A stretch of 64,000 nt of DNA, from the NCBI GenBank assembly GCA_027365225.1, contig DAHXNV010000003.1, positions 1 through 64,000 on the forward strand. The letters run 5' to 3'. Source of the DNA: Gammaproteobacteria bacterium (lineage in GTDB: Bacteria; Pseudomonadota; Gammaproteobacteria; Steroidobacterales; Steroidobacteraceae). Below the pieces are notes generated by a model. The model was not told where the DNA came from. It ran no database searches and saw only the letters and a list, made by a program, of their open reading frames with translations. The stretch's first letter is position 1; every line of letters begins with the position of its first letter. Both the position numbers and the translations under genes were made by a program. Shown here in pieces: positions 1 through 64,000 of the stretch.

Positions 1-1641
1 GCCGTTGAGCGTGGTCGCGGAGAGCCCGTTGATCATCGCCAGAATATTGCTGTTGTCGCCGGTATTGGCGCTGCTGTTCGGGCTGACCGTGAAGGTGTCC
101 CCCGCCGCCGGGCTGCCGGTGAGCGTGAGCTGCTGGCCATTGAAGCTGATGGGGCTGCCGCTGGTGTACGTGCCGGAGGCCACGGTCGCTCCGGAAGCGC
201 TGCTGACCGTGTACTGCGTGGGACTGGTGAAGGTTATCGTGTAGGTGCCGGACGTATAAGCGCTCGGATTGGTCACGCCGGCGGTGCCGATCGTGCCGGT
301 GCCGGTATTGGCGGTGCCCGCGACGGCCTGAACCCGCGAGGCGGCGGCAATCTGCGCCGGCGAGGTGAGCTGCATCGTGAGGCCGGCGGTCGCCGCGGCG
401 GTGGGCTGGATGAGGAAGCTGTCGTTCGCGGCCGGCGCGCCGCCGACGACGATGGACAGGCCCGCGGCCTGAAACGGCGTGCCGCTGGTGCCGTTGCCCG
501 TCATGGCCACGGACTGGCCGGTGCTCGCGTTGGTCAGTTGCCAGGCGCCGCCGGCATATTGCAGCTCGTAATTGTTCGCGGTGAGTTGGCCGAGCGAGGT
601 GCGGGTCACGCTCACCGTGGCGCTGCCCGAATTGCCGGAGTCCGGCAGCACCTGCACGCCGCCGACCGCGAACATGGCCTGACCGGGCGTGCCCGTCAGG
701 GTCATGCCGCACTGTTGCTGCTCGTTGACGAGGGTGGCCACGGCGACGCTGATCTGACCGAGCTGATTCTGGGTCGGATCGAGGATCTGGCTGCGCGCGC
801 TCAGCAGGCCGCCGAGCTCCCCGCCGGTCATCTGCTGGGTGAGGTTGGTGATGCCGCTGCTGGTCTTGAGCCCAACGTCGAGCCGGGTCGGATCGTAGGC
901 GCCGGGAATCGTGGTGAGCTGCGCGGCATTGCTACCCGAGACCAGCGCCTGGCCGCTGCCGATGAAGACATCGACCGTGCCGTTGCTCTGGGTCACGGTC
1001 TGCACCGAGACATACTGGCTGAGCTGATTGACGAGATGGTCCAGCTGATCGAGCATCTGATTCGGCGTCTGACCGCTGGTGGAGCCGGCGCCGATCTGCT
1101 GATTCAGGCTGGCGATGTTGCCCGCCAGGGAGTTGATCTGCGTGACGTCGGTGCCGACCTGAGCTTCGAGCTGCGTGCCGTACTGGCCGATCTGCCCGTT
1201 GTAGGATTGCAGTTGCTGGGCGAGCGCCTGCCCCTGGCTGAGCAGCGCCTGGCGGGCGGACGTGGAGGTCGGGGACGTCGAGACCGATTGCAGCGCGTTG
1301 ACGAAGCTCTGCAGGCTGGCGGACAGGCCGGTGGACGAGGCGCTCAGCATGTTGTCGATCTGCTGCGCCTGCGTGGCGAGGGTGTGGTAGCTCGAGTAGC
1401 TCGACTGCGAGGTATTGGCCTGCTGCGCCAGCTGTTGATTGTACGCGCGCGTGACGCTCGCGACATCGACCCCGCCGCCGATGTAACCCGCGCCCGTGAA
1501 CTGGCCGGGCGCCTCGGCCAGATTGGCCGTCTCGGCGCTGTAGCCGGGGGTGTCGACGTTGGCGATATTGTTGCTGGTGACGTCGAGGGCCTGCTGGAAC
1601 GCGAGCAGGCCGGAGACGCTGGTTGCAAGCAGATCTGCCAT
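1..1641 (-). CDS. flgK: Flagellar hook-associated protein 1 (FlgK), 3' end outside the window
   Basis: FlgK forms the first junction layer between hook and filament after export through the flagellar secretion system. The 547 codons visible begin at the ATG at 1641 with the classic amphipathic start MADLLATSVSGLLAFQQAL, followed by the rod/hook-family motif NNIANVDTPGYS that helps axial proteins polymerise. The frame stays open to the left edge, so the C-terminus is missing. It is the last visible gene of the flgB-K operon, 12 bases after flgJ. flgL would be expected just beyond the edge. Identification is secure from the N-terminus and gene order. Confidence 0.95.
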   Translation of the reverse strand, partial: MADLLATSVSGLLAFQQALDVTSNNIANVDTPGYSAETANLAEAPGQFTGAGYIGGGVDVASVTRAYNQQLAQQANTSQSSYSSYHTLATQAQQIDNMLSASSTGLSASLQSFVNALQSVSTSPTSTSARQALLSQGQALAQQLQSYNGQIGQYGTQLEAQVGTDVTQINSLAGNIASLNQQIGAGSTSGQTPNQMLDQLDHLVNQLSQYVSVQTVTQSNGTVDVFIGSGQALVSGSNAAQLTTIPGAYDPTRLDVGLKTSSGITNLTQQMTGGELGGLLSARSQILDPTQNQLGQISVAVATLVNEQQQCGMTLTGTPGQAMFAVGGVQVLPDSGNSGSATVSVTRTSLGQLTANNYELQYAGGAWQLTNASTGQSVAMTGNGTSGTPFQAAGLSIVVGGAPAANDSFLIQPTAAATAGLTMQLTSPAQIAAASRVQAVAGTANTGTGTIGTAGVTNPSAYTSGTYTITFTSPTQYTVSSASGATVASGTYTSGSPISFNGQQLTLTGSPAAGDTFTVSPNSSANTGDNSNILAMINGLSATTLNG

Positions 1642-1653
1642 GGGTTACGGCCT

Positions 1654-2598
1654 TTAGAGCGTACCGCTACCGGCTGCTATCGGCGCGGCGGCGGCGAGCT
1701 TGAGCGGCTCGGCGCCGAGCACGCGGCTGAGGGTGTCGGCCACCGCGGTGAGCTTGCGGGCATAATTCGGGTCCGTGGCGTAGCCCCCGCGCTGCAGCGC
1801 GGCGGCAAATGCGCCGACGTCATTGCCGGTGCCGAGGGCGGCGCGGTAGCGCGGATCGCCGCTGAGCAGCGTGGCGTAGTCGTGCAAGCACTGGCCGCAA
1901 CTGCCGTAGGCGCGAAATTGCGCCCGGGTGGCCGTGGGCATACCGTCGATGTATTCCTGGGTGGCGCTGCCGACGCTGGGACCGCTCCAGCCCGCGCCGG
2001 CCTTGATGCCGAACAGATTGTTGCTGCTCGTGCCGTGGGCGGAGCGCGGAATGTTGCGCCCCCAATTGGTCTCGAGCGCCGCCTGCGCGACCAATGCAAC
2101 GGGCGTCACGCCCAGGCGGTGCGCGGCGCGCGCCGCTTCGGGCCAGATCGAGCGCGCGAAGGCGCTCTGCTGCTCGGGCGAGGTCACGGGCGGGGCGGCG
2201 ATTGCGGGGCCGGAAGCCGGCGCCGCGGCCGAGGCCGCGGCGGGGCCCGAGGCCGCCGGGCCTGCCTTCGTGCCCTCGCTCGCCCACTGCCGGCGCAGTT
2301 GCTGCACCAGCATCTCGGCCAGCCCGAAGGCGTGCTCCTTGCTCAACTGAATCGACAGCTGCTCGTCGTACATGTCCTGGTACATGCGCGACTGGCTCGA
2401 GCCGAACAGCGGATCCTTGAAATTCGCATCCTGCATGCTCTTGAGCACCATGTTGATGAACAGGCTCTCGAACTGCTGGGCCGCGGTGCGCAGCGCCTGG
2501 GGATTGTGCGCGGCGACCCCGCGGCGCAGACCCGCGAGCGAGCTCGAGGTCGCGAACAGATTCGGGTCGATGACCGGTGTGGGCAGCGGCAGCGTCAT
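1654..2598 (-). CDS. flgJ: Peptidoglycan hydrolase / rod-capping protein FlgJ
   Basis: FlgJ (314 aa) caps the growing rod and digests peptidoglycan so the rod can cross the cell wall. Residues about 35-105 are the rod-binding domain ([15 protein letters not shown]). An Ala/Pro-rich linker spans about 110-140. Residues about 145-295 are a glucosaminidase domain with the ALETNWG motif, where Glu176 is the expected catalytic acid, and a YATDPNYA motif near 273-280. This is the two-domain form usual in gammaproteobacteria. Its ATG overlaps the stop of flgI by four bases, indicating translational coupling. Confidence 0.96.
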
Positions 2599-3746
2599 AT
2601 CACGATGAGCTGGGCGCGCAGCGCGCCGGCCTCCTTCAGTGCCTCGAGTATGGCGACCAGGTCATCGGGCGTGGCGCCCACGGCGTTCACCGCGCGCACG
2701 ATGGCATCGAGATTCACGCCGGCCGGGAACAGGAACATGTGCGCCTTCTCCTGCCGGACTCGCACGCTGCTGTGGGGGATGATCGCGGTGTGACCGGTGG
2801 CGCTGAAGGGATTGGGCTGACTGACCGTGTAATGCTCGGCGATGGTCACCGACAGCGAGCCGGTCGAGACCGCCGCCGGCATGACCCGTACCCCGGAGCT
2901 GATCACCACCGTCCCGGTGCGGGAATTGATGATCACCCGCGCGGGCGGTGTGCCCGGCTTGATGGCGAGGTTCTGCAGGGCGGCCACGTAGGCGATGCGC
3001 TGGGTGGGGCTCTTCGGCGCGCGCACCCGCACGGACACCGCATCGAGCGCCTCGGCGGTGCCGGCCCCGAAGGTGCGATTGATCGCTTGCGTCAGCCGCG
3101 TCGCGTTCGTGAAGCTCGGGGTGTCGAGGTCGAGCGTCACGTACGGCAGGCTGTCGAAGTCGGTGGGCACCGAGCGCTCGACGGTCGCGCCGTTCGGGAT
3201 CGAGCCGCTGCTCGGAATGTTCACCGTGACGCTCGAGCCGTCGGCGCCGCGGGCGGAGAAGCCGTTGACCAGGACGCTGCCCTGGGCCATGGCATAGATC
3301 TGGCCGTCGGCGCCGCGCAGCGGCGTCATGATGAGGCTGCCACCGCGCAGGCTGGTCGCGTTTCCGATCGAGGAGACGGTCACATTGATCGTCTGGCCCG
3401 GCTTGGCGAACGGCGGCAGCGTGGCGTGCACGGTCACCGCGGCGACGTTCTTCAGCTGCGGGTTGGCATTGGTCGGCACCTGAATCCCGAACCGCGCCAG
3501 CATGTTCTCGATGCTGAGCACCGTGAATGGGGTCTGCGTGGTCTGATCGCCGGTCCCATCGAGGCCCACCACCAGGCCGTAGCCGACCAGATGGTTGCCG
3601 CGCACGCCGGCGACCGTGGCCAGGTTGCGCACGGTCTCGGCCCGGGCCGCGCCGCTGGCGGCCGCCAGCGCCACAGCGCCGCACAGCAGCCAGGTCCGAG
3701 CCAGCAGCGCAAAGCGCGTCGGTCCCTTGTGATTCAGTGTGCTCAC
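2595..3746 (-). CDS. flgI: Flagellar P-ring protein FlgI
   Basis: FlgI (383 aa) is the periplasmic P-ring subunit that forms a bushing for the rod in the peptidoglycan layer. It has a Sec signal peptide of about 35 residues ending in AARA, followed by the family signature [20 protein letters not shown] and GLDGTGDQT. The start is a GTG at 3746 with a GGAG-like ribosome site just upstream. It lies 12 bases after flgH, and its stop overlaps flgJ. Export is by Sec, not by the flagellar type III system, which fits the cleavable signal. Confidence 0.96.
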
Positions 3747-3758
3747 GAGTGCTCCGGC

Positions 3759-4442
3759 TCAGAAGGGCAACCACGGAAGGTTGAAGAAGCGGGACAGCAG
3801 CCCCGGGCTGTTGGCGTCGTTCAGAGCGCCCGTCTGTCCGTAGGCGATGCGCGCATCGGCGACTTGTTGCGAGGAAATCGTATTCGCCGGCGAGATATCG
3901 ATCGGGCGAATGACGCCTTGGAGGCGGATGTATTCGTCGGCCTGATTGATCCGCATCAGGGTGTGGCCCTGGACCACGAGGTTGCCATTGGGCAGCCGCC
4001 GGATGACCGTGACTTGGATGGCGCCCACCAGGCTGTCGCTCTGCTTGCTGTCGCCGGCGCCGCTGAAGGTGTTGCCGTTGTTGATGTTGGCGCTCAAGAC
4101 CGAGGTGCCGTTTATCGTCGTCGGCAGGCCGAACAGCGTCGGCGCCGACAGCGAGTCCTTGGTCGCCTTGGAGGTCGCGGTCTGCGAGGTGTTCTGCGCG
4201 GCGGTCGCTTCATTGAGCAACACGGTCACGGTGTCCCCGACGTTGTGCGCGGTCGGGTTCGCGAACAAGCCCTGGTCGTAGCCGGCGTGGAAGATCGCGC
4301 CGTTCGGGGTGGGCGGTGGCAGATTCGGCATCGGGAAGGCGTGGCCGCGCCGTGCCGGCGGGGAGCCGGCGCAGGCGGCCAGCAGCGCGGCGGCGAGCGC
4401 CACCGGCAGGATGCGCCAGGGGGTGCGAATCGTGGAGTTCAC
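3759..4442 (-). CDS. flgH: Flagellar L-ring lipoprotein FlgH
   Basis: FlgH (227 aa) forms the outer-membrane L-ring. A GTG start at 4442 gives a lipoprotein signal with a lipobox (LLAAC, Cys about residue 23). The open frame extends further upstream, but that part lies over flgG and lacks the lipoprotein signal in the right place. A GAGG ribosome site precedes the GTG. Conserved FlgH text is seen in HNVGDTVTVLLNEATAAQ and LPNGNLVVQGHTLMRIN, and the C-terminus carries the RPIDISPANTISSQQVADARI block. It lies eight bases after flgG. Confidence 0.95.
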   Translation of the reverse strand: MNSTIRTPWRILPVALAAALLAACAGSPPARRGHAFPMPNLPPPTPNGAIFHAGYDQGLFANPTAHNVGDTVTVLLNEATAAQNTSQTATSKATKDSLSAPTLFGLPTTINGTSVLSANINNGNTFSGAGDSKQSDSLVGAIQVTVIRRLPNGNLVVQGHTLMRINQADEYIRLQGVIRPIDISPANTISSQQVADARIAYGQTGALNDANSPGLLSRFFNLPWLPF

Positions 4443-4450
4443 GCGCGGCC

Positions 4451-5236
4451 TCACATGTTCTGGGTGGCGTACTGGAGCATCGAGGAGACGGTCGCGATGG
4501 CCTTGGAGTTCATCTCGTAGGCGCGCTGGGTCTGGATCATATCGACCAGCGACTGCACGACGTTGACGTTCGAGGCCTCGAGCTCGCCCTGGCCCACCGT
4601 GCCGAGGCCGTTGGACCCGGGCGATCCGGTCTGGGGCGAGCCGCTTGCGGCCGACTCCAGCAGCAGGTTGTTGCCTTCCGGCTGCAAGCCGGTGGGATTG
4701 ATGAAGTTCGCGAGCTGAATCTGTCCGACTTGAGTCGGGGCCGTCTGGCCCGGCAGCACGACGCTCACCGTGCCGTCGGTGCCGATGCTGATGCTCTGCG
4801 CGCCCTGCGGGATGGTGACCCCGGGTTGCACGGTGTAGCCGTCGGCGGTCACGAGCTGCCCCTGCGCATTGACCTGGAAGCTGCCGTCGCGGGTGTAGGC
4901 GAGCGTGCCGTCGGGCATCAGGATCTGAAAGAAGCCCTGGCCCTGAATGGCCAGATCGAGCGGGTTGCCGGTCTCCTGGATGCTTCCCTGGCTGTAGTTT
5001 TTCTCGGTGGCCACCAGGCGCACGCCGGTCCCGATCGACAGCCCGGAGGGGGACTGCGTGGTCTGGGTGGTATCGGCGCCCACTTGGCCGAGATTCTGAT
5101 ACAGGAGGTCCTCGAACACCGCCCGGTCCGCCTTGTAGCCGGTGGTGTTCACGTTCGCCAGATTGTTGGCGATGATCGCCATCTCGGTGTTCTGGGCGTC
5201 GAGGCCGGTCTTGGCGGCCCACAATGCTGCATCCAT
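4451..5236 (-). CDS. flgG: Flagellar distal rod protein FlgG
   Basis: FlgG (261 aa) builds the distal rod. The N-terminus [19 protein letters not shown] continues into the family motif [24 protein letters not shown]. The C-terminal polymerisation helix reads [20 protein letters not shown]. Length matches the usual 260-262 residues, and there is no signal peptide, as expected for a type III export substrate. It lies 26 bases downstream of flgF. Confidence 0.97.
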
Positions 5237-5262
5237 AGAAATACCCTCGTATTACGACTGCA

Positions 5263-6003
5263 TTAACCGGGCTGAAGCAGCTGCCCCGAGGCGGCCGCAT
5301 TGGTATCGGTGCTTTTCATGACCTTCACCTGCAACTGGAAATCGCGGGCCAGGTCGATCATGTTCACCATCGCCCCCGCGATGTTCACGTTGCTCGACTC
5401 GAGCACGCCGGAGGCCAGCCGCACGGATGCGTCAGCGGGTGCCTTCACCCCCTGGGCCAGCGTGAACAGGTTGCCGGATGCGGGGGTCAGGCTGTCCGGT
5501 GGGGGATTGACCAGCTTGATGCGTCCCACCGTCACCAGAGTATCGGGACCCTGGCCGTCGGGAACCGCCGAGACGGTCCCGTCGGAGCCGATGCGCACCG
5601 AGGTGCTCGGCGGGATGCTGATCGGTCCGTTCGTCCCGAGCACCAGCTGACCGGCGCTGGTGACCAGCATGCCGTCGGCCTGGACGTGCAGGTCGCCGTT
5701 GCGCGTGTAGGCCTGCTGGCCATTCGGGCCCTGCACGGCGATGAAGCCCTGGCCCTGGATCGCGACGTCGAGCGGCCGCCCGGTGGTGATCATGGCTCCG
5801 GGCGACTCGTTCCACCCGGTCGTGGATTCCGTCGCGTAGACGCGCGAGGCATAGCCGCTGCCCTGCACCGCCTGACTCTGGAACGCCGCCATCTCGGCCT
5901 TGAAGCCGACGGTGTCGACATTGGCGAGATTGAAGTTGTTCACGGCCTGGGCGTTGAGCAGCTCCTTGGCGCCGCTCATGGCCACGTACAGGGAATTGTC
6001 CAC
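5263..6003 (-). CDS. flgF: Flagellar proximal rod protein FlgF
   Basis: FlgF (246 aa) is a proximal rod subunit. I place the start at the GTG at 6003, which gives the normal short N-terminus VDNSLYVAMSGAKELLNAQ. The frame remains open further upstream, but that stretch overlaps flgE and is not FlgF-like. The rod motif appears as NFNLANVDTVGFKAEM and the C-terminal helix as SNVNIAGAMVNMIDLARDFQ. It starts two bases after the flgE stop. Confidence 0.94.
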   Translation of the reverse strand: MDNSLYVAMSGAKELLNAQAVNNFNLANVDTVGFKAEMAAFQSQAVQGSGYASRVYATESTTGWNESPGAMITTGRPLDVAIQGQGFIAVQGPNGQQAYTRNGDLHVQADGMLVTSAGQLVLGTNGPISIPPSTSVRIGSDGTVSAVPDGQGPDTLVTVGRIKLVNPPPDSLTPASGNLFTLAQGVKAPADASVRLASGVLESSNVNIAGAMVNMIDLARDFQLQVKVMKSTDTNAAASGQLLQPG

Positions 6004-6005
6004 GG

Positions 6006-7217
6006 TTACGCCCTCAGGGCCGCCTGAATGGCCTGGCTCTGGGTGCTGATCATCTGGGCATCGGCCTGGAAGTTCTGTTGCGCGTTGATCATGTCGACCA
6101 GCTGGGTCGTGATGTCGACGTTCGATTGCTCCAGGGCGCCGGACTGTATGTTGCCGAAGCCGGAGCCGCCGGCGACGCCGTTCACCGGCGAGCCGGACGC
6201 ATAGGTCTGCTGCCACTGGGTATTGCCCGTTTGCTGCAGGCCCTGGGGATTGGCGAAATTCGCCAGCGCGATCTGGCCGAGGGTCTTGGTCTGGCCGTTG
6301 GTGAAGGCGGCCTGGACGATGCCGCTGGAGCTGATGTTGATGCCGGTCAGATTGCCGGTCGTGTAGCCGTTCTGGGACTCCGAGTCGACGCCGAAGGCGC
6401 TCCCGTACTGCGTGGAGCTGCCGAGATTGAACGTGATGTTCATGGCGGCCGCGCCCGTGGAGGGCGTGTACGAGCCGAAGTTCACCTGGCCGTTCGTCGG
6501 CGAGGTCAGCGCTCCGGAGCTCGAATAGGTCAGGGTCTGCGGTGTCCCGACCGCGGTACCATCGATGTACAGCTGCGCGTTCCAGGAGTTCGCCGCTGCG
6601 CCCTTGATGAAGTAGAGCTGGGCCGTGTGGGCCGCGCCGAGGGAGTCGTACACCGTCATGGACGTCGTATCATTGTAGCTGTTCGAGGCGGTGGGCGAGA
6701 ACGCCTGGGTCGGCGCGGTCGCGTTCGAGGGCAGATTGAGCGTCATGTTCGCGGTGGTAGTGGCGCTCGGCGCCACTTCGGCGGTGGACAGCTGCAGGTC
6801 GGACAGGCCGCCGGTGTTGAAGCCGCCGTTGCTCAGCGGCTGGTAGCCTTGTACCCGCTCGCCGCTGGCCGTGACGAGATAGCCGTTCTGGTCCACCTGG
6901 AAGGCGCCGTTGCGGGTGTAGCTCAGCGCGCCGTTGTTGCTGACGATGAAAAAGCCGTTGCCGTTCAGGGCGAGATCGAGGTTGTCGGAGGTCGTATTGA
7001 TGTTGCCCTGCGAGAACTGCTGGGCGATCTCGGCGGTCTGCACGCCGTTGCCGACCTGGGTCTGCGACAGGCCCTGTTGGGTCTGGGCGAACAGACTGGA
7101 GAATTCCGCGGTCGAGCCCTTGAATCCCGTGGTGTCGACGTTCGCGAGATTGTTCGCAATGGTGTTCAGGTCGGTATTGGCGGCGTTGATGCCGGATAAA
7201 GCGAGGTCGAGTGACAT
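6006..7217 (-). CDS. flgE: Flagellar hook protein FlgE
   Basis: FlgE (403 aa) polymerises into the flexible hook. It starts MSLDLALSGINAANTDLNT and carries ANNLANVDTTGFKGSTAEFSSL. The middle is Ser/Thr/Asn-rich, as in hook shell domains. The C-terminus has QSNVDITTQLVDMINAQQNFQ. Length is typical for a minimal gammaproteobacterial hook protein. It lies 12 bases after flgD, whose product caps hook growth. Confidence 0.96.
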   Translation of the reverse strand: MSLDLALSGINAANTDLNTIANNLANVDTTGFKGSTAEFSSLFAQTQQGLSQTQVGNGVQTAEIAQQFSQGNINTTSDNLDLALNGNGFFIVSNNGALSYTRNGAFQVDQNGYLVTASGERVQGYQPLSNGGFNTGGLSDLQLSTAEVAPSATTTANMTLNLPSNATAPTQAFSPTASNSYNDTTSMTVYDSLGAAHTAQLYFIKGAAANSWNAQLYIDGTAVGTPQTLTYSSSGALTSPTNGQVNFGSYTPSTGAAAMNITFNLGSSTQYGSAFGVDSESQNGYTTGNLTGINISSSGIVQAAFTNGQTKTLGQIALANFANPQGLQQTGNTQWQQTYASGSPVNGVAGGSGFGNIQSGALEQSNVDITTQLVDMINAQQNFQADAQMISTQSQAIQAALRA

Positions 7218-7229
7218 GGGTGCGACTCC

Positions 7230-7934
7230 TTAGAAAATCTGGCTGACGGAGCTGAACGGGACCGCGCCGCCGTTGGTATTCAATGTGAGGCTGTTGCTGG
7301 TCGGATCGAGCGTGACGCTGTTGACCGTGTACGCGAGCTGGGGGGTCAGCGAGGTCTGGGTGCCGTTGGTGTCCGCCGTGACGGCGAACTGATATGTCCC
7401 GGCCGGCGCGGTGCCGCCGGATGCGGTGGCGCCGTTCCAGGTGAAGGGGGTCACGCCGGCCTGCGGCGCGACCGTGAAGCTGTCGACGGGGGCGCCGTTG
7501 GCGTCGCTGACCTGCACGGTGAGGGCGGTGGCGCCGGCGGGTGGGTTGACCGCGCCGGTGATCGAGCCGCCCGCGGCGAGCGCGGCGGACGCGCCGGATG
7601 CGAGCACGGTCTGGCCGATGAGACTGGTGCCGCCGAGGAGCTGGTTCGAGGACATGGAGTTGGCGAGGTTGGTCATCGAGGTCGACATGCCGTTCATGTC
7701 GCTCACTTCGCTCAGCGCGGAGATTTCATTGATGAACTGGCCCGGATTGGTGGGCTTGGTCGGGTCCTGGTTGCGCATTTGCGTGACCAGCAACTTGAGA
7801 AAATCGCTCTGACTCAGCTGCAGCGGATTGCTGCTGCTCGAGCCGGCGGCGGCGATGCCGGTGCCGCCGCCGGCTCCGGCGGCGGCCGCGGTGGCGGTCT
7901 GGGCGGCGTAGGCGCTTATGGAGTTGACTGACAT
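7230..7934 (-). CDS. flgD: Hook-capping scaffold protein FlgD
   Basis: FlgD (234 aa) forms the temporary cap under which FlgE subunits assemble. The diagnostic N-terminal segment is LSQSDFLKLLVTQMRNQDPT, followed by the NPGQFINEISALSEVSDMNGM block. The C-terminal half is a FlgD Ig-like/tudor region with repeated Gly/Ala/Thr strands. It is preceded by flgC and followed by flgE in the usual order. Confidence 0.96.
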   Translation of the reverse strand: MSVNSISAYAAQTATAAAAGAGGGTGIAAAGSSSSNPLQLSQSDFLKLLVTQMRNQDPTKPTNPGQFINEISALSEVSDMNGMSTSMTNLANSMSSNQLLGGTSLIGQTVLASGASAALAAGGSITGAVNPPAGATALTVQVSDANGAPVDSFTVAPQAGVTPFTWNGATASGGTAPAGTYQFAVTADTNGTQTSLTPQLAYTVNSVTLDPTSNSLTLNTNGGAVPFSSVSQIF

Positions 7935-7967
7935 GGGATGTATCCGGGTTGCTGGGGGTATTCGGGC

Positions 7968-8396
7968 TCAGGCGAGCTTGAGGGTGTCGATCATCAGGGT
8001 CTTGGAGGTGTTCAGGACCTGGGCGTCGTTTTGATACGAGCGCGAGGCGGAGATCATGTCGGCCATCTGCGTGACGATGTTCACGTTGGAGGAGAATACG
8101 TAGCCTTGCGCGTTGGCCATGGGGTTGCCGGGCTCGTAGCGGGCCGTGCCGGGGGCGGTGTTTTCGACGATGCCCCGTACTGCGACGGATGCATCGGCCG
8201 CCTGCAGGGTGGGGGATCCCGGACCGGAGAGGGCCGCCTGGACCGCCTGAAAGACCGGATAGCGCGCCTTGTAGGCGCTCGCGGCGCTGCTGCTGACGCT
8301 GTCGGCGTTGGCGAGATTGCTCGCGACGGTGTCCAGGCGAACCGACTCGGCGGACATGCCGGAGCCGGAGATGTTGAAGATGTTGAAAAAACCCAT
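7968..8396 (-). CDS. flgC: Flagellar proximal rod protein FlgC
   Basis: FlgC (142 aa) is a proximal rod subunit. The ATG at 8396 gives MGFFNIFNISGSGMSAESVR, followed by TVASNLANADSVSS. The C-terminal helix reads SNVNIVTQMADMISASRSYQ. The open frame continues upstream over flgB, but the conserved FlgC N-terminus fixes the start. It lies 32 bases after the flgB stop. Confidence 0.96.
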   Translation of the reverse strand: MGFFNIFNISGSGMSAESVRLDTVASNLANADSVSSSAASAYKARYPVFQAVQAALSGPGSPTLQAADASVAVRGIVENTAPGTARYEPGNPMANAQGYVFSSNVNIVTQMADMISASRSYQNDAQVLNTSKTLMIDTLKLA

Positions 8397-8428
8397 GGTG
8401 AGCCTGCGGTGAGGTGGCGCGGGTGGAG

Positions 8429-8863
8429 TTACTGGCCGGTGATGGCCGTCATGAGCTGTTTGAAGCGCATCTGCAGAAAGGTGAGCGCGGCCTGGTAGCG
8501 CACGGTGTTCTGCGCGAATTTGGCCTCCTCCATCTGCGAGCTGACGGTATTGCCGTCGAGCGAGGGCGCGAGGGGAAGGCGATACTGCAGGAATTGGGCG
8601 GTGGAGACCTGCCCGTAGCCGCTTGCGGCGGTGAGATCGCGCGGGCTGGTGGTGAGCATCGCGACCGTGCCGCCGGGGGCGGTGAGGGCGGCGCCGCCCG
8701 GGGGATCGAGCGCGGCGAGCGCGGCGCGGAAGTTGATGTCGCGAGCCTCGTAGCCGGGGGTGTCGGCGTTGGCGAGGTTGGCCGCGAGCACCTGGGCGCG
8801 CTGCGCGAACACCCGCAGAGCATCGGGCTGCACGCCGAGATACGCGTCGAGGTTGAGGGGCAT
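8429..8863 (-). CDS. flgB: Flagellar proximal rod protein FlgB
   Basis: FlgB (144 aa) is the first gene of the rod/hook operon. The start at 8863 gives MPLNLDAYLGVQPDALRVFA, with the motif AANLANADTPGYEARDINF. The C-terminus LTFLQMRFKQLMTAITGQ is typical of FlgB. A sigma-54 promoter lies with its -12 element about 40 bases upstream of the start codon, so flgBCDEFGHIJK is probably one FleQ/FleR-dependent transcript. Confidence 0.96.
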   Translation of the reverse strand: MPLNLDAYLGVQPDALRVFAQRAQVLAANLANADTPGYEARDINFRAALAALDPPGGAALTAPGGTVAMLTTSPRDLTAASGYGQVSTAQFLQYRLPLAPSLDGNTVSSQMEEAKFAQNTVRYQAALTFLQMRFKQLMTAITGQ

Positions 8864-8901
8864 GTCGAAAATCCGGCGGTGGTTGCACGTGCCGGATATG
8901 C

Positions 8902-8917
8902 AGCAAGAGACGTGCCA
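8902..8917 (-). promoter_or_regulatory. Sigma-54 (-24/-12) promoter for flgB operon
   Basis: On the minus strand the sequence TGGCACGTCTCTTGCT matches the sigma-54 consensus TGGCACG-N4-TTGCT exactly. GG (8916-8915) and GC (8904-8903) are separated by 10 bases. The predicted transcript start is near 8891, about 28 bases before flgB. Confidence 0.88.
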
Positions 8918-8972
8918 AAGCGGGAAACCGGGGCTTTTCGGGCCGGCGGCGTCGGATCGGGGGTTGGGAGCA

Positions 8973-8984
8973 TGACGGACGTCA
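8973..8984. promoter_or_regulatory. Candidate activator/operator palindrome in the flgB-flgA intergenic region
   Basis: TGACG-GA-CGTCA is a perfect inverted repeat about 87 bases upstream of the predicted flgB transcript start, a normal distance for a sigma-54 enhancer site. The same TGACG-N2-CGTCA core occurs before the fleR-like gene, and an imperfect copy lies before the fleQ-like gene. Which protein binds it is unknown; FleQ-like or FleR-like is the natural guess. Confidence 0.4.
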
Positions 8985-9098
8985 CGGCGCGGCGGCAACG
9001 CGCTGCCGGTGCGGCGTCGGCCGGCTGGTGCGTCGCGCGGTGAATGCGACGGTCGGTGGCTGCGGCGGCGGCGCGAGGGGCGGACGCTGGCGGGCCGT

Positions 9099-9114
9099 TG
9101 GCCCACGGTTTGCA
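9099..9114 (+). promoter_or_regulatory. Sigma-54 promoter for flgA
   Basis: TGGCCC-ACGGT-TTGCA gives GG (9100-9101), 10 bases, then GC (9112-9113), with one departure from TGGCAC. The predicted start of transcription is near 9124-9125, only two or three bases before the flgA ATG, which would make the message almost leaderless. Confidence 0.6.
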
Positions 9115-9126
9115 TCTCTATCGGGC

Positions 9127-9852
9127 ATGAACACGAAAGCGTCGGTACACCGTCACTCCCGCGTCCTCGCCGTGGTGCTTGCATTCGCCTGCTGGGCGGG
9201 CGCCGGCGGCGCGGCCGCCGCCATCGAGCCGCTCGCGACCATCCGGCAGGCGGCCGAACGATTCATCGAGGCGCAGATGCCCCCCGGTCAGACGGGCATC
9301 GTGATCTCAGCGGAGCGGCTCGATCGACGACTGCGGTTGTCGCGCTGCTCCGGTCCTCTGTCCGCCTCCTTGCTGTCCGGTGCGCAGTTGCAGGCGAACG
9401 ACTCGGTCGCGGTGCGATGCCGCACGGGGGCGCGCTGGACGATCTACGTGCCGGTGAGGATTCAATCGCGAGTCCGGATTTGGGCATTGCGCAAGCCAGA
9501 GCCGCAAGGCGCGCGGTTGCATGCCTCCGATCTGGCGCCGGTCACCCGCCTGGTGTCGGGCATGCTGGCCGGATACGTGACGAATCTGGCGGTCCTTGCG
9601 CACTGCACGTTGCGCGAACCGCTGCCGGCGGGAGCGCTGCTGCAGGACACTGATCTGCTGGCGGACTTCATGGTGCGCCACGGCGAGACCGTGACGCTGA
9701 TTGCCTCGATCGACGGGATTCGGGTTCGAACCAACGGGATCGCGCTTGAGGATGGGCGCTATGGGGCGCTCATCCGTGTGCAGAACCGCACCTCGCGCAA
9801 GGTGGTCGAGGGCACGGTCGGCAACGGGCGCGTGGTGTACGTGACCCCCTAA
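9127..9852 (+). CDS. flgA: P-ring assembly chaperone FlgA
   Basis: FlgA (241 aa) is a periplasmic chaperone that helps FlgI assemble into the P-ring. The ATG at 9127 gives a Sec signal peptide (basic n-region, VLAVVLAFACWAGAGGAAAA core). The C-terminal half has the SAF/FlgA-like pattern with LQDTDLLADFMVRHGETVTL and the final VVEGTVGNGRVVYV. The frame extends upstream, but the added residues lie over the promoter. No Shine-Dalgarno sequence is visible before the ATG. It is divergent from flgB, and flgM follows 53 bases later. Confidence 0.93.
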   Translation: MNTKASVHRHSRVLAVVLAFACWAGAGGAAAAIEPLATIRQAAERFIEAQMPPGQTGIVISAERLDRRLRLSRCSGPLSASLLSGAQLQANDSVAVRCRTGARWTIYVPVRIQSRVRIWALRKPEPQGARLHASDLAPVTRLVSGMLAGYVTNLAVLAHCTLREPLPAGALLQDTDLLADFMVRHGETVTLIASIDGIRVRTNGIALEDGRYGALIRVQNRTSRKVVEGTVGNGRVVYVTP

Positions 9853-9876
9853 AGTTTGGGGGATGCGGGCCGATAC
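9850..9876 (+). promoter_or_regulatory. Sigma-28 (FliA) promoter for flgM
   Basis: TAAAGTTT (9850-9857), 11 bases, then GCCGATAC (9869-9876) matches the sigma-28 consensus TAAAGTTT-N11-GCCGATAA at 15 of 16 positions. The TAA of the -35 element is also the stop codon of flgA. Expected transcription start is near 9883. It would make flgM, and probably flgN, a FliA-dependent feedback unit. Confidence 0.9.
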
Positions 9877-9905
9877 CTCGTCAAAGGTGCTCCAGGAGCG
9901 CGGTG

Positions 9906-10244
9906 ATGTCGAGTAATATCAATGGGTTGAATGGGCACTCGCCGCCCCTTGGCGCCGGTGGCGGTGCAAACCGTGCGGCCGGGACGGCCGGCACGGCCGC
10001 TGAGAGCGCTGCCGCGGCCGCGCCCACCGCCGGCTCGAGCCCCTCGGAGGTGCAGATCACCGATTCGGCAAATGTGCTCTCGACCGTGGCCCGGCACCTG
10101 CAGAGCCTTCCGGCCGTCAATGAGGCGCGGGTCGCGCAATTGCGCACGGCCATCGAGAACGGCAGCTACACGGTGCACCCCGGCGTGATCGCCGCGCACC
10201 TGATGCAGCTCGAGCAATCGCTTGCCCAAATCTCCGGAGGCTGA
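9906..10244 (+). CDS. flgM: Anti-sigma-28 factor FlgM
   Basis: FlgM (112 aa from the ATG at 9906) binds and holds FliA until it is secreted through the completed hook. The N-terminal half is Gly/Ala/Ser-rich and probably disordered. The conserved sigma-binding half begins about residue 50 with SEVQITDSANVLSTVARHL and continues with ENGSYTVHPGVIAAHLMQLE. AGGAG at 9894-9898 is seven bases before the ATG and favours it over the GTG three bases earlier. flgN begins four bases after its stop. Confidence 0.95.
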   Translation: MSSNINGLNGHSPPLGAGGGANRAAGTAGTAAESAAAAAPTAGSSPSEVQITDSANVLSTVARHLQSLPAVNEARVAQLRTAIENGSYTVHPGVIAAHLMQLEQSLAQISGG

Positions 10245-10247
10245 TCG

Positions 10248-10733
10248 ATGGACCCTGGTGTTTGCCGCGAGCATCTGACCGAGCTGTTTCGCGACGAATC
10301 GGCATTGCTCGTGGAACTCGAGCAGCTCCTGAGCCTCGAGGCGCGCATCCTCGAGCATTCGGACATCCAGAAGATCGAGCAGACGACCCGCGACCGCCAG
10401 GCGCGCATGGGCGCGCTGGCCCGCCTGGAGGCGCAGCGCCGCTCGCTGTGTGCCCTGCATGGCTTCGCCGCCGACCGGGCCGGCCTCACCGCGGTGATGG
10501 CGTGGTGCGACCCGGGCGGCACGCTCACCGAGCAACTGCGTGAGTGCGCGGAACGCGCCGTCCGTTGCCGCGCGCTGAACGATCACAACGGCGTGCTCGT
10601 TGCCGCCCGACTGAAGCGTATCGAGAGCATGCTCGGGGCGCTCACGGCCCGTCCGGCCCGATCCGATACCTACGGTCCGCGCGGCGGAGTGTCGGCCGGT
10701 ATCCGGCCGGGCAGAGTGCTCGGCGCGGCCTGA
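10248..10733 (+). CDS. flgN: Flagellar export chaperone FlgN
   Basis: FlgN (161 aa) escorts the hook-associated proteins FlgK and FlgL to the export gate. The protein is mainly helical, with an N-terminal heptad pattern (ELFRDESALLVELEQLLSLEARIL) and a C-terminal block RCRALNDHNGVLVAARLKRI that resembles the FlgK-binding region (NxxNG) of FlgN. It directly follows flgM. It faces the end of pelG, 14 bases away. Confidence 0.9.
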   Translation: MDPGVCREHLTELFRDESALLVELEQLLSLEARILEHSDIQKIEQTTRDRQARMGALARLEAQRRSLCALHGFAADRAGLTAVMAWCDPGGTLTEQLRECAERAVRCRALNDHNGVLVAARLKRIESMLGALTARPARSDTYGPRGGVSAGIRPGRVLGAA

Positions 10734-10740
10734 GCGGCGC

Positions 10741-10757
10741 GGCGCGCTCAGCGCGCC
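10741..10757. terminator. GC hairpin between converging flgN and pelG
   Basis: GGCGCGC-TCA-GCGCGCC is a perfect 7-bp stem over a three-base loop that spans the pelG stop codon, just after flgN. It could stop transcription from both sides. There is no clear T-run, so an intrinsic terminator is only possible. Confidence 0.4.
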
Positions 10758-12124
10758 CTGACGAACGTCGTGAAATCGATCCGCTCCAGATCGCCCGTCA
10801 GCAGGGCGAGCCCGAGCAGGTCGCAGACGAACAGCGCCCCGAGAAAGCCCAGGCCGTAGAAGAACGGCCCAGCGCGCAGCGACAGGGCGGTCAAGACGAT
10901 ATTTCCAACGAGAAACATGCCGCTGAGCAAAACGCCGCGTCCCCGCAGGTCCAGATACTGATAGACGTTGAGCATGCTCATCATGAGCAACTGCAGACTG
11001 ACCCCGATCACGTCGAACTGGAAGATGCGCGCGTAGCTGGCCGGATAGCCGAGCAGCCGCAGGATCTGCTGGGCAAAGGCGAAGGCCAGCAGCACGGTGA
11101 TGCCCTGGATCTTGGCGATATCCCACAGGCCCGCCCGCGTCGCGCCGATCATGCCGAGCTTGGCCGCATGCAGCTCCGCGTAGCTTCCGCCCTCGACGAT
11201 GGCCCGGTTGTAGGCGTCGTAGGCGTCGACGAAATCGGTCTCCAGGCGAAACAGGAAAACCGCCAGACCCGGCACGATCAGCAGGTAACTCAAGAAGATC
11301 GGCACGTCGTAGATGGGCGAGTCGCGCAGCGGTCCGATCACCGCCCCGCTGGTCAGCGGATCGAACCAGAAGAGAAACTTGTCGGCCCACACGGCGAGAT
11401 TGAAGAGCAGGCCGGACAGGGACAGAGACCACAAGAAGCGGCCGCGGCCCTGGTACGCGCGCGGCCACTGCAGGTGCCCGGGGAATTCGCGAATGATCAG
11501 TATGCCGAGCGCGAGCAGCAGCAGTCCCTGGCCGATGGCAAACGCGACGAGGTACCCATCGAGCCCCCAGCGCGCCCCGAGCCTCAAGCCGAGCACCACC
11601 ACGGTGAGATAAGCCAGAAGATACGCGGCGACCAGTCCCTTGTAGTCCTTGAGGCTGGTGGCCATGATGGTCAGGACCCACACACCGCACAGCTCGGTGA
11701 ACGCGATGGCGAGCAAGACCTGATACCGCCAGGGAGTGGCGCGGAAGAACAGGGTGAGGGCGAGCGCCGCAAACACCGCGCCGAGCGCACAGGCGCCGGC
11801 GAGCATGCTCAACAGAACGGGAATGACGGCGCGTGCCTGCCGCGCGAACAGCATGTCGGCGATGTGACGGGTGAACAGCAGCTGCAAGGGACCGGTGAGT
11901 ATCAGGGAAACGGCGATCAGGTACGTGACCGACACCTGGAACTGGATGACCGGCGTGGAGGCGAAGCGAGCGCCGAGCGCGAAGAACCCGAGGAGCAGGA
12001 TGCCGAAGATCGACAGCAGCCAGGGACCGGACGAAACGATGCCGGCATAGGTATAGGCCTCGAGCAAGGCCCAGTAGCTCTTGCGCCGCAGGATGCGGCG
12101 CAGTTCGAAACCGATGCCCGCCAT
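10748..12124 (-). CDS. pelG: Pel polysaccharide inner-membrane transporter component PelG
   Basis: PelG (458 aa) is the polytopic membrane protein of the Pel synthase, thought to carry the nascent polymer across the inner membrane with PelD, PelE and PelF. The ATG at 12124 yields MAGIGFELRRILRRKSYWAL, the family start, followed by about 12 hydrophobic segments. The FELRRIL motif, length near 456 residues and last place in the operon all match PelG. It starts two bases after the pelF stop. The frame continues upstream over pelF, but the conserved N-terminus fixes the start. Confidence 0.95.
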   Translation of the reverse strand: MAGIGFELRRILRRKSYWALLEAYTYAGIVSSGPWLLSIFGILLLGFFALGARFASTPVIQFQVSVTYLIAVSLILTGPLQLLFTRHIADMLFARQARAVIPVLLSMLAGACALGAVFAALALTLFFRATPWRYQVLLAIAFTELCGVWVLTIMATSLKDYKGLVAAYLLAYLTVVVLGLRLGARWGLDGYLVAFAIGQGLLLLALGILIIREFPGHLQWPRAYQGRGRFLWSLSLSGLLFNLAVWADKFLFWFDPLTSGAVIGPLRDSPIYDVPIFLSYLLIVPGLAVFLFRLETDFVDAYDAYNRAIVEGGSYAELHAAKLGMIGATRAGLWDIAKIQGITVLLAFAFAQQILRLLGYPASYARIFQFDVIGVSLQLLMMSMLNVYQYLDLRGRGVLLSGMFLVGNIVLTALSLRAGPFFYGLGFLGALFVCDLLGLALLTGDLERIDFTTFVRAR

Positions 12125-12126
12125 GA

Positions 12127-13620
12127 TTAGACCCCGAGCGCCTCCCGGTAGAGGTGGCGATAATGTGCCAACATCTGCGTGTCCCGGTAGAGCGCCTCCA
12201 CCCTTGCGATGGCGTTGCCGCTGCAGCGGGACCACAGGGACTCATCGCCGAGCAGCGTCTCGATGGAGCCGGCCAGGGCGTGCGGATCGGCGATCGGCAC
12301 GATACGGCCGGCGGCCCGCGCAGCGGAGGCATCCGGGGCGCCATAGAGCAATTCGCGGCAGCAGCCGACGTCCGTCGTCACCACCGGGACGCCGGCGGCG
12401 AAGCTCTCCAAGACCGACAGCGGCAGGGCTTCGCTGATGGAACTCAGGACGGTCAGACGAACCTCGGCGAGCACCTCGGCGACCGATTGAAAGCCGCGGA
12501 ATCGCACCCGCTCCGCCAGGCCCAGGTGCTCGACCAGCACGCGGCATTCCTCGTGGTACTGCTCGTCTTCCTCGGTCGGACCGACGATCCAGAAGGTCGG
12601 CGCGGGACCGTCCGCGCGCAGATGTGCGGCGGCGCGGATGAAGGTCTTGATGTCCTTGATGGGCACCACGCGGCCGACCAGCGCGACGATGTTGCGCCGC
12701 TCGCGGAAGGAGCGGCGGCAGGAAACGAATCGCTCGACCGCGATCCCGTTGGGAATGGTCGTCAGCTTGTCCGGGTCGGCTCCGTCACTGATCTGCGCGG
12801 TGGCCATGCCCGCGTAAAGGTTGACCACCCGCCAGGCCTGTCGATAGCTCACCCGTCCCAGCAGCTCGAAAAAATCGATCCAGAGGTGACGCAGGTGGTG
12901 CACCCGCCCGGGCCGCTGCAGGAATTCCTCGTCCTCGTGGATCCAACTTGCCCGCATCATGTCCAGGCGTCTTTCCTTGGTATAGATTCCGTGCTCGGAA
13001 ATGATCAATGGCCGGGCCCAACGATCGCTCAGCACGGCGGCCAGATAACCGGCATAGCCGGTGGAAGGACTGTGCAGCACCCGGGCCCGCGGGGCCCGCT
13101 CCATGGCGGCCTGCAGGACCCACAGCGGAGCGTGCATGCCGCGAACGGTCCAGAAATAATCGACGAACGGCGGTTGATCGGGGATGCCGGCATAGCACTC
13201 GAGCAGATAGTCCCACGCCGCGCGGCCCTGCAGAAACGCCTCGTGGGTGATTTGGAAGTTCGCACCACAGCGGCTCAGATCGAGGGGCGCGTCCGCGCCG
13301 GCAATGCATTGGCGCATCTGCGCATGTCCCGAGCGCACGGCATCGAGCTGCGCGGCGCCGGCGGCGCGTCGGCCGCCCGTGGTGCGCGCGGGCGCGTCGA
13401 ACAGGAAATACTCCGCGTAGTACTCGACATTGGCGGGCAAGGCGTACGGGGTGTGGCGATAGTCCTGGCGCGCGCTGCCGAGAAAAATGACACCGAAGCG
13501 CAGGTCGGAGCAGCCCTGAATCAGGTGATCGACCCAGGCCGAGACCCCGCCCCGGACATAGGGGAAGGTGCCCTCGAGCAGGAGCAGCACATCGACGGAT
13601 CGCGCGCCCTTGTTGATCAT
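12127..13620 (-). CDS. pelF: Pel polysaccharide glycosyltransferase PelF (GT4 family)
   Basis: PelF (497 aa) is the cytoplasmic glycosyltransferase that polymerises the Pel backbone from nucleotide sugars. It starts MINKGARSVDVLLLLEGTFP followed by YVRGGVSAWVDHLI, the hallmark of PelF. The C-terminal Rossmann domain has NGIAVERF, VGRVVPIKDIKTFI and the GT4 E-x7-E motif (EALPLSVLE) followed by SFAAGVPVVTTDVG. Length is near the 507 residues of Pseudomonas PelF. The ATG overlaps the pelE stop by four bases. Confidence 0.96.
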   Translation of the reverse strand: MINKGARSVDVLLLLEGTFPYVRGGVSAWVDHLIQGCSDLRFGVIFLGSARQDYRHTPYALPANVEYYAEYFLFDAPARTTGGRRAAGAAQLDAVRSGHAQMRQCIAGADAPLDLSRCGANFQITHEAFLQGRAAWDYLLECYAGIPDQPPFVDYFWTVRGMHAPLWVLQAAMERAPRARVLHSPSTGYAGYLAAVLSDRWARPLIISEHGIYTKERRLDMMRASWIHEDEEFLQRPGRVHHLRHLWIDFFELLGRVSYRQAWRVVNLYAGMATAQISDGADPDKLTTIPNGIAVERFVSCRRSFRERRNIVALVGRVVPIKDIKTFIRAAAHLRADGPAPTFWIVGPTEEDEQYHEECRVLVEHLGLAERVRFRGFQSVAEVLAEVRLTVLSSISEALPLSVLESFAAGVPVVTTDVGCCRELLYGAPDASAARAAGRIVPIADPHALAGSIETLLGDESLWSRCSGNAIARVEALYRDTQMLAHYRHLYREALGV

Positions 13621-14534
13621 GAGCCGCAGCCCAGCCAGAATCGGTGCGAGGGGCCGTAGCGCGCCGACAAGCGCAGTTCGGGATGCTCGGCGTACACCCG
13701 GCGCAACGCGGGAATGTCGTTTGCGGCGTAATGGGCCGCCGCCAGATGGGGCGCGACGATCGCTCCCCCGGCGCCGCGGCGCTGCGCCTCGAGAAGTGCC
13801 GCGACGGCCTGGACGGTGTTGCCGGTTTCGAGGTGACGCAGTCCGGCGAGCAACGCCAACGTTGCATCCCCGGCGTCGTCCCGGCCGTCGTTCGGCGCGG
13901 AAGCGCGCGCAGGTCCCTGCGTCCGTGCGCTCGGAGCGGCCATCTCTCTTGCGGCCGAGTGATCGATGCTCCATTGCAGCCAGGCCTGATAGCCGCGCAG
14001 GCGATGCAGCCGGCGCGTGTTCCCGGCCGCATCGATCTGGCGCCGCAGGCCGATGAGCAGTTCCGTGTTCTCGTGCTCGCGCTGATCGAGGGCGGCGTAG
14101 GCCAACAGCCGCACCTCTTCGGCCTCGTCCTTCAGCGCCGCGCGCAGCAGACGATACTGGTCGAGGAATCGGGAATTGGCGATCTGGGAGAGCGCCGCCA
14201 CCCGCTGGCGCGGATCGCGTGAGCCGGCGAGGCGCCCGGCAACGCCGCCGGGCGCGGCGGCGGAGGGCTGGAGGCGAAAATCCCGCGCCGCGGGCGGCAC
14301 CTGGATCGGCTCCACCTCGGCTCGATCGATCTTGCGGTGCACGCTGCGCAGGGCCGCGGCGTACGCGACGATCAGAATAGCCCCGATGAACGGCATCGCC
14401 AGCGCCATCACCAGATACAGTACCGTGCCGAACACCCTGCGCGCCCCGGGCGCCACGGGCGTCAGGAGCGAGGCCGACAGCACGGCCAGGAGCGTGCAGA
14501 GAAGATCGGCAGCGACGAGCGCGAGGAGCGTCAT
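13617..14534 (-). CDS. pelE: Pel biosynthesis membrane protein PelE
   Basis: PelE (305 aa from the ATG at 14534; a GTG one codon earlier is equally possible) is an inner-membrane partner of PelD in the synthase complex. Two hydrophobic segments lie at about 5-27 and 35-60. The rest is cytoplasmic and helical with TPR-like Ala/Leu repeats (ALLAGLRHLETGNTVQAVAAL). Sequence conservation in this family is low; the call rests on the two N-terminal membrane segments, the length and its place between pelD and pelF. Confidence 0.88.
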   Translation of the reverse strand: MTLLALVAADLLCTLLAVLSASLLTPVAPGARRVFGTVLYLVMALAMPFIGAILIVAYAAALRSVHRKIDRAEVEPIQVPPAARDFRLQPSAAAPGGVAGRLAGSRDPRQRVAALSQIANSRFLDQYRLLRAALKDEAEEVRLLAYAALDQREHENTELLIGLRRQIDAAGNTRRLHRLRGYQAWLQWSIDHSAAREMAAPSARTQGPARASAPNDGRDDAGDATLALLAGLRHLETGNTVQAVAALLEAQRRGAGGAIVAPHLAAAHYAANDIPALRRVYAEHPELRLSARYGPSHRFWLGCGS

Positions 14535-15820
14535 CACCCACCGCCCGGCGCGAGCGCCTCGCGCAGCTGCACGGCGGCATCGCGCTCATCGACCCTGAAG
14601 AGGTGATGGGCGCGGCAGGCTCTGGCCCAGGATTCGGCATGGTACTTGCGCTGCTCGCCTTCGATGCGGCTCAGATAGCCCTCTGCGGCGCTCGCGCCGG
14701 CAAAGGGCAGCAGGGCGATCATCAGGAGCCGGCCGGGCTGTCGATGCACCCAGAGCATGTCCATGCCGCGGCGCAGGTTTTGAGTGCGGGCGACGATCTG
14801 CTCCGCGTCGTCCCCGGGTTGGAATTCACAGCGGATGAGCATGCCGGCTTGCGGCACGAGCCGCGCCATACGCTCGAGCTGCAACAGCACGGTCGCAAAC
14901 TCCACCGGACAGTCCGGCCACTGCGCGCACAAGGGGCGAGCGCGCAGCACGGCGGCGCGATAGCCGCACAAGTATTGGAACAGCACTTCGACGATCTGCA
15001 GCTGCTCCCGGTTGATTGCGAAGAACGACATGTCCTCGATGCACAGGATCTGCCGCTCGGCGTCGCTGTTGGCGTGTACGTGAACGGCGAGGAAATGCTC
15101 AACGCGGCTCAGATCCAGATCGGCCAGACACCGGCTTTCGCCCGCTGCGAGGGCCGCGCGCAGGACCGGATCCTCCGGTTGCCAACCCGAGCCCTCGCCG
15201 AGCGACGCGAGCGGCCGCGGCTGCGTCTCGCCCCGCCCGCACCGATACCAGGCGGCACGCTGCACCCCGCTCAATTGGTTGAGGAAGTAGAGAAAACGGG
15301 ACAGGACGCTCTGGTCGAACTCGCCTTCGGCGGCGGCCAGCGTGCGCTGCAGCTCCTGCAGCGCGCTGCGTGCCGAAACCGGTTGATACAGCAGGCTCTG
15401 CTCCAGGCGATCGAGGGAAACGCGGGTGACGTACAGATCGTCGGCGAGCTGCCGCAGCCGGGTGCCCGTGATCTGATCCTGCAGCACCCGGCCCGCCTCG
15501 CGGCGCGACCAGTAGGAGGCGTACTCGGCGGCGATCAGGGTCACCAGCCCGACGCCGGCGCAAACCGTCAGGGCCTCGGATGCGGGGTAGGGGTGCCAGA
15601 GGAAGGTGCTCGCCAGTACCAGGCTCGAGAGCAGGGCGGGCAGGAACTGGTAGCGCAGCGCGATCAGCAACGGGATGAGGAGCAGCCAGGGAAACGGCTG
15701 GCGCAGCAACAGCGGGTCGCCCGGATCGAGCAGGCGCGTCAGCAGCACGGCGAGGGCCGGAAGGAGGAGGGCCTCCAGCCAGCCGTGCCCGCGACGGGCA
15801 ATGGCACTGAGGATTCGCAT
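14534..15820 (-). CDS. pelD: c-di-GMP receptor of the Pel synthase, PelD
   Basis: PelD (428 aa) is the inner-membrane c-di-GMP receptor that switches on Pel synthesis. Four hydrophobic segments fill about residues 13-105, followed by a short coiled stretch, a GAF domain (about 165-290) and a degenerate GGDEF domain (about 300-425). The inhibitory-site motif RxxD is preserved as RGMD at 351-354, corresponding to R367-D370 of Pseudomonas PelD, while a catalytic GG(D/E)EF is absent. It should therefore bind, not make, c-di-GMP. The ATG at 15820 is four bases after the pelC stop. Confidence 0.94.
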   Translation of the reverse strand: MRILSAIARRGHGWLEALLLPALAVLLTRLLDPGDPLLLRQPFPWLLLIPLLIALRYQFLPALLSSLVLASTFLWHPYPASEALTVCAGVGLVTLIAAEYASYWSRREAGRVLQDQITGTRLRQLADDLYVTRVSLDRLEQSLLYQPVSARSALQELQRTLAAAEGEFDQSVLSRFLYFLNQLSGVQRAAWYRCGRGETQPRPLASLGEGSGWQPEDPVLRAALAAGESRCLADLDLSRVEHFLAVHVHANSDAERQILCIEDMSFFAINREQLQIVEVLFQYLCGYRAAVLRARPLCAQWPDCPVEFATVLLQLERMARLVPQAGMLIRCEFQPGDDAEQIVARTQNLRRGMDMLWVHRQPGRLLMIALLPFAGASAAEGYLSRIEGEQRKYHAESWARACRAHHLFRVDERDAAVQLREALAPGGG

Positions 15821-15824
15821 CGCG

Positions 15825-16358
15825 TCACTGCAGGGCGCGGGCGAGCAGCCGGTGAATGAGGCGTTGGGCGATTGCGGCCGTGCCGGATCGTCCGAGGCTG
15901 CCGCCGTGGGCGCTGCCGACCCCGCTCCAGATGACCGTCCCGCTGGGCACAGCGACAACCCAGAGGGTCAATGACACCTCCGGTTCGGCGTTGATTCCGG
16001 CGCGATAGCTCCACTGCTCGACGCTGCCCCCCAGAGCATAGCGGGCGCCGGCGGCGCGTGCGGCGGCCAGGGCCCGGGAGTAATCCCGCCGCCAGTCCCC
16101 GCCGAGCAGGGCCTGCGGCCGGCTGCTGATCGGCAGAGTTCCCAGGACGCGATGGCCGTCGCTTTGCAGAAGGCCCGCCGCCAGGGCCGCGGCCCGTGCG
16201 TTGGCGACCGGTGTCTCGGTGTTGTTGGCGAACGGCAGGACGGCCCACGCCGTGTCCGCGGCGGGCCCGAGCGGGCGTTGCGCCTGGATGTTCATGCCGG
16301 CACAGCCCGCCAGCATTGCCAGCACGATGGTTGGAATCAGCAATTTTCCGCATTTCAT
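15825..16358 (-). CDS. pelC: Outer-membrane lipoprotein PelC
   Basis: PelC (177 aa) is the lipoprotein that forms a dodecameric ring on the inner face of the outer membrane and funnels the cationic Pel polymer to the PelB porin. The ATG at 16358 gives a lipoprotein signal with LAGC (Cys about 19). The mature part has WAVLPFANNTETPVANARAA, typical of the PelC core, and length matches the 172-residue Pseudomonas protein. It follows the barrel-forming PelB fragment by 26 bases. Confidence 0.94.
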   Translation of the reverse strand: MKCGKLLIPTIVLAMLAGCAGMNIQAQRPLGPAADTAWAVLPFANNTETPVANARAAALAAGLLQSDGHRVLGTLPISSRPQALLGGDWRRDYSRALAAARAAGARYALGGSVEQWSYRAGINAEPEVSLTLWVVAVPSGTVIWSGVGSAHGGSLGRSGTAAIAQRLIHRLLARALQ

Positions 16359-16384
16359 GTCATGTCCCCTGGGGAAACAGCCCG

Positions 16385-17857
16385 TTAGAAGTAGTATCGG
16401 TAGCCGATCTTGATGATTTGTTGGGTCAGCGCCAGAGCATGGTCGCTCTGCCCCTGGGCGAAGCCGATGCGCAGCCGGTCCGGTCCGAGGATCGGGGCGC
16501 TGATCCCCGCGCCGAGCTGATATTCCGGACCGTAGCGCGTGTTCTCGTAAACACTGAGCGTGAGGTAAGGCGTCCAGGGCGCGTGCAGGGCGCGCCGCCA
16601 CGCCGCCCACTGCAGCCGCACCCCCGCGTCGGCATAGCTGCCGGACAGCAGCAAATCCGGGCCGTGCGCCCCCGGCGGGAGCAGCCCGGCCAGCACTCCG
16701 CTCACCGCCCGCCGCCGCGCCAGCGCGTGGTAGTCGGCAAACGGCCCAGCCTGCAGCTCCCAGGGACCGAGCGCGTGGCCCCACAGCGCGGCGGCCTCGA
16801 CGAAATGATCTTGACCGAAGGCGATGCCGTCCTGCCCCAGATACCGCTTCCAACCCAACCCCAGGCTGTCCGTCCATTGGCCGAGCCGTTGCGTCCACTC
16901 GAGTGCGGCGCGATCCACCATGCCGCCGAGGGCCAGGGCGGGACTCTCGAAGCTGCGGGCGTGATAGTCCCCGACCCCCGAGAGCGCCCCGCCGCTCGGT
17001 GCGCGCCACAACGCCTCGAGTCGGGCAGTGAAATTGTTGCGTAGGGCCGCGTATTGTCCGGCCTCGACCCGAATCCTCCAGCGCGGGTCCTGCCAGTAAA
17101 ATCCAACCAGGGCGCGGCTGCTCCAGGCCGATCCCGCCGCGAGCCGGGCGCTCGCCGCCGCCGCTCGCTCCAAGGTGTCGGCCCCGAGGAGCACGCCCCA
17201 GCGATCAGCGAGCGACAGCCGCGCCCTCAGGCGCGACCCATAGAGTTGTAGCCCATCGAAGCTGCGCCAACTCCCCCGCAGGTCGAGGTAACTGGCGCTG
17301 CGGCGCACCGACTGCAGATATTCCCGGCGCAGCGCGCGATCCCAGGGATCGCGGCGCAGCGCGCGCAACGCGTCGCGGCGGGCCTGCCGGTAGCGCTCGA
17401 GCTGCATCTGTGCGCGCACTCGATTGTCCGGGGCGAGACCGGCCGGGTGCTGGAGCAGGCGGGCGAGCTCGGTCAGGTCGCGCCGATGCAGGGCCAGGCT
17501 GAGCCGGACCCAGCGCGGGGGCGGGCGGGAATTGCTGTTGATCAGCCGTTGCGCCAAGCGCCAGTGATCCTGCGCGAGGCTCCAGGAGAGGGCCGGCAGG
17601 TCGTCGCCGCAGCGCGCGGCGGCAAACAACGTCCGGCGGGTAAAATTGCCCTCGCTCGGCGTGGCGGCCAGGCTGGCCGCCAAGTCGAGCAGTGCGCGAT
17701 CGGTGGACGGGTTGGATCGCCGGGCGGCGGAGCCGGGCGAGGTGCACCGCGGGGCCGCGATCCGGGCCGGGGCGGCCGCGGCGGTCTGCGCGCTAATCGC
17801 CATGAGCGTGACGCCAAGGCCGAGCAGCCACAGTACGTTCCTCGTGCCGGGGCTCAC
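16385..17857 (-). CDS. pelB: PelB C-terminal part: outer-membrane beta-barrel porin of the Pel secretion path
   Basis: This 490-aa protein corresponds to the C-terminal third of canonical PelB (about 1193 aa in Pseudomonas). The GTG start at 17857 overlaps the previous stop as GTGA and gives a Sec signal peptide (NVLWLLGLGVTLMAISA core, cleavage near QTAAAA). Residues about 40-190 are helical. From about 190 on, alternating strands (GVLLGADTL, GGMVDRAALEWTQ, YLTLSVYENTRYGPEYQLGAG) run to a terminal YRYYF whose final Phe is the usual BAM recognition end. In other organisms this domain is fused to the TPR region; here it is a separate polypeptide. Confidence 0.9.
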   Translation of the reverse strand: MSPGTRNVLWLLGLGVTLMAISAQTAAAAPARIAAPRCTSPGSAARRSNPSTDRALLDLAASLAATPSEGNFTRRTLFAAARCGDDLPALSWSLAQDHWRLAQRLINSNSRPPPRWVRLSLALHRRDLTELARLLQHPAGLAPDNRVRAQMQLERYRQARRDALRALRRDPWDRALRREYLQSVRRSASYLDLRGSWRSFDGLQLYGSRLRARLSLADRWGVLLGADTLERAAAASARLAAGSAWSSRALVGFYWQDPRWRIRVEAGQYAALRNNFTARLEALWRAPSGGALSGVGDYHARSFESPALALGGMVDRAALEWTQRLGQWTDSLGLGWKRYLGQDGIAFGQDHFVEAAALWGHALGPWELQAGPFADYHALARRRAVSGVLAGLLPPGAHGPDLLLSGSYADAGVRLQWAAWRRALHAPWTPYLTLSVYENTRYGPEYQLGAGISAPILGPDRLRIGFAQGQSDHALALTQQIIKIGYRYYF

Positions 17858-19506
17858 CGCCGCATTCCCGCCGGGCGGGGGCCCGCCAGCGCGCGCACGC
17901 TCTGGGCGGCGGCCCTGCGCCGCAGGGTCCAGGCGAGACCGGGATGGCCGCTGTCCTGCCAGAGCCAGGCGCGGGCGAGGAGCGCGTGCGGGTCGCTCGA
18001 GCGTGATTGCCGGTTCGCGCCGGTCAGTCGCAGTGCCTGGCGCGTCAGACCGAGGCGCTCCAGGGCGGCGCGCACGGCCCCGCGCAGGGCTGCCGGCGGA
18101 TGCAGGCGCTGGCCACTGAGCAAGGCCCGCAGGGTCTGCCGTTGATCGGAGTCGATCAGCATCCACAGCAGACGGTCTTGCACCGCCGCGTCCTTCGGAT
18201 CGAGGCGGATCGCCTCGGCGTACGCATACCCGGCGAGCGCGGCATTACCCCGCGCGCTGCCCCATTTCGCCAGGGCCAGCCAATAGGCCGGATAAGCCCG
18301 CCGATCCGCCGGGGCGCGCGCAGCGGCGGTGCGCAGCAGCGTGCCGAGCTCGGTCCACTGTCCGGCTCGTGCGGCATAAGCAAGGCTCTCGAAGTAGAAG
18401 GTCGGGGCCCGAAAGCGCCGCCAGCCCGCTTCAGCCACGGCGAGCGCCGCCGTGGGATCGTGCCGGCCGGCCAACGCCACCAGGCGCAGCAGATCCTGTT
18501 CGCGCGCCACGCCGAGTAGATACAGGGTCTTTTCCGCGCCATAGGCCGCCGGACCGGCGTGCAGATTCCAGGCCAACGCGCCATAGAGTCGCCAGAACGG
18601 CACGTCCGTCGGGGCCGCCTCCCGGCGCACGCGCTCCATGACCGCGAAGGCCCGCCGATCGCGGCCCTGCATGGACAGAAGTTGGGCTTCCTGCAGCGCC
18701 AAATCCGGCGTTGGCCGATAAACCGCGGCGATGCGCCGCAGGGCCCGCAGGCTGCGCGCGATGTCTCCCAACTGATAGGCGAGGTAGGCGCTCTGCTCGA
18801 GCAGATAACGATTGGGGCCGAAGCGCTTCAGATCCGCCTCGATGATCGCCAGGGACTTGCCGGGCTCGGCCAGCGCTCCATAGGCGAAGATCAACGACTT
18901 CCAGTCGGCATGATCGAGCCGTCCGGATCGGGCCCGCTGCGCGAGCAGCCGCACGACGAGGCGCGGTTTGGACAGGTCCAGGGCCAGCTGTAGCGTCTTC
19001 GCGAAGGCGCGCGGATCGCCGTGCTCGGCGAGCCAACGCCACTGTTGGAGCGCTTCGGTCCGCTGGCCGAGCCAGAGGGCCACCCGGATCAGCCGGTGGC
19101 GCCAGATGATGTCGTTGGGTCGCCGGGTGACGGCGGTATAGGCGAGGCGGTATGCGGCATCGAGTCGGTGACTCTGCAAAAATGCCGTGTAGGCGAGCCC
19201 ATAGAGGTTGGCCGAATAACGCCCCGGGAAGGGCTTGAGCGGTCGCGGTGCGCTGTACCAGGACGGGGAAACACCGCCGTCTTGCAGATAGCCGAGCCGC
19301 TTACCGCCGGTGCGGCTCTGTTCGAGCTCGATCGCGAAGTGATTGGCATACTCCTTCGGCCGCCGGTATCTGGCCCGCCATGCGGCGTCGTGCGGCGCCA
19401 AGCTCCCCGCCGCGTTCCACCAATCGGCGGGGACGCGCGCCCCATGAGCGAGAGCGACCGTTGAGAGCAGCGCGCCGGCGCACAGCGTCCAGCTTCCAGG
19501 TCTCAT
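17854..19506 (-). CDS. pelB: PelB middle part: periplasmic TPR protein
   Basis: This 550-aa protein matches the long TPR region of PelB that binds PelA and positions modified polymer. It begins with its own Sec signal (MRPGSWTLCAGALLSTVALA, cleavage near HGA). Helical repeats follow throughout, for example YSANLYGLAYTAFLQSHRLD, RYLLEQSAYLAYQLGDIARSLRAL and GNAALAGYAYAEAIRLDPKD. Its ATG overlaps the stop of the preceding gene by four bases, and its stop overlaps the start of the barrel gene. No transmembrane segment follows the signal, so it should be soluble in the periplasm. Confidence 0.86.
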   Translation of the reverse strand: MRPGSWTLCAGALLSTVALAHGARVPADWWNAAGSLAPHDAAWRARYRRPKEYANHFAIELEQSRTGGKRLGYLQDGGVSPSWYSAPRPLKPFPGRYSANLYGLAYTAFLQSHRLDAAYRLAYTAVTRRPNDIIWRHRLIRVALWLGQRTEALQQWRWLAEHGDPRAFAKTLQLALDLSKPRLVVRLLAQRARSGRLDHADWKSLIFAYGALAEPGKSLAIIEADLKRFGPNRYLLEQSAYLAYQLGDIARSLRALRRIAAVYRPTPDLALQEAQLLSMQGRDRRAFAVMERVRREAAPTDVPFWRLYGALAWNLHAGPAAYGAEKTLYLLGVAREQDLLRLVALAGRHDPTAALAVAEAGWRRFRAPTFYFESLAYAARAGQWTELGTLLRTAAARAPADRRAYPAYWLALAKWGSARGNAALAGYAYAEAIRLDPKDAAVQDRLLWMLIDSDQRQTLRALLSGQRLHPPAALRGAVRAALERLGLTRQALRLTGANRQSRSSDPHALLARAWLWQDSGHPGLAWTLRRRAAAQSVRALAGPRPAGMRR

Positions 19507-20348
19507 CGCCGTGACGCCACGGGCCGACGCTCCAGCGCGGCACTCAGCCAGCGGGAGGCGCGCTGCGGTTGGCCGGCTGCCAGGGCGAGCCGCGCCATGA
19601 ACAGTACGATGGCCCGATCCCGCCACAGACCGGGCAGATGCGCCAGGGTCGCCCGTCCGGCCGCGAGGGCGGCAATCGCCCCCGCACCGCCTTCGAGCCA
19701 GCCCATGCCGTGTAGAAAGAAAGCGCTTTGCCGCACCGGATCGTGACTGCGCGCCGCCAGGGCCAACAGCAGCCGCCCGCCCCGCGCACTGCGGCCGTCC
19801 GCCGCCCAAGCCCGGGCCGCCCGCTCCTGATCCTGGCGGGCGCTCGCCGGGTCGCGCCGGGCCGCGGCCAACCAGGCCTTGGCGCTGAGCGCATAGGCTC
19901 CGATGGCGAAGGCTTCGCGGGCGAGGCTGCGCCACTGCGCCGCCGGCCAGCGGCCTGCCTCGATGAGTTGACCGAGCAGGGGTTGCAGGCGCCGCATCGC
20001 CCGCCGGTGTGGCGCTGTGCCCGCAGCGTGCGCGAAGGCCTCGGTCAGCTCGATGTGCCAGCGCGTGAGCAGGGCGGCGCGATAGAGGCGGCTGCGCGGA
20101 TCGCCCAGCAGCGGCGCCAATTGCCCTTCCGCGGCGCGATACTGGCCGCTGCCGAGCAGCACCGTGGCGCTTTGCAGGCGGGCCCGGGCCTGCGCCGTGG
20201 ATTGCCCGAAGGCGAAACCGCCATGCCAGCCGTACTGCCACGCCACGGCGAGAATGACGGCCAGCACCGCCCCGGCGAACAGCAACAGCCCGGCCGGGCG
20301 CAGCAGGCGGCCGTGCCCGCGCTCAGCCTGATCAGGGGCAGCGTACAT
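19503..20348 (-). CDS. pelB: PelB N-terminal part: inner-membrane anchored TPR protein
   Basis: This 281-aa protein matches the N-terminus of canonical PelB. A single uncleaved transmembrane segment lies at about residues 18-40 (PAGLLLFAGAVLAVILAVAW). The remainder is TPR-like (LQSATVLLGSGQYRAAEGQL, AAGQPQRASRWLSAAL) and would face the periplasm. The start at 20348 overlaps the pelA end by 17 bases, and the stop overlaps the next PelB gene by four. Together the three PelB genes encode about 1320 residues, slightly more than one fused PelB. Confidence 0.82.
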   Translation of the reverse strand: MYAAPDQAERGHGRLLRPAGLLLFAGAVLAVILAVAWQYGWHGGFAFGQSTAQARARLQSATVLLGSGQYRAAEGQLAPLLGDPRSRLYRAALLTRWHIELTEAFAHAAGTAPHRRAMRRLQPLLGQLIEAGRWPAAQWRSLAREAFAIGAYALSAKAWLAAARRDPASARQDQERAARAWAADGRSARGGRLLLALAARSHDPVRQSAFFLHGMGWLEGGAGAIAALAAGRATLAHLPGLWRDRAIVLFMARLALAAGQPQRASRWLSAALERRPVASRR

Positions 20349-23082
20349 GGACGATCACATCGCGGTCCGGGCTCGCAAATTCTCCGGAGGGGCCGGGACT
20401 GGCCGGATGCCCGTTGAGCGCGACGCGGCACGCGCGGATATTGGCGAGGCGAAGCTGAACCGGCACATGGCCGTGCACACCTGCGGTGAATGTCGTGGCG
20501 GTCGCCGCGACGGCCGCGATCGGCGCGTTGGCGCTGATGATATAAGGTGTTCGGGTGGGGGTGTGCCGCAGAGCGAGCCGCACCGAAGGCTGTCCGTCCA
20601 TGTGCACGTAGAGCCTGCCATTGGGGCTGTCGTCATAACCGGCGATACCCCGACTGCGGGCAATGTCGGGCACGCCGAGCGACTTGGGCATGCGCAGCTC
20701 GCGCAGGGCATCGGCGCCGCCGATCCAGAAGCCCTTGCCCTGCCGGGCGATGTGGATGGCGAAGAAATTCTCGACGATATGGGCATAATTGGCGGCGTAA
20801 ATCGGCGTGATCGGCCGCTGCAGCACCCAGCGGTAGACCTTGTTGACGGCCGCCAGAGACGCGAGCGTGCTGCCCGAATACCAATGCGTGTAGATGTCGA
20901 TCGGCTTGAGCCGGTGAGGCCTGTCGGTCATCGCGAAGGTCTGGATGACGTTGATGTAGCCCCAGTACGGGCCATGCCACAGGTTGGTGAAGTAGTCCTC
21001 GTTGGCCTCGGGGGCGAAGACCTGCAGCCACTTGCCGCGGAAGATTCCGATGGGCGGTACCGCGGTGATGGTGGGATTCTTGCGGTTGATGTACGCGGTG
21101 CCGCCGTTGATGTTCATCAGTCCGGCGCGGTAGGCCAGACCCACCACCTCGGCATCCGGATCACAGTCTCCCGACCACTGGTCGATGACCACGCGCTTGC
21201 CGGGGGGCGCCAGATGCGCATCGATCCAGCGCGCGGCGCCGACCGCCTCCATGTAGGGACTGAATGTGTAGCCAGGCACCGGCAGATTGTTGCCGGGCAG
21301 ATTCTCGCCCGCCTCGATGGCCGGCCAGTCGAATGGATGCGACCACATGTGCGAGCCGATCTCGACATAGGGCAGACGGAACAGTCGCCGCGCGACTTCG
21401 GTGCCCAGGGGCGCGAGCGCGGGGTACAAGCCGCGATTCCCGGGCAACAGGTCCCCGACGATGACCGAGCCGGTGAAGGGCAGCTTGTAGCGCTCCACGA
21501 TCCGGTGCATGTAGACCTCGCCAGCGATGTGATACGGCGGGAATTGGGCGCGACTGAGGAAGCCGTCACCGTCGGTGTGGGCCATGAAGAGCCGTCGCCC
21601 GCTTTCCGTGGTGGTGTCCGGGACGGGCATGCGCGGCAGATGCAATGCCGCCCGGTACAGGCGGAAGGGATCGACCAGCCAGCGCATCTTGCCGTCGGGC
21701 AGAGCGGTGAGCAGATAGGGCGGCAGGACATAGCCGCCCCACGGAGTGATCGCGGCGGCGTCCTCCACCTGCCCCGAATCGCTGCGCAGCCGCAGCCAGA
21801 CGCGGCTGCCGCTCGGCGCGGCAACTTGAAGGAAATCCCGCCGGTTCGGCCGGACACGCGCCTCGGCATTCATCGCGGCGGCCGCGTGCTCGATCGTCAC
21901 TGCCGCGACGTTGCGGGAGTGCGGTTTGCTCATCCCCAGGGCGCGATACGCGCCTCGATCCAGATCGTCGGGGAAATTCTGCAGCAGCAGCAGCGGGATG
22001 CCCGCGGCTCGAGCCGCCCGCAGCCACGATGACAGGCCGCCGGCGTCGTCGGGGTGATTGAGGTCGTCCCAGACGATGATTCCGGCGTACTCGCCCGCCG
22101 TCGGCCTGGCCGGTAGGCCCCGGGAAAGGCGGCTGAATACGGGGATGTACCCGAGGTACTCGAGCGGCATGGCGCCGTCGGCGAAGGCGAGACTGTACTG
22201 CTGCGCGTGCGCGCTGTTGTAAAGGATCAGCACATGCCGCGGCATCGGCTCGCGCAACCCCGCGCCGACGGCCGTGAGGTGGCCATTGGTGACGTACGGC
22301 ACGAATCCCATGCCCTCGATCCTGCGGGCATCCTGCCACCAGCCGCGCCGATTCAGGCGCGTCGGCAAGTAGTCGACGACGATGGCGGGCAATCCATAGG
22401 CGTGCACCCGGCGCAACTGGCGGAGCAATGCGTGGCGCGCGGGCGCGGCAACCCGACGATACGTGTCGCTGCGTTGGCTCCAGCCGTGAAACAGGGACTC
22501 CGCCACCACACCGACCAGATCGCGGTGTACCCGGGCGAGGACCGTGAATCCGCGATTGGCGATCAGCGCCGCGCCGGGATGGGTGGCCTCGATGGACCTG
22601 ATGAGCCGCACGAGGCCGGTTTGCTCGGCCGCGCGCGCCCGAGCGCCGTGCACGAGGCTCTCGTAGGAATCGAGCGCATCCAGAAAAAATCCGCGATAGC
22701 CCTGTTGCCAGAGTGGATCGATGACGCGGCGCAGCAGGTATTCGCGGCACTCCCGGCGCGCCAGGTCGATGATCCTGCCCCCCCAGACCGTGTCGCGGCC
22801 GAGGACGCAACCGCCAGGCAACCTCGCGTAGCGCGGGTTGCCCGGCGTCGTTTCGCCCATGCTGGCGTAGGCAAAGACTTTCTGCCCGGCCGCGAAATCG
22901 CGCGGCAGGCGCCGCCGGCCCGGATCGACCACCAGCCAGTGGAAATCGCGGAAGGCGGCGGGTGCGGCACCGCCGCCGTAATAGAAGCCCACACTCGGCA
23001 GGCTGCGCGCCAATGCCGCCGACGACAGACAGAAGCTTGCCAACGCGCAGAGCATGGGCCAAACCGGGGTTCGCAACCGCAT
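20332..23082 (-). CDS. pelA: Pel polysaccharide deacetylase/hydrolase PelA
   Basis: PelA is the periplasmic enzyme that deacetylates and can also cleave Pel. From the ATG at 23082 it has 916 residues; a GTG at 23100 would add six, and numbers here count from that GTG. After a Sec signal (to about 32) there is a GH166-type barrel (about 35-280) with FFLDALDSY (D141/D144) and VVAESLFHG (E201, likely catalytic). A flavodoxin-like part follows. Then comes a CE4-like deacetylase with HTDGDGF (508-514) and EIGSHMWSHPFDW (580-592), whose His584 and His588 should bind the metal. All hallmark residues are intact. It is the first gene of the pel operon. Confidence 0.96.
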   Translation of the reverse strand: MRLRTPVWPMLCALASFCLSSAALARSLPSVGFYYGGGAAPAAFRDFHWLVVDPGRRRLPRDFAAGQKVFAYASMGETTPGNPRYARLPGGCVLGRDTVWGGRIIDLARRECREYLLRRVIDPLWQQGYRGFFLDALDSYESLVHGARARAAEQTGLVRLIRSIEATHPGAALIANRGFTVLARVHRDLVGVVAESLFHGWSQRSDTYRRVAAPARHALLRQLRRVHAYGLPAIVVDYLPTRLNRRGWWQDARRIEGMGFVPYVTNGHLTAVGAGLREPMPRHVLILYNSAHAQQYSLAFADGAMPLEYLGYIPVFSRLSRGLPARPTAGEYAGIIVWDDLNHPDDAGGLSSWLRAARAAGIPLLLLQNFPDDLDRGAYRALGMSKPHSRNVAAVTIEHAAAAMNAEARVRPNRRDFLQVAAPSGSRVWLRLRSDSGQVEDAAAITPWGGYVLPPYLLTALPDGKMRWLVDPFRLYRAALHLPRMPVPDTTTESGRRLFMAHTDGDGFLSRAQFPPYHIAGEVYMHRIVERYKLPFTGSVIVGDLLPGNRGLYPALAPLGTEVARRLFRLPYVEIGSHMWSHPFDWPAIEAGENLPGNNLPVPGYTFSPYMEAVGAARWIDAHLAPPGKRVVIDQWSGDCDPDAEVVGLAYRAGLMNINGGTAYINRKNPTITAVPPIGIFRGKWLQVFAPEANEDYFTNLWHGPYWGYINVIQTFAMTDRPHRLKPIDIYTHWYSGSTLASLAAVNKVYRWVLQRPITPIYAANYAHIVENFFAIHIARQGKGFWIGGADALRELRMPKSLGVPDIARSRGIAGYDDSPNGRLYVHMDGQPSVRLALRHTPTRTPYIISANAPIAAVAATATTFTAGVHGHVPVQLRLANIRACRVALNGHPASPGPSGEFASPDRDVIVHVRCP

Positions 23083-23342
23083 GAAATGACTCGCTCGCAC
23101 CCTACCGTGATTCCCTGATTATGTATTAGGGAGGGGATCACAGTGTCCGGCCAGTGCCGAGTCAACAGGCGATTTGTGTGCGCCAGTTCGCACAATTTCC
23201 CGCGCGCCGCGCGGCCGGCTCGATCGTCGCAGTTGAAAAGACCGCGATCCGCGTGGCCGGGTGACCGGGCAGGTCAGCCTCGCACCCGGCGGTATCGGGC
23301 TGAGGGGTCCGCGGGCCGAGCGACCGCGCCGTGCGCCGGCGT
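23083..23342. promoter_or_regulatory. pelA upstream region with a possible promoter and two inverted repeats
   Basis: This 260-base gap separates the HDOD gene from pelA. On the minus strand an AT-rich stretch (TAATACATAAT, about 23118-23128) could supply a -10 element. Upstream of it lie TGTGCG-N6-CGCACA (23177-23194) and TGACC-N5-GGTCA (23262-23276), both perfect inverted repeats. No sigma-54 or sigma-28 promoter was found. The regulators are unknown. Confidence 0.35.
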
Positions 23343-24242
23343 CTATCCCAGCGCTTCACGTAATGCGGCGATCTCCTCGGCGGATTCGGCCAGCAGGGTC
23401 TCGCAGGCCGGCTCATCGAGTCGCAACCGTTGCAGGGGCTTGGCTGCGGCGATGCGCCCGGAGAGCGCCGCGGTGTCGCTGCAGTCGGCGAGCAGCGTGC
23501 CGGCGAGCAGCGCATCGGCCAGCGCCGGCGCGCCGCGCGCATCCCGCTCGTAGTTCTCCGACTCCTGCACGGCCTGGACGATCTCCTCGGCCATGCCCCA
23601 GTTCTCGAGCAGCGCCGCGGCGATGCTCAAATGCCACGCCCGCTCGATGGCCGCGTATTCGGCCGCATCATGAAACAGGGAACGGTGGCGGCTCGCGCGC
23701 GTCAGAATATAGAGTTTGCCGACACCCTGGAGAAGCCCGGCCAGCAGCGCCGTGTCCGCCATCGCGGTGGTCAGTCGCCGGGCGATGACGAAACTGAGGG
23801 TTGCGACGTTCACGCCCCGCCGCCACAACTCCCCGAGCTGCGCCTCCAGGCCGCGCAGCGCCGGCGCGGCCTGCAATTGGCGCAGCGCGAAGGCGATGGT
23901 CGCGGAGCGCACGGTGTCGAGCCCGACGCGGGTCACTGCGGCGCGCAGATCGCTGACCCGCGGACCGCAGGGGTTGAGCGCGGCCGAATTGGCCATGCGC
24001 ACCAGTTGCGTCGCCAGCACCGGTTCGCTGCCGATGACACGCAGGATACGGCCAAGATCGGCAGCCGGATCGCTGAGCACCCGCTGCACGCGCATGACGA
24101 TGTGCGGAAAGCCGGGAAGCTCCACTTTGCCGTCCGTGAGCTCGGTGGCGAGCTCGCGCACGAATCCGAAGGCGATATCCTGATCCGGCGCTCCCGGTGT
24201 GCCGCGGCTCATGATCGCGTCGGTGTCGAATTGCGAATGCAT
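23343..24242 (-). CDS. HDOD-domain signalling protein (second of a tandem pair)
   Basis: This 299-aa protein is an HDOD domain over nearly its whole length: LPGFPHIVMRVQRVLSDPAADL, GRILRVIGSEPVLATQLVRMANSA and VSDLRAAVTRVGLDTVRSATIAFAL. HDOD is a non-catalytic relative of HD-GYP. The metal-binding HD pair is lost; the usual HDIGK site reads QGVGK here, so phosphodiesterase activity is unlikely. It is clearly a paralogue of the neighbouring HDOD gene 27 bases upstream. Family members act as protein-interaction hubs in chemotaxis, motility and c-di-GMP circuits. The specific role here is not known. Confidence 0.88.
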   Translation of the reverse strand: MHSQFDTDAIMSRGTPGAPDQDIAFGFVRELATELTDGKVELPGFPHIVMRVQRVLSDPAADLGRILRVIGSEPVLATQLVRMANSAALNPCGPRVSDLRAAVTRVGLDTVRSATIAFALRQLQAAPALRGLEAQLGELWRRGVNVATLSFVIARRLTTAMADTALLAGLLQGVGKLYILTRASRHRSLFHDAAEYAAIERAWHLSIAAALLENWGMAEEIVQAVQESENYERDARGAPALADALLAGTLLADCSDTAALSGRIAAAKPLQRLRLDEPACETLLAESAEEIAALREALG

Positions 24243-24269
24243 CGGCGGGGAGCGCTCTTGGGATGCGCC

Positions 24270-25157
24270 TCAGACGCCGAGGGCGTCGCGCAGAGCGTCG
24301 ATCTCGTGCTGCGATTCCTCGATCAGCTGCTGGTAGCCGGAGGTGTCGATCTGCAGGCGCCGGCACGCGGTGACGTCGTGCATGTTCAGCTCCAGCGTGT
24401 CGGGGTGGTCCTTGAAGGCGCTCAGCAGATGGCTCACGGTGAGCACGTCGGTGAGGTCGGGCGGACCGACATGTTTGCGCTCGAGGTCCTCGTAGTTGCT
24501 GACGGCCACGATGATCTCCTCGGCCATCTCCCAGTTCTCGAGCAGCGCCTGGGCGATCGGCGTGTGCCACTCGCGCACGATGCCGCTGTAGACGCCCTGA
24601 TCGGCCAACAGTCCCGGATAGTGTGTGGCGCGCGTCAGGATGTAGAGACGGCCGATGCCGTGCAGCAGCCCGGCGAGCATCGCGGTGTCCGGATTGACGC
24701 GGCTGAAGCGCTTGGCGACCACGTACGACATCGCGGCGACCGCGGCGCTGGTTTGCCACAGTTCATCGAGCGGTTGCTCGAGTCCCTTCAGGGTGTCGCT
24801 CTTTTTCAGCTGCGACATCGCGAAGGCGATCGCGGCGCTGCGCACCATGTTGAATCCAAGCCGGGCGATCGCCGTGCGCAGCTCGGTGATCGGCCGGCCG
24901 CTGTAGTTTATGGCCGCGGAGTTGGCGATCTGCAGCAGCCGGGCCGCCAGCATCGGCTCCGAGCCGATCACGCGTACCACTTTCTCCTGCGAGACCTCCT
25001 CGTCCGAGAGCACCTGGCGTACGCGCAGGGCGATGTCCGGGAAGCTCGGCAGGTCGACCTTGCCGTTGGACAGCTCGGCGGCGAGCGCCTTGACGAAGGC
25101 GAAGCCGTCCGCGGTGCCGCCCTGGGCGGCGGGAAGTTGCTGGGCGGGGGTGCTCAC
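24270..25157 (-). CDS. HDOD-domain signalling protein (first of a tandem pair)
   Basis: This 295-aa HDOD protein has LPSFPDIALRVRQVLSDEEVS, EKVVRVIGSEPMLAARLLQIANSA and a degenerate metal site, HGIGR in place of HDIGK: the His remains, the Asp is gone. It resembles the next gene over its full length, so the pair probably arose by duplication. A sigma-28 promoter candidate sits 27-53 bases upstream of the ATG, making it a likely FliA-dependent chemotaxis accessory gene. Catalysis is not expected. Confidence 0.88.
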   Translation of the reverse strand: MSTPAQQLPAAQGGTADGFAFVKALAAELSNGKVDLPSFPDIALRVRQVLSDEEVSQEKVVRVIGSEPMLAARLLQIANSAAINYSGRPITELRTAIARLGFNMVRSAAIAFAMSQLKKSDTLKGLEQPLDELWQTSAAVAAMSYVVAKRFSRVNPDTAMLAGLLHGIGRLYILTRATHYPGLLADQGVYSGIVREWHTPIAQALLENWEMAEEIIVAVSNYEDLERKHVGPPDLTDVLTVSHLLSAFKDHPDTLELNMHDVTACRRLQIDTSGYQQLIEESQHEIDALRDALGV

Positions 25158-25183
25158 GATCGGGGCCTGTTCATACCCTGTGC

Positions 25184-25210
25184 TTATCGGCAGCCGCCGC
25201 GCAGACTTGA
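25184..25210 (-). promoter_or_regulatory. Sigma-28 (FliA) promoter for the HDOD pair
   Basis: Read on the minus strand: TCAAGTCT (-35, 25210-25203), 11 bases, then a perfect GCCGATAA (-10, 25191-25184). The -35 element matches TAAAGTTT at 6 of 8 positions. The transcript would start near 25177, about 20 bases before the ATG. Confidence 0.72.
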
Positions 25211-25238
25211 TGGCGCGGGCGGGAAATCCCCGTCCGGT

Positions 25239-26414
25239 TCAGTTCGGGCGCGCGCCGTGAGCGGACGGCGGAGCGGGCGTGAGGTCCATTGCATCGGCGA
25301 GCGTGCGCACGATGGCGGCGATCTGATCGAGCGGCAGAACATGCTGTGCCGCACCCAGCGCGACCGCCTCGCCGGGCATGCCCCACACGACGCTGCTGGC
25401 CTCGTCCTGGGCGATCGTGCGGCTGCCCCCTTCGAGCATCTCCTTCAGGCCCCGGGCGCCATCCTTGCCCATGCCCGTCAGCAGGACGCCGATCGCATTG
25501 CGGCCGCCGTTCTCGGCGACGGAGCGAAACAGGACGTCGACCGAGGGCTTGTGGCGATTGACCGGTACACCGTCATCGAGCCGGCAGAGGTAGCGTGTGC
25601 CATCGCGCGCGACCAGCAGATGCCGGTCGCCCGGGGCGATGTAGACGTGGCCGGCGAGAATCTGCTGTCCATCCTCGGCCTCGCACACCGACACGGAGCA
25701 GCGGTCATTCAGGCGGCGCGCGAACGGGCCGCTGAATGCCTTGGGAATATGCTGGGCGATGACTACGCCGGGGCTGTCCGGCGGCAGGCGCGTGAGCACC
25801 TCCTTGATCGCCTCGGTCCCACCGGTCGAGGCGCCCATCGCGATGATGCGCTGGGTGGTGCGCAGCTGCGGCAATCCCCGGTTGCGAGGCGGTACCGCAT
25901 CGATGCCGTGAGCCGGCGCGGCCGCGCCAGGCATGCGGCCCGGGTCGAGCGCGCGCACGCTGGCGCACGCGGCGGTGCGGATTTTCTCGATGAGCTCGGC
26001 GCGGTAGTCGGTGAAAGTGGCGGCGAGGTCGAGCTTCGGCTTCGGCAGGTAATCGACGGCCCCGAGCGCCAGTGCCTCGAGCGTCACATCCGCGCCGCGC
26101 TCGGTCAGCGAGGAGACCATGACCACCGGCATGGGCCGCAGGCGCATGAGATTGCGCAGGAACGTGATGCCGTCCATGCGTGGCATTTCCACATCGAGCG
26201 TGAGCACGTCGGGATTGAGTTGCTTGATTTTCTCCCGCGCCGCATGAGCGTCGGCCGCCGCGCCAACGACTTCGATGTCCGCCGCGGCGCTCAGCATCTC
26301 GGTGAGCAGCTTACGCACCAGCGCCGAGTCATCGACGATCAGTACGCGAATGCGCGCGCGATCTCTCGCCGGCGCCGACCGCGAGGCGGGCTGGAGGTTG
26401 TCGGCTCCGCTCAT
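25239..26414 (-). CDS. cheB: Chemoreceptor methylesterase/glutamine deamidase CheB
   Basis: CheB (391 aa) removes methyl groups from chemoreceptors after phosphorylation by CheA. The N-terminal receiver (about 22-140) carries VDDS and the phosphorylation site Asp74 in [12 protein letters not shown]. The C-terminal esterase has the nucleophile motif MGASTGG, the His-containing [16 protein letters not shown] and the acid-containing GMGKDGARG. The ATG at 26414 overlaps the cheD stop by four bases. The longer open frame upstream lies over cheD. Confidence 0.97.
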
Positions 26415-27085
26415 GTGAACAGCTCCACCTCGCCGCTCGGGGTGTGCCGCCCGAGGCTCTCGAGGTACAGCTGTTCGTGGCGGCTGATGATGCGATTTTC
26501 CACCGGCCGCAGCTTGCGCAGGCGGGCCCGCCCGCTGATCGGGAAATAGAGCACCTTGCGCGGCTGCGTGCCGCCGAGGTCCTCGGCGGCGAGCGGGTAT
26601 CCCTCGATCCGCATGTATTCGCGTATGAATTTGATGTTCCGTTCCCCGACGTCGGACATGCCGGCGAGCACCCGTCCGCCGCCGAACAATTTGATCTCCA
26701 GCCGCTCGCGTACCGCGCCGAGCTTCAGCAGATCGTTGATCAGGCTCTCCATGGCGTACGAGCCGTAGCGCGTGGCGAGCCCGACGGCCGGATCGAGCCA
26801 GGCATCGGCGCCGGCGGTGGCATCCTGCGGCAGCATGAAGTGATTCATGCCGCCGACTGCCAGTTGCGGGTCGCGCACGCACGCCGCAATGCATGAGCCG
26901 AGCACGGTACTGATGACTTCTTCGCCGCGCGTGACGTAGTACTCGCCCGGCAGGATCTTCACGATCCAGCCGTGCTCGCGGTCCCAGTGGCGCTCGAAAT
27001 GCTCGAATCCCGGCACCGCCGGCTGCGGATCCGGCCGCGCCGGGGGCTCAGACCCGCCGGTAGATTGACTTGCCGATGAGCGCAT
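26411..27085 (-). CDS. cheD: Chemoreceptor glutamine deamidase CheD
   Basis: CheD (224 aa) deamidates chemoreceptor glutamines. It shows the catalytic Cys65 in [12 protein letters not shown] and His82 in [10 protein letters not shown], plus the conserved IKLFGGG and VGERNIKF segments. The first 25 or so residues are Pro-rich and variable. It overlaps the end of cheR by 38 bases and the start of cheB by four, forming a cheR-cheD-cheB adaptation module. Confidence 0.95.
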
Positions 27086-27914
27086 AGTTCTCGCTGACCT
27101 TGAACAGACTCTCGGAATGTCCGAGGAAGAGCAGGTCGCCCGGACGCTGCAGCCGGGCGATCCGGGCGAACAAATCGCGCTGTGTTTCCTTGTCGAAGTA
27201 GATCACCACGTTGCGGCAGAAGACGGCATCCAATGGTCCTTTCATCGGCAGGGCGCCCATGAGATTGAGCTGCTTGAATGTGACCCGGGCGGCCACTTCG
27301 GGCGCGATGCGCCGGCTCACGGCGCCGTTCTCGCAGTGCTCGACGAAGAACCGCTGCAGGCGCTGCGGCGAGACGCCCTGCAGGCGCTGCGGCGGGTAGA
27401 TTCCGCGCCGCGCGCGCGCGAGCATCTCGGAATCCAGATCGGTGGCGAGGATCCGCACGTCCCAGTGCGCCGGATCGGGCAGTGTCTCGAGCACCGTCAT
27501 GGCGATCGAGTAGGCTTCCTCGCCGCTCGAGCAGGCCGCCGACCAGATGCGCAGGCGCCGCGCGTCCGCGCGGGCGGCGCTGAGCGGTGTCAGCCACGCA
27601 TCGCGCAGGTACTGGAAATGATGCGGCTCGCGGAAGAACGCCGTCAAGTTGGTGGTCATGGCGTTGCGCAGCTCGGTGCGCTCGCGCTCGTCGCGGCCGA
27701 GCAGCTCGCGGTAGTCGGCGAAGCTGCGCAACTGCAGGGCGCGCAACCGGCGGGCAAGGCGGCTGTAAACCAGCTCGCGCTTGTGCTCCCCGAGGTTGAT
27801 GCCGGTGAGCGATTTGACCAGGGTGCGCAGCTGCTGGAAATCCTCGTCGTCAAACGCGAATTCACGCAACCGGTTGGCGGTGGCGTCGCGCGCGGCGGCG
27901 ATCCTCGGGCTCAA
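27048..27914 (-). CDS. cheR: Chemoreceptor methyltransferase CheR
   Basis: CheR (288 aa) methylates receptor glutamates using S-adenosylmethionine. The N-terminal helical domain has [16 protein letters not shown] and [18 protein letters not shown]. The SAM-binding core has [28 protein letters not shown] and FCRNVVIYF. No ATG or GTG lies at the expected position. A TTG at 27914, overlapping the upstream stop as TTGA, gives the best length, so the exact start is uncertain by a few codons. MCP1 in the same operon carries a CheR-binding C-terminal pentapeptide. Confidence 0.94.
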
Positions 27915-28354
27915 AACAGTTCCACGCCGCCCTCTTCGGCATGCGCTCGCCCATGTCCGTGCCGAGCGCCGGCCGGCGTCGTCAGGTTGAACAGCATGCG
28001 ATGAGAGTCGATGGCGAAGTGGGCGCGCAGCCGCTCGCGCAGAGCCGGCCAATCGTCCCGCTCCTGCGCCGGCGCCGACCAGCCGCGGTCGCCGGCGAGC
28101 AGATCTCGCACCTGGGTCAGCTGCTGAGTCATGCGATCGTGGAACTGCAGGCTCTCGATGCAGGCGGCAAGCTCCGGCGCCAGATCCGGGGCGAGCGCCG
28201 CGATGCGCGCGATTGCCCGGCTCAGTGTCTCGATCGGCGCGAGCGAATCCTGGATCGCCAGCTCGATGAGCGCTGCGGCGGCCACGACCGCCGGCGCGAG
28301 CTGCGGGGCGTCGGTTGCGCTCGCCGGGGGATGCGTGTCTGTCGGTATCGCCAT
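27911..28354 (-). CDS. Small helical protein with a CheZ-like phosphatase signature
   Basis: This 147-aa protein belongs to no family I can name with certainty. It is mostly helical with an Ala-rich N-terminal half (VVAAAALIELAIQDSLAPIE). A helix near 66-86 reads IESLQFHDRMTQQLTQVRDL. Asp73 and Gln77 have the same spacing as the catalytic D143/Q147 of Escherichia coli CheZ and the D181/Q185 of the true CheZ in this window. No CheY-binding C-terminal helix like that of CheZ is present. It sits directly upstream of cheR with a TTGA overlap. A role in CheY dephosphorylation or receptor regulation is a hypothesis. Confidence 0.6.
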   Translation of the reverse strand: MAIPTDTHPPASATDAPQLAPAVVAAAALIELAIQDSLAPIETLSRAIARIAALAPDLAPELAACIESLQFHDRMTQQLTQVRDLLAGDRGWSAPAQERDDWPALRERLRAHFAIDSHRMLFNLTTPAGARHGHGRAHAEEGGVELF

Positions 28355-28413
28355 GTCCGGTTCGACTCGTTCAGGTCGTGCGCGTGGGTGCGCCCGGGGA
28401 GGTCGCGCGGGAC

Positions 28414-28749
28414 TCAGGTGTGCTTGGACTTGAAGATCTTGACCTGGTGATTGAACTCGGTGGCAATGTCCTCCAGTTCGCCCAAAGCCGCATTGTGCAG
28501 GCTGACCTGATGGCTCGGACTCAGCCGGTTCTGGCGTACCTCGAAGTCCAGACACTTCAGATAGATCTGAACGTCGCGGTCGTACTCCTTGATCGTCTGC
28601 ATCGCCGTGATCATCTGCTGCTCGCTCGCCGTCGCGCCGTCGGGAATCTTGCTCGGCGCGGACGGTAATCGGCACCCGGCCAGGGCCGCCGGCGCGGCGA
28701 GCGATCCGGCAATCGCCGCGGTGAGCAGGACTTGGTAGGGGAATTTCAT
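28414..28749 (-). CDS. Small exported protein of unknown function
   Basis: This 111-aa protein has a clear Sec signal peptide (LLTAAIAGSLAAPAALA, cleavage near residue 24). The mature part of about 87 residues starts with Cys-Arg-Leu-Pro, has the motif PSKIPDGATASEQQM and then long helical heptads (MITAMQTIKEYDRDVQIYLK) with a second Cys (CLDFE). Two cysteines could form a disulfide. I recall similar small periplasmic proteins with a PxxPDGxTA motif in proteobacteria, but no function. Its place inside a chemotaxis operon is unusual for an exported protein. Confidence 0.7.
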   Translation of the reverse strand: MKFPYQVLLTAAIAGSLAAPAALAGCRLPSAPSKIPDGATASEQQMITAMQTIKEYDRDVQIYLKCLDFEVRQNRLSPSHQVSLHNAALGELEDIATEFNHQVKIFKSKHT

Positions 28750-28792
28750 CAGTGGACCTCGTTGCAAGCGTAATGAGCGCAGAAGCGGCACC

Positions 28793-29155
28793 TCAGCCGA
28801 GCACCTTGGTGACCGTGGCGAGCAGCCGGTCCGGATTGAACGGCTTGACCAGCCAGCCGGTCGCGCCGGCGGCCTTGCCGAGCTGCTTACGTTCGAGCGT
28901 CGCCTCGGTGGTGAGCACGAGCAGGGGGGTGTAGCGGTAGTTGGTGCGCCCGCGCAGCTCGCGCACCAGGGTGATGCCGTCCATCTTCGGCATGTTGACA
29001 TCGGTGATGACCAGGTCGAACCGCTCCCGCTCGGCGATCCGCAGCGCCTCGACGCCGTCGGCCGCCTGCTGGACCTGGTGTCCGGCGCCGCTCAGCGTGA
29101 TGCCGACCATCTGCCGCATTGCCGCCGAGTCGTCTACCGCGAGTATCCGTGCCAT
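28793..29155 (-). CDS. cheY: CheY-like response regulator (second copy)
   Basis: A stand-alone receiver domain of 120 aa. It has the acidic pair at D8/D9, the phospho-acceptor Asp52 in VITDVNMPKMDG, the LTTEAT switch Thr region and the KPFNPD lysine. It is distinct from the other CheY at 41939-42325: this copy sits among receptors and the adaptation genes. It may act as a phosphate sink, or serve CheA signalling other than motor switching; the sequence cannot decide. Confidence 0.9.
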   Translation of the reverse strand: MARILAVDDSAAMRQMVGITLSGAGHQVQQAADGVEALRIAERERFDLVITDVNMPKMDGITLVRELRGRTNYRYTPLLVLTTEATLERKQLGKAAGATGWLVKPFNPDRLLATVTKVLG

Positions 29156-29193
29156 CGTCGTGCTCCACAGCCTGAGTCAGGGGGTTGCATCGG

Positions 29194-31866
29194 TCAGAAC
29201 TCCTGCCATTCCGAGTCCGCCTCGAGCGGCGGTGTCGGGCCGCGACCGATCGCGGCGGCCAGTTTCACCGCGCCGGCGCGCGGCGGCGGCGAGCTGTCCA
29301 TGCGCTCTCGATCGGCCCACGGCCGCTTCGAGCGCCGGCGCTCCCGGGGCGCGCTCGCCCGCGCCGGGCGCGGCGCCGGGGCGGACGGCATGGCGCGCGC
29401 GGCAGCACCGAGCGCGGCGTCGGCCGCGCCGACGTCAAAGCGCGCCAACATGTCGTTCAGCCCGCGAACCTGCTCGACCATCGACTGGGACGCCGCCGTG
29501 GCCTGCTCGACCAGCGCCGCGTTCTGCTGCGTGAGCTCGTCCATCTGCATCACCGCGCGGTTGACCTGCTCGATACCGACGGATTGCTCACGGGACGCGG
29601 CGGCGATCTCCGCGACGATATCCGAGACCTTCTTGACGGCCGCGACGATCTTCTCGAAGGTCTGCCCGGATTGCGTGACCAGGACCGAGCCATCCTCGAC
29701 CTTGCGCACCGAATCCTGGATCAGCGCCTTGATCTCCTTGGCCGCGGTGGCCGAGCGGCCGGCCAGACTGCGCACCTCGCTCGCGACGACCGCGAAGCCA
29801 CGGCCCTGCTCGCCAGCGCGGGCGGCCTCCACCGCCGCGTTCAGCGCCAGCAGATTCGTTTGGAAGGCGATCTCGTCGATCACGCCGATGATGTCGGCGA
29901 TCCGCTTCGAGGCCTCGTTGATGTCACTCATTGCGGCCACGGCCCGGCCCACCACGATGCCGCCCTTCTCGGCCCGGTCACGCGCCGCGACCGCCTGCTG
30001 ATTGGCCTGGGCGGCATTGTCGGCATTCTGCTTGACGGTCGTGGTCATCTGCTCCATCGATGAGGCGGTCTCTTCGAGCGACGAGGACTGCTCCTCGGTG
30101 CGCTGCGACAAGTTGGCGTTTCCGGCGGATATCTCGTCGGCGCCGCGGTGCACTTCGTTCGCCACCTGCTTGACGCGCGCGACGAGTTCGGCGGTCGTGT
30201 CGGCAAGACGGTTGACGCCCGCGCTCATGGCCGCGAAGAAGCCGCTCTTGCCCGCCAGCTCAATGCGTTTGTCGAGCTGACCGGACACCACCGCGGAGAG
30301 CATCTGCTGCATCTCCTGCTCTACGCCCACCTCCTGGGTCCGGTCGAACCATTCGGCGACCGTGCCGATGCGCTCGCCCTGGCCGCCGGTGACCGGATTG
30401 AGCGTCATCGCGAATGTATGGCCGCCGAGGGTGATGGTGGTGCGAGCCGTCTGCGTGAGTTTCTGGAGCACCTCGCGCTGGTGGGCCGGATCCTTGTGAA
30501 ACTGGTCCATGCTCGCGCCGCGCACGGCGGCAAGGCTGAATGCCGGCAGATCCTTGCGGATATCGCCCTCGGCGTTGCCCAGCACCTTCTCCAGGGCCGG
30601 GTTGAGGTACGTGATGCGATAGTCGCTGTCGGTCACCATGACGCCCGAGGAGACGCTGTCGAGCGCCTGGCGGATCCGGGCATTTTCCGCGGCGACGAGT
30701 CGCTCCCGCTCGATCTCGGCGCGCAGCTTGGTCTGCATGTCATCCAGCGCGCGCAGCACTTGATTCGGCTCGTCCGTGCCTGGGGCGTCGATCTGGCTGT
30801 CGTAGCGACCCGCGGCGATGCGCTTGAACACGGCGATGGCCCTGCCGATCAGCGCCGCGAGCCGGCCGGCAATCATCCAGGCGAGGGCCAGGGCGAAGGC
30901 GAGCGCAAGCAGGGTGATGCCGAGGCTGAGCGAGCGCGAGGCGGTCACTGCGCTCAGCCGCTGCCGTACGGAGGCCTCCATCGTCCCATAACTGGCATCG
31001 AGCAGGCGCTGGAGGCTCGCGGAGAGCGTTCTCGAGTCGTCGAACAGCTCGACGGACGTGATGGTTATCTTGTGCGCGTGCAGAATCTGCCGCCGGATGA
31101 CCGCGAAAGAGGCGTTGAACGACGCCAGCGCCGCGTTGAGCATCGGCAGGATCCTGCGGCGCGCGGCCTGCGAGGCGCCATTGAGATCACGCTCCGCCTG
31201 GGCGAAATCGCCGAGGGCCTCCCGATGGTAGATCTGCAGCGCGCGCCGATCCCCGCCGCCGAGGTAACCCTTGATGGCCGCGCTGGTGGCATACCACTGC
31301 ATCTGGCTGGCGGCGACCAGCGCGCCCGGTACGTCGCGGGTGGCGATCTGAATCAGTGCCGCGGTCTGCGGCGAGGGATCGACGTTCAGGGCCGAGTGGG
31401 CCACCACCAGGTGCCCGAGCCGCACGATGTGCCGGATCAGCACGTCGTGCGCGCGGACGGCCTGATCGGCGCCGAGCTTCGCTTCGCCGCGCTCGAGGGC
31501 CGTCCATGCGTGCTCGATCGCGTGCCAGCGGGCGGAGGCGCCGAGGGCGTTTCCGGCAATCGAATTGATGGCGTTGACCCGCGCGATCAGCGTCTTCATG
31601 CGCGCTTGCGAGGCCGCGACGTCCGCGGCGCGGCTGCGCTCGCCGGTGAGCAGCGCGAAAACCTCACTGCGATGATTGGATACCTCGGCGAGCACCGCGC
31701 CGAGCCGATGCGTGTAGCGCGCCGCCTGCAGCTCGTTGCGCGCCTGGCCCACCTCGAGGTTGGCCGCGCGCAGGTAGAAGACACCGAGCAGCGCGGTCGG
31801 CACCGCCATCGTCACCACCAGCAACAGCAGCTTCTGCCACAGTTTCAAGCGATTCAACAGTTGCAT
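29194..31866 (-). CDS. Methyl-accepting chemotaxis protein with PAS domain and CheR-tethering tail (MCP1)
   Basis: An 890-aa chemoreceptor. TM1 lies at about 11-31 ([20 protein letters not shown]) and is followed by a long helical periplasmic sensor (NIT-like, about 32-305) and TM2 near 310-332. A HAMP-like region, a PAS domain (about 400-500, [20 protein letters not shown]) and the signalling hairpin follow, with the conserved tip [20 protein letters not shown]. The C-terminal residues EWQEF match the xWxxF pentapeptide that tethers CheR or CheB in high-abundance receptors. It resembles the next receptor over its whole length. Confidence 0.94.
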
Positions 31867-31911
31867 GGCGCGCGGTCCTGATGCTGATTCATGTGCGAGG
31901 CGCGTGCGCGC

Positions 31912-34452
31912 TCAGCGCGCGTCACCGGCGGCAACGGCGCGCCATTGCGGCTCGTCCGCGCCGGCCGCGGAGTCACCGGCCGGGCTCGGCGCCCCGGCCG
32001 TCTCGCCGGCGAGGCGGAAGCGTCCCAGGGTCTGGTTCAGATCGCCAACTTGACCGCTCATCACCCGGGAGGCCGCGATCGTCTCCTGCACCAGCGCGGC
32101 GTTCTGTTGGGTGATCTGATCCATCTGGATGACCGCGCGATTGACCTGCTCGATGCCGGCGGACTGCTCGCGCGAGGCGGCGGCGATCTCCGCGACGATG
32201 TCCGAGACCGTCTTGACCGAGGCGACGATCTCACCGAGCGTCTGGCCGGATTGGCTGACCAGGCGCGAGCCGTCGGCGACCTTCGTGACGCTGTCGTGGA
32301 TCAGGCTCTTGATCTCCTTGGCCGCGCTCGCCGATCGCCCGGCGAGATTGCGCACTTCGCTCGCCACGACCGCGAAGCCGCGACCCTGTTCGCCGGCGCG
32401 GGCGGCCTCGACCGCCGCGTTCAGCGCCAGCAGATTGGTCTGAAAGGCAATCGCATCGATCACCCCGATGATGTCGGCGATTTTCCGGGCCGACTCATCG
32501 ATGCCCGTGACGGCCTTGACGGCCCCGTCGACCACCGTTACGCCCTGCTCGGCCTGATTGCGGGCGGCGAGGGCGAGCTGGTTGGCCTGCGCCGCGTTGT
32601 CGGCGTTCTGCTTGACGGTGGTGGTCATTTGCTCCATGGACGAGGCCGTCTCTTCCAGCGAGGCGGACTGCTCCTCGGTGCGGGTCGAGAGGTTGGAGTT
32701 GCCCATGGTGATCTCTTCGGCGCCGAGGGCGATCTCGCGCGCCGCCGTCTTCACCCGCGATACGACCTCCGCGAGATTGTCGGCCAGGCGGTTGACGCCG
32801 GCGCCGAGCGCGGCGAAGAAGCCTCTCTTGCCCTCGAGAGCGATCCGGCGCGTGAGATCATCGCCCGTCACGGCCGCGAGCACCGCCTGCATCTCCCGCT
32901 CGACGGCCACCTCCTGAGTACGTTCCTTCCATTCCATGACCGTTCCGATCCGCTCGCCGTTGCGGTCGAGCACCGGATTGGTGGTGACCCGGAAGTCCAG
33001 GGCGCCGAAGCTGCGTTCCTCGATGCGCTCGCTGCGCAGCGCATCGAGCGCCCGGCGCTCCTCGGCGGGGGAACTCGCGAGCGAGTCCATGTTCGCGCCG
33101 CGCAGGAGCGTGGCGTCGAAACCGGGCAGTACGGCGCGGAACGCGTCGGCGTGGCCGGCGAAGCCGGACTGCGCCGCTTCGTTCAGATAGATGATCCTGT
33201 GTTCGGCATCGGCGAGCAGTACGCCCGTGGAAGTCTTGTCGAGAGCTTGGCGAATGCGGGAGTTCTCCGCGGCGATCACCCGTTCGTTCTCGAGCTGCGC
33301 GCGCAGTTGCGACTGCATGGCCTGCAGCGCCTGCAGTACCTGCCCGAGCTCGTCGCCGCGGCGCGCGTCGATATCGCTGTCGTAGTGGCCGGCGGCGATG
33401 CGCTCGAATACCGCGACCACGCGCCGCAGAGGGCTGGTCAGGGAATACTCCGTCGTCCAGGTGAGGGCGTGGATCAGCGCGATGGCGAGCAGCACGAGCC
33501 CGAGATCGACGTCGCGCTCGGTGCGCAGCGCGGCGATATGGTTGCGCAGAGCGCGGGCCGCGGCGGCGCCGCTCGCATCGAGCAGCCTCGTCAGGGCGCG
33601 CCGCCCGCCGGTTCCCTCGGCATAGAGCGCCGCGGTCGAGACGTTCAGACTCTTGGCGTCGATGATCCGGCCGGCCACGCTGCGGTAGAACCGATCGGCG
33701 GCGGCGGTGGCGGCGCGCAGGGCGCCGGTCAACGGGCCGCGCGCGCGCGCGGGCACTTCCGCGAGCGCATCCTTGATTGCGCTGAAATCGCCGAGCAGTC
33801 TGGCGCGCGCGATCGCGATGCCCATGCGGTCGCCGCCGCCGAGGTAGCCCTTGGCGGCGGCATCGACCGCGTATCGGCGCAGGGCCGCCTCGGCGCTGAT
33901 TGCCGCCGGTACGTAATCGGAGAGGATCTCGATGAGGCTGCGCGTCTGCTGGTTCGGATCGGAGGCGACACGCGAACCGGTTGCGACCGCACGGGCGAGG
34001 CGCGCGAGCCGGGCGAGCAGCCTTTGGTGCGCGGCGGCAACCCGCGCCGGCGAGGTCTGCGGGCCGGCGGTGGCGAGCGCGCGCCAGTGGGCGGCCGCCG
34101 CCCGAAAGTCCCGGCGCACGCCAAAGCGTTCCCCAAGCCGGGTATCGACCCGGTCCAGGCGTGCGAGCGCGGCGTCGGCTCGCTCGGTGGCCGCGTGCAC
34201 GGCCGGAGCGCTTGCGGTGTCGCCGCTGGCGAGCGCGTAGGCGCGCTGCTCATCGATGGCCACCTCGGCATACAGGCTGCCGAGGGCGCGCAGATAGGCG
34301 CTGCCGGCAAGTTCGGCGCGCGCCTGGCGCAGGGCGTGCCCCGAGGCGCGCAGATAAAAGAAACCGACCAGGGTGGCCGGCAGACTCATCGCCGCCACTA
34401 ACAGGGCGAGTTTCTGCCAGAGTCGCAGTCTGTCGAGGTTGAGAAGCTGCAT
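31912..34452 (-). CDS. Methyl-accepting chemotaxis protein with PAS domain (MCP2)
   Basis: An 846-aa chemoreceptor with the same plan as MCP1: TM1 ([20 protein letters not shown]), helical periplasmic sensor, TM2 near 290-310, HAMP-like segment, PAS ([20 protein letters not shown]) and the MCP hairpin with [20 protein letters not shown]. It begins [15 protein letters not shown], nearly the same as MCP1, so the two are tandem duplicates with diverged sensors. The C-terminus lacks the xWxxF pentapeptide. The ATG at 34452 is five bases beyond the end of MCP3. Confidence 0.93.
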
Positions 34453-34456
34453 CAGG

Positions 34457-35845
34457 TCATGCTCCGACGGCCGCCGAGAGCGCCGGTGGTGGCGCATGCG
34501 CGCCGGCGGTGGATCGTGCCGGGCGATCCAGCCGATAACGGGCCATGCGCCGATCGAGATCGCGAGTGAGCGCCGCCAAGTTGCGTGCGCCGGCAGTGGC
34601 GTGCTGCACCAGGGTCGCGTTCTGCTGCGTCAGCTCATCCATCTGCAGCACTGCGTGGTTCACCTGCTCGATGCCGGCGGACTGCTCGCGCGAGGCGGCG
34701 GCGATCTCGGCGACGATGTCCGCGACTGTCTTGACCGAGGCGACGATCTCCTCGAGCGTGTGACCGGACTGGGTGACGCGTGCCGAGCCGTCCTCGACCT
34801 TGCGCGCGCTGTCGTAAATCAGGCCCTTGATCTCCTTGGCGGCCGCGGCCGACCGGCCCGCCAGGCTGCGTACCTCGGTGGCGACCACCGCGAACCCGCG
34901 CCCCTGCTCGCCGGCGCGGGCCGCCTCGACCGCCGCGTTGAGCGCCAGGAGGTTGGTCTGGAACGCGATTTCGTCGATCACGCCGATGATGTCGGCGATC
35001 TTCTGCGACGCCTGATTGATCTCGAGCATCGCGGTGATCGCCTCATTGACGATCACACCGCCACGCTCGGCCTGCGCGCGCGCCGTCACGGCGAGTTGAC
35101 TGGCGCGGGCGGCGTTAGCGGCGTTCTGCTTGACGGTGGTGGTCATCTGCTGCATCGACGCGGCGGTTTCCTCGAGCGAGGAGGATTGCTCCTCGGTGCA
35201 CCGGGCGAGAGTGTCGTTGTTCGCGGCGATCTCATCGGCCGCCCGTTGCACCTGCGCGGCGGTCGATTGGATGCCTTGGACCATGCGCGTCGTGCTGCCG
35301 AGCAGGCCGTTGATGCCCTCGCTCATCGTGCGCAGGCCGGGGTTGTCGATGCGCGTGTCGAGCCGGTGGCCGAGTTCGCCGTCGATGGCCGCCGCGATCA
35401 CCGTGCGCGTCGCGTCCATCGCCCGCTGGATCTGCTGCGCCAGATGGCGCTCGACGGCGGGCGGCGGCGCCGCGCGATCGGATTGGGCGCGGGCACTCGC
35501 CCGAGCCGGACGGTCCAGATCGGTGCGCAGCTTCACGCGCACCGCCTCGAGTGCCGCGCCGAGTGCGCCGAGCCGGCCCGTCCCGGCCGGGGCGCAGATC
35601 AACGCATCGAGCTGGCCCGCCGCCAGCGCCTGCGCCGCGACGAGCGCGCCGGCGAGGGCGCGCTCGGCCGCGCGGCCCGTGAGGAAGGCCAGCGCCCCGC
35701 CGCCGGTCAGCGCCGCGGCAAGCAGCCACAGCGCCCAGGGTCCCGCGAGACCGCCAAGCAGTGCGGCGGCAACCGCGAGCGCCGGCACGGCCGCGAATGC
35801 GAGCAGCGAGCGCAAAGACAGGGGCAACTCATTCATACCGGGCAT
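34457..35845 (-). CDS. Methyl-accepting chemotaxis protein without periplasmic domain (MCP3)
   Basis: A 462-aa receptor. Two hydrophobic segments (about 10-30 and 36-57) are separated by only a few residues, so there is no periplasmic sensor. A cytoplasmic linker with a HAMP-like stretch ([20 protein letters not shown]) leads to a full signalling hairpin with [20 protein letters not shown]. It probably reports an internal or membrane signal, or works within a mixed receptor array. It lies 12 bases downstream of cheW. Confidence 0.9.
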
Positions 35846-35857
35846 GACCGACTCCCC

Positions 35858-36499
35858 TCATGCCGCGCCGGCGGCCGCCGTGAGGCCATCGACCGGTGCG
35901 CCGGATTGCGCGGACTCGCGGCCCGATGCGCCGATCCCGGGCGGCGGCCCGCCGGGGCCGTCGGTCACCTCCGCGTGATCGGCCTCGCGTGGCTCATCCG
36001 CGGCACCGGCCAGTCCCGCCAGATCGCGGCCGATCAAGCGGTCGATGTCGAGCAGTACGACCATGCGCTCGGCGATCGAGGCGAGTCCGAGAATGTAATC
36101 GGTAGCCCCGCGCGCGCCGAGCTCGGGGGCCGGCCTGATTTCGGCGATGTCGAGATCGACCACGTCGGAAACCCCGTCGACCACCACGCCGAAGTCGCGG
36201 CGGCCGCTCGGAGTGCTCACCGACATCACGATGATGACCGTGATCGCAGTGTACTCGGCGCGCTCGAGCGCGAAGCGCATGCGCAGATCGACGATCGGCA
36301 CGATCGAGCCGCGCAGGTTGAGCACTCCGAGCACGTGGGCCGGGGCGTGCGGAATCTTGGTGACCGCGGACCAGCCGCGAATCTCCTGCACGCGCAGGAT
36401 GTCGACGCCGTAGGTCTCCCCGCCGAGCACGAAGGTCAGTACCTGGCGTGACTCGCCGCTCGCGGCCCTCCCGTTCTCGTTGCTCATGCTGGTCGGCAT
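35858..36499 (-). CDS. cheW: Chemotaxis coupling protein CheW
   Basis: CheW (213 aa) links receptors to CheA. The core (about 18-160) has VLTFVLGGETYGVDILRVQE, VLGVLNLRGSIVPIVDLR and a terminal ILGLASIAERMVVLLDIDRL. An acidic, Gly/Pro-rich tail of about 45 residues follows the core, which is longer than usual. It lies between cheA and the receptor genes. Confidence 0.95.
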   Translation of the reverse strand: MPTSMSNENGRAASGESRQVLTFVLGGETYGVDILRVQEIRGWSAVTKIPHAPAHVLGVLNLRGSIVPIVDLRMRFALERAEYTAITVIIVMSVSTPSGRRDFGVVVDGVSDVVDLDIAEIRPAPELGARGATDYILGLASIAERMVVLLDIDRLIGRDLAGLAGAADEPREADHAEVTDGPGGPPPGIGASGRESAQSGAPVDGLTAAAGAA

Positions 36500-36522
36500 T
36501 GAGGTGGCTCCCCGCGGGCGGC

Positions 36523-38595
36523 TCAGGCTGCCGCGCGCATCGAGGCGATGCGGATCAGGCCGGGAACATCGAGGATCAACGCCACGGAACCGTCCCCGAG
36601 GATGGTGGCGCCGGATACCCCGTCGATGTGCCCGTAATTGGCTTGCAGTGACTTGATGACGACCTGTTGCTGCCCGAGCAGATCGTCGACGAACAAGCCG
36701 ATGCGCCGGCCATCGCCCTCGGCGATCACGACCAAGCCCTCGTGCAGCACGCGCGTGCGCGGCTCGACGCCGAACAGGGCGTGCAGGCGGATAATGGGCA
36801 GGTAATCGCCGCGGAAGGAGAACACCTCGCCCTGGCCGCTCAGGCGGCTGACCTGCGTATCCTTCAGCTGCAATGATTCGACGATGGAGATCAGCGGCAC
36901 GATGTAGGTTTCCGTGCCCACCGTCACCGACTGGCCATCGATGATGGCGAGCGTCAGAGGCAGCGTGATGGTGAAGCGCGAGCCGCGACCGGCCTCGCTT
37001 GCGACCTCGATCTTTCCGCCGAGCTCCTTGACGTTGCGGCGCACCACGTCCATCCCGACGCCCCGGCCGGACAGGTCGGTGGTCTTTTCCACCGTGGAGA
37101 ATCCGGGCAGGAAAATGAGTTCGTAGATCTGCGGATCGGACAGCGCATCGTTCGGACCCACCAGGCTGCGCTCGCGCGCCTTGGCGAGTATCCGCGTCCT
37201 GTCGAGACCGCCGCCGTCGTCGCTGACCTGCACGGCAATGTTGCCGCCGCGATGGCTGGCGTCGAGGTGCACGGTGCCCGCGGCGCTCTTGCCGGCGGCG
37301 AGGCGCTTTTCCGGCGGCTCGATGCCGTGGTCGATGCAGTTGCGCACCAGGTGCACGAGCGGGTCGCCGATCTTCTCCAGCACCGTTTTGTCGAGCTCGG
37401 TCTGCTCGCCCGTGAGCTTCAGCTCGATCTGCTTGCCGAGGCGATGCGCCAGATCGCGCACCATGCGGGGAAAGCGGCTGAACACGAAGCTGATCGGCAA
37501 CATGCGCACGCGCATGACGCTTTCCTGCAGCTCGCGCATGTTACGCTCGAGCTGGGCCAGTCCGGCGCGCAGCTGCTCGGCCTGTGGACCCTCGCATCGC
37601 CCGCCGAGCTGGCTCAGCATCGCCTGGGTGATCACCAGCTCCCCGACGGTATTCATCAGCTCGTCGATCTTCTCGACGCTGACGCGAATCGAGCCGGTGT
37701 CAGCGAGCACCGTCAGCGTCGATTCCGATTTTGCCGGCGGCTCGCTGCGGGTGGCGCCGCCTGCCGGCGTCGCGCCCACCGGCCTCGAGGCGGGCGGTGC
37801 CGGCGCGTCGTGCCGTGCCGCGGGTTCCGCTGCCGCGCTCGGTGCCGGGACGCTCTCCGGGGGCTCGGCCGGGATCGGCTGAATGACGAGTTCGCAGTCG
37901 CCCTCCGCCCAGTCAAAGACCTGACGGATCTCCTGCTCGCAGATTCGGCCGGCCACCTCGAGCGTCCAGGCGAGATGGCAGTCCTGCGGCTGAATGTCCT
38001 TAAGCGGCGGCAGGCTCTGCGCGTCGACCTGGACGCGCACCTCGGCGAGCTCGCCGAGCTCGCGGAACAGGCGCAGCGGATCGTTGCCGCGCGCGATCAT
38101 CTCGCGGTAGGGACGGAAGCGGATTTGCCAGCGCGGCGAGCGGTCCGGCGCGGCGTCGGCCGCCGGGGCGGTGTCCGTGGCGGCCGCGGCCGGGGATGGC
38201 GCGTTCCTGCGGGCAATGACCACCTCCAGATCGAACTGCAGGTCCGAGACCCGCTGGGCATCGATCGGCTGGCTGGCCTGCACCGCGCGCAGCATCGCGC
38301 GCAGCACATCGACGGATTTCAACAGCAGCTCCGAGACCTCGGGGCTGACCGGCATCGTGCCGCCGCGCAACTCATCGAGCAGCGTCTCGAGGCTGTGGGT
38401 GAAGGACGCGATCTCGCTGAAGCCGAAAGTCGCGCCGCCGCCTTTGATCGAATGGGCGACGCGGAAGATGGTATTGATGAGCTCGGGCTCGGGTGCGCCG
38501 ACGTCGAGCTTCAGCAGCGCCGCCTCCATGGCATCGAGAGCCTCGAAGCTCTCTTCGAAGAAGGCGTCGTGGAACTGGGTCAGGTCCACGGTCAT
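36523..38595 (-). CDS. cheA: Chemotaxis histidine kinase CheA
   Basis: CheA (690 aa) phosphorylates CheY and CheB. The P1 domain has the phosphorylated His48 in RVAHSIKGGG. A P2-like region (about 165-255) is followed by a Pro/Ala linker. P3 dimerisation begins at VEKIDELMNTVGELVITQ. The P4 kinase has LVRNCIDHGIEPPEKR (N box), DDGGGLD and GRGVGMDVVR. P5 is CheW-like. The start at 38595 overlaps the STAS gene stop by four bases. The frame extends further upstream, but that part covers the STAS gene. Confidence 0.97.
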   Translation of the reverse strand: MTVDLTQFHDAFFEESFEALDAMEAALLKLDVGAPEPELINTIFRVAHSIKGGGATFGFSEIASFTHSLETLLDELRGGTMPVSPEVSELLLKSVDVLRAMLRAVQASQPIDAQRVSDLQFDLEVVIARRNAPSPAAAATDTAPAADAAPDRSPRWQIRFRPYREMIARGNDPLRLFRELGELAEVRVQVDAQSLPPLKDIQPQDCHLAWTLEVAGRICEQEIRQVFDWAEGDCELVIQPIPAEPPESVPAPSAAAEPAARHDAPAPPASRPVGATPAGGATRSEPPAKSESTLTVLADTGSIRVSVEKIDELMNTVGELVITQAMLSQLGGRCEGPQAEQLRAGLAQLERNMRELQESVMRVRMLPISFVFSRFPRMVRDLAHRLGKQIELKLTGEQTELDKTVLEKIGDPLVHLVRNCIDHGIEPPEKRLAAGKSAAGTVHLDASHRGGNIAVQVSDDGGGLDRTRILAKARERSLVGPNDALSDPQIYELIFLPGFSTVEKTTDLSGRGVGMDVVRRNVKELGGKIEVASEAGRGSRFTITLPLTLAIIDGQSVTVGTETYIVPLISIVESLQLKDTQVSRLSGQGEVFSFRGDYLPIIRLHALFGVEPRTRVLHEGLVVIAEGDGRRIGLFVDDLLGQQQVVIKSLQANYGHIDGVSGATILGDGSVALILDVPGLIRIASMRAAA

Positions 38596-38963
38596 CGCCC
38601 GGCTCCCTCGAGCTGCAGCATCGGTCCCATGCCGAGCAGCCGCGCGGCCCCCGCCAGCGCCGCCGAGGGGGCCTGCCAGCGCACGGCCCGGCCGGCGAGA
38701 CGCCGGTCGCGAACGAACGCCGCGAGCAGCTGCAGGGCGGCGGTGTCGACGCGCTGGACGGCCGCGGCGTCGAGAATCACCGGCTCGGGATGGGCGGCGA
38801 GCGCGCACAGCGCGGCCTTCAGCCCGTCGGCCTGCGCCACGGTGCAACAGTCCTGCAGCACGAGCAAATCACGCCGGGACCCGGATCGGCTGCGAGCGCC
38901 AACACGGTCCGGGCGGCCGCGCGCGCTCGTGCGGGCCGGTTTGGATCGGGAGCGGACTTTCAT
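38592..38963 (-). CDS. STAS-domain protein coupled to cheA
   Basis: A 123-aa protein. After a basic, probably disordered start (about 1-35, rich in Arg and Ser) a STAS/anti-anti-sigma fold is suggested by LLVLQDCCTVAQADGLKAAL, PVILDAAAVQRVDTAALQLL and VRWQAPSAALAGAARLLGMG. The VDTAALQ block corresponds to the usual phosphorylatable Ser/Thr site (DSSG-like in SpoIIAA), with Thr present. Stand-alone STAS proteins are often found next to cheA in FleQ-type bacteria. The stop overlaps the cheA start, so expression is coupled. Function unknown. Confidence 0.75.
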   Translation of the reverse strand: MKVRSRSKPARTSARGRPDRVGARSRSGSRRDLLVLQDCCTVAQADGLKAALCALAAHPEPVILDAAAVQRVDTAALQLLAAFVRDRRLAGRAVRWQAPSAALAGAARLLGMGPMLQLEGAGR

Positions 38964-39010
38964 AATCAGCGAGGCTATCGGCGGGGCGCCGGCGGTCTTG
39001 AGCGGCAGGG

Positions 39011-39433
39011 CTAGGATGCTTGACGCAGTTCCGCCTGGGCCGGTCCGTGCAGTCGCCGTACCAGATCGGCCTCCGCCCGGGTCAGTCCACATCCCCCGGC
39101 GAGCTCATCGGCGCTGGCACCGCTGCGCGCCAGTCGAATCGCGATCTGGTAGCCGGGCGCGGCGCGCGCGACCGAGGCCGAGCGCGCCTCGGAATGATCG
39201 AGCTGCTCGCCGAGCTGCCGTATCTGGCGCTCGGTACCGTCGATGCGCGCACCGATCCGGGCGAGCTGCTCGAGCAGCTCGCGGTTCTGAGCCAGCATCT
39301 GCTCGCTCTCGCGCCGCGCGGCACGGCGCCACGCGGTGAAGGTCACGGCAGCCAGGGCGAATGAGAACACCAGGAAAACCGCCCTTGCCATGATGAGGAT
39401 GAACTCGATGTTCGATAGGTTCGCCAGGACCAT
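39011..39433 (-). CDS. DUF2802 membrane-anchored protein
   Basis: This 140-aa protein has one N-terminal hydrophobic segment (about 12-32), a coiled-coil stretch (EQMLAQNRELLEQLARIGAR) and a C-terminal helix-turn-helix-like segment YQIAIRLARSGASADELAGG followed by CGLTRAEADLVRRLHG, which marks DUF2802. DUF2802 genes commonly sit in che/mot clusters of pseudomonads and relatives, without known function. I chose the ATG at 39433 because AGGAG lies nine bases before it; a GTG nine codons earlier is possible. Confidence 0.8.
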   Translation of the reverse strand: MVLANLSNIEFILIMARAVFLVFSFALAAVTFTAWRRAARRESEQMLAQNRELLEQLARIGARIDGTERQIRQLGEQLDHSEARSASVARAAPGYQIAIRLARSGASADELAGGCGLTRAEADLVRRLHGPAQAELRQAS

Positions 39434-39571
39434 GCCCGCAGCTCCTGTGAGGTCGGTCACACAACATCTCGCGCCGTTGCCGCGGCGGCGGAAATCCGTC
39501 GCCTGATCGGGCGGCTTGCCGGGAGTGTGCAGCTTCCGTGCCAGTCCGCGCGGCCCGAGCGCGGGGGCGGC

Positions 39572-40411
39572 TCAAGCGCCGGGCCGGGGCAACCACGCCG
39601 GATCGGTGTGCTTGCCGAGCCTCACCGAGAGGATGACCACCACGACGCGCCGGTTCGCGGCGCGGCCGGCGGCGGTGGCATTGCTTGCGATCGGCTTCTG
39701 ATCGCCGAAGCCGATCACCGCGAGCCGGCGCGGCGCAACGCCGTGCACCGAAAGCACGTGCACGACGCTGCCGGCCCGGGCCGCCGAAAGCTCCCAATTC
39801 GAGGCGAACTGCACGGTCCGGATCGGTACATTGTCCGTGAATCCCTCGACGCGCACGGGATTGGGAAAGCCCCGCAGCACTGCGGCCAAGCGCCGGATCG
39901 CCGCGCTCGCGGGGGCGGAGAGTCGGGCGCTGCCGCTCGGGAAGAGAATGTCGCTGCGAAATCTGACCTCGAGCATGCCCGGTTTGCGGCTCAGTTCGAC
40001 CATGTGCGCGTGCATCAGCTTGTGCATCGCATGCGCGACATCGGCCGCGACCTGGCCCAGTTTGGGACCGCTGTTGACTGGCAGGCGGCGCGGGGGCGCC
40101 GGGCTCGCCGGCGAGGGCGTGACATGGACGCGGGGCAGGCGCCTCAAGGGGCGCACGTGGATGAGGCTCATGCGCACGATGGCGCCGTTGCCCCGGGTTT
40201 TGCGCCCGACCGCGACCGGATCGGTGGACCGCGGCTGACCCCGGAACGCGGCATATAGAGAGTTCGACAGCACGCGGTACTTGCCGGCGTTGACCGAGGA
40301 GATCGAGTACATCACGACGAAGAACGCGAGCAGCAGGGTGAGCAGATCGCCGTAGGGGATCGCCCAGCGCTCGTGATTGGAATGCTCTTCCTCGCGTCTT
40401 ATTCTGCGCAT
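39572..40411 (-). CDS. motD: Flagellar motor stator protein MotD (MotB family)
   Basis: This 279-aa MotB-type stator has a single N-terminal membrane helix starting WAIPYGDLLTLLLAFFVVMY. Asp22 is the ion-carrying residue. The OmpA-like peptidoglycan-binding domain fills about 145-265 (VEGFTDNVPIRT, NWELSAARAGSVVHVL, FGDQKPIASN). Its place downstream of motC, between cheZ and cheA, is the MotCD arrangement of Pseudomonas. MotCD stators are linked there to swarming and are inhibited by c-di-GMP through FlgZ; whether that applies here is inference. Confidence 0.93.
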   Translation of the reverse strand: MRRIRREEEHSNHERWAIPYGDLLTLLLAFFVVMYSISSVNAGKYRVLSNSLYAAFRGQPRSTDPVAVGRKTRGNGAIVRMSLIHVRPLRRLPRVHVTPSPASPAPPRRLPVNSGPKLGQVAADVAHAMHKLMHAHMVELSRKPGMLEVRFRSDILFPSGSARLSAPASAAIRRLAAVLRGFPNPVRVEGFTDNVPIRTVQFASNWELSAARAGSVVHVLSVHGVAPRRLAVIGFGDQKPIASNATAAGRAANRRVVVVILSVRLGKHTDPAWLPRPGA

Positions 40412-40419
40412 CGATTCGC

Positions 40420-41160
40420 CTAGTGCAGATAGCCCTGGAGCTTGGTCTCGATGGCGCGCGGATTCTCGCCCTGCGCGATGCCGAGCATGCCGTCGATGAC
40501 CATCTCGCGGAATTGCGTCTGGCGGTGGATGATGCCCTTGAGTTTGGCGGCCACCGGCAGAAAGAACAGGTTCGCGAAGCTGATGCCGTACACGGTGGCG
40601 GTGAATGCCGCCGCGATGCCGTGACCGAGACGGTTCGGATCGGTCAGATTCTGCAGCACGGCCATCAGACCGAGCACCGCGCCGATGATGCCGAGCGTGG
40701 GCGCATACGTGCCGGCGCTTTCGAACACCTTCGCCGCGGCGATGTCGGCATGCTCGCGCATGTTGACGTCGACGTACAGGGAGTTGCTGATGTTCTCCGG
40801 TTCGGTGCCGTCGACGACCATCTGCAGGGCCCTGCGGGTGAACTCGTCCGGCTCGCGCTCGATCAGTGGCTCGAGTCCGAGCAGGCCCTGCTTGCGCGCC
40901 GTGTTGCTCCACCCGACGATCTTGGCAATCAGATCGTTGCCGTCGCGCGGCGGGGGGCGCATGACCCAGGGGAAGATGCCGAGCGCGCGGCGCATCACCG
41001 GCAACGGGGTCTGCACGAGTATGGCGGCGAGCGTGCCGCCGCCGACGACCACCAGGGCCTCGAGCGAGACCAACGCCATGACCCCGGCGCCGCGCAGCAG
41101 TGCGCCGACGAGCACGGCATTCACGGCGAGCACCAGTCCGATGATGCTCAGGATGTCCAC
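40420..41160 (-). CDS. motC: Flagellar motor stator protein MotC (MotA family)
   Basis: This 246-aa MotA-type subunit forms the ion channel with MotD and pushes on FliG. It starts MDILSIIGLVLAVNAVLVGA, and four membrane helices are visible. The characteristic late segment AGTYAPTLGIIGAVLGLMAV and ATVYGISFANLFFLPVAAKL are present, along with the cytoplasmic loop containing conserved charges (ARKQGLLGLEPLIEREPDEF). It precedes motD by eight bases. Confidence 0.95.
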   Translation of the reverse strand: MDILSIIGLVLAVNAVLVGALLRGAGVMALVSLEALVVVGGGTLAAILVQTPLPVMRRALGIFPWVMRPPPRDGNDLIAKIVGWSNTARKQGLLGLEPLIEREPDEFTRRALQMVVDGTEPENISNSLYVDVNMREHADIAAAKVFESAGTYAPTLGIIGAVLGLMAVLQNLTDPNRLGHGIAAAFTATVYGISFANLFFLPVAAKLKGIIHRQTQFREMVIDGMLGIAQGENPRAIETKLQGYLH

Positions 41161-41169
41161 CGATGCCCC

Positions 41170-41931
41170 TTACATGCCGAGGCCCGAGAGCAGCTCATCG
41201 ACATCGGTCTGTGCCGAGGCGACTTCCCCGCGGGTGACGCCGGGTATGACCGGACCTTGTCCGGCGCTTGCGTTCTCGCCGAGGGTCGCGTGCTCGACGA
41301 TGTCACCGGACAGTTGCGTCAGGCTGCCCAGGGTCCGTTCCAGCTCCGCCACCAATTTGATGACGCCGCGGATGATCTGTCCGGTCAAATCCTGGTAGCC
41401 CTGGGCGAGCAGCACGTCGGCGAGATTGCGCCGGATCTGCTCGCAGTCGCAGCGCGCCGCGGGCAGGAACGCCTCGACCGTGCGCATCAGGGGCGCAAAG
41501 GCCTCGATCGAGCGCGCCACGCCTTCGCTACCGGCGGGCGCCGGCGGCTCGCGATAGGCGCTGAGCGCCTCGAGCAGCGCGTTCGCCTCGCGCGCGACAC
41601 GGTCGGCGAGCGGCCCGGAGCGCTCGACCAGATCGAGGGTGCGATGCGCGGCCTCGTCCGTCATGTTGATGACGTGGGTGAGTCGGGCGCGGGCGTTGGG
41701 AATCTCGTGCTCGGCGAAGTCCGCCAGGCGCGACTCGATGCTGAAGCGCTCGAGCGCCTTCTGCAGGCCGCCGGTGAGCTTGCGGATCTCGCTGAGCATC
41801 CGCGGCTCACGCATGTGCACGATATGATCGACGGCGGCGAAGAACGCGTCCTCGTCGGCCGTGTCGATGGCCTCGCGCAGCGCATCGACGCATGCGCCGT
41901 ACTCGCGTTGCAACACGGAGAAGTTTGTCAT
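41170..41931 (-). CDS. cheZ: CheY-P phosphatase CheZ
   Basis: CheZ (253 aa) dephosphorylates CheY. The long helical hairpin contains the catalytic motif GYQDLTGQIIRGVIKLV, with Asp181 and Gln185. The C-terminal CheY-binding helix reads TDVDELLSGLGM. Length is slightly above the 214 residues of the Escherichia coli protein because of an Ala/Pro insert near 125-140. It directly follows cheY by seven bases. Confidence 0.95.
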   Translation of the reverse strand: MTNFSVLQREYGACVDALREAIDTADEDAFFAAVDHIVHMREPRMLSEIRKLTGGLQKALERFSIESRLADFAEHEIPNARARLTHVINMTDEAAHRTLDLVERSGPLADRVAREANALLEALSAYREPPAPAGSEGVARSIEAFAPLMRTVEAFLPAARCDCEQIRRNLADVLLAQGYQDLTGQIIRGVIKLVAELERTLGSLTQLSGDIVEHATLGENASAGQGPVIPGVTRGEVASAQTDVDELLSGLGM

Positions 41932-41938
41932 CTCGAAC

Positions 41939-42325
41939 TCACTTTCCGGACGCCCCGAGGATCTTGTCGAGCTTTTCCTTCAATGTCTCGGCGGTGAAGG
42001 GCTTGATGACGTAGCCGTTCACGCCCGCCTGCGCCGCCTCGACGATCTGGTCGCGCTTGGCTTCCGCCGTCAGCATCAGCACCGGCAGTTTGGCGAGCCG
42101 CGCATTGGCGCGCACGGCCTTGATCAGATCGAGCCCGGGCATGCCCGGCATGTTCCAGTCGGTGATCAAACAGTCGAATTCCCCGGCCTGCAGCAGCGGC
42201 AGAGCCGTTTTCCCGTCGTCGGCCTCGGTGACGTTCGGATAGCCGAGATCGTTCAAGAGATTCTTGATGATCCGCCGCATGGTCGAGAAGTCATCGACCA
42301 CCAGAAATTTCAGATCTTTGCTCAC
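41939..42325 (-). CDS. cheY: Chemotaxis response regulator CheY (motor-binding)
   Basis: CheY (128 aa) binds FliM when phosphorylated and reverses the motor. It has DD at 11-12, the acceptor Asp56 in [25 protein letters not shown] and [15 protein letters not shown], and closely resembles enteric CheY. The GTG start overlaps the fliA stop as GTGA. cheZ follows, so this is the motor-facing copy. Confidence 0.96.
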
Positions 42326-43074
42326 TGCCTGCCTCGCCTCGCACTGTGCGGCCCGGGCGGGCCTTCGCGCCATTGGCTCAAGCGCGCCTTCAGCCGCACC
42401 AGTGCCTGGCCATGCAGCTGACAGGCGCGCGATTCGGTCACCCGCAGCACCGCGCCGATTTCCCTCAGGTTCAGCCCCTCGCCGTAGTAGAGAGACATCA
42501 CCAGCCGTTCGCGCTCCGGGAGGCCGTCGATGGCCTCGGCCAGAGCCTGCTTGAATTCCCCGTCGGCGGCCTCGAGGAACGGGTCGGCCTCGCCCTCGAC
42601 GGCTACCGCCGTATCGTCGAGTGCCGAAATGCGGCAGCTCGCGGCGTCCTGCACGATCGCGTGATACTCCTCGAGCGTCACGCCGAGCTGCGCGGCGATT
42701 TCCGCATCGCGCGCATCCCGACCCGTGCGCCGCTCGACCTGCTGGACCGCGGCGGCCACGGCGCGCGCCTTGCGATGGACCGAGCGCGGCGCCCAGTCGA
42801 GCTTGCGCAACGCGTCGATCATCGCCCCGCGGATACGGATACCGGCATAGGTCTCGAAGGTTGCGCCGCGGCCTGCGGCGTAATTCGTGGCCGCCTCGAG
42901 CAACCCCAGCATTCCGGCCTGCATCAAGTCGTCGATCTCCACCGAGGGCGGCAAGCGCCCGGCCAGATGGTAGGCGATGCGCTTGACCAGCTCTGCGTGA
43001 CGCGTCACGAGATCGGCAGCATCGGGTGTCTGGGCCGCGGCGCGCACCGCGGTGTAGGCGCTCGCGGCGCTCAT
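42322..43074 (-). CDS. fliA: Flagellar sigma-28 factor FliA
   Basis: FliA (250 aa) directs RNA polymerase to late flagellar and chemotaxis promoters. Region 2 reads [37 protein letters not shown] and [20 protein letters not shown]. Region 4 has [20 protein letters not shown] and [20 protein letters not shown]. The ATG at 43074 overlaps the flhG stop by four bases. FlgM (9906-10244) is its antagonist, and FliA-type promoters are visible before flgM and the HDOD pair. Confidence 0.97.
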
Positions 43075-43949
43075 GGCACCACCGCCAGTTTCGCCGGCCC
43101 GCGTTGCACCAGCCGCTCCACGAAGAACTCGATGTTGCCGCGCGGACCGGCCGGCACTGGCCATGTATCGGCCGCGTCGGCCAGTTTCTTGAATGCGCGC
43201 GCCGCACCGCTCGCCGGATATGCGTCACAGACCGGGCGCTGCTCGCGTACCGAGCGCTGCAGGTAGTCGTCCTCGGGGATCTCTCCGGCATACTCGAGCA
43301 CCACCTCGAGGAAGCGGGTGGTGACCCGCTCGAAGCGCTGGAACAGCTCCCGGCCCGCGCCCGGGGCGCGCATCCGGTTGGCGAGCACGCGAAAGCGCTT
43401 GACGTCGTGATTGCGGCTGAGAACCTTGATCAGCGCGTAGCCGTCGGTGAGGGAGGCCGGCTCGTCGCAAATGACCACCAGCACCTGCTGCGCCGCCTGG
43501 GCGAATTGCAACACGCCGTGGGCGATCCCGGCGGCGGTGTCGACGATCAGCGCCTCGAGCGGTTCGGCAAGGGAGCTGAAGGCGCGCACCAGGCCCAGGT
43601 GCTCGGCGGCGCCCATGTTGGCGAGGTCGGCGGCGCCGGAGGCGGCCGGAACGATCTGAAAGCCCTGTGGCGCCCGCACCAGCACCTCATCGAGCGTACG
43701 CTCGCCGCTGAGCACGTGCGCGAGCGTGTAGCGGGGCGAGAGTCCGAGGAACACATCGGCGTTGGCGAGTCCGAGATCGCCGTCGAGGAGCACCACGCGC
43801 TTGCGCCTGGCGAGCGCGGTGGCCAGATTGACCGCGACGCTCGTCTTGCCCACGCCGCCCTTGCCGCCGGTGACCGAGATCACCTGGACGGGCTGCGCAA
43901 GGGCCTTCAGTTTCGCGTTGGTGATCAAGCTCAGTTCAGGTGTTTGCAT
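43071..43949 (-). CDS. flhG: Flagellar number regulator FlhG (FleN), MinD-like ATPase
   Basis: FlhG (292 aa) restricts flagellar number and, in Pseudomonas, antagonises FleQ. It has a deviant Walker [17 protein letters not shown], then [17 protein letters not shown] and [14 protein letters not shown]. In this family it interacts with FlhF at the pole. Its start overlaps flhF by 14 bases. It may be the main brake on the FleQ-like activator, given that activator's missing regulatory regions. Confidence 0.95.
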
Positions 43950-45105
43950 GGGCAGGTTTTCCGAGTCGTCGTCTCAGGAGATCTTCGTCCGCGGCGGCCC
44001 CGCTGGTCTTGGCGAGGCGCACGGCCTGGGTGACCAGCTCGAGCGCGCGGGCCGGGCGCAAGTCCTCGGGTACCCGCTGGCCGTCGCTCACGTACGAGAC
44101 GGGCATTCGCGAGCGGATCAGCGCCGAGAGGGCGCCGCCGAGACTGGCCGCCTCATCCGTCTTGGTGAGCACGCAGGAGGCGGGCTTCAACGGCCGGAAA
44201 CGCTCGAGGGTCTGCTCGAGCGCGCCGGCCTGCGTGCTTGCGGCCAGCACCAGCGCCGGTCCGAGCGCCGGCCCGCACGCGGCGAGGACGGCAAGGCGCG
44301 CCTCGAACTGGGTGTCACGCACGCTGGTTCCGGGGGTGTCGATTAATACGAGCCGATAGCGCTCCAGGCGTGTCAGCAGCTGCGGCAATGATTCGAAGCG
44401 CTCGGGTACGTGCACCGGCACCCCGAGCAGCTGGCCGAGCGCGTGCATCTGTTCCTGCGCGCCGATGCGCACGGTGTCGGAGGCAATGAGCGCCAAGTCC
44501 TTCGGGCCATGACGCAGCAGCCAGCGCACCGCGAGCTTCGCGAGCACGGTCGTCTTGCCGACACCGGTGGCGCCGACGAAGGCGACGCGGCCGCCGTTCT
44601 CGAGCCAACAATCGCCGGTGACCTGCAGGTATTGCGACAGGCCCGCCACGGCGAACCGGCGTCCTTGCAGCAGGTCTATGCCGGCGGGCAGTTGGCCGAT
44701 GAGGTGATCGGCCAGGTCCCGGGCGACGCCGATCTCGGCCAGCTCACACAGCAGCTCGGTGTGCACGGGATTGCGGCGCGAACGCTCGTTCCATGCGAGC
44801 TGCGCAAGCTGTGTCTCGAGAATCCGGCGCAGCGTCTTCAGCTCGTGACCCATCGCCTCGGCCGAGGGCGCAGCTGCTGGACTCGCCCGCAGGTCGACAT
44901 CGGAATCGGCGCTGGCGCCCGGCAGCGCGGTCTCTGCCGGCGCGATGTCCTCGAGCCGCCGGGCGTCGAAATCGACCGCGGCGGTGACTTCGACGCCGTC
45001 CGGTCCGCGGCGCGAGGAGAGTATCACGGCATCCTCGCCGAGCTGCTCGCGAATCGCGCGCAGCGCATGGCGCATCTCCCGGGCGGTATGTCGTACGATT
45101 TTCAT
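43936..45105 (-). CDS. flhF: SRP-like GTPase FlhF
   Basis: FlhF (389 aa) sets the polar site of flagellar assembly. The short N-terminal B domain begins MKIVRHTAREMRHALRAIRE. The NG domain has the P-loop FVGATGVGKTTVLAKLA, the DTVRIGAQEQ and LIDTPGTS motifs and VLTKTDEAASLG. It sits between flhA and flhG in the order typical of polar-flagellate bacteria. Confidence 0.95.
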   Translation of the reverse strand: MKIVRHTAREMRHALRAIREQLGEDAVILSSRRGPDGVEVTAAVDFDARRLEDIAPAETALPGASADSDVDLRASPAAAPSAEAMGHELKTLRRILETQLAQLAWNERSRRNPVHTELLCELAEIGVARDLADHLIGQLPAGIDLLQGRRFAVAGLSQYLQVTGDCWLENGGRVAFVGATGVGKTTVLAKLAVRWLLRHGPKDLALIASDTVRIGAQEQMHALGQLLGVPVHVPERFESLPQLLTRLERYRLVLIDTPGTSVRDTQFEARLAVLAACGPALGPALVLAASTQAGALEQTLERFRPLKPASCVLTKTDEAASLGGALSALIRSRMPVSYVSDGQRVPEDLRPARALELVTQAVRLAKTSGAAADEDLLRRRLGKPAHANT

Positions 45106-45108
45106 AGG

Positions 45109-47208
45109 CTACCTGCCGACCGCGGTAACGACGCGGACCTTGCGGTTGTCGGGTATCTCGTTCCAGGCCAGCACGTGCAGCGCCGGTAACGCGGGACGGA
45201 GGAATTTGGCCATGGCGGCGCGCAGCGGCGGCGGCACCAGCAGCACCGGGGCCGCACCCGCGCCTTCCTGACGCTGGGCGGCATCGCCGACGCGCTGTTG
45301 CAGCCGCTCGGCCAGTCCCGGCTCGAGTCCGGCGCCGGCGCTGCTGGCGGTCAACGAGCCCTGCAGGAGCCGCTCCAGCTCCGGCTCGAAGGTGATGACG
45401 GGCAGCTCCGCGGATACGCCGGCGATTTCCTGCACGATCTGCCGGCCGAGCGCGACGCGCACCAGCGGCAGAAGCACGGCGGGATCCTGGGTCTTGGGCG
45501 CATGCTCGGCGAGTGTTTCCATGACGGTGCGCATGTTGCGGATGGGAATGCGTTCGGACAGAAGTCCTTGCAATACGCGTACCAGAACGGCCAGCGGCAC
45601 GACGCGCGGTACCAGGTCTTCGACCAGCTTCGGCGCGCTCTTGCCGAGGGTATTGAGCAGCTGTTGCACTTCCTCGTGGCCGAGAATCTCGTGGGCGTGC
45701 GACTGCAGGATGAACGAGAGGTGCGTGGCGATCACCGTGCTCGGATCGACGACGGTGTAGCCGAGCGCCTGGGCGTGATCGCGGTTGCCCGGCTCGATCC
45801 AGACGGCCTCCATGCCGAAAGCCGGGTCGCGCGTCGCCACGCCCTGCAGGGGCCCGAATACCCTGCCGGCGTTGATGGCGAGCTCCTTGTCCGGATACAC
45901 GGTGCTCTCGCCGATGGGCACGCCGCTGAGATTGATGCGGTACACGTTCGGCGCAAGATCGAGATTGTCGCGGATGTGCACCGCGGGCAGCAGGAAGCCG
46001 AGTTCCTGCGAGATCTTGCGGCGCACGCCGCGCACCCGCGCCAACAGATCGGCGCCCTGGCCCTTGCTGTCCACCAGACAGACCAGCCGATAGCCGACCT
46101 CGAGCCCGACGGGATCGACCGGTTTGACATCCTCCCAGGACAGCTCGCGCGACTCCCCGGTCGGCACCGGCGCCGGGGCCGGCGGTGCCGCCGCCGCGCG
46201 GGCGATCCGCTTGCCGGTGAGGTAGGCGCCCCCGCCGCACACGCCGGCCATGAGCAGGAACGCGACGCTCGGCATCCCGGGGATCAGCCCGAGCGCGCCG
46301 AGCAGACCGCCGGCCACCGCGAGCGTGCGCGGATTGCCGAACAGCTGCTTGCCGAGCTCCCCGCCCACGTCCTGCGGCCGCGACATGCGCGTGACGATCA
46401 CCGCGACGGCGGTGGACAGCAGCAGCGAGGGAATCTGCGCGACCAGCCCATCGCCGATGGTGAGCAATGTGTAGGTGTGCAGCGCCGCGGTGAGCGCCAT
46501 GCCATGGCCGAGGATGCCGATCGCCAGGCCGCCGATGATGTTGATCAGCAGGATCAGGATGCCGGCCACCGCGTCGCCCCGCACGAACTTGCTGGCGCCG
46601 TCCATGGCGCCGTAGAAATCCGCCTCGGCGCGAATCTCGGTGCGCCGCGTGCGCGCCTCGTCCTGGGTGATCAGACCGGCGGCGAGATCCGCGTCGATGG
46701 CCATCTGTTTGCCGGGCATCGCATCCAGGGTGAAGCGGGCGCTCACCTCGGAGACACGGCCGGCGCCCTTGGTGATGACCATGAAGTTGATGATCGTCAG
46801 GATGACGAATACCACGATGCCGACGGCAAAGTCCCCGCCAACCACGAACTTGCCGAACGATTCGATGACGTGGCCGGCCGCGCCCGGTCCGGTGTAGCCG
46901 CGCAGCAGCACGATGCGGGCGGACGCGACGTTCAGCGCCAGGCGCAGCAGCGTGGCGAGCAGCAATGCGGTGGGAAAGACGCCGAATTCCACCGGCCGTG
47001 ACACGTAGAAGACGCTCATCACGATCACGATCGACAGCGCGATGTTGAACGTGAACAGGATGTCGAGCGCCACCGGCGGCAGCGGCACGATGATCATCGC
47101 GAGGACGCACAGCACGCCGAGCGGCACGCCGATGCCGACGCGCAGCAGTTCGCGCGGATTCCACGACCACGTTGGCGGGGCGGTCGCTGTGTTGGTCGCT
47201 GTGCTCAT
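45109..47208 (-). CDS. flhA: Flagellar export gate protein FlhA
   Basis: FlhA (699 aa) is the largest export-gate component. About eight hydrophobic segments fill residues 20-320, with the FHIPEP-type signature region FGKFVVGGDFAVGIVVFVIL and RVSEVSARFTLDAMPGKQMA. The large cytoplasmic domain follows with GLEVGYRLVCLVDSKGQGAD. Length fits the family. It lies three bases after flhB and three before flhF. Confidence 0.97.
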   Translation of the reverse strand: MSTATNTATAPPTWSWNPRELLRVGIGVPLGVLCVLAMIIVPLPPVALDILFTFNIALSIVIVMSVFYVSRPVEFGVFPTALLLATLLRLALNVASARIVLLRGYTGPGAAGHVIESFGKFVVGGDFAVGIVVFVILTIINFMVITKGAGRVSEVSARFTLDAMPGKQMAIDADLAAGLITQDEARTRRTEIRAEADFYGAMDGASKFVRGDAVAGILILLINIIGGLAIGILGHGMALTAALHTYTLLTIGDGLVAQIPSLLLSTAVAVIVTRMSRPQDVGGELGKQLFGNPRTLAVAGGLLGALGLIPGMPSVAFLLMAGVCGGGAYLTGKRIARAAAAPPAPAPVPTGESRELSWEDVKPVDPVGLEVGYRLVCLVDSKGQGADLLARVRGVRRKISQELGFLLPAVHIRDNLDLAPNVYRINLSGVPIGESTVYPDKELAINAGRVFGPLQGVATRDPAFGMEAVWIEPGNRDHAQALGYTVVDPSTVIATHLSFILQSHAHEILGHEEVQQLLNTLGKSAPKLVEDLVPRVVPLAVLVRVLQGLLSERIPIRNMRTVMETLAEHAPKTQDPAVLLPLVRVALGRQIVQEIAGVSAELPVITFEPELERLLQGSLTASSAGAGLEPGLAERLQQRVGDAAQRQEGAGAAPVLLVPPPLRAAMAKFLRPALPALHVLAWNEIPDNRKVRVVTAVGR

Positions 47209-47211
47209 GGA

Positions 47212-48336
47212 TCAGTGTCGGAGTTTCTCGATTTCCGGATCGATCAGCGGCGGCTGCGGCGGCAGCGCGCCGCTTGCGCGCGCCGCCTTGAGCCGGTAGA
47301 TGTAGGTGAGTACCTGCGCGACCGCGACGTACAGCGCCGCGGGAATCTCCCCGCCGATTTCCACGTTGTAATACAGGGCCCGCGCGAGCGGCGGCGCTTC
47401 CACCACCGGTACCGAATGCTCGGTGGCGAGCTCGCGGATGCGGGCCGCGATCAGGTCGGCGCCCTTGGCGATGACCCGCGGGGCGCGCATCCGGTTCTCC
47501 TCGTAGCGCAGCGCGACGGCGAAGTGCGTCGGATTCGTGACGATGACGTTGGCTTTGGGAACCTCGTGCAGCATGCGCCGGCGGACCAGATCGCGCTGGG
47601 CGCGCCGCATGCGTCCCTTGGTTTCGGGCGAGCCCTCGGACTGCCGGGTCTCGTCGCGCACCTCCTCGCGTGTCATGCGCAGCTCGCGGTGGTGCCGCCA
47701 CAGCTGCCACGGCACGTCGATCGCCGCGAGCAGCCCGAGCGAGCCCGCCATGATCATCAGCGCATCCGCGACCAGGCGCGCCGCCGCGACGACCGCGGGC
47801 ACGAGCGGCTCGCGGCCGAGCGCCAGCATGCGCGCGGCCTCGATGTGCAGCGCCAGCAAGGCCGTGCCGGCGACCACCAGGAATTTCGCCAGCGCCTTGG
47901 CGAGCTCCACCGCGCCGCGTGGGGAGAACACCCGGGCGAGTCCGGCGAACGGATCGAGGCGCGTGAAGTCCGGTGCGAGCGACTGGACGGTGAAATTCCA
48001 GCCCCCGAGCGCGAGCGGCGCGGCGAACGCGGCGACCACGGTCAGACCGAGTATCGGCGCGCAGGCGAGCAGCGCATGCACAACCTCCTCCCCGGCGCTC
48101 GCCAGGGCGCGCTTCGGACCGGAATCGGCCACCGCCGGGAGCGACAATCCCGAGCGCATCAACCCCATGAGCGCGCCACCGACCCCGGCGCCGAACAGGC
48201 GCAGCCCGGCGCCGGCGATCAGCAGTACCGCGGCGCTGCTCAGATCCGCCGAGCGGGGGACTTGACCGTCCTTGCGCGCCTCCTCGAGGCGCTTGCCGGT
48301 CGGTTGTTCGGTGCGGTCCTGATCGTTCTCGGCCAT
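47212..48336 (-). CDS. flhB: Flagellar export gate and substrate-specificity switch FlhB
   Basis: FlhB (374 aa) has four membrane segments, then a cytoplasmic domain with the autocleavage site NPTH at 268-271, within ANVIVTNPTHFAVALRYEEN. It starts MAENDQDRTEQPTGKRLEEA, the conserved amphipathic start. FliK (60637-61872) triggers its switch from hook to filament substrates. It follows fliR by three bases. Confidence 0.97.
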   Translation of the reverse strand: MAENDQDRTEQPTGKRLEEARKDGQVPRSADLSSAAVLLIAGAGLRLFGAGVGGALMGLMRSGLSLPAVADSGPKRALASAGEEVVHALLACAPILGLTVVAAFAAPLALGGWNFTVQSLAPDFTRLDPFAGLARVFSPRGAVELAKALAKFLVVAGTALLALHIEAARMLALGREPLVPAVVAAARLVADALMIMAGSLGLLAAIDVPWQLWRHHRELRMTREEVRDETRQSEGSPETKGRMRRAQRDLVRRRMLHEVPKANVIVTNPTHFAVALRYEENRMRAPRVIAKGADLIAARIRELATEHSVPVVEAPPLARALYYNVEIGGEIPAALYVAVAQVLTYIYRLKAARASGALPPQPPLIDPEIEKLRH

Positions 48337-48339
48337 CGC

Positions 48340-49116
48340 TCAGGCTCCGCTCAGATGCTGAATGAACACGAGCGCGGCACCGAGCAGCCGCACGAACCCG
48401 GACTGGACCACCGGCAGGCTCACGAGGATCACCAGCAGGCCGAACACGAGCACCACCGGAAGCCCGATCGCGAACAGATTGAGCGTGGGCGCGGCGCGGC
48501 TGACCACCCCGAAGGCAAGATTGGCGACCATCAGAGCGGTGATGGCCGGCAGCGCGACCGCGAGCGCGCCGGAGAACAGGGTGGAGCCGAATTCGACCAC
48601 CGCCCACAAGCCCCGCGGGCCGAGACCGGTGGTGCCGATCGGCAGCGTGCGGAAGCCCTCGACCAGGATGCGCAGCAGCGCAATGTGGCCATCGAGCACC
48701 AGGAAGAGCAGTGTCACGAGCAGCGTGTAGAGCTGCGCCAGCGCCGGAGTGCTCTGGCCGCTCAGCGGGTCGAGATTGAACGACAGCGACAATCCCATGC
48801 TGTTGGCGACGATCTGGCCGCCGAGCGAGACCGCCTCGAAGACCAGCTGCAAGCACAAGCCGAGCGCCACACCGATGATGACCTGCTGTACCGTGATCAG
48901 CGCGCCGGCGGCGGACAGCAGCGCGATCGTCGCCGGCACGGATATCAGCGGCGCGACCAGCAGGGCGATCGCGCCGGCGAGCACGATGCGCGCCTGCCTC
49001 GGCACCGACACCGCGCCGAACACCGGCGCGACCATCAGGCACGAGCCGACGCGCACGAACGGCCAGAAGCGGCTGGCAATGGCGTGGTCGAGCGCGGCGG
49101 CGGTGATGACGGGCAT
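48340..49116 (-). CDS. fliR: Flagellar export gate protein FliR
   Basis: FliR (258 aa) is part of the FliPQR export channel. It is highly hydrophobic, with ITVQQVIIGVALGLCLQLVF, ANSMGLSLSFNLDPLSGQST and FAIGLPVVLVFGLLVILVSL. The ATG at 49116 gives the normal length. The longer frame upstream lies over fliQ. Confidence 0.95.
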   Translation of the reverse strand: MPVITAAALDHAIASRFWPFVRVGSCLMVAPVFGAVSVPRQARIVLAGAIALLVAPLISVPATIALLSAAGALITVQQVIIGVALGLCLQLVFEAVSLGGQIVANSMGLSLSFNLDPLSGQSTPALAQLYTLLVTLLFLVLDGHIALLRILVEGFRTLPIGTTGLGPRGLWAVVEFGSTLFSGALAVALPAITALMVANLAFGVVSRAAPTLNLFAIGLPVVLVFGLLVILVSLPVVQSGFVRLLGAALVFIQHLSGA

Positions 49117-49130
49117 GCGCTTCGGTGCCC

Positions 49131-49400
49131 TCAGTTGACCAGCTGTGGAATGCTCAGGATGAGCTCGCGGGTGTAGTTGACCAGGGTATGCAGCATCCAC
49201 GGGCCGGCGAGCGCCATCACCAGCGCCATCACCAGCAGCTTCGGGATGAACGACAGGGTCATTTCGTTGATCTGCGTGGCGGCCTGAAAGGCCCCGACCA
49301 CCACGCCGGTGATCAACGCCGCCAGCAGCAGCGGCGCGGCCAGCGCCAGGGTCACCTCGAGCGCGCCGGTGCCGAGGGACATGACAGTTGCCGAATCCAC
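49131..49400 (-). CDS. fliQ: Flagellar export gate protein FliQ
   Basis: FliQ (89 aa) has two membrane helices. The conserved text TVMSLGTGALEVTLALAAPL, AATQINEMTLSFIPKLL and the ending MLHTLVNYTRELILSIPQLV identify it. The GTG at 49400 is the start: AAAGGAG lies eight bases upstream and the length equals the family norm. Confidence 0.96.
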   Translation of the reverse strand: MDSATVMSLGTGALEVTLALAAPLLLAALITGVVVGAFQAATQINEMTLSFIPKLLVMALVMALAGPWMLHTLVNYTRELILSIPQLVN

Positions 49401-49413
49401 GCGTGCCGCTCCT

Positions 49414-50157
49414 TTAATGATAGAAGCTCGCGGCGAGCGAGCCCATGACCAGTGTCCAGCCGTTTACCAGCACGAACAGCATCAGCTTGAAGGGCAGGGA
49501 GATCATCACCGGCGAGACCATCATCATGCCCAACGACATCAACACGCTGGCCACGACCAGGTCGATGATGACGAACGGTATGAACAGGAGAAATCCGATC
49601 AGAAAGGCGGTCTTCAGCTCGCTGGTGATGAACGCGGGGACGAGCACCGACAGCGGCACATCGAGCGGGGCGGCATAGCCCTTGCTGCCGGCGATGTGCG
49701 TGAATACGGCGATGTCGCTCTCGCGCGTCTGGTTCAGCATGAACTCCTTGACCGGCACCTCGGCGCGTGCGAGCGCCGCGCTCGCGGTGAGGGTGCCGGC
49801 CGCGTACGGCTGGTACGCGACGTGGTTGATCTGGCGAATCACCGGCGACATCACGAACAGGGTGAGAAACAGCGCGAGCCCGAGCAGCACCTGGTTCGGC
49901 GGAGTCTGGCCGGCGCCGAGCGCCTGGCGCAGGATCCCGAGCACGATCACGATGCGCGTGAACGAGGTCATCATCAGCAGGATCGCCGGCAGGAGCGTCA
50001 GCGCCGTCATCAGCGCCAGGACCTGCATCGTCAACGTGTATGTCTGGGTGCCGCCGTGAGTCTGAACGCTGAAGGCGGGGATGCCGGGCGCGGCGCAGGC
50101 GGCGACCGGCAGCAGCGCCAGCAGCAGCAGCGGCCAGCCCTTGCGCACGATGCTCAT
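49414..50157 (-). CDS. fliP: Flagellar export gate protein FliP
   Basis: FliP (247 aa) is the main channel subunit of the export gate. It has a cleavable signal (to about 22), then LTLLPAILLMMTSFTRIVIV, LGILRQALGAGQTPPNQVLL and the C-terminal block FLLFIPFVIIDLVVASVLMS followed by LGMMMVSP. It overlaps fliO by four bases. Confidence 0.97.
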   Translation of the reverse strand: MSIVRKGWPLLLLALLPVAACAAPGIPAFSVQTHGGTQTYTLTMQVLALMTALTLLPAILLMMTSFTRIVIVLGILRQALGAGQTPPNQVLLGLALFLTLFVMSPVIRQINHVAYQPYAAGTLTASAALARAEVPVKEFMLNQTRESDIAVFTHIAGSKGYAAPLDVPLSVLVPAFITSELKTAFLIGFLLFIPFVIIDLVVASVLMSLGMMMVSPVMISLPFKLMLFVLVNGWTLVMGSLAASFYH

Positions 50158-50537
50158 TTGCCGAGACTTCCCTTCAGCAGCGCGGCGAATGACGGCCGGG
50201 TCCGGCCACCGGCGGCGGCGCTCGGCTTCTCGAGGGATAGCGGGTGAGCGAGCACATGCAGGGTGTTGACCCGGCCGGGCGCGACGCCGAGCAGGAGCTG
50301 GGCGTCGCCGACCTTGACGAGCACGGCGCGCTCCTTGGCGCCAAGCGGCATGCTCGCGAGGATCTCGAGCGCGCCGGCGGTACGGGCCCCGAAGGTGCGC
50401 AGGCGGCGCGCGAGCCAGGCAAGCGCGAAGATGACCACCAGAACGACCAGCAGCGCGGCTGTGACGGACGCGAGTCCGCCGGCGCCGATTGCCGGGGAGG
50501 CCGTTGCGGCCGTGGGAGCGGCGAACAGATGGGTCAT
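50154..50537 (-). CDS. fliO: Flagellar biosynthesis protein FliO
   Basis: FliO (127 aa) helps FliP assemble. One membrane helix lies at about 22-42 (LASVTAALLVVLVVIFALAW). The FliO domain follows with LEILASMPLGAKERAVLVKV and LLLGVAPGRVNTLHVL. It sits between fliN and fliP with four-base overlaps on both sides. Confidence 0.92.
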   Translation of the reverse strand: MTHLFAAPTAATASPAIGAGGLASVTAALLVVLVVIFALAWLARRLRTFGARTAGALEILASMPLGAKERAVLVKVGDAQLLLGVAPGRVNTLHVLAHPLSLEKPSAAAGGRTRPSFAALLKGSLGK

Positions 50538-50890
50538 TTGAGTTTGCGCAGCCGCTCGGCCGGACTGATGACGTCGGTCAGACGGATGCCGAACCGTTCA
50601 TTGACGACCACGACCTCGCCATGCGCGACCAGTGTGCCGTTGACGTAGACGTCGAGCGGCTCGCCGGCGGTGCGGTCGAGTTCGACCACGGACCCCTGGT
50701 TGAGCTGCAGGAAGCTGCGGATCGGGATGCGTGTGCGACCGACCTCCATCGACAGTGTGACCGGTACGTCGAGGATGACCTCGAGATTGACCTCGCTAGC
50801 GCCCTTGTCCGTGGCCTCCTCGGTGAGGGGGTGAAATTCGGCAGGCTCGGCGGCTTGTGGTTGGACGTTGGCGTTCATGGCGGCGCTCAC
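50534..50890 (-). CDS. fliN: Flagellar C-ring switch protein FliN
   Basis: FliN (118 aa) forms the lower C-ring and binds FliH. The SpoA domain fills the C-terminal two thirds: LEVILDVPVTLSMEVGRTRI, LLQLNQGSVVELD-like text (LQLNQGSVVELDR) and VNERFGIRLTDVISPAERL. The GTG at 50890 overlaps the fliM stop as GTGA; an ATG four codons later is an alternative start. Confidence 0.95.
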   Translation of the reverse strand: MSAAMNANVQPQAAEPAEFHPLTEEATDKGASEVNLEVILDVPVTLSMEVGRTRIPIRSFLQLNQGSVVELDRTAGEPLDVYVNGTLVAHGEVVVVNERFGIRLTDVISPAERLRKLK

Positions 50891-51891
50891 GGGCTGTTGG
50901 CGGAAAGGGGTTCGGCGGGGAATCGTTTGCGGCGGATGCGTCCCTCGATCTTCACGGCCTGATTGCCGCGCGAGGTGCCGAGGGTGCCGCGGAACACCGG
51001 CATGTCCTCGGCGATCAGGGTGACCTGACCGGAGAAATCGCAGGGCAGGATGTCCCCGGGCTTGAGGTTCAGCAGCTCGGCGAGCGATATCGACGTGCGG
51101 CCGACCAGCGTGGTGATGGCGAGCTCGGCGTCCTCGAGCTCCTCGCGCAGCGATTGCGCCCAGCGCTCGTCCCGGTCCATCCGGTCACTGGTCACGCCGG
51201 AATCCAGCATCTCGCGCAGCGGCTCGATCATGGCGTACGGCATCGTGATGTAGAGCGTGCCGCCGTGTCCGTCGAGCTCGATGTGAAACGAGCTCACCAC
51301 GACGATCTCCGAGGGCGAGACGATGTTGGCGAATTGCGGGTTGATTTCCGATTGCAGGTATTCCGCCTCGATCGCCGCCACGTGTGCCCACGCTTCATGC
51401 AGATCGGAAAACACGCTGCGCAGCGCGAGTTGGATGATGCGCTGCTCGGTGGCGGTGAATTCGCGTCCCTCGATCTTGGTGTGCCGGCCGTTGCCGCCGA
51501 AGAAATTGTCCACGATCGCGAACACGAGCGTCGAATCGAGGACGATCAGCGCCGTGCCGCGCAGGGGATTGAGGCGTACCAGATTGAGGCTCGTCGGTAC
51601 GTGCAGCGTGTGGACGAACTCGGCGAATTTCTTGATCTGCACCGGACCGATCCCGACCTCGGGGGCGCGGCGCAGGAGGTTGTAGAGACTGACGCGGTGC
51701 AGGCGCGCAAAGCGCTCGTTGATCATCTCGAGCGTGGGCATGCGCCCGCGCACGATGCGCATCTGATTGGCGAAGTCATAGGCGGTGACTTCCCCGGGCT
51801 GCGGCGGCGGGTCGGTATTGACCGCGCCGGTGTCGACGCCGTGCAGCAAAGCGTCGATTTCGGCCTGATCGAGTATTTTTTCGTGGCTCAT
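50887..51891 (-). CDS. fliM: Flagellar motor switch protein FliM
   Basis: FliM (334 aa) binds CheY-P and transmits switching. The N-terminal CheY-binding peptide reads ILDQAEIDALLHGVD. The middle domain has MRIVRGRMPTLEMINERFAR and VVSSFHIELDGHGGTLYITM. The SpoA domain is at the C-terminus. It lies 22 bases downstream of fliL. Confidence 0.96.
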   Translation of the reverse strand: MSHEKILDQAEIDALLHGVDTGAVNTDPPPQPGEVTAYDFANQMRIVRGRMPTLEMINERFARLHRVSLYNLLRRAPEVGIGPVQIKKFAEFVHTLHVPTSLNLVRLNPLRGTALIVLDSTLVFAIVDNFFGGNGRHTKIEGREFTATEQRIIQLALRSVFSDLHEAWAHVAAIEAEYLQSEINPQFANIVSPSEIVVVSSFHIELDGHGGTLYITMPYAMIEPLREMLDSGVTSDRMDRDERWAQSLREELEDAELAITTLVGRTSISLAELLNLKPGDILPCDFSGQVTLIAEDMPVFRGTLGTSRGNQAVKIEGRIRRKRFPAEPLSANSP

Positions 51892-51913
51892 GCGAACACG
51901 TCCGGCGCGTGGG

Positions 51914-52408
51914 TCACTGCATCACGAAGCTGGTGAAATAGATGGCCTCGACGTGACTGGGGTGGCCGCCGGCCGCGCCCACCACTTTGCGCACGTCGGC
52001 GAGCACGGCGGCGCGCAGCCGCTGCTTGCCGGCCTCGGTGTCGAGCGTTGCGAAGCGCTGATTGCTGAGCAGCAACAGCAGGTCGTTGCGTACCACCGGG
52101 TCGTTCTCCTTCAGCAGCGTGAGGGTCGCGGGGTCGCGCGACATCACCTGGAGGCTCACCTGCAGATAGCGCACCGCCTGGCCCGATTGGAAATTCACCA
52201 CGAAGGGCTTCAGCGCGAGGTAATGCGGTGGACCGGAGGGCGCCGCATGGGCCCCGGCGGCCGCGCGCCCATGCAGCAGCAGCAAGCCGCCGGCGCCCGC
52301 GCCGAGTACCGCCACGGCGATCGTGACGATCAGCCAAAGCGGCAGCGCACGTTTCTTCTGCGGCGCCGCGCCCGGTTCGCTCGCGGCGGCTGTGGTTGCG
52401 TTGGTCAT
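51914..52408 (-). CDS. fliL: Flagellar stator-associated protein FliL
   Basis: FliL (164 aa) supports stator function. It has a cytoplasmic N-terminus of about 24 residues, one membrane helix (LPLWLIVTIAVAVLGAGAGG) and a periplasmic domain with YLALKPFVVNFQSGQAVRYL and QVSLQVMSRDPATLTLL. The ATG at 52408 is preceded by a sigma-54 promoter, so fliL heads the minus-strand array of flagellar and che genes. Confidence 0.93.
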   Translation of the reverse strand: MTNATTAAASEPGAAPQKKRALPLWLIVTIAVAVLGAGAGGLLLLHGRAAAGAHAAPSGPPHYLALKPFVVNFQSGQAVRYLQVSLQVMSRDPATLTLLKENDPVVRNDLLLLLSNQRFATLDTEAGKQRLRAAVLADVRKVVGAAGGHPSHVEAIYFTSFVMQ

Positions 52409-52454
52409 GAATGTGGCAACTCCCGTCCATTGTTCGACTGTGCCGGCCGCTGGG

Positions 52455-52470
52455 TGCAATGCCTGTGCCA
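52455..52470 (-). promoter_or_regulatory. Sigma-54 promoter for the fliL operon
   Basis: On the minus strand TGGCAC-AGGCA-TTGCA is a full match to the TGGCAC-N5-TTGCA consensus, with GG (52469-52468) and GC (52457-52456) ten bases apart. Predicted transcription start is near 52444, about 36 bases before the fliL ATG. Confidence 0.88.
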
Positions 52471-52528
52471 CGGGCATGCGGGCGAACGTAACCGTAGGAA
52501 GTGACAGGAGTTTTTATTTGAGCCGCCC

Positions 52529-52544
52529 TGTGAGCCAGATCACA
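52529..52544. promoter_or_regulatory. CRP-family binding box (Clp/Vfr-type)
   Basis: TGTGA-GCCAGA-TCACA is a perfect match to the CRP consensus TGTGA-N6-TCACA. It lies about 85 bases upstream of the predicted fliL start and about 110-150 bases upstream of the possible fleQ promoter. In Pseudomonas, Vfr represses fleQ through such a box, and in Xanthomonas Clp uses the same sequence. Which protein binds here is not known. Confidence 0.65.
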
Positions 52545-52654
52545 TCGGCTGACCGGTGTCGGAGTTCCGGCGCCCGCGCCGCGGCGCTCTTCGGCCCGCG
52601 GACCACAACGGACGCGCGGCGCACCGTCGGCTCTGCGGACCGAATACGCCGCCG

Positions 52655-52684
52655 TTTCCACCCCTGTCGCCATTTATAGACAAT
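52655..52684 (+). promoter_or_regulatory. Possible sigma-70 promoter for the fleQ-like gene
   Basis: TTTCCA (52655-52660) and GACAAT (52679-52684) are separated by 18 bases; TATAGA at 52675-52680 is an overlapping alternative. Matches are modest, but a housekeeping promoter is expected for a master regulator and this is the most AT-rich stretch of the gap. Confidence 0.3.
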
Positions 52685-52686
52685 TC

Positions 52687-52698
52687 TGAGGTGCGTCA
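52687..52698. promoter_or_regulatory. Imperfect copy of the TGACG-N2-CGTCA palindrome
   Basis: TGAGG-TG-CGTCA departs by one base from the palindrome found before flgB and the fleR-like gene. It lies immediately downstream of the possible fleQ -10 element, where a bound protein would block transcription, so autorepression is a reasonable idea. Confidence 0.28.
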
Positions 52699-52804
52699 CA
52701 GAAAGCACCCCGCCGCATCAGCCAGACTTTCGAGCGTGGGGGGATCGAGAGCACGGCATCCGAGCATGTCCGGCGGCCCCCGGGAAAAAAAGCGAGTAGA
52801 AGAA

Positions 52805-53986
<1,182 letters not shown>

Positions 53987-54013
53987 CGCCGGTCGGCGCG
54001 GCGTTCTGCCGCG

Positions 54014-54033
54014 AGCGTGACGCGCGTCACGCT
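54014..54033. promoter_or_regulatory. 20-base perfect palindrome upstream of the fleR-like gene
   Basis: AGCGTGACGC followed directly by its reverse complement gives a perfect 20-base palindrome, with TGACG-CG-CGTCA at the centre. Its centre lies about 54 bases upstream of the predicted sigma-54 start and 20 bases before the -24 element. A binding site for the FleQ-like activator is likely; a terminator for the preceding gene is less likely because there is no loop or T-run. Confidence 0.5.
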
Positions 54034-54051
54034 TCGCTTGCCGATCGAGTT

Positions 54052-54067
54052 CGGCACGCCATTTGCA
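54052..54067 (+). promoter_or_regulatory. Sigma-54 promoter for the fleR-like gene and fliE operon
   Basis: CGGCACG-CCAT-TTGCA has GG (54053-54054) and GC (54065-54066) ten bases apart, with only the first base departing from TGGCACG-N4-TTGCA. The transcript should start near 54078, about 31 bases before the ATG. Confidence 0.82.
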
Positions 54068-54108
54068 TTCCTCCCTGACCAAGCATCCCTGCGCTTTTGG
54101 GGAATTCG

Positions 54109-55134
54109 ATGTCAGAGAGTCACGAACCACAGTCGATCATTCAGAGCGGCGCCGGTGAGGTTCCGGAGCCCGTTGCCCGGGCCGCGGAGTCCCAACGCCT
54201 GCTCGGTATCGCCCGCCGAGTGGCCGCGACCGACTGCACGGTGCTCATCTGGGGCGACTCGGGCACCGGCAAGGAGGTGCTCGCCCGCTATATTCACCGC
54301 CGCTCGCAACGCGCCAATGGGCCGTTCGTCGCGGTCAATTGCGCGGCCATTCCCGAGACGATGCTCGAGGCGATGCTGTTCGGTTACGAACGCGGTAGCT
54401 TCACCGGTGCGCACGCCGCGCACCCGGGAAAATTCGAGCAGGCGCAGGACGGTACGCTGCTGCTCGACGAGATCACGGAGATGCCGCTCGGCCTGCAGGC
54501 GAAGCTCCTGCGCGTGCTGCAGGAGCGTGAAGTCGAGCGCATCGGCGGCCGCGAGACCATCCGACTGCAAGTGCGCGTCATCGCCACCACCAACCGGCGC
54601 CTGCGTGAGGAGGTCGCCGCGGGACGCTTCCGCGAGGATCTTTATTACCGGCTGAATGTCTTCCCGCTGGCCATCCTGCCGTTGCGCCTGCGTCGCGATG
54701 ACGTGCTGCCGCTCGCCATGCAGTTGCTCACCGCGCGTTGCCGCCCGGGGCGCCCGATCCCGGCATTGAGCGCCGAGGCGGCCCACCGGCTGCTCACCTA
54801 TTCCTGGCCGGGCAATGTGCGCGAGCTCGACAACCTGTTGCAACGGGCGCTGATCCTGCTCAACGGCCCGGTGATCGGTCCGCAGCACATTCAATTCGAG
54901 CTCGCCAACGAGGACTCGTCCCCGCCGCCGTCGGCGGCGCAGTCGGCGGCGGCGGGGATCGGCTCGCTCGCCGGCTCGCTGATCCAGGCCGAGCGCGACC
55001 TGATCCTCGATGCGCTCAAGAGCGGTCAGGGCAGCCGCCGCGAGGTTGCCGAGCGACTCGGCATCAGTCCGCGCACGCTGCGCTACAAACTCGCGCGCCT
55101 GCGCGAGGCGGGCGTCGAAGTTCCGGCGGCTTGA
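54109..55134 (+). CDS. fleR: Sigma-54-dependent flagellar regulator, FleR-like, lacking a receiver domain
   Basis: This 341-aa protein is a second enhancer-binding activator. AAA+ (about 25-260) has Walker A GDSGTGKE, Walker [11 protein letters not shown] and the run [20 protein letters not shown] shared with FleR/FlrC. The sigma-54 contact loop reads GSFTGA, a rare variant of GAFTGA. The C-terminal FIS-type HTH is [20 protein letters not shown]. Unlike FleR it has no N-terminal receiver, and no FleS-type kinase is found nearby. The ATG at 54109 follows a GGGGA ribosome site. fliE begins 11 bases after its stop. Confidence 0.88.
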
Positions 55135-55145
55135 GGGAGAGCGTC

Positions 55146-55499
55146 ATGAGTCAGATGGCCATCGATCAGGTACTGGCGCAAATCCGCGCGCTCTCGTCCC
55201 AGGTGCGCCTGGATGCGCCCCGGCCGCTCGGACTCGGCGCGCCGGCGCAACCGGGGGCGCCGGCCCCGTCCGGTTCGAGCGAGTTCGCCTCGATCCTGAA
55301 GCGAGGCATCGATGCGGTCAATCAGAGCGAGCAGCGCGCCAGCACGCTCGCCGACGCGTTCTCGCGCGGCGCGCCCGGAGTGTCGCTGCCGCAGGTGGTG
55401 CTGCAGGTGGAGAAGGCCAGTGTGTCGTTCGATGCGCTGACTCAGGTACGCAACCGCCTGATCACCGCCTACCAAGACATCATGAACATGCAGATGTAA
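55146..55499 (+). CDS. fliE: Flagellar MS-ring/rod junction protein FliE
   Basis: FliE (117 aa) joins the MS-ring to the proximal rod. The N-terminus MSQMAIDQVLAQIRALSSQV and the C-terminal block VLQVEKASVSFDALTQVRNR then LITAYQDIMNMQM are diagnostic. GGGAGA lies seven bases before the ATG. It leads the fliEFGHIJK series. Confidence 0.96.
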   Translation: MSQMAIDQVLAQIRALSSQVRLDAPRPLGLGAPAQPGAPAPSGSSEFASILKRGIDAVNQSEQRASTLADAFSRGAPGVSLPQVVLQVEKASVSFDALTQVRNRLITAYQDIMNMQM

Positions 55500-55508
55500 C
55501 CGCTCATC

Positions 55509-57191
55509 ATGGCTGCCGAATCCACTGTCCTGCGGACCACCCCGGTCATTCCTTTCAATCTGCGTCCATTGCTGCTGCTGGTCGGCATCGCCGCGGCGGT
55601 CGCCGCCGGCGTGTGGATCGTGTTGTGGTCGCGCGGACCAACCTACAGTCTGCTCTACGCCAATCTCTCGGCGCAGCAGGAGTCGCAGGTCGTGCAAGCG
55701 CTGCAGGCCGCGCAGATTCCCTACCGGCTCGCCGCGGCGACCAACGGCGTGGAAGTGCCCGCCCAGCAACTCGATGCGGCGCGTCTGAAGCTGGCCGGTC
55801 AGGGGGTGGCCGAGGGCGACAGCTTCGCCGAACTCGACAAGGGCTCGGGCTTCGGCGTGAGTCAGTTCATCGAGAATGTCCGCTACCAGCACGCGCTCGA
55901 GCAGGAGCTCGCCCGCACCATCGCCAGCATGCAACAGATCGCCGCGGCGCGCGTCAACCTCGCCGAGCCGCGCCAGTCGGTGTTTCTCAGCGATCAGACC
56001 GCGGCGAGCGCCTCGGTATTCGTGCAGCTGCGCGCCGGCAGCGTGCTCGGCCCGGAGCAAGTGCAGGCGATCGTGAACCTGGTCGCCTCGAGCGTGCCGA
56101 ATCTCACCCCGACCCACGTCACGGTGGTCGATCAGAACGGACAGCTCTTGTCCGGCCCGCAGGGCGACAGCCGCTATTCCCTCGACCAGCAGAGTTACGA
56201 CATGGTGCGCCGCATCGAGGCGGACGATCAACAACGTATCGTGGCGCTGCTGACGCCGCTGGTCGGGCCGGGCCTGGTGCATGCCGACGTGGTGGTCGCC
56301 CTCAGCACGGCGAGCCGTGAGGAGGCGCGCGAGCTCTACAAGCCGCACAGCCAGATCGTGCGCAGCGAGCAGATCTCCGAGCAGACCAGCGGGGCGGGGG
56401 GGCCGGGCGGGGTGCCTGGCTCGCTTTCCAACGAGCCGCCGGTGCCAGGCACGCTCGCGAGCCGGCCGCAGGCCAAGCCGGCCCCTGCGGCGGCCGGCGC
56501 CGCCGCCAAGCCCGCCGGCGGCAAGAGGGGTGCGCCGGCCCCGGTCGCGGCCAAACCGGCGCTGAAGACGGTCGGTGGCGTCGGCGTCGGTGGTCACGTG
56601 CTATCGAGCAATGTGACGAAAAATTACGAGATCGATCGTACGCTCGACTATTCGCGCCGGCCGCCCGGGCAGGTCCGCCGCCTGTCCGTGGCGGTACTGG
56701 TCGGCTATCGTCCGGTCAAGGCCGCCGGCGGCAAGATCACTCAGGTGCCACTGTCGGCGGCGGAGCTCGCGCGGGTGACGCAGCTGGTCAAGGATGCGGT
56801 GGGATTCAATGCGGCCCGTGGCGACACCGTCAGCGTCGTCAACGAGCCGCTCGAGCTGCCGAGCGCCGCGGGCGGCCGATTCGTGCGTCCGCCCATCTGG
56901 CAGCGCCCGCTGTTCCTCACGCTGATGAAAGTCGTCGTGGGCCTGATCGGAGTGCTCGCGCTGGTGTTGGCGGTGCTGCGGCCCCTGGTGCGCTCGCTGC
57001 TCACGACCACCGCCGCGCCCGCGCAGCTGGTTCACGCGGCGCTGCCGGACGGCTCGCCCCAGGCGCAGAAGGATGCGGTCGTCAAGGAGCTCTCGCACGA
57101 TCAGCAGCTCGCCAACGCACGCGCCATGGTTGGCCAGGATCCCAAGCGCGTCGCGCAGGTGGTGCGCGGCTGGGTAGGCAACGATGAGTGA
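55509..57191 (+). CDS. fliF: Flagellar MS-ring protein FliF
   Basis: FliF (560 aa) forms the MS-ring. Membrane helices lie at about 20-42 (LLLLVGIAAAVAAGVWIVLW) and about 470-497. Periplasmic ring-building motifs include YSLLYANLSAQQESQVVQAL and QHALEQELARTIASMQQIAA. An Ala/Pro/Lys-rich insert lies at about 300-350. The C-terminal tail binds FliG, whose gene overlaps by eight bases. Confidence 0.97.
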   Translation: MAAESTVLRTTPVIPFNLRPLLLLVGIAAAVAAGVWIVLWSRGPTYSLLYANLSAQQESQVVQALQAAQIPYRLAAATNGVEVPAQQLDAARLKLAGQGVAEGDSFAELDKGSGFGVSQFIENVRYQHALEQELARTIASMQQIAAARVNLAEPRQSVFLSDQTAASASVFVQLRAGSVLGPEQVQAIVNLVASSVPNLTPTHVTVVDQNGQLLSGPQGDSRYSLDQQSYDMVRRIEADDQQRIVALLTPLVGPGLVHADVVVALSTASREEARELYKPHSQIVRSEQISEQTSGAGGPGGVPGSLSNEPPVPGTLASRPQAKPAPAAAGAAAKPAGGKRGAPAPVAAKPALKTVGGVGVGGHVLSSNVTKNYEIDRTLDYSRRPPGQVRRLSVAVLVGYRPVKAAGGKITQVPLSAAELARVTQLVKDAVGFNAARGDTVSVVNEPLELPSAAGGRFVRPPIWQRPLFLTLMKVVVGLIGVLALVLAVLRPLVRSLLTTTAAPAQLVHAALPDGSPQAQKDAVVKELSHDQQLANARAMVGQDPKRVAQVVRGWVGNDE

Positions 57192-58200
57192 GCGCGGCAC
57201 AAGGGGCTTGAGCCGCAGTGGCACCGAGCGGGCCGCGATCCTGCTGCTCACGCTCGGGGAGCACGAGGCGGCGCAGGTGCTCAAGCACATGGGGGCCAAG
57301 GAGGTGCAGCGCGTCGGGGCGGCCATGGCGAACCTGAGCAATGTCTCGCTCGAGGAAGTGCAGGGCGTCATTGCGGAGTTCACCTCGAGTGTCGAGACCC
57401 AGACCTCGGTCGGCGTGGGGGCCGATGAGTTTCTGCGCAAGGTCCTGGTCGATGCGCTCGGCCCGGGCAAGGCCGAGAGCATCATCGATCGGATCAACAT
57501 CGGCCGCAGCAGCAAGGGCCTGGAGGCGCTGAAGTGGATGGATTCGCGGGCGGTGGCCGAACTGGTCCGCCAGGAGCATCCGCAGATCATCGCCATCGTG
57601 CTCGCCTATCTCGAAGCGGACCAGGCGGCCGAAGTGCTGACCCTGCTGCCCGAGTCGGTTCGCCCGGAGGTGGTCACGCGCATCGCGTTGCTCGACGGAG
57701 TACAGCCGAACGCGCTCTCGGAACTCGACGACATCATCGAGAAGCAGTTCGCCGGCAAGTCGACCGGCAAGACTTCGGTGCTCGGCGGCGCCAAAGCGGT
57801 GGCCAACATCATCAATTTCCTCGAGCCCAGCCAGGAGAGCCTGCTGATGGAACAGGTGGCCAAGAGCGATGAGGCGCTCGCGGCGCGCATCGAGGAGCTG
57901 GTTTTCGTGTTCGACAACCTGATCGACCTCGACGATCGGAGCATGCAGGAGCTGCTGCGGCAGATCGCCAGCGATCAGTTGCTGTTGGCGCTGAAGGGCA
58001 CGGACGAGGCGCTGAAGGAGAAGATTTTCAAGAACATGTCGCAGCGCGCCGCGGAGATGCTCAAGGACGACTTGGAGGCCAAGGGGCCGGTGCGTCTCTC
58101 GGAAGTCGAGGAGGCGCAGAAGGAGATCCTGAAAGTGGCGCGCAAGCTCGCCGAGAGCGGCGCGATCGCCATCGGCGGCAAGGGCGAGCAGTATGTCTGA
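57184..58200 (+). CDS. fliG: Flagellar motor switch protein FliG
   Basis: FliG (338 aa) is the rotor protein that receives torque from MotC. It has RAAILLLTLGEHEAAQVLKH, the EHPQIIAIVLAYLEADQAAE segment in the middle domain and the torque helix FVFDNLIDLDDRSMQELLRQ, with charged residues in place. Length matches the family. It overlaps fliF and fliH by eight bases each. Confidence 0.97.
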   Translation: MSERGTRGLSRSGTERAAILLLTLGEHEAAQVLKHMGAKEVQRVGAAMANLSNVSLEEVQGVIAEFTSSVETQTSVGVGADEFLRKVLVDALGPGKAESIIDRINIGRSSKGLEALKWMDSRAVAELVRQEHPQIIAIVLAYLEADQAAEVLTLLPESVRPEVVTRIALLDGVQPNALSELDDIIEKQFAGKSTGKTSVLGGAKAVANIINFLEPSQESLLMEQVAKSDEALAARIEELVFVFDNLIDLDDRSMQELLRQIASDQLLLALKGTDEALKEKIFKNMSQRAAEMLKDDLEAKGPVRLSEVEEAQKEILKVARKLAESGAIAIGGKGEQYV

Positions 58201-58837
58201 GCCGCCCGCCCTGCACGCGGGTGCCGCGCGGATCGAGCGCTGGCAGCTGCCCCAGGTGAGCGGGCCGGTGGTTGGCCTCGGGGCCGCGCCGCGCCCTCAG
58301 GTGAGCGAGCTGCACAAGGCATTGCAACAGGCCGAGACGCGCGGCTATGAGGCCGGTCTTGCCCGCGGGGACAGCGCTGTCCAGGCGCGCCTCGCGGCGC
58401 TGGATGAGCGTGCGCGGCGGCTCGAGGCCGTGCTCGGCGCGCTTGCCGGTCCGCTCGCCGAGATCGACGCGGAGCTCGAAGCGGAGCTGGTTCGTCTGGC
58501 GCTGGCGGTGGGCAAGCAACTGGCGCGGCGCGAGCTGCACCACGAGCCGGCCCAGGTCATTGCCATCGTGCGCGAATCGCTCACGCAGCTGCCGGCCGCC
58601 GCGCGCGAAGTGCGCGTCCTGCTGCACCCGGAGGATGCCGCGGCGGTGCGCGAGCATCTCGAGCCGGCCGCGGGCGAGCGTCATTGGGCGATCGTGGAGG
58701 ACGCGACGCTCGCGCGTGGCGGCTGCCTCGTGCAGAGCGAGTTCTCGCGCGTGGATGCGTTGTTCGAGAGCCGGGTCGCGGCCATAACCGCCAGTGCGCT
58801 CGGGGATCTGCGCGCCGGTGCGCGCACTTCGCCGTGA
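58193..58837 (+). CDS. fliH: Flagellar export ATPase regulator FliH
   Basis: FliH (214 aa) binds the ATPase FliI and docks it to FliN. The N-terminal part is variable. A helical middle ([20 protein letters not shown]) precedes the conserved C-terminal half with [34 protein letters not shown] and [19 protein letters not shown]. The stop overlaps the fliI GTG start. Confidence 0.93.
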
Positions 58838-60195
58838 ACGAATCGCCGCAAGCCAACCGCGCGGCGCTCTGGCGCGCCGGGCTGCGCCGCAGCCGCTTGG
58901 CGGTCGAGCGCACGGCGCCGCCGCCGCTCGAGGGTGCGCTCACCCGCATGGTGGGCCTGACGCTCGAGGCGGCTGGCTGCCAGGCCGCGGTCGGGGATTA
59001 CTGTGACGTGCTCACCGGCGACGGGGCGCGCATCGAGTCCGAAGTGGTCGGCTTCTCGGGTGATCGCCTGTATTTGATGCCGGCCGGAGACGCGCACGGA
59101 CTCGGTCCGAACGCACGCGTCATTCCGCGCCCGCGCGCCGGGACGGTGCACGTCGGGCCGGAGCTGCTCGGACGCATCGTCGATGGCTCCGGCCAGCCGC
59201 TCGATGGACTTGGACCGATTGCCTGCGCCGAGACCGTCCGCCTGGCCGGGCGCCCGATCAATCCACTCTCGCGCCAGCCGATCAGCGAGCCGCTCGATGT
59301 CGGAATCCGGGCGATCAACGCCGTGCTGACGATCGGCCGCGGGCAACGGGTCGGATTGTTCGCCGGCAGCGGGGTCGGCAAGAGCGTGCTGCTCGGCATG
59401 ATGGCGCGCTTCACCAGTGCGCAGGTCATCGTGGTCGGCCTGATCGGCGAGCGCGGCCGCGAGGTCAAGGAATTCGTCGAGCGTATCCTCGGTCCGGAGG
59501 ATCGCACGCGGGCGGTGGTGGTGGCGGCCCCCGCCGACGCCCCGCCGCTGATGCGCCTGCGCGGGGCCTGGCTCGCCACGGCGATGGCCGAGTATTTCCG
59601 CGATCGGGGCGCGAGCGTGCTGTTGCTGATGGATTCCCTGACCCGCTTCGCCCAGGCGCAGCGCGAGATCGCGCTGGCGATCGGCGAGGCGCCCGCCACC
59701 AAAGGCTACCCGCCCTCGGTGTTCGCGCGCTTGCCGCAGTTGGTGGAGCGGGCCGGCAACGGCGCCGAGGGCGCCGGCTCGATCACCGCCTTCTACACCG
59801 TGCTCGCCGAGGGTGACGATCAGAACGATCCGATCGCCGATGCCGCCCGCGCCATTCTCGATGGGCACATTGTGTTGTCCCGGCGGATCGCCGAAAGCGG
59901 CCATTATCCGGCCATCGACATCGAGGCGTCGGTCAGCCGCGCCATGAACGAGATCGTGTTGCCGGGACATTTCGCCGCCGCACGCCAGTTCCGCCAAATT
60001 CTCTCGACCTACCAGCAGCACCGTGACCTGGTGGCGATCGGGGCGTACCAGCGCGGGAGCGACCCGCGGGTCGATCAGGCGATCCGGCTCTGGCCGGGCG
60101 TTCAACAGTTTCTCCAGCAGGACATGCGCGAGCGCGTCGATCTCCGATCGAGCCTCGCGGCGCTCGACGGTCTGCTCGCTGAAGGTAACACATGA
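58834..60195 (+). CDS. fliI: Flagellum-specific export ATPase FliI
   Basis: FliI (453 aa) is the export ATPase, related to F1-beta. Walker A reads [17 protein letters not shown], followed by [35 protein letters not shown] and [18 protein letters not shown]. The GTG at 58834 overlaps the fliH stop as GTGA and gives the usual length; the longer upstream frame lies within fliH. Confidence 0.96.
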
Positions 60196-60647
60196 AAAAA
60201 ACCCAACGTATCGCGCTGGTCCAACGCGTGGTCGGCGATCTCGAGCGGCGCAAGGCGCAGGCGCTTGCGCTGTGCGAGCAGCGCGTGCGCGACACCCGCG
60301 CCCGGCTCCGTGAGCTCGAGACGTATCGGGCCACCTACCTGCAGGACTTCCAGCGCCGGGCCCAGGCCGGTCTCGACGGCGCCGGGGTGCGCGAGTACCG
60401 GGTTTTCTTAAGCCGACTCGATGAGGCGCTGCAGCATCAGAGTCAGCTGCTCGGTCAGGCGGAGCTGCTGCGTACCAGCGAGCTGGAAAGTTGGCGCGGC
60501 GCCGCCCGGCGCGCAGCTCAGATCGACACCCTGGCCGAGCATTGGCGTGCCGAGGAGCGTGGCGCCGAGGAGCGGCGCGAGCAGCACGAGACGGACGAAC
60601 GTTCACAACAGCAGTGGCGCCGCGGGAGATCCATTCGTGTCAACTGA
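60192..60647 (+). CDS. fliJ: Flagellar export chaperone FliJ
   Basis: FliJ (151 aa) is a coiled-coil stalk linking FliI and FlhA. It starts [20 protein letters not shown], and heptads run nearly the full length, with [20 protein letters not shown] and [20 protein letters not shown]. The ATG overlaps the fliI stop by four bases. Confidence 0.92.
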
Positions 60648-61872
60648 ACCTTTGCGAGGCGTGAGTGTGTCCCCATCCGTGACGGGCGTCTCGCCGGCGC
60701 CCTCCGCAGCGCTCGGGGCCGCGGTCGCGGGCGAATCGCCCACGGATGGCGCTGGCGGCCCCGGGGGCGGACCGGTCTACCGTGAAGGCGGCTCGAGCCG
60801 TACGACTCGGCCCGCCGGCGCCGAGCCTTCCCGTGCCAAGGGGCGGCGGCCTTCCGGGGCGCCCGCGCGGCCCGGGGAACCCCCGCGAGGCCCGGCCGCC
60901 GGTGGCGACCCGAATGCGGCCCGCACGGGCGCAATGGGCCAAGCCGCGGCCGGCAAGGGCGCGCAGCCTGGGGAGCCCGCGCCGCCGGGTGCCGACTTTT
61001 CGCACACGTTGGCGTTGTCCCTGTCCACGCCCGAGCAGCCGGCAGCCGGCCGCGTGAGACCCACGGCGGGAAAGTCGGCCCAGGTGCTGGCCCGGGAAGC
61101 CGGCCATGGCGAGAAGACCGATCCGGTCGCGGTGGCCATGGCCCTGATGGATCGGGTGGGTCCGGCGCCACCGCCGCCGGTCGCGGTGCGGGCGAGTGCA
61201 CCGAACCCGGCGGGCAAGCCGGCGGCCGGCCCGGTGGTCGTGGCGCAAGCCGGACAGTCCACGGGTGCGGTGGCGGCCGCCGCCACGGCGGCGGTACACA
61301 CGGCTCTGGCGGAGTCGATGCCGGGCGCGTCGGCTGCCGCCGGGCACCCCGCCGCCGCGAGCCTCGGCCAGCCCGGCGGCGCCGGGCCGCTGACCGCCGC
61401 GCAGCTGGTGGCGAGCACGCAAGCCTCGGCCAGCAATCCGTCCGCCTCGGCCGGCGGCCCGGCGCTCGCCGCGCCGGTGGGCTCGGGTGCGTGGACCGAG
61501 CAGCTCGCGGCGCGGCTGACGTGGATGACCCAACAGGGTGTTCAATCCGCTTCGCTGCAACTATCGCCGCGCAATCTCGGGCCGTTGCAGGTGAGCATCA
61601 CCGTGCAACGGGGACAGGCGAGCGTCTGGTTCGGCGCGACCCAGCCCGAGACCCGCCAGGCGCTCGCGCGCGCGCTGCCGGAGCTGCGCAATTTGTTCGC
61701 CAACCAGGGATTGTCCCTGACCGACTCGGGCGTCTCGCACGATGCGCCGCGTCAGGCGCGGGCCGGCCCGGGCGGGGCGGCCATGGCCGGCGGCGAGGCG
61801 AGCGGCCCGCAGGGCGAGGGCAGCGTGGCGCCGGCGCCGCTCGGTGTCGGTCTGATCGATACCTATGCCTGA
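60637..61872 (+). CDS. fliK: Flagellar hook-length control protein FliK
   Basis: FliK (411 aa) measures hook length and triggers the FlhB switch. The first 300 residues are Ala/Gly/Pro-rich and poorly conserved. The C-terminal FliK domain has SLQLSPRNLGPLQVSITVQR and FGATQPETRQALARALPELR. GGGAGA seven bases upstream supports the GTG at 60637, 11 bases inside fliJ; a later GTG at 60661 is possible. The gene converges on the PilZ gene 18 bases away. Confidence 0.9.
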   Translation: MSTEPLRGVSVSPSVTGVSPAPSAALGAAVAGESPTDGAGGPGGGPVYREGGSSRTTRPAGAEPSRAKGRRPSGAPARPGEPPRGPAAGGDPNAARTGAMGQAAAGKGAQPGEPAPPGADFSHTLALSLSTPEQPAAGRVRPTAGKSAQVLAREAGHGEKTDPVAVAMALMDRVGPAPPPPVAVRASAPNPAGKPAAGPVVVAQAGQSTGAVAAAATAAVHTALAESMPGASAAAGHPAAASLGQPGGAGPLTAAQLVASTQASASNPSASAGGPALAAPVGSGAWTEQLAARLTWMTQQGVQSASLQLSPRNLGPLQVSITVQRGQASVWFGATQPETRQALARALPELRNLFANQGLSLTDSGVSHDAPRQARAGPGGAAMAGGEASGPQGEGSVAPAPLGVGLIDTYA

Positions 61873-61895
61873 GCGCGGCTCGCGCGGCGTTCAGG
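61868..61895. terminator. Hairpin between converging fliK and PilZ gene
   Basis: CCTGAGCGC pairs with GCGTTCAGG (nine pairs, one G-T) around a 10-base loop, enclosing both stop codons. It could serve both transcripts. There is no strong T-run on either side. Confidence 0.4.
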
Positions 61896-62457
61896 AGGCG
61901 CGGTTCGGCGCATGTCGTCCGGCGATCTGACGGCGGTGGCGGCGGAAGGTGATCTTGGTGATGACGGCGCAGAGCGCGTCATCGAGCGGATCGAAGCGGA
62001 CCTTCACCTCGCCGGTTGCCGCTACGGCGGTGATGCGGCCGCGCAGGCGCAGCGGTTGCGCGATGCACTCGTGCAGATAGATCTCGAGGACGCCCTGCGC
62101 GCCGGCCTGCGGCGCTGACTCGAGCGGCCGCCACAGCGCGCCGCGGGCATTGAAGCGCAGCGGCACCGGCGCCGGCCGCGGCCGATTCAACGCCAACAGC
62201 TGGCCGACGAGCGCGAGCAGCAGGGTCATCTTGCGGTCCAGGCGCTGGATCTCGGCCGCCAAGGGCGCATTCTCGTCGGCCTTCTCGAGCACGGCGTGAT
62301 CCTCCAGCGCGTCCCAGGCCTGCATCACCAGAAGATTGCGCTCGGCGAGGCCCACGGCGGCGGCCGGCTCGGGCGGCAGGCAATCCCAGCGCACCGGCAT
62401 GACGTCCTGGAACGCGAGCTCTTCGTATAGGACGACGGTGTCGTCTGGATCTGACAT
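61891..62457 (-). CDS. Atypical PilZ-like protein
   Basis: This 188-aa protein has an acidic start (MSDPDDTVVLYEELAFQDVM), a helical middle (ERNLLVMQAWDALEDHAVLE to RKMTLLLALVGQLLALNR) and a C-terminal beta-rich part with LRFNARGALWRPL, EIYLHECIAQPLRLRGRITA and VKVRFDPLDDALCAVITKI. This fits the atypical PilZ family, some of whose members bind c-di-GMP in xanthomonads. The canonical RxxxR and (D/N)xSxxG motifs are not clear, so binding is uncertain. It follows the zinc-ribbon gene by 35 bases. Confidence 0.65.
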   Translation of the reverse strand: MSDPDDTVVLYEELAFQDVMPVRWDCLPPEPAAAVGLAERNLLVMQAWDALEDHAVLEKADENAPLAAEIQRLDRKMTLLLALVGQLLALNRPRPAPVPLRFNARGALWRPLESAPQAGAQGVLEIYLHECIAQPLRLRGRITAVAATGEVKVRFDPLDDALCAVITKITFRRHRRQIAGRHAPNRAS

Positions 62458-62492
62458 AATCCGCTCCGGCCGGCGCGACGAGCGCGGCTCGT

Positions 62493-63203
62493 TCAGCCGG
62501 CGCTCGACAACGTGGATACGCGCGGCGGGTTGTGCGCCTCTTCGAAGAAGAAGCGGCGCACCAGCAGCGCCTGCTCGAGCCGCCCCTTGCGCACATACGT
62601 CTGGTAGAGCAGATCCTTCATCACCTCGAGCAATACGCCGCCCTCGTGGCTTTCGAGCACCGGTGTGCCCGGGCGCGGGTCGGCGGCGCCGCCGAAGAGG
62701 ATGCCGCGGATCTTGGCGAAGGTCTCCGGGGCGAGCGCCGCGATTTCCCGGACCTCGTTGAGCAGGTCGAACAGCTTGAGCTTGCCGGCCTCGCCGCGAT
62801 CGGCGAACAGCGCATGCGCCGTGCGCCGGCACATGGAGGCGAACGCGTTGTAGGCGCCGCAGCTGTAGCACGCCAGCGCCTCTTTGAAGAGTATTTCGAT
62901 CTCCTCCGGCAGATGGGTGAAATCGAACCGCTCGCGCGCCCGCTCCACTTCCAGAAACTGCGGCGCCAGCTCCACCCGGCTCGGGGCATAGGCGCGGGCC
63001 GTAAAGCGCAGGAAGATCGGCGCCAGACAGGCATCGCAGCGGAAAACCATGCCGATCTGCGCGGGCCGGTAGGTCTGCAGCTCCTGAAAGCGCGGCACGG
63101 CGGTGGCCGTGACGTGCGTGACGACCTGACAGTGCGGGCAGGTGAGCACCAGGCTCTTGCCCTGATCGTGAATCAGCCGGCTTTCAGTATCGATGTGAGG
63201 CAT
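62493..63203 (-). CDS. Zinc-ribbon DUF4145-like protein of unknown function
   Basis: This 236-aa protein starts MPHIDTESRLIHDQGKSLVL. CPHC (about 22-25) and CDAC (about 55-58) form a probable zinc ribbon. The C-terminal part has IEILFKEALACYSCGAYNAF and ASMCRRTAHALFADRGEAGK, as in DUF4145 proteins. Function is not known. A TATAAT -10 lies about 50 bases upstream, and the PilZ gene follows, so the two are probably cotranscribed. Confidence 0.7.
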   Translation of the reverse strand: MPHIDTESRLIHDQGKSLVLTCPHCQVVTHVTATAVPRFQELQTYRPAQIGMVFRCDACLAPIFLRFTARAYAPSRVELAPQFLEVERARERFDFTHLPEEIEILFKEALACYSCGAYNAFASMCRRTAHALFADRGEAGKLKLFDLLNEVREIAALAPETFAKIRGILFGGAADPRPGTPVLESHEGGVLLEVMKDLLYQTYVRKGRLEQALLVRRFFFEEAHNPPRVSTLSSAG

Positions 63204-63251
63204 GACGGGCGCTAGGACAACTGTTTGTGTGGTAGGCGCTGCCGGTGGGCC

Positions 63252-63257
63252 ATTATA
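63252..63257 (-). promoter_or_regulatory. -10 element for the zinc-ribbon/PilZ gene pair
   Basis: On the minus strand a perfect TATAAT lies in GGGTTATAATGGCC. No good -35 is seen 17 bases upstream (CCGCCC). The transcript would start near 63245, 42 bases before the ATG. Confidence 0.4.
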
Positions 63258-63470
63258 ACCCATTTGGGCCGCCGGGCGGTGCGGGGCGGCCTCGGGGGCT
63301 CGAGCGGGCCGGCGCGCGCACATGGGGCGTTTCCCGGCGCGGCGTGCGGCCGGGCGCGGCCTGGTGAGACGGTCGCGCAGGATCTCAGCGGCCGCGGCCG
63401 GCCCGCTCGGCGCCGTGCGCCGCCGGTGTTGCGGCGCTGGCGGCTGCGGGGCGTGGGCGCGCGAATGACC

Positions 63471-64000
<530 letters not shown>

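Follow-up and report, generated by a model that had tools for sequence, protein, structure and literature searches.

Must one continuous protein span the bacterial envelope for the biofilm sugar Pel to be secreted? PelB is the large protein that carries Pel over the envelope. In the DNA studied here (the window, meaning the whole 64,000-nucleotide stretch analysed), the interval between pelA and pelC was occupied by three frames on the minus strand, named B1 (281 aa), B2 (550 aa) and B3 (490 aa). A PelB made of three proteins would be a natural test of this question, as it has been proposed that PelB physically bridges both membranes (PMC12141448).

Organization of the pel locus

The genes of the locus are listed below.

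20332..23082, minus strand: pelA; PF03537, E 6.3e-16; homologues precede pelB in related loci
19503..20348, minus strand: B1 (PelB-N); ATG at 20348, stop at 19503, 281 aa; corresponds to about PelB 1–263
17854..19506, minus strand: B2 (PelB-M); ATG at 19506, stop at 17854; TPR protein of 550 aa
16385..17857, minus strand: B3 (PelB-C); GTG at 17857, stop at 16385, 490 aa; PF24604, E 1.3e-38
15825..16358, minus strand: pelC (lipoprotein); ATG at 16358; named from its position, the lipobox LAGC and homologues at the same place elsewhere
10748..15850, minus strand: pelD, pelE, pelF and pelG, in that order

The pel operon was complete, with A, B1–B3, C, D, E, F and G in order on one strand. Family matches assigned A, D, F, G, B2 and B3, including PelD (PF16963, E 6.9e-26), PelF (NF038011, E 4.3e-167) and PelG (PF16933, E 7.7e-135). 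C and E were assigned by position and homologues: PelC had an LpoB-type match under the Pfam cut-off, and PelE, which had no family match, was named from its position and from homologues at the equivalent place.

The end of pelA and the start of B1 overlapped by 17 nt. The B1/B2 junction was an ATGA overlap and the B2/B3 junction a GTGA overlap. These coordinates agree with the first-pass annotation, which had described three overlapping genes of these lengths with these junctions. It had also noted a terminal Phe on B3; the protein ends in ...YRYYF, and F490 was invariant in 14 of 14 rows, with two residues past it in L125 and L126. Among the loci compared, all 28 junctions between B1 and the gene after it offered a start codon in a 4-nt overlap (L052, frameshifted, was omitted). 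The B2/B3 overlap measured 4 nt in 16 of 20 loci and 8 nt in the other four (L111, L114, L116 and L117). Because the start codon closest to the overlap was chosen, these counts establish the presence of a start at that place but say nothing about its use.

Upstream of pelA, on the minus strand at 23343–25157, lies a pair of neighbouring, similar-looking frames (299 and 295 aa) that we take to resemble HDOD-type regulators. Two short frames on the plus strand at 9903–10733 point at the pelG end and presumably resemble flagellar FlgM and FlgN.

Relationship of the three proteins to PelB

In PelB, TPRs 1–19 lie at residues 69–726 and the barrel at 876–1193, with an alpha-rich region between them (PMC12022489). 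PelA binds TPRs 9–14 (PMC12022489), and its contact on PelB has been given as residues 332–436 (PMC12141448). Residues 762–802 are unresolved in the structure and are followed by two TPRs from residue 803 and a stalk, without which the co-purification of PelC was lost (PMC12141448). The N-terminus may form a membrane helix that lacks a cleavage site (PMC12141448).

The three proteins correspond to consecutive parts of PelB, because their profile matches run one after another along P. aeruginosa PelB (PDB 9h80 chain M, 1193 aa). The profile of 19 B1 rows matched residues 4–263 (E 2.3e-23), the profile of 12 B2 rows matched 300–720 (E 1.1e-26), and a profile combining B3 rows with relatives of the fused and one-gene forms matched 713–1193 (E 3e-93). 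B2 also matched PF13429 TPR_15 (E 3.5e-44), and the PF24604 match of B3, to the PelB C-terminal barrel, covered profile positions 2–309 of 309. A TPR scaffold between anchor and barrel was found through the B1 and B2 profile matches. B1 alone had no Pfam or NCBIfam match, and B3 alone, as a single sequence or a B3-only profile, had no match to PelB (9h80_M) in the PDB. The observation of a three-gene PelB was thus confirmed, and the three proteins do hold the PelB content earlier ascribed to them. PelB joins anchor, scaffold and pore in one polypeptide; here, and likewise in relatives, they were found on three frames. The parts of the three proteins are as follows.

20232..20294, minus strand: B1 residues 19–39, hydrophobic segment read from the sequence; probable inner-membrane anchor
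19447..19506, minus strand: B2 residues 1–20 (..ALA/H), signal-peptide-like N-terminus, rule-based
19207..19431, minus strand: B2 residues 26–100, N-terminal extension, acidophile clade only
17774..17857, minus strand: B3 residues 1–28 (..AAA/A), signal-peptide-like N-terminus, rule-based
17303..17683, minus strand: B3 residues 59–185, helical region, the second half of which aligns with the PelC-ring-docking stretch of PelB
16388..17302, minus strand: B3 residues 186–490, barrel domain, PF24604

B1 would thus comprise the probable inner-membrane anchor and the first TPR-like helices. In B3, W116 was placed near PelB 805 by profile alignment. Y408 was invariant in 14 of 14 rows and aligns, as read from the alignment, to Tyr-1103 in strand 12 of PelB, a residue singled out in PMC12141448. 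The structure prediction proposed by the first-pass annotation gave a helical model for B2 and no usable one for B3. The AF2 model of B2 consisted entirely of helical repeats (mean pLDDT 61), and the 50 Foldseek matches listed were generic TPR-type solenoids (TMq 0.13–0.30). For B3, AF2 run on two sequences (window and L017) gave no fold (mean pLDDT 33).

P. aeruginosa PelB resembles the three proteins in module order and content, in its placement between pelA and pelC, in the PF24604 barrel and, by alignment, in the PelA-binding and PelC-docking regions. It differs in being one chain, whereas here there are three chains with two extra signal-like N-termini, and in lacking the N-terminal extension of B2. 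Both cuts fall near module borders of PelB, with B3 starting upstream of the PelC-docking part. The first cut separates the anchor and early TPRs from the PelA scaffold, the second separates this scaffold from the PelC-docked pore, and the cuts thus mark functional borders. B2 covers the PelA-binding region in the alignment, and we infer that B2 may hold PelA and B3 may hold PelC.

The B2 extension comprises approximately 75 residues after the signal and is missing from other PelBs. Nineteen of its 75 columns were invariant in 12 rows, and the rest of B2 was alike (56/200 and 52/245). An HMM of the extension matched 22 frames (two of them duplicates) in 136 sequences, all of them B2 or fused B2–B3 of the acidophile type; the fused L062 and L124 also carry the extension. 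Among 274 class genomes, the extension of the window matched the window, G216 and, weakly, G232. We guess that it is a candidate chain-to-chain contact. The weak match in G232 (L138, G232:C8:76598-76771; E 8.8e-4, 44% identity, query 2–56) lies in an 812-aa frame, and this genome is not among the PF24604-positive class genomes.

Signal-like N-termini of B2 and B3

The N-termini were tested with a home-made rule, which required an n-region net charge (N-terminus counted) of at least +1, an uncharged hydrophobic core, and small residues at −3 and −1. By this rule, which is not a trained predictor, 17/17 B2, 19/19 B3 and 11/11 fused B2–B3 proteins passed, compared with 663 of 9830 (6.7%) internal M/V/L positions of the same proteins. 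The B2 of L025, L113 and L125 (start outside the contig), L052 (frameshift) and the B3 of L113 (frameshift) were omitted. The signals that the first-pass annotation had assigned to B2 and B3 were therefore recovered as signal-like N-termini. B1 passed the same rule in 23 of 29 cases, so the rule is blind to the difference between a cleaved signal and an anchor.

The best 9-residue hydrophobicity mean at the B2/B3 joint was 2.26–2.97 in nine split rows; among fused rows it was 1.33 in L062, 1.08 in L124 and 1.01–2.17 in seven others. With 12-residue windows, the split L112 (1.47) was lower than three fused rows. Hydrophobicity of the joint was rejected as a separator of split and fused forms, since the ranges were not cleanly apart. 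The linker of L062 resembled the signal of L055 (4 of 1000 shuffles equally good). In the comparisons with L112, the window, L118 and L024, 527, 779, 198 and 427 of 1000 shuffles, respectively, were as good. The linker may be a decayed signal peptide, its similarity being to L055 alone of the five compared.

Distribution of the pelB architectures

The PF24604 survey gave 10 genomes above the cut-off among 99 relatives, 17 among 369 genomes of the class, 16 among 398 of the phylum, 19 among 31 of the order of G376 and one among nine of the order of G216. None of 14 control genomes matched. After repeats were removed, and counting only matches over the cut-off, the PelB barrel was present in 57 genomes, a sample that is not random because one order was added on account of the split occurring there. 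B3 was a separate gene in 20 of the 57, and all three genes were visible in 17 (G000, G056, G037 and 14 from the order of G376), so the suggested survey for the same split elsewhere succeeded. G011, G856 and G868 showed the B2/B3 junction only, owing to contig ends, and the B3 of G868 looks frameshifted. Twelve genomes had two genes, B1 and B2+B3: G022, G055, G019, G029, G052, G328, G454, G246, G304, G216, G843 and G360 (frameshift). In G328 and G304, B1 was named from its place and hydrophobic start, BLAST having given no match. One gene was found in 18 genomes, as judged from frame length and place after pelA. The remaining seven were G023, G450, G198, G654, G852 and G854 (contig ends or a stop) and the atypical G810.

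The split occurs beyond this genome. Of the 17 barrel-bearing genomes from the even class draw, seven had one gene, six two genes and two three genes (G000 itself and G376), with two unresolved. In the order of G376, which includes A. caldus, three genes were found in 14 of 19 barrel-bearing genomes. The other 12 of its 31 genomes had no barrel, and a PelA search in 10 of those gave none, so the barrel and pelA travel together in that order. No PelA match was obtained in G854, whose barrel lies on a short contig. In the genus of the window, the barrel family occurred in 10 of 58 members searched.

The two-gene PelB shares with the three-gene form the first cut, the 4-nt overlap and the signal-like start of the second protein. 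It differs in keeping B2 and B3 in one protein, and the B2 extension is absent outside the acidophile clade.

The locus L087 (G810:C38:45500-57500, minus strand) is compact and pel-like. Its PelA frame of 338 aa matches the N-terminal part of PelA only, and a PelB frame of 658 aa is followed by a PelD frame; no match to PelC was seen in between.

Phylogeny and selection

A PelA tree of 45 rows was built by a quick method with SH-aLRT support; the root was not inferred, and the tool flagged long branches and odd letter make-up for several rows, including the window. The one-gene rows lay on one side of a branch with support 99. A clade of 18 rows (support 100) consisted of all 16 three-gene rows and the fused L124 and L062. 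The architecture takes four changes on this tree, compared with a mean of 21.3 after shuffling. This suggests stepwise fission from one gene with at least one later re-fusion; fission is the simpler reading rather than proof, because of the long branches, the odd make-up and the root not being inferred.

A topology in which the three-gene rows stand apart from L124 and L062 jointly was rejected. With sets picked after seeing the tree, placing L124 alone outside the three-gene clade was also rejected (p 0.0012, concatenation), and placing L062 alone outside was not (AU p 0.129 for PelA and 0.144 for the concatenation). In the L124 protein the B2 end runs directly into the B3 core, with the linker and signal gone. 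Since its placement outside the three-gene clade was rejected, L124 is most likely a re-fusion of B2 and B3. With natural variants in which the chains are split or joined again, one can ask for each part which joints matter.

PelA identity to the window was 82% and 94% in the two other three-gene loci of the genus that possess PelA, and 40–41% in four two-gene loci of the genus. The genus thus has two distant pel lineages (L018–L023 versus the window, L024, L025 and L026), which suggests transfer.

The dN/dS (NG86) was below 1 in all 15 B1, B2 and B3 pairs among the window, L026, L024 and L025. It was 0.32–0.69 for B1 (three pairs, the window and L026 giving 0.69), 0.33–0.56 for B2 (six) and 0.29–0.36 for B3 (six). 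The yardsticks PelA (three pairs) and PelC (six pairs) gave 0.28–0.29 and 0.12–0.34. The mean column identity of B2 was 67% in 12 rows. Apparent frameshifts or stops within B3 or the B2 part occurred in L113 (G868), L115 (G852) and L052 (G360), and may reflect decay or misassembly of some copies. The three-gene pelB is a real split and not a broken gene, as had been claimed: the frames are open in relatives and the dN/dS is below 1.

Alternative explanations

The split could in principle arise from sequencing or assembly frameshifts that break one pelB into three frames. The window genome is a draft of 218 contigs that is 65.6% complete, and three relatives do have apparent frameshifts, but the identical three frames recur in 17 genomes, one of them A. 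caldus ATCC 51756, and the overlaps and signal-like N-termini are conserved. We regard such an artefact as exceedingly improbable. A real split that is now decaying and losing its pieces would agree with the apparently frameshifted L113, L115 and L052 and with the one high B1 ratio. It is very unlikely in view of the dN/dS below 1 in every pair, the sharing of the split by a deep clade and the column identity of B2.

The short overlaps put the next frame near, and L124 and L062 encode fused B2–B3, so the overlaps might be programmed frameshift sites from which full-length PelB is made too. However, the read-through product would have a signal peptide in mid-chain, and the overlap is 8 nt instead in four loci; this reading is unlikely. 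Our signal rule would equally accept a B2 whose signal stays uncleaved and anchors it in the inner membrane next to B1. The hydrophobic cores of B2 are short and lead into x-x-A sites (ALA, AQA and SHA, for example), whereas the hydrophobic segment of B1 is longer, and we consider an anchored B2 rather unlikely.

Proposed secretion system

The preferred reading, to which we give a probability of roughly 0.8, is that this locus specifies a functional Pel secretion system in which PelB is produced as three chains. From the gene structure, homology, conservation, constraint, spread and signal-like N-termini, we infer location, contacts, coupling and function as follows. The N-terminal helix of B1 would keep it in the inner membrane, with the first TPR repeats facing the synthase side. 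B2 would be exported to the periplasm as the TPR scaffold holding PelA. After export, B3 would insert into the outer membrane, its stalk within the PelC ring and its barrel serving as the exit pore. The stop/start codon overlaps may couple translation of B1, B2 and B3. The polymer would pass from B1 to B2 with PelA and then to B3, and chain-to-chain contacts would stand in for covalent joints.

The first-pass annotation had expected both the PelA–TPR and the TPR–barrel contacts to be made between chains as a consequence of the split. The TPR–barrel part stands, and the B1–B2 joint is to be added: the novelty of the split would be that the TPR–TPR (B1–B2) and TPR–barrel (B2–B3) joints must be non-covalent. 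For PelA and the TPRs the split alters nothing, because they are separate chains in every Pel system. We speculate further, tentatively and with some doubt, on a non-covalent relay in the acidophile clade. B2 would be a free periplasmic component, an exchangeable PelA carrier docking to B1 and B3 partly via its clade-specific extension, and Pel export would need no covalent PelB. If so, evolution could have broken and restored the joint, since what counts is the contacts alone.

A precedent is known from the alginate system, where AlgK and AlgE likewise place the repeat scaffold and the barrel on separate chains (PMC9384988). AlgK differs in being lipid-anchored at the outer membrane, and the account of alginate given there describes no inner-membrane third part (PMC9384988).

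Earlier reports and Acidithiobacillus

The legend to Fig 5 of a 2020 paper mentions 'pelB fission' in 'aquatic thermophilic species' (PMC7112194). As here, pelB is in more than one gene; the legend gives no part number, boundaries, signals or species, and the main text does not name Acidithiobacillus. In the open-licence literature we found no other mention of a split pelB, nor any experiment with such a protein. Acidithiobacillus pel operons are drawn in supplementary figures of PMC4331095 and PMC5852609, where the split may already appear.

In A. caldus MTH-04, pelA, pelB and pelC are RS00180, RS00195 and RS00200 (PMC7237784). If these locus tags step by five, two genes would precede the named pelB. 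A search for a single pelB may name B3 only, and MTH-04 seems to be such a case. A pelD mutant of A. thiooxidans had an altered biofilm (PMC5852609, PMC7825692). Experimental support for Pel in Acidithiobacillus is thus indirect.

A tblastn search of the plasmid collection with P0003 gave no match. Over the 6000 bases compared, two contigs of G859 were 100% identical to the A. caldus ATCC 51756 plasmids NZ_CP005987 and NZ_CP005988, which identifies L112 as the pel locus of this strain. L112 has all three pelB genes. With the three-gene form in A. caldus and the link between pelD and biofilm in the genus, tests in non-pathogens are feasible.
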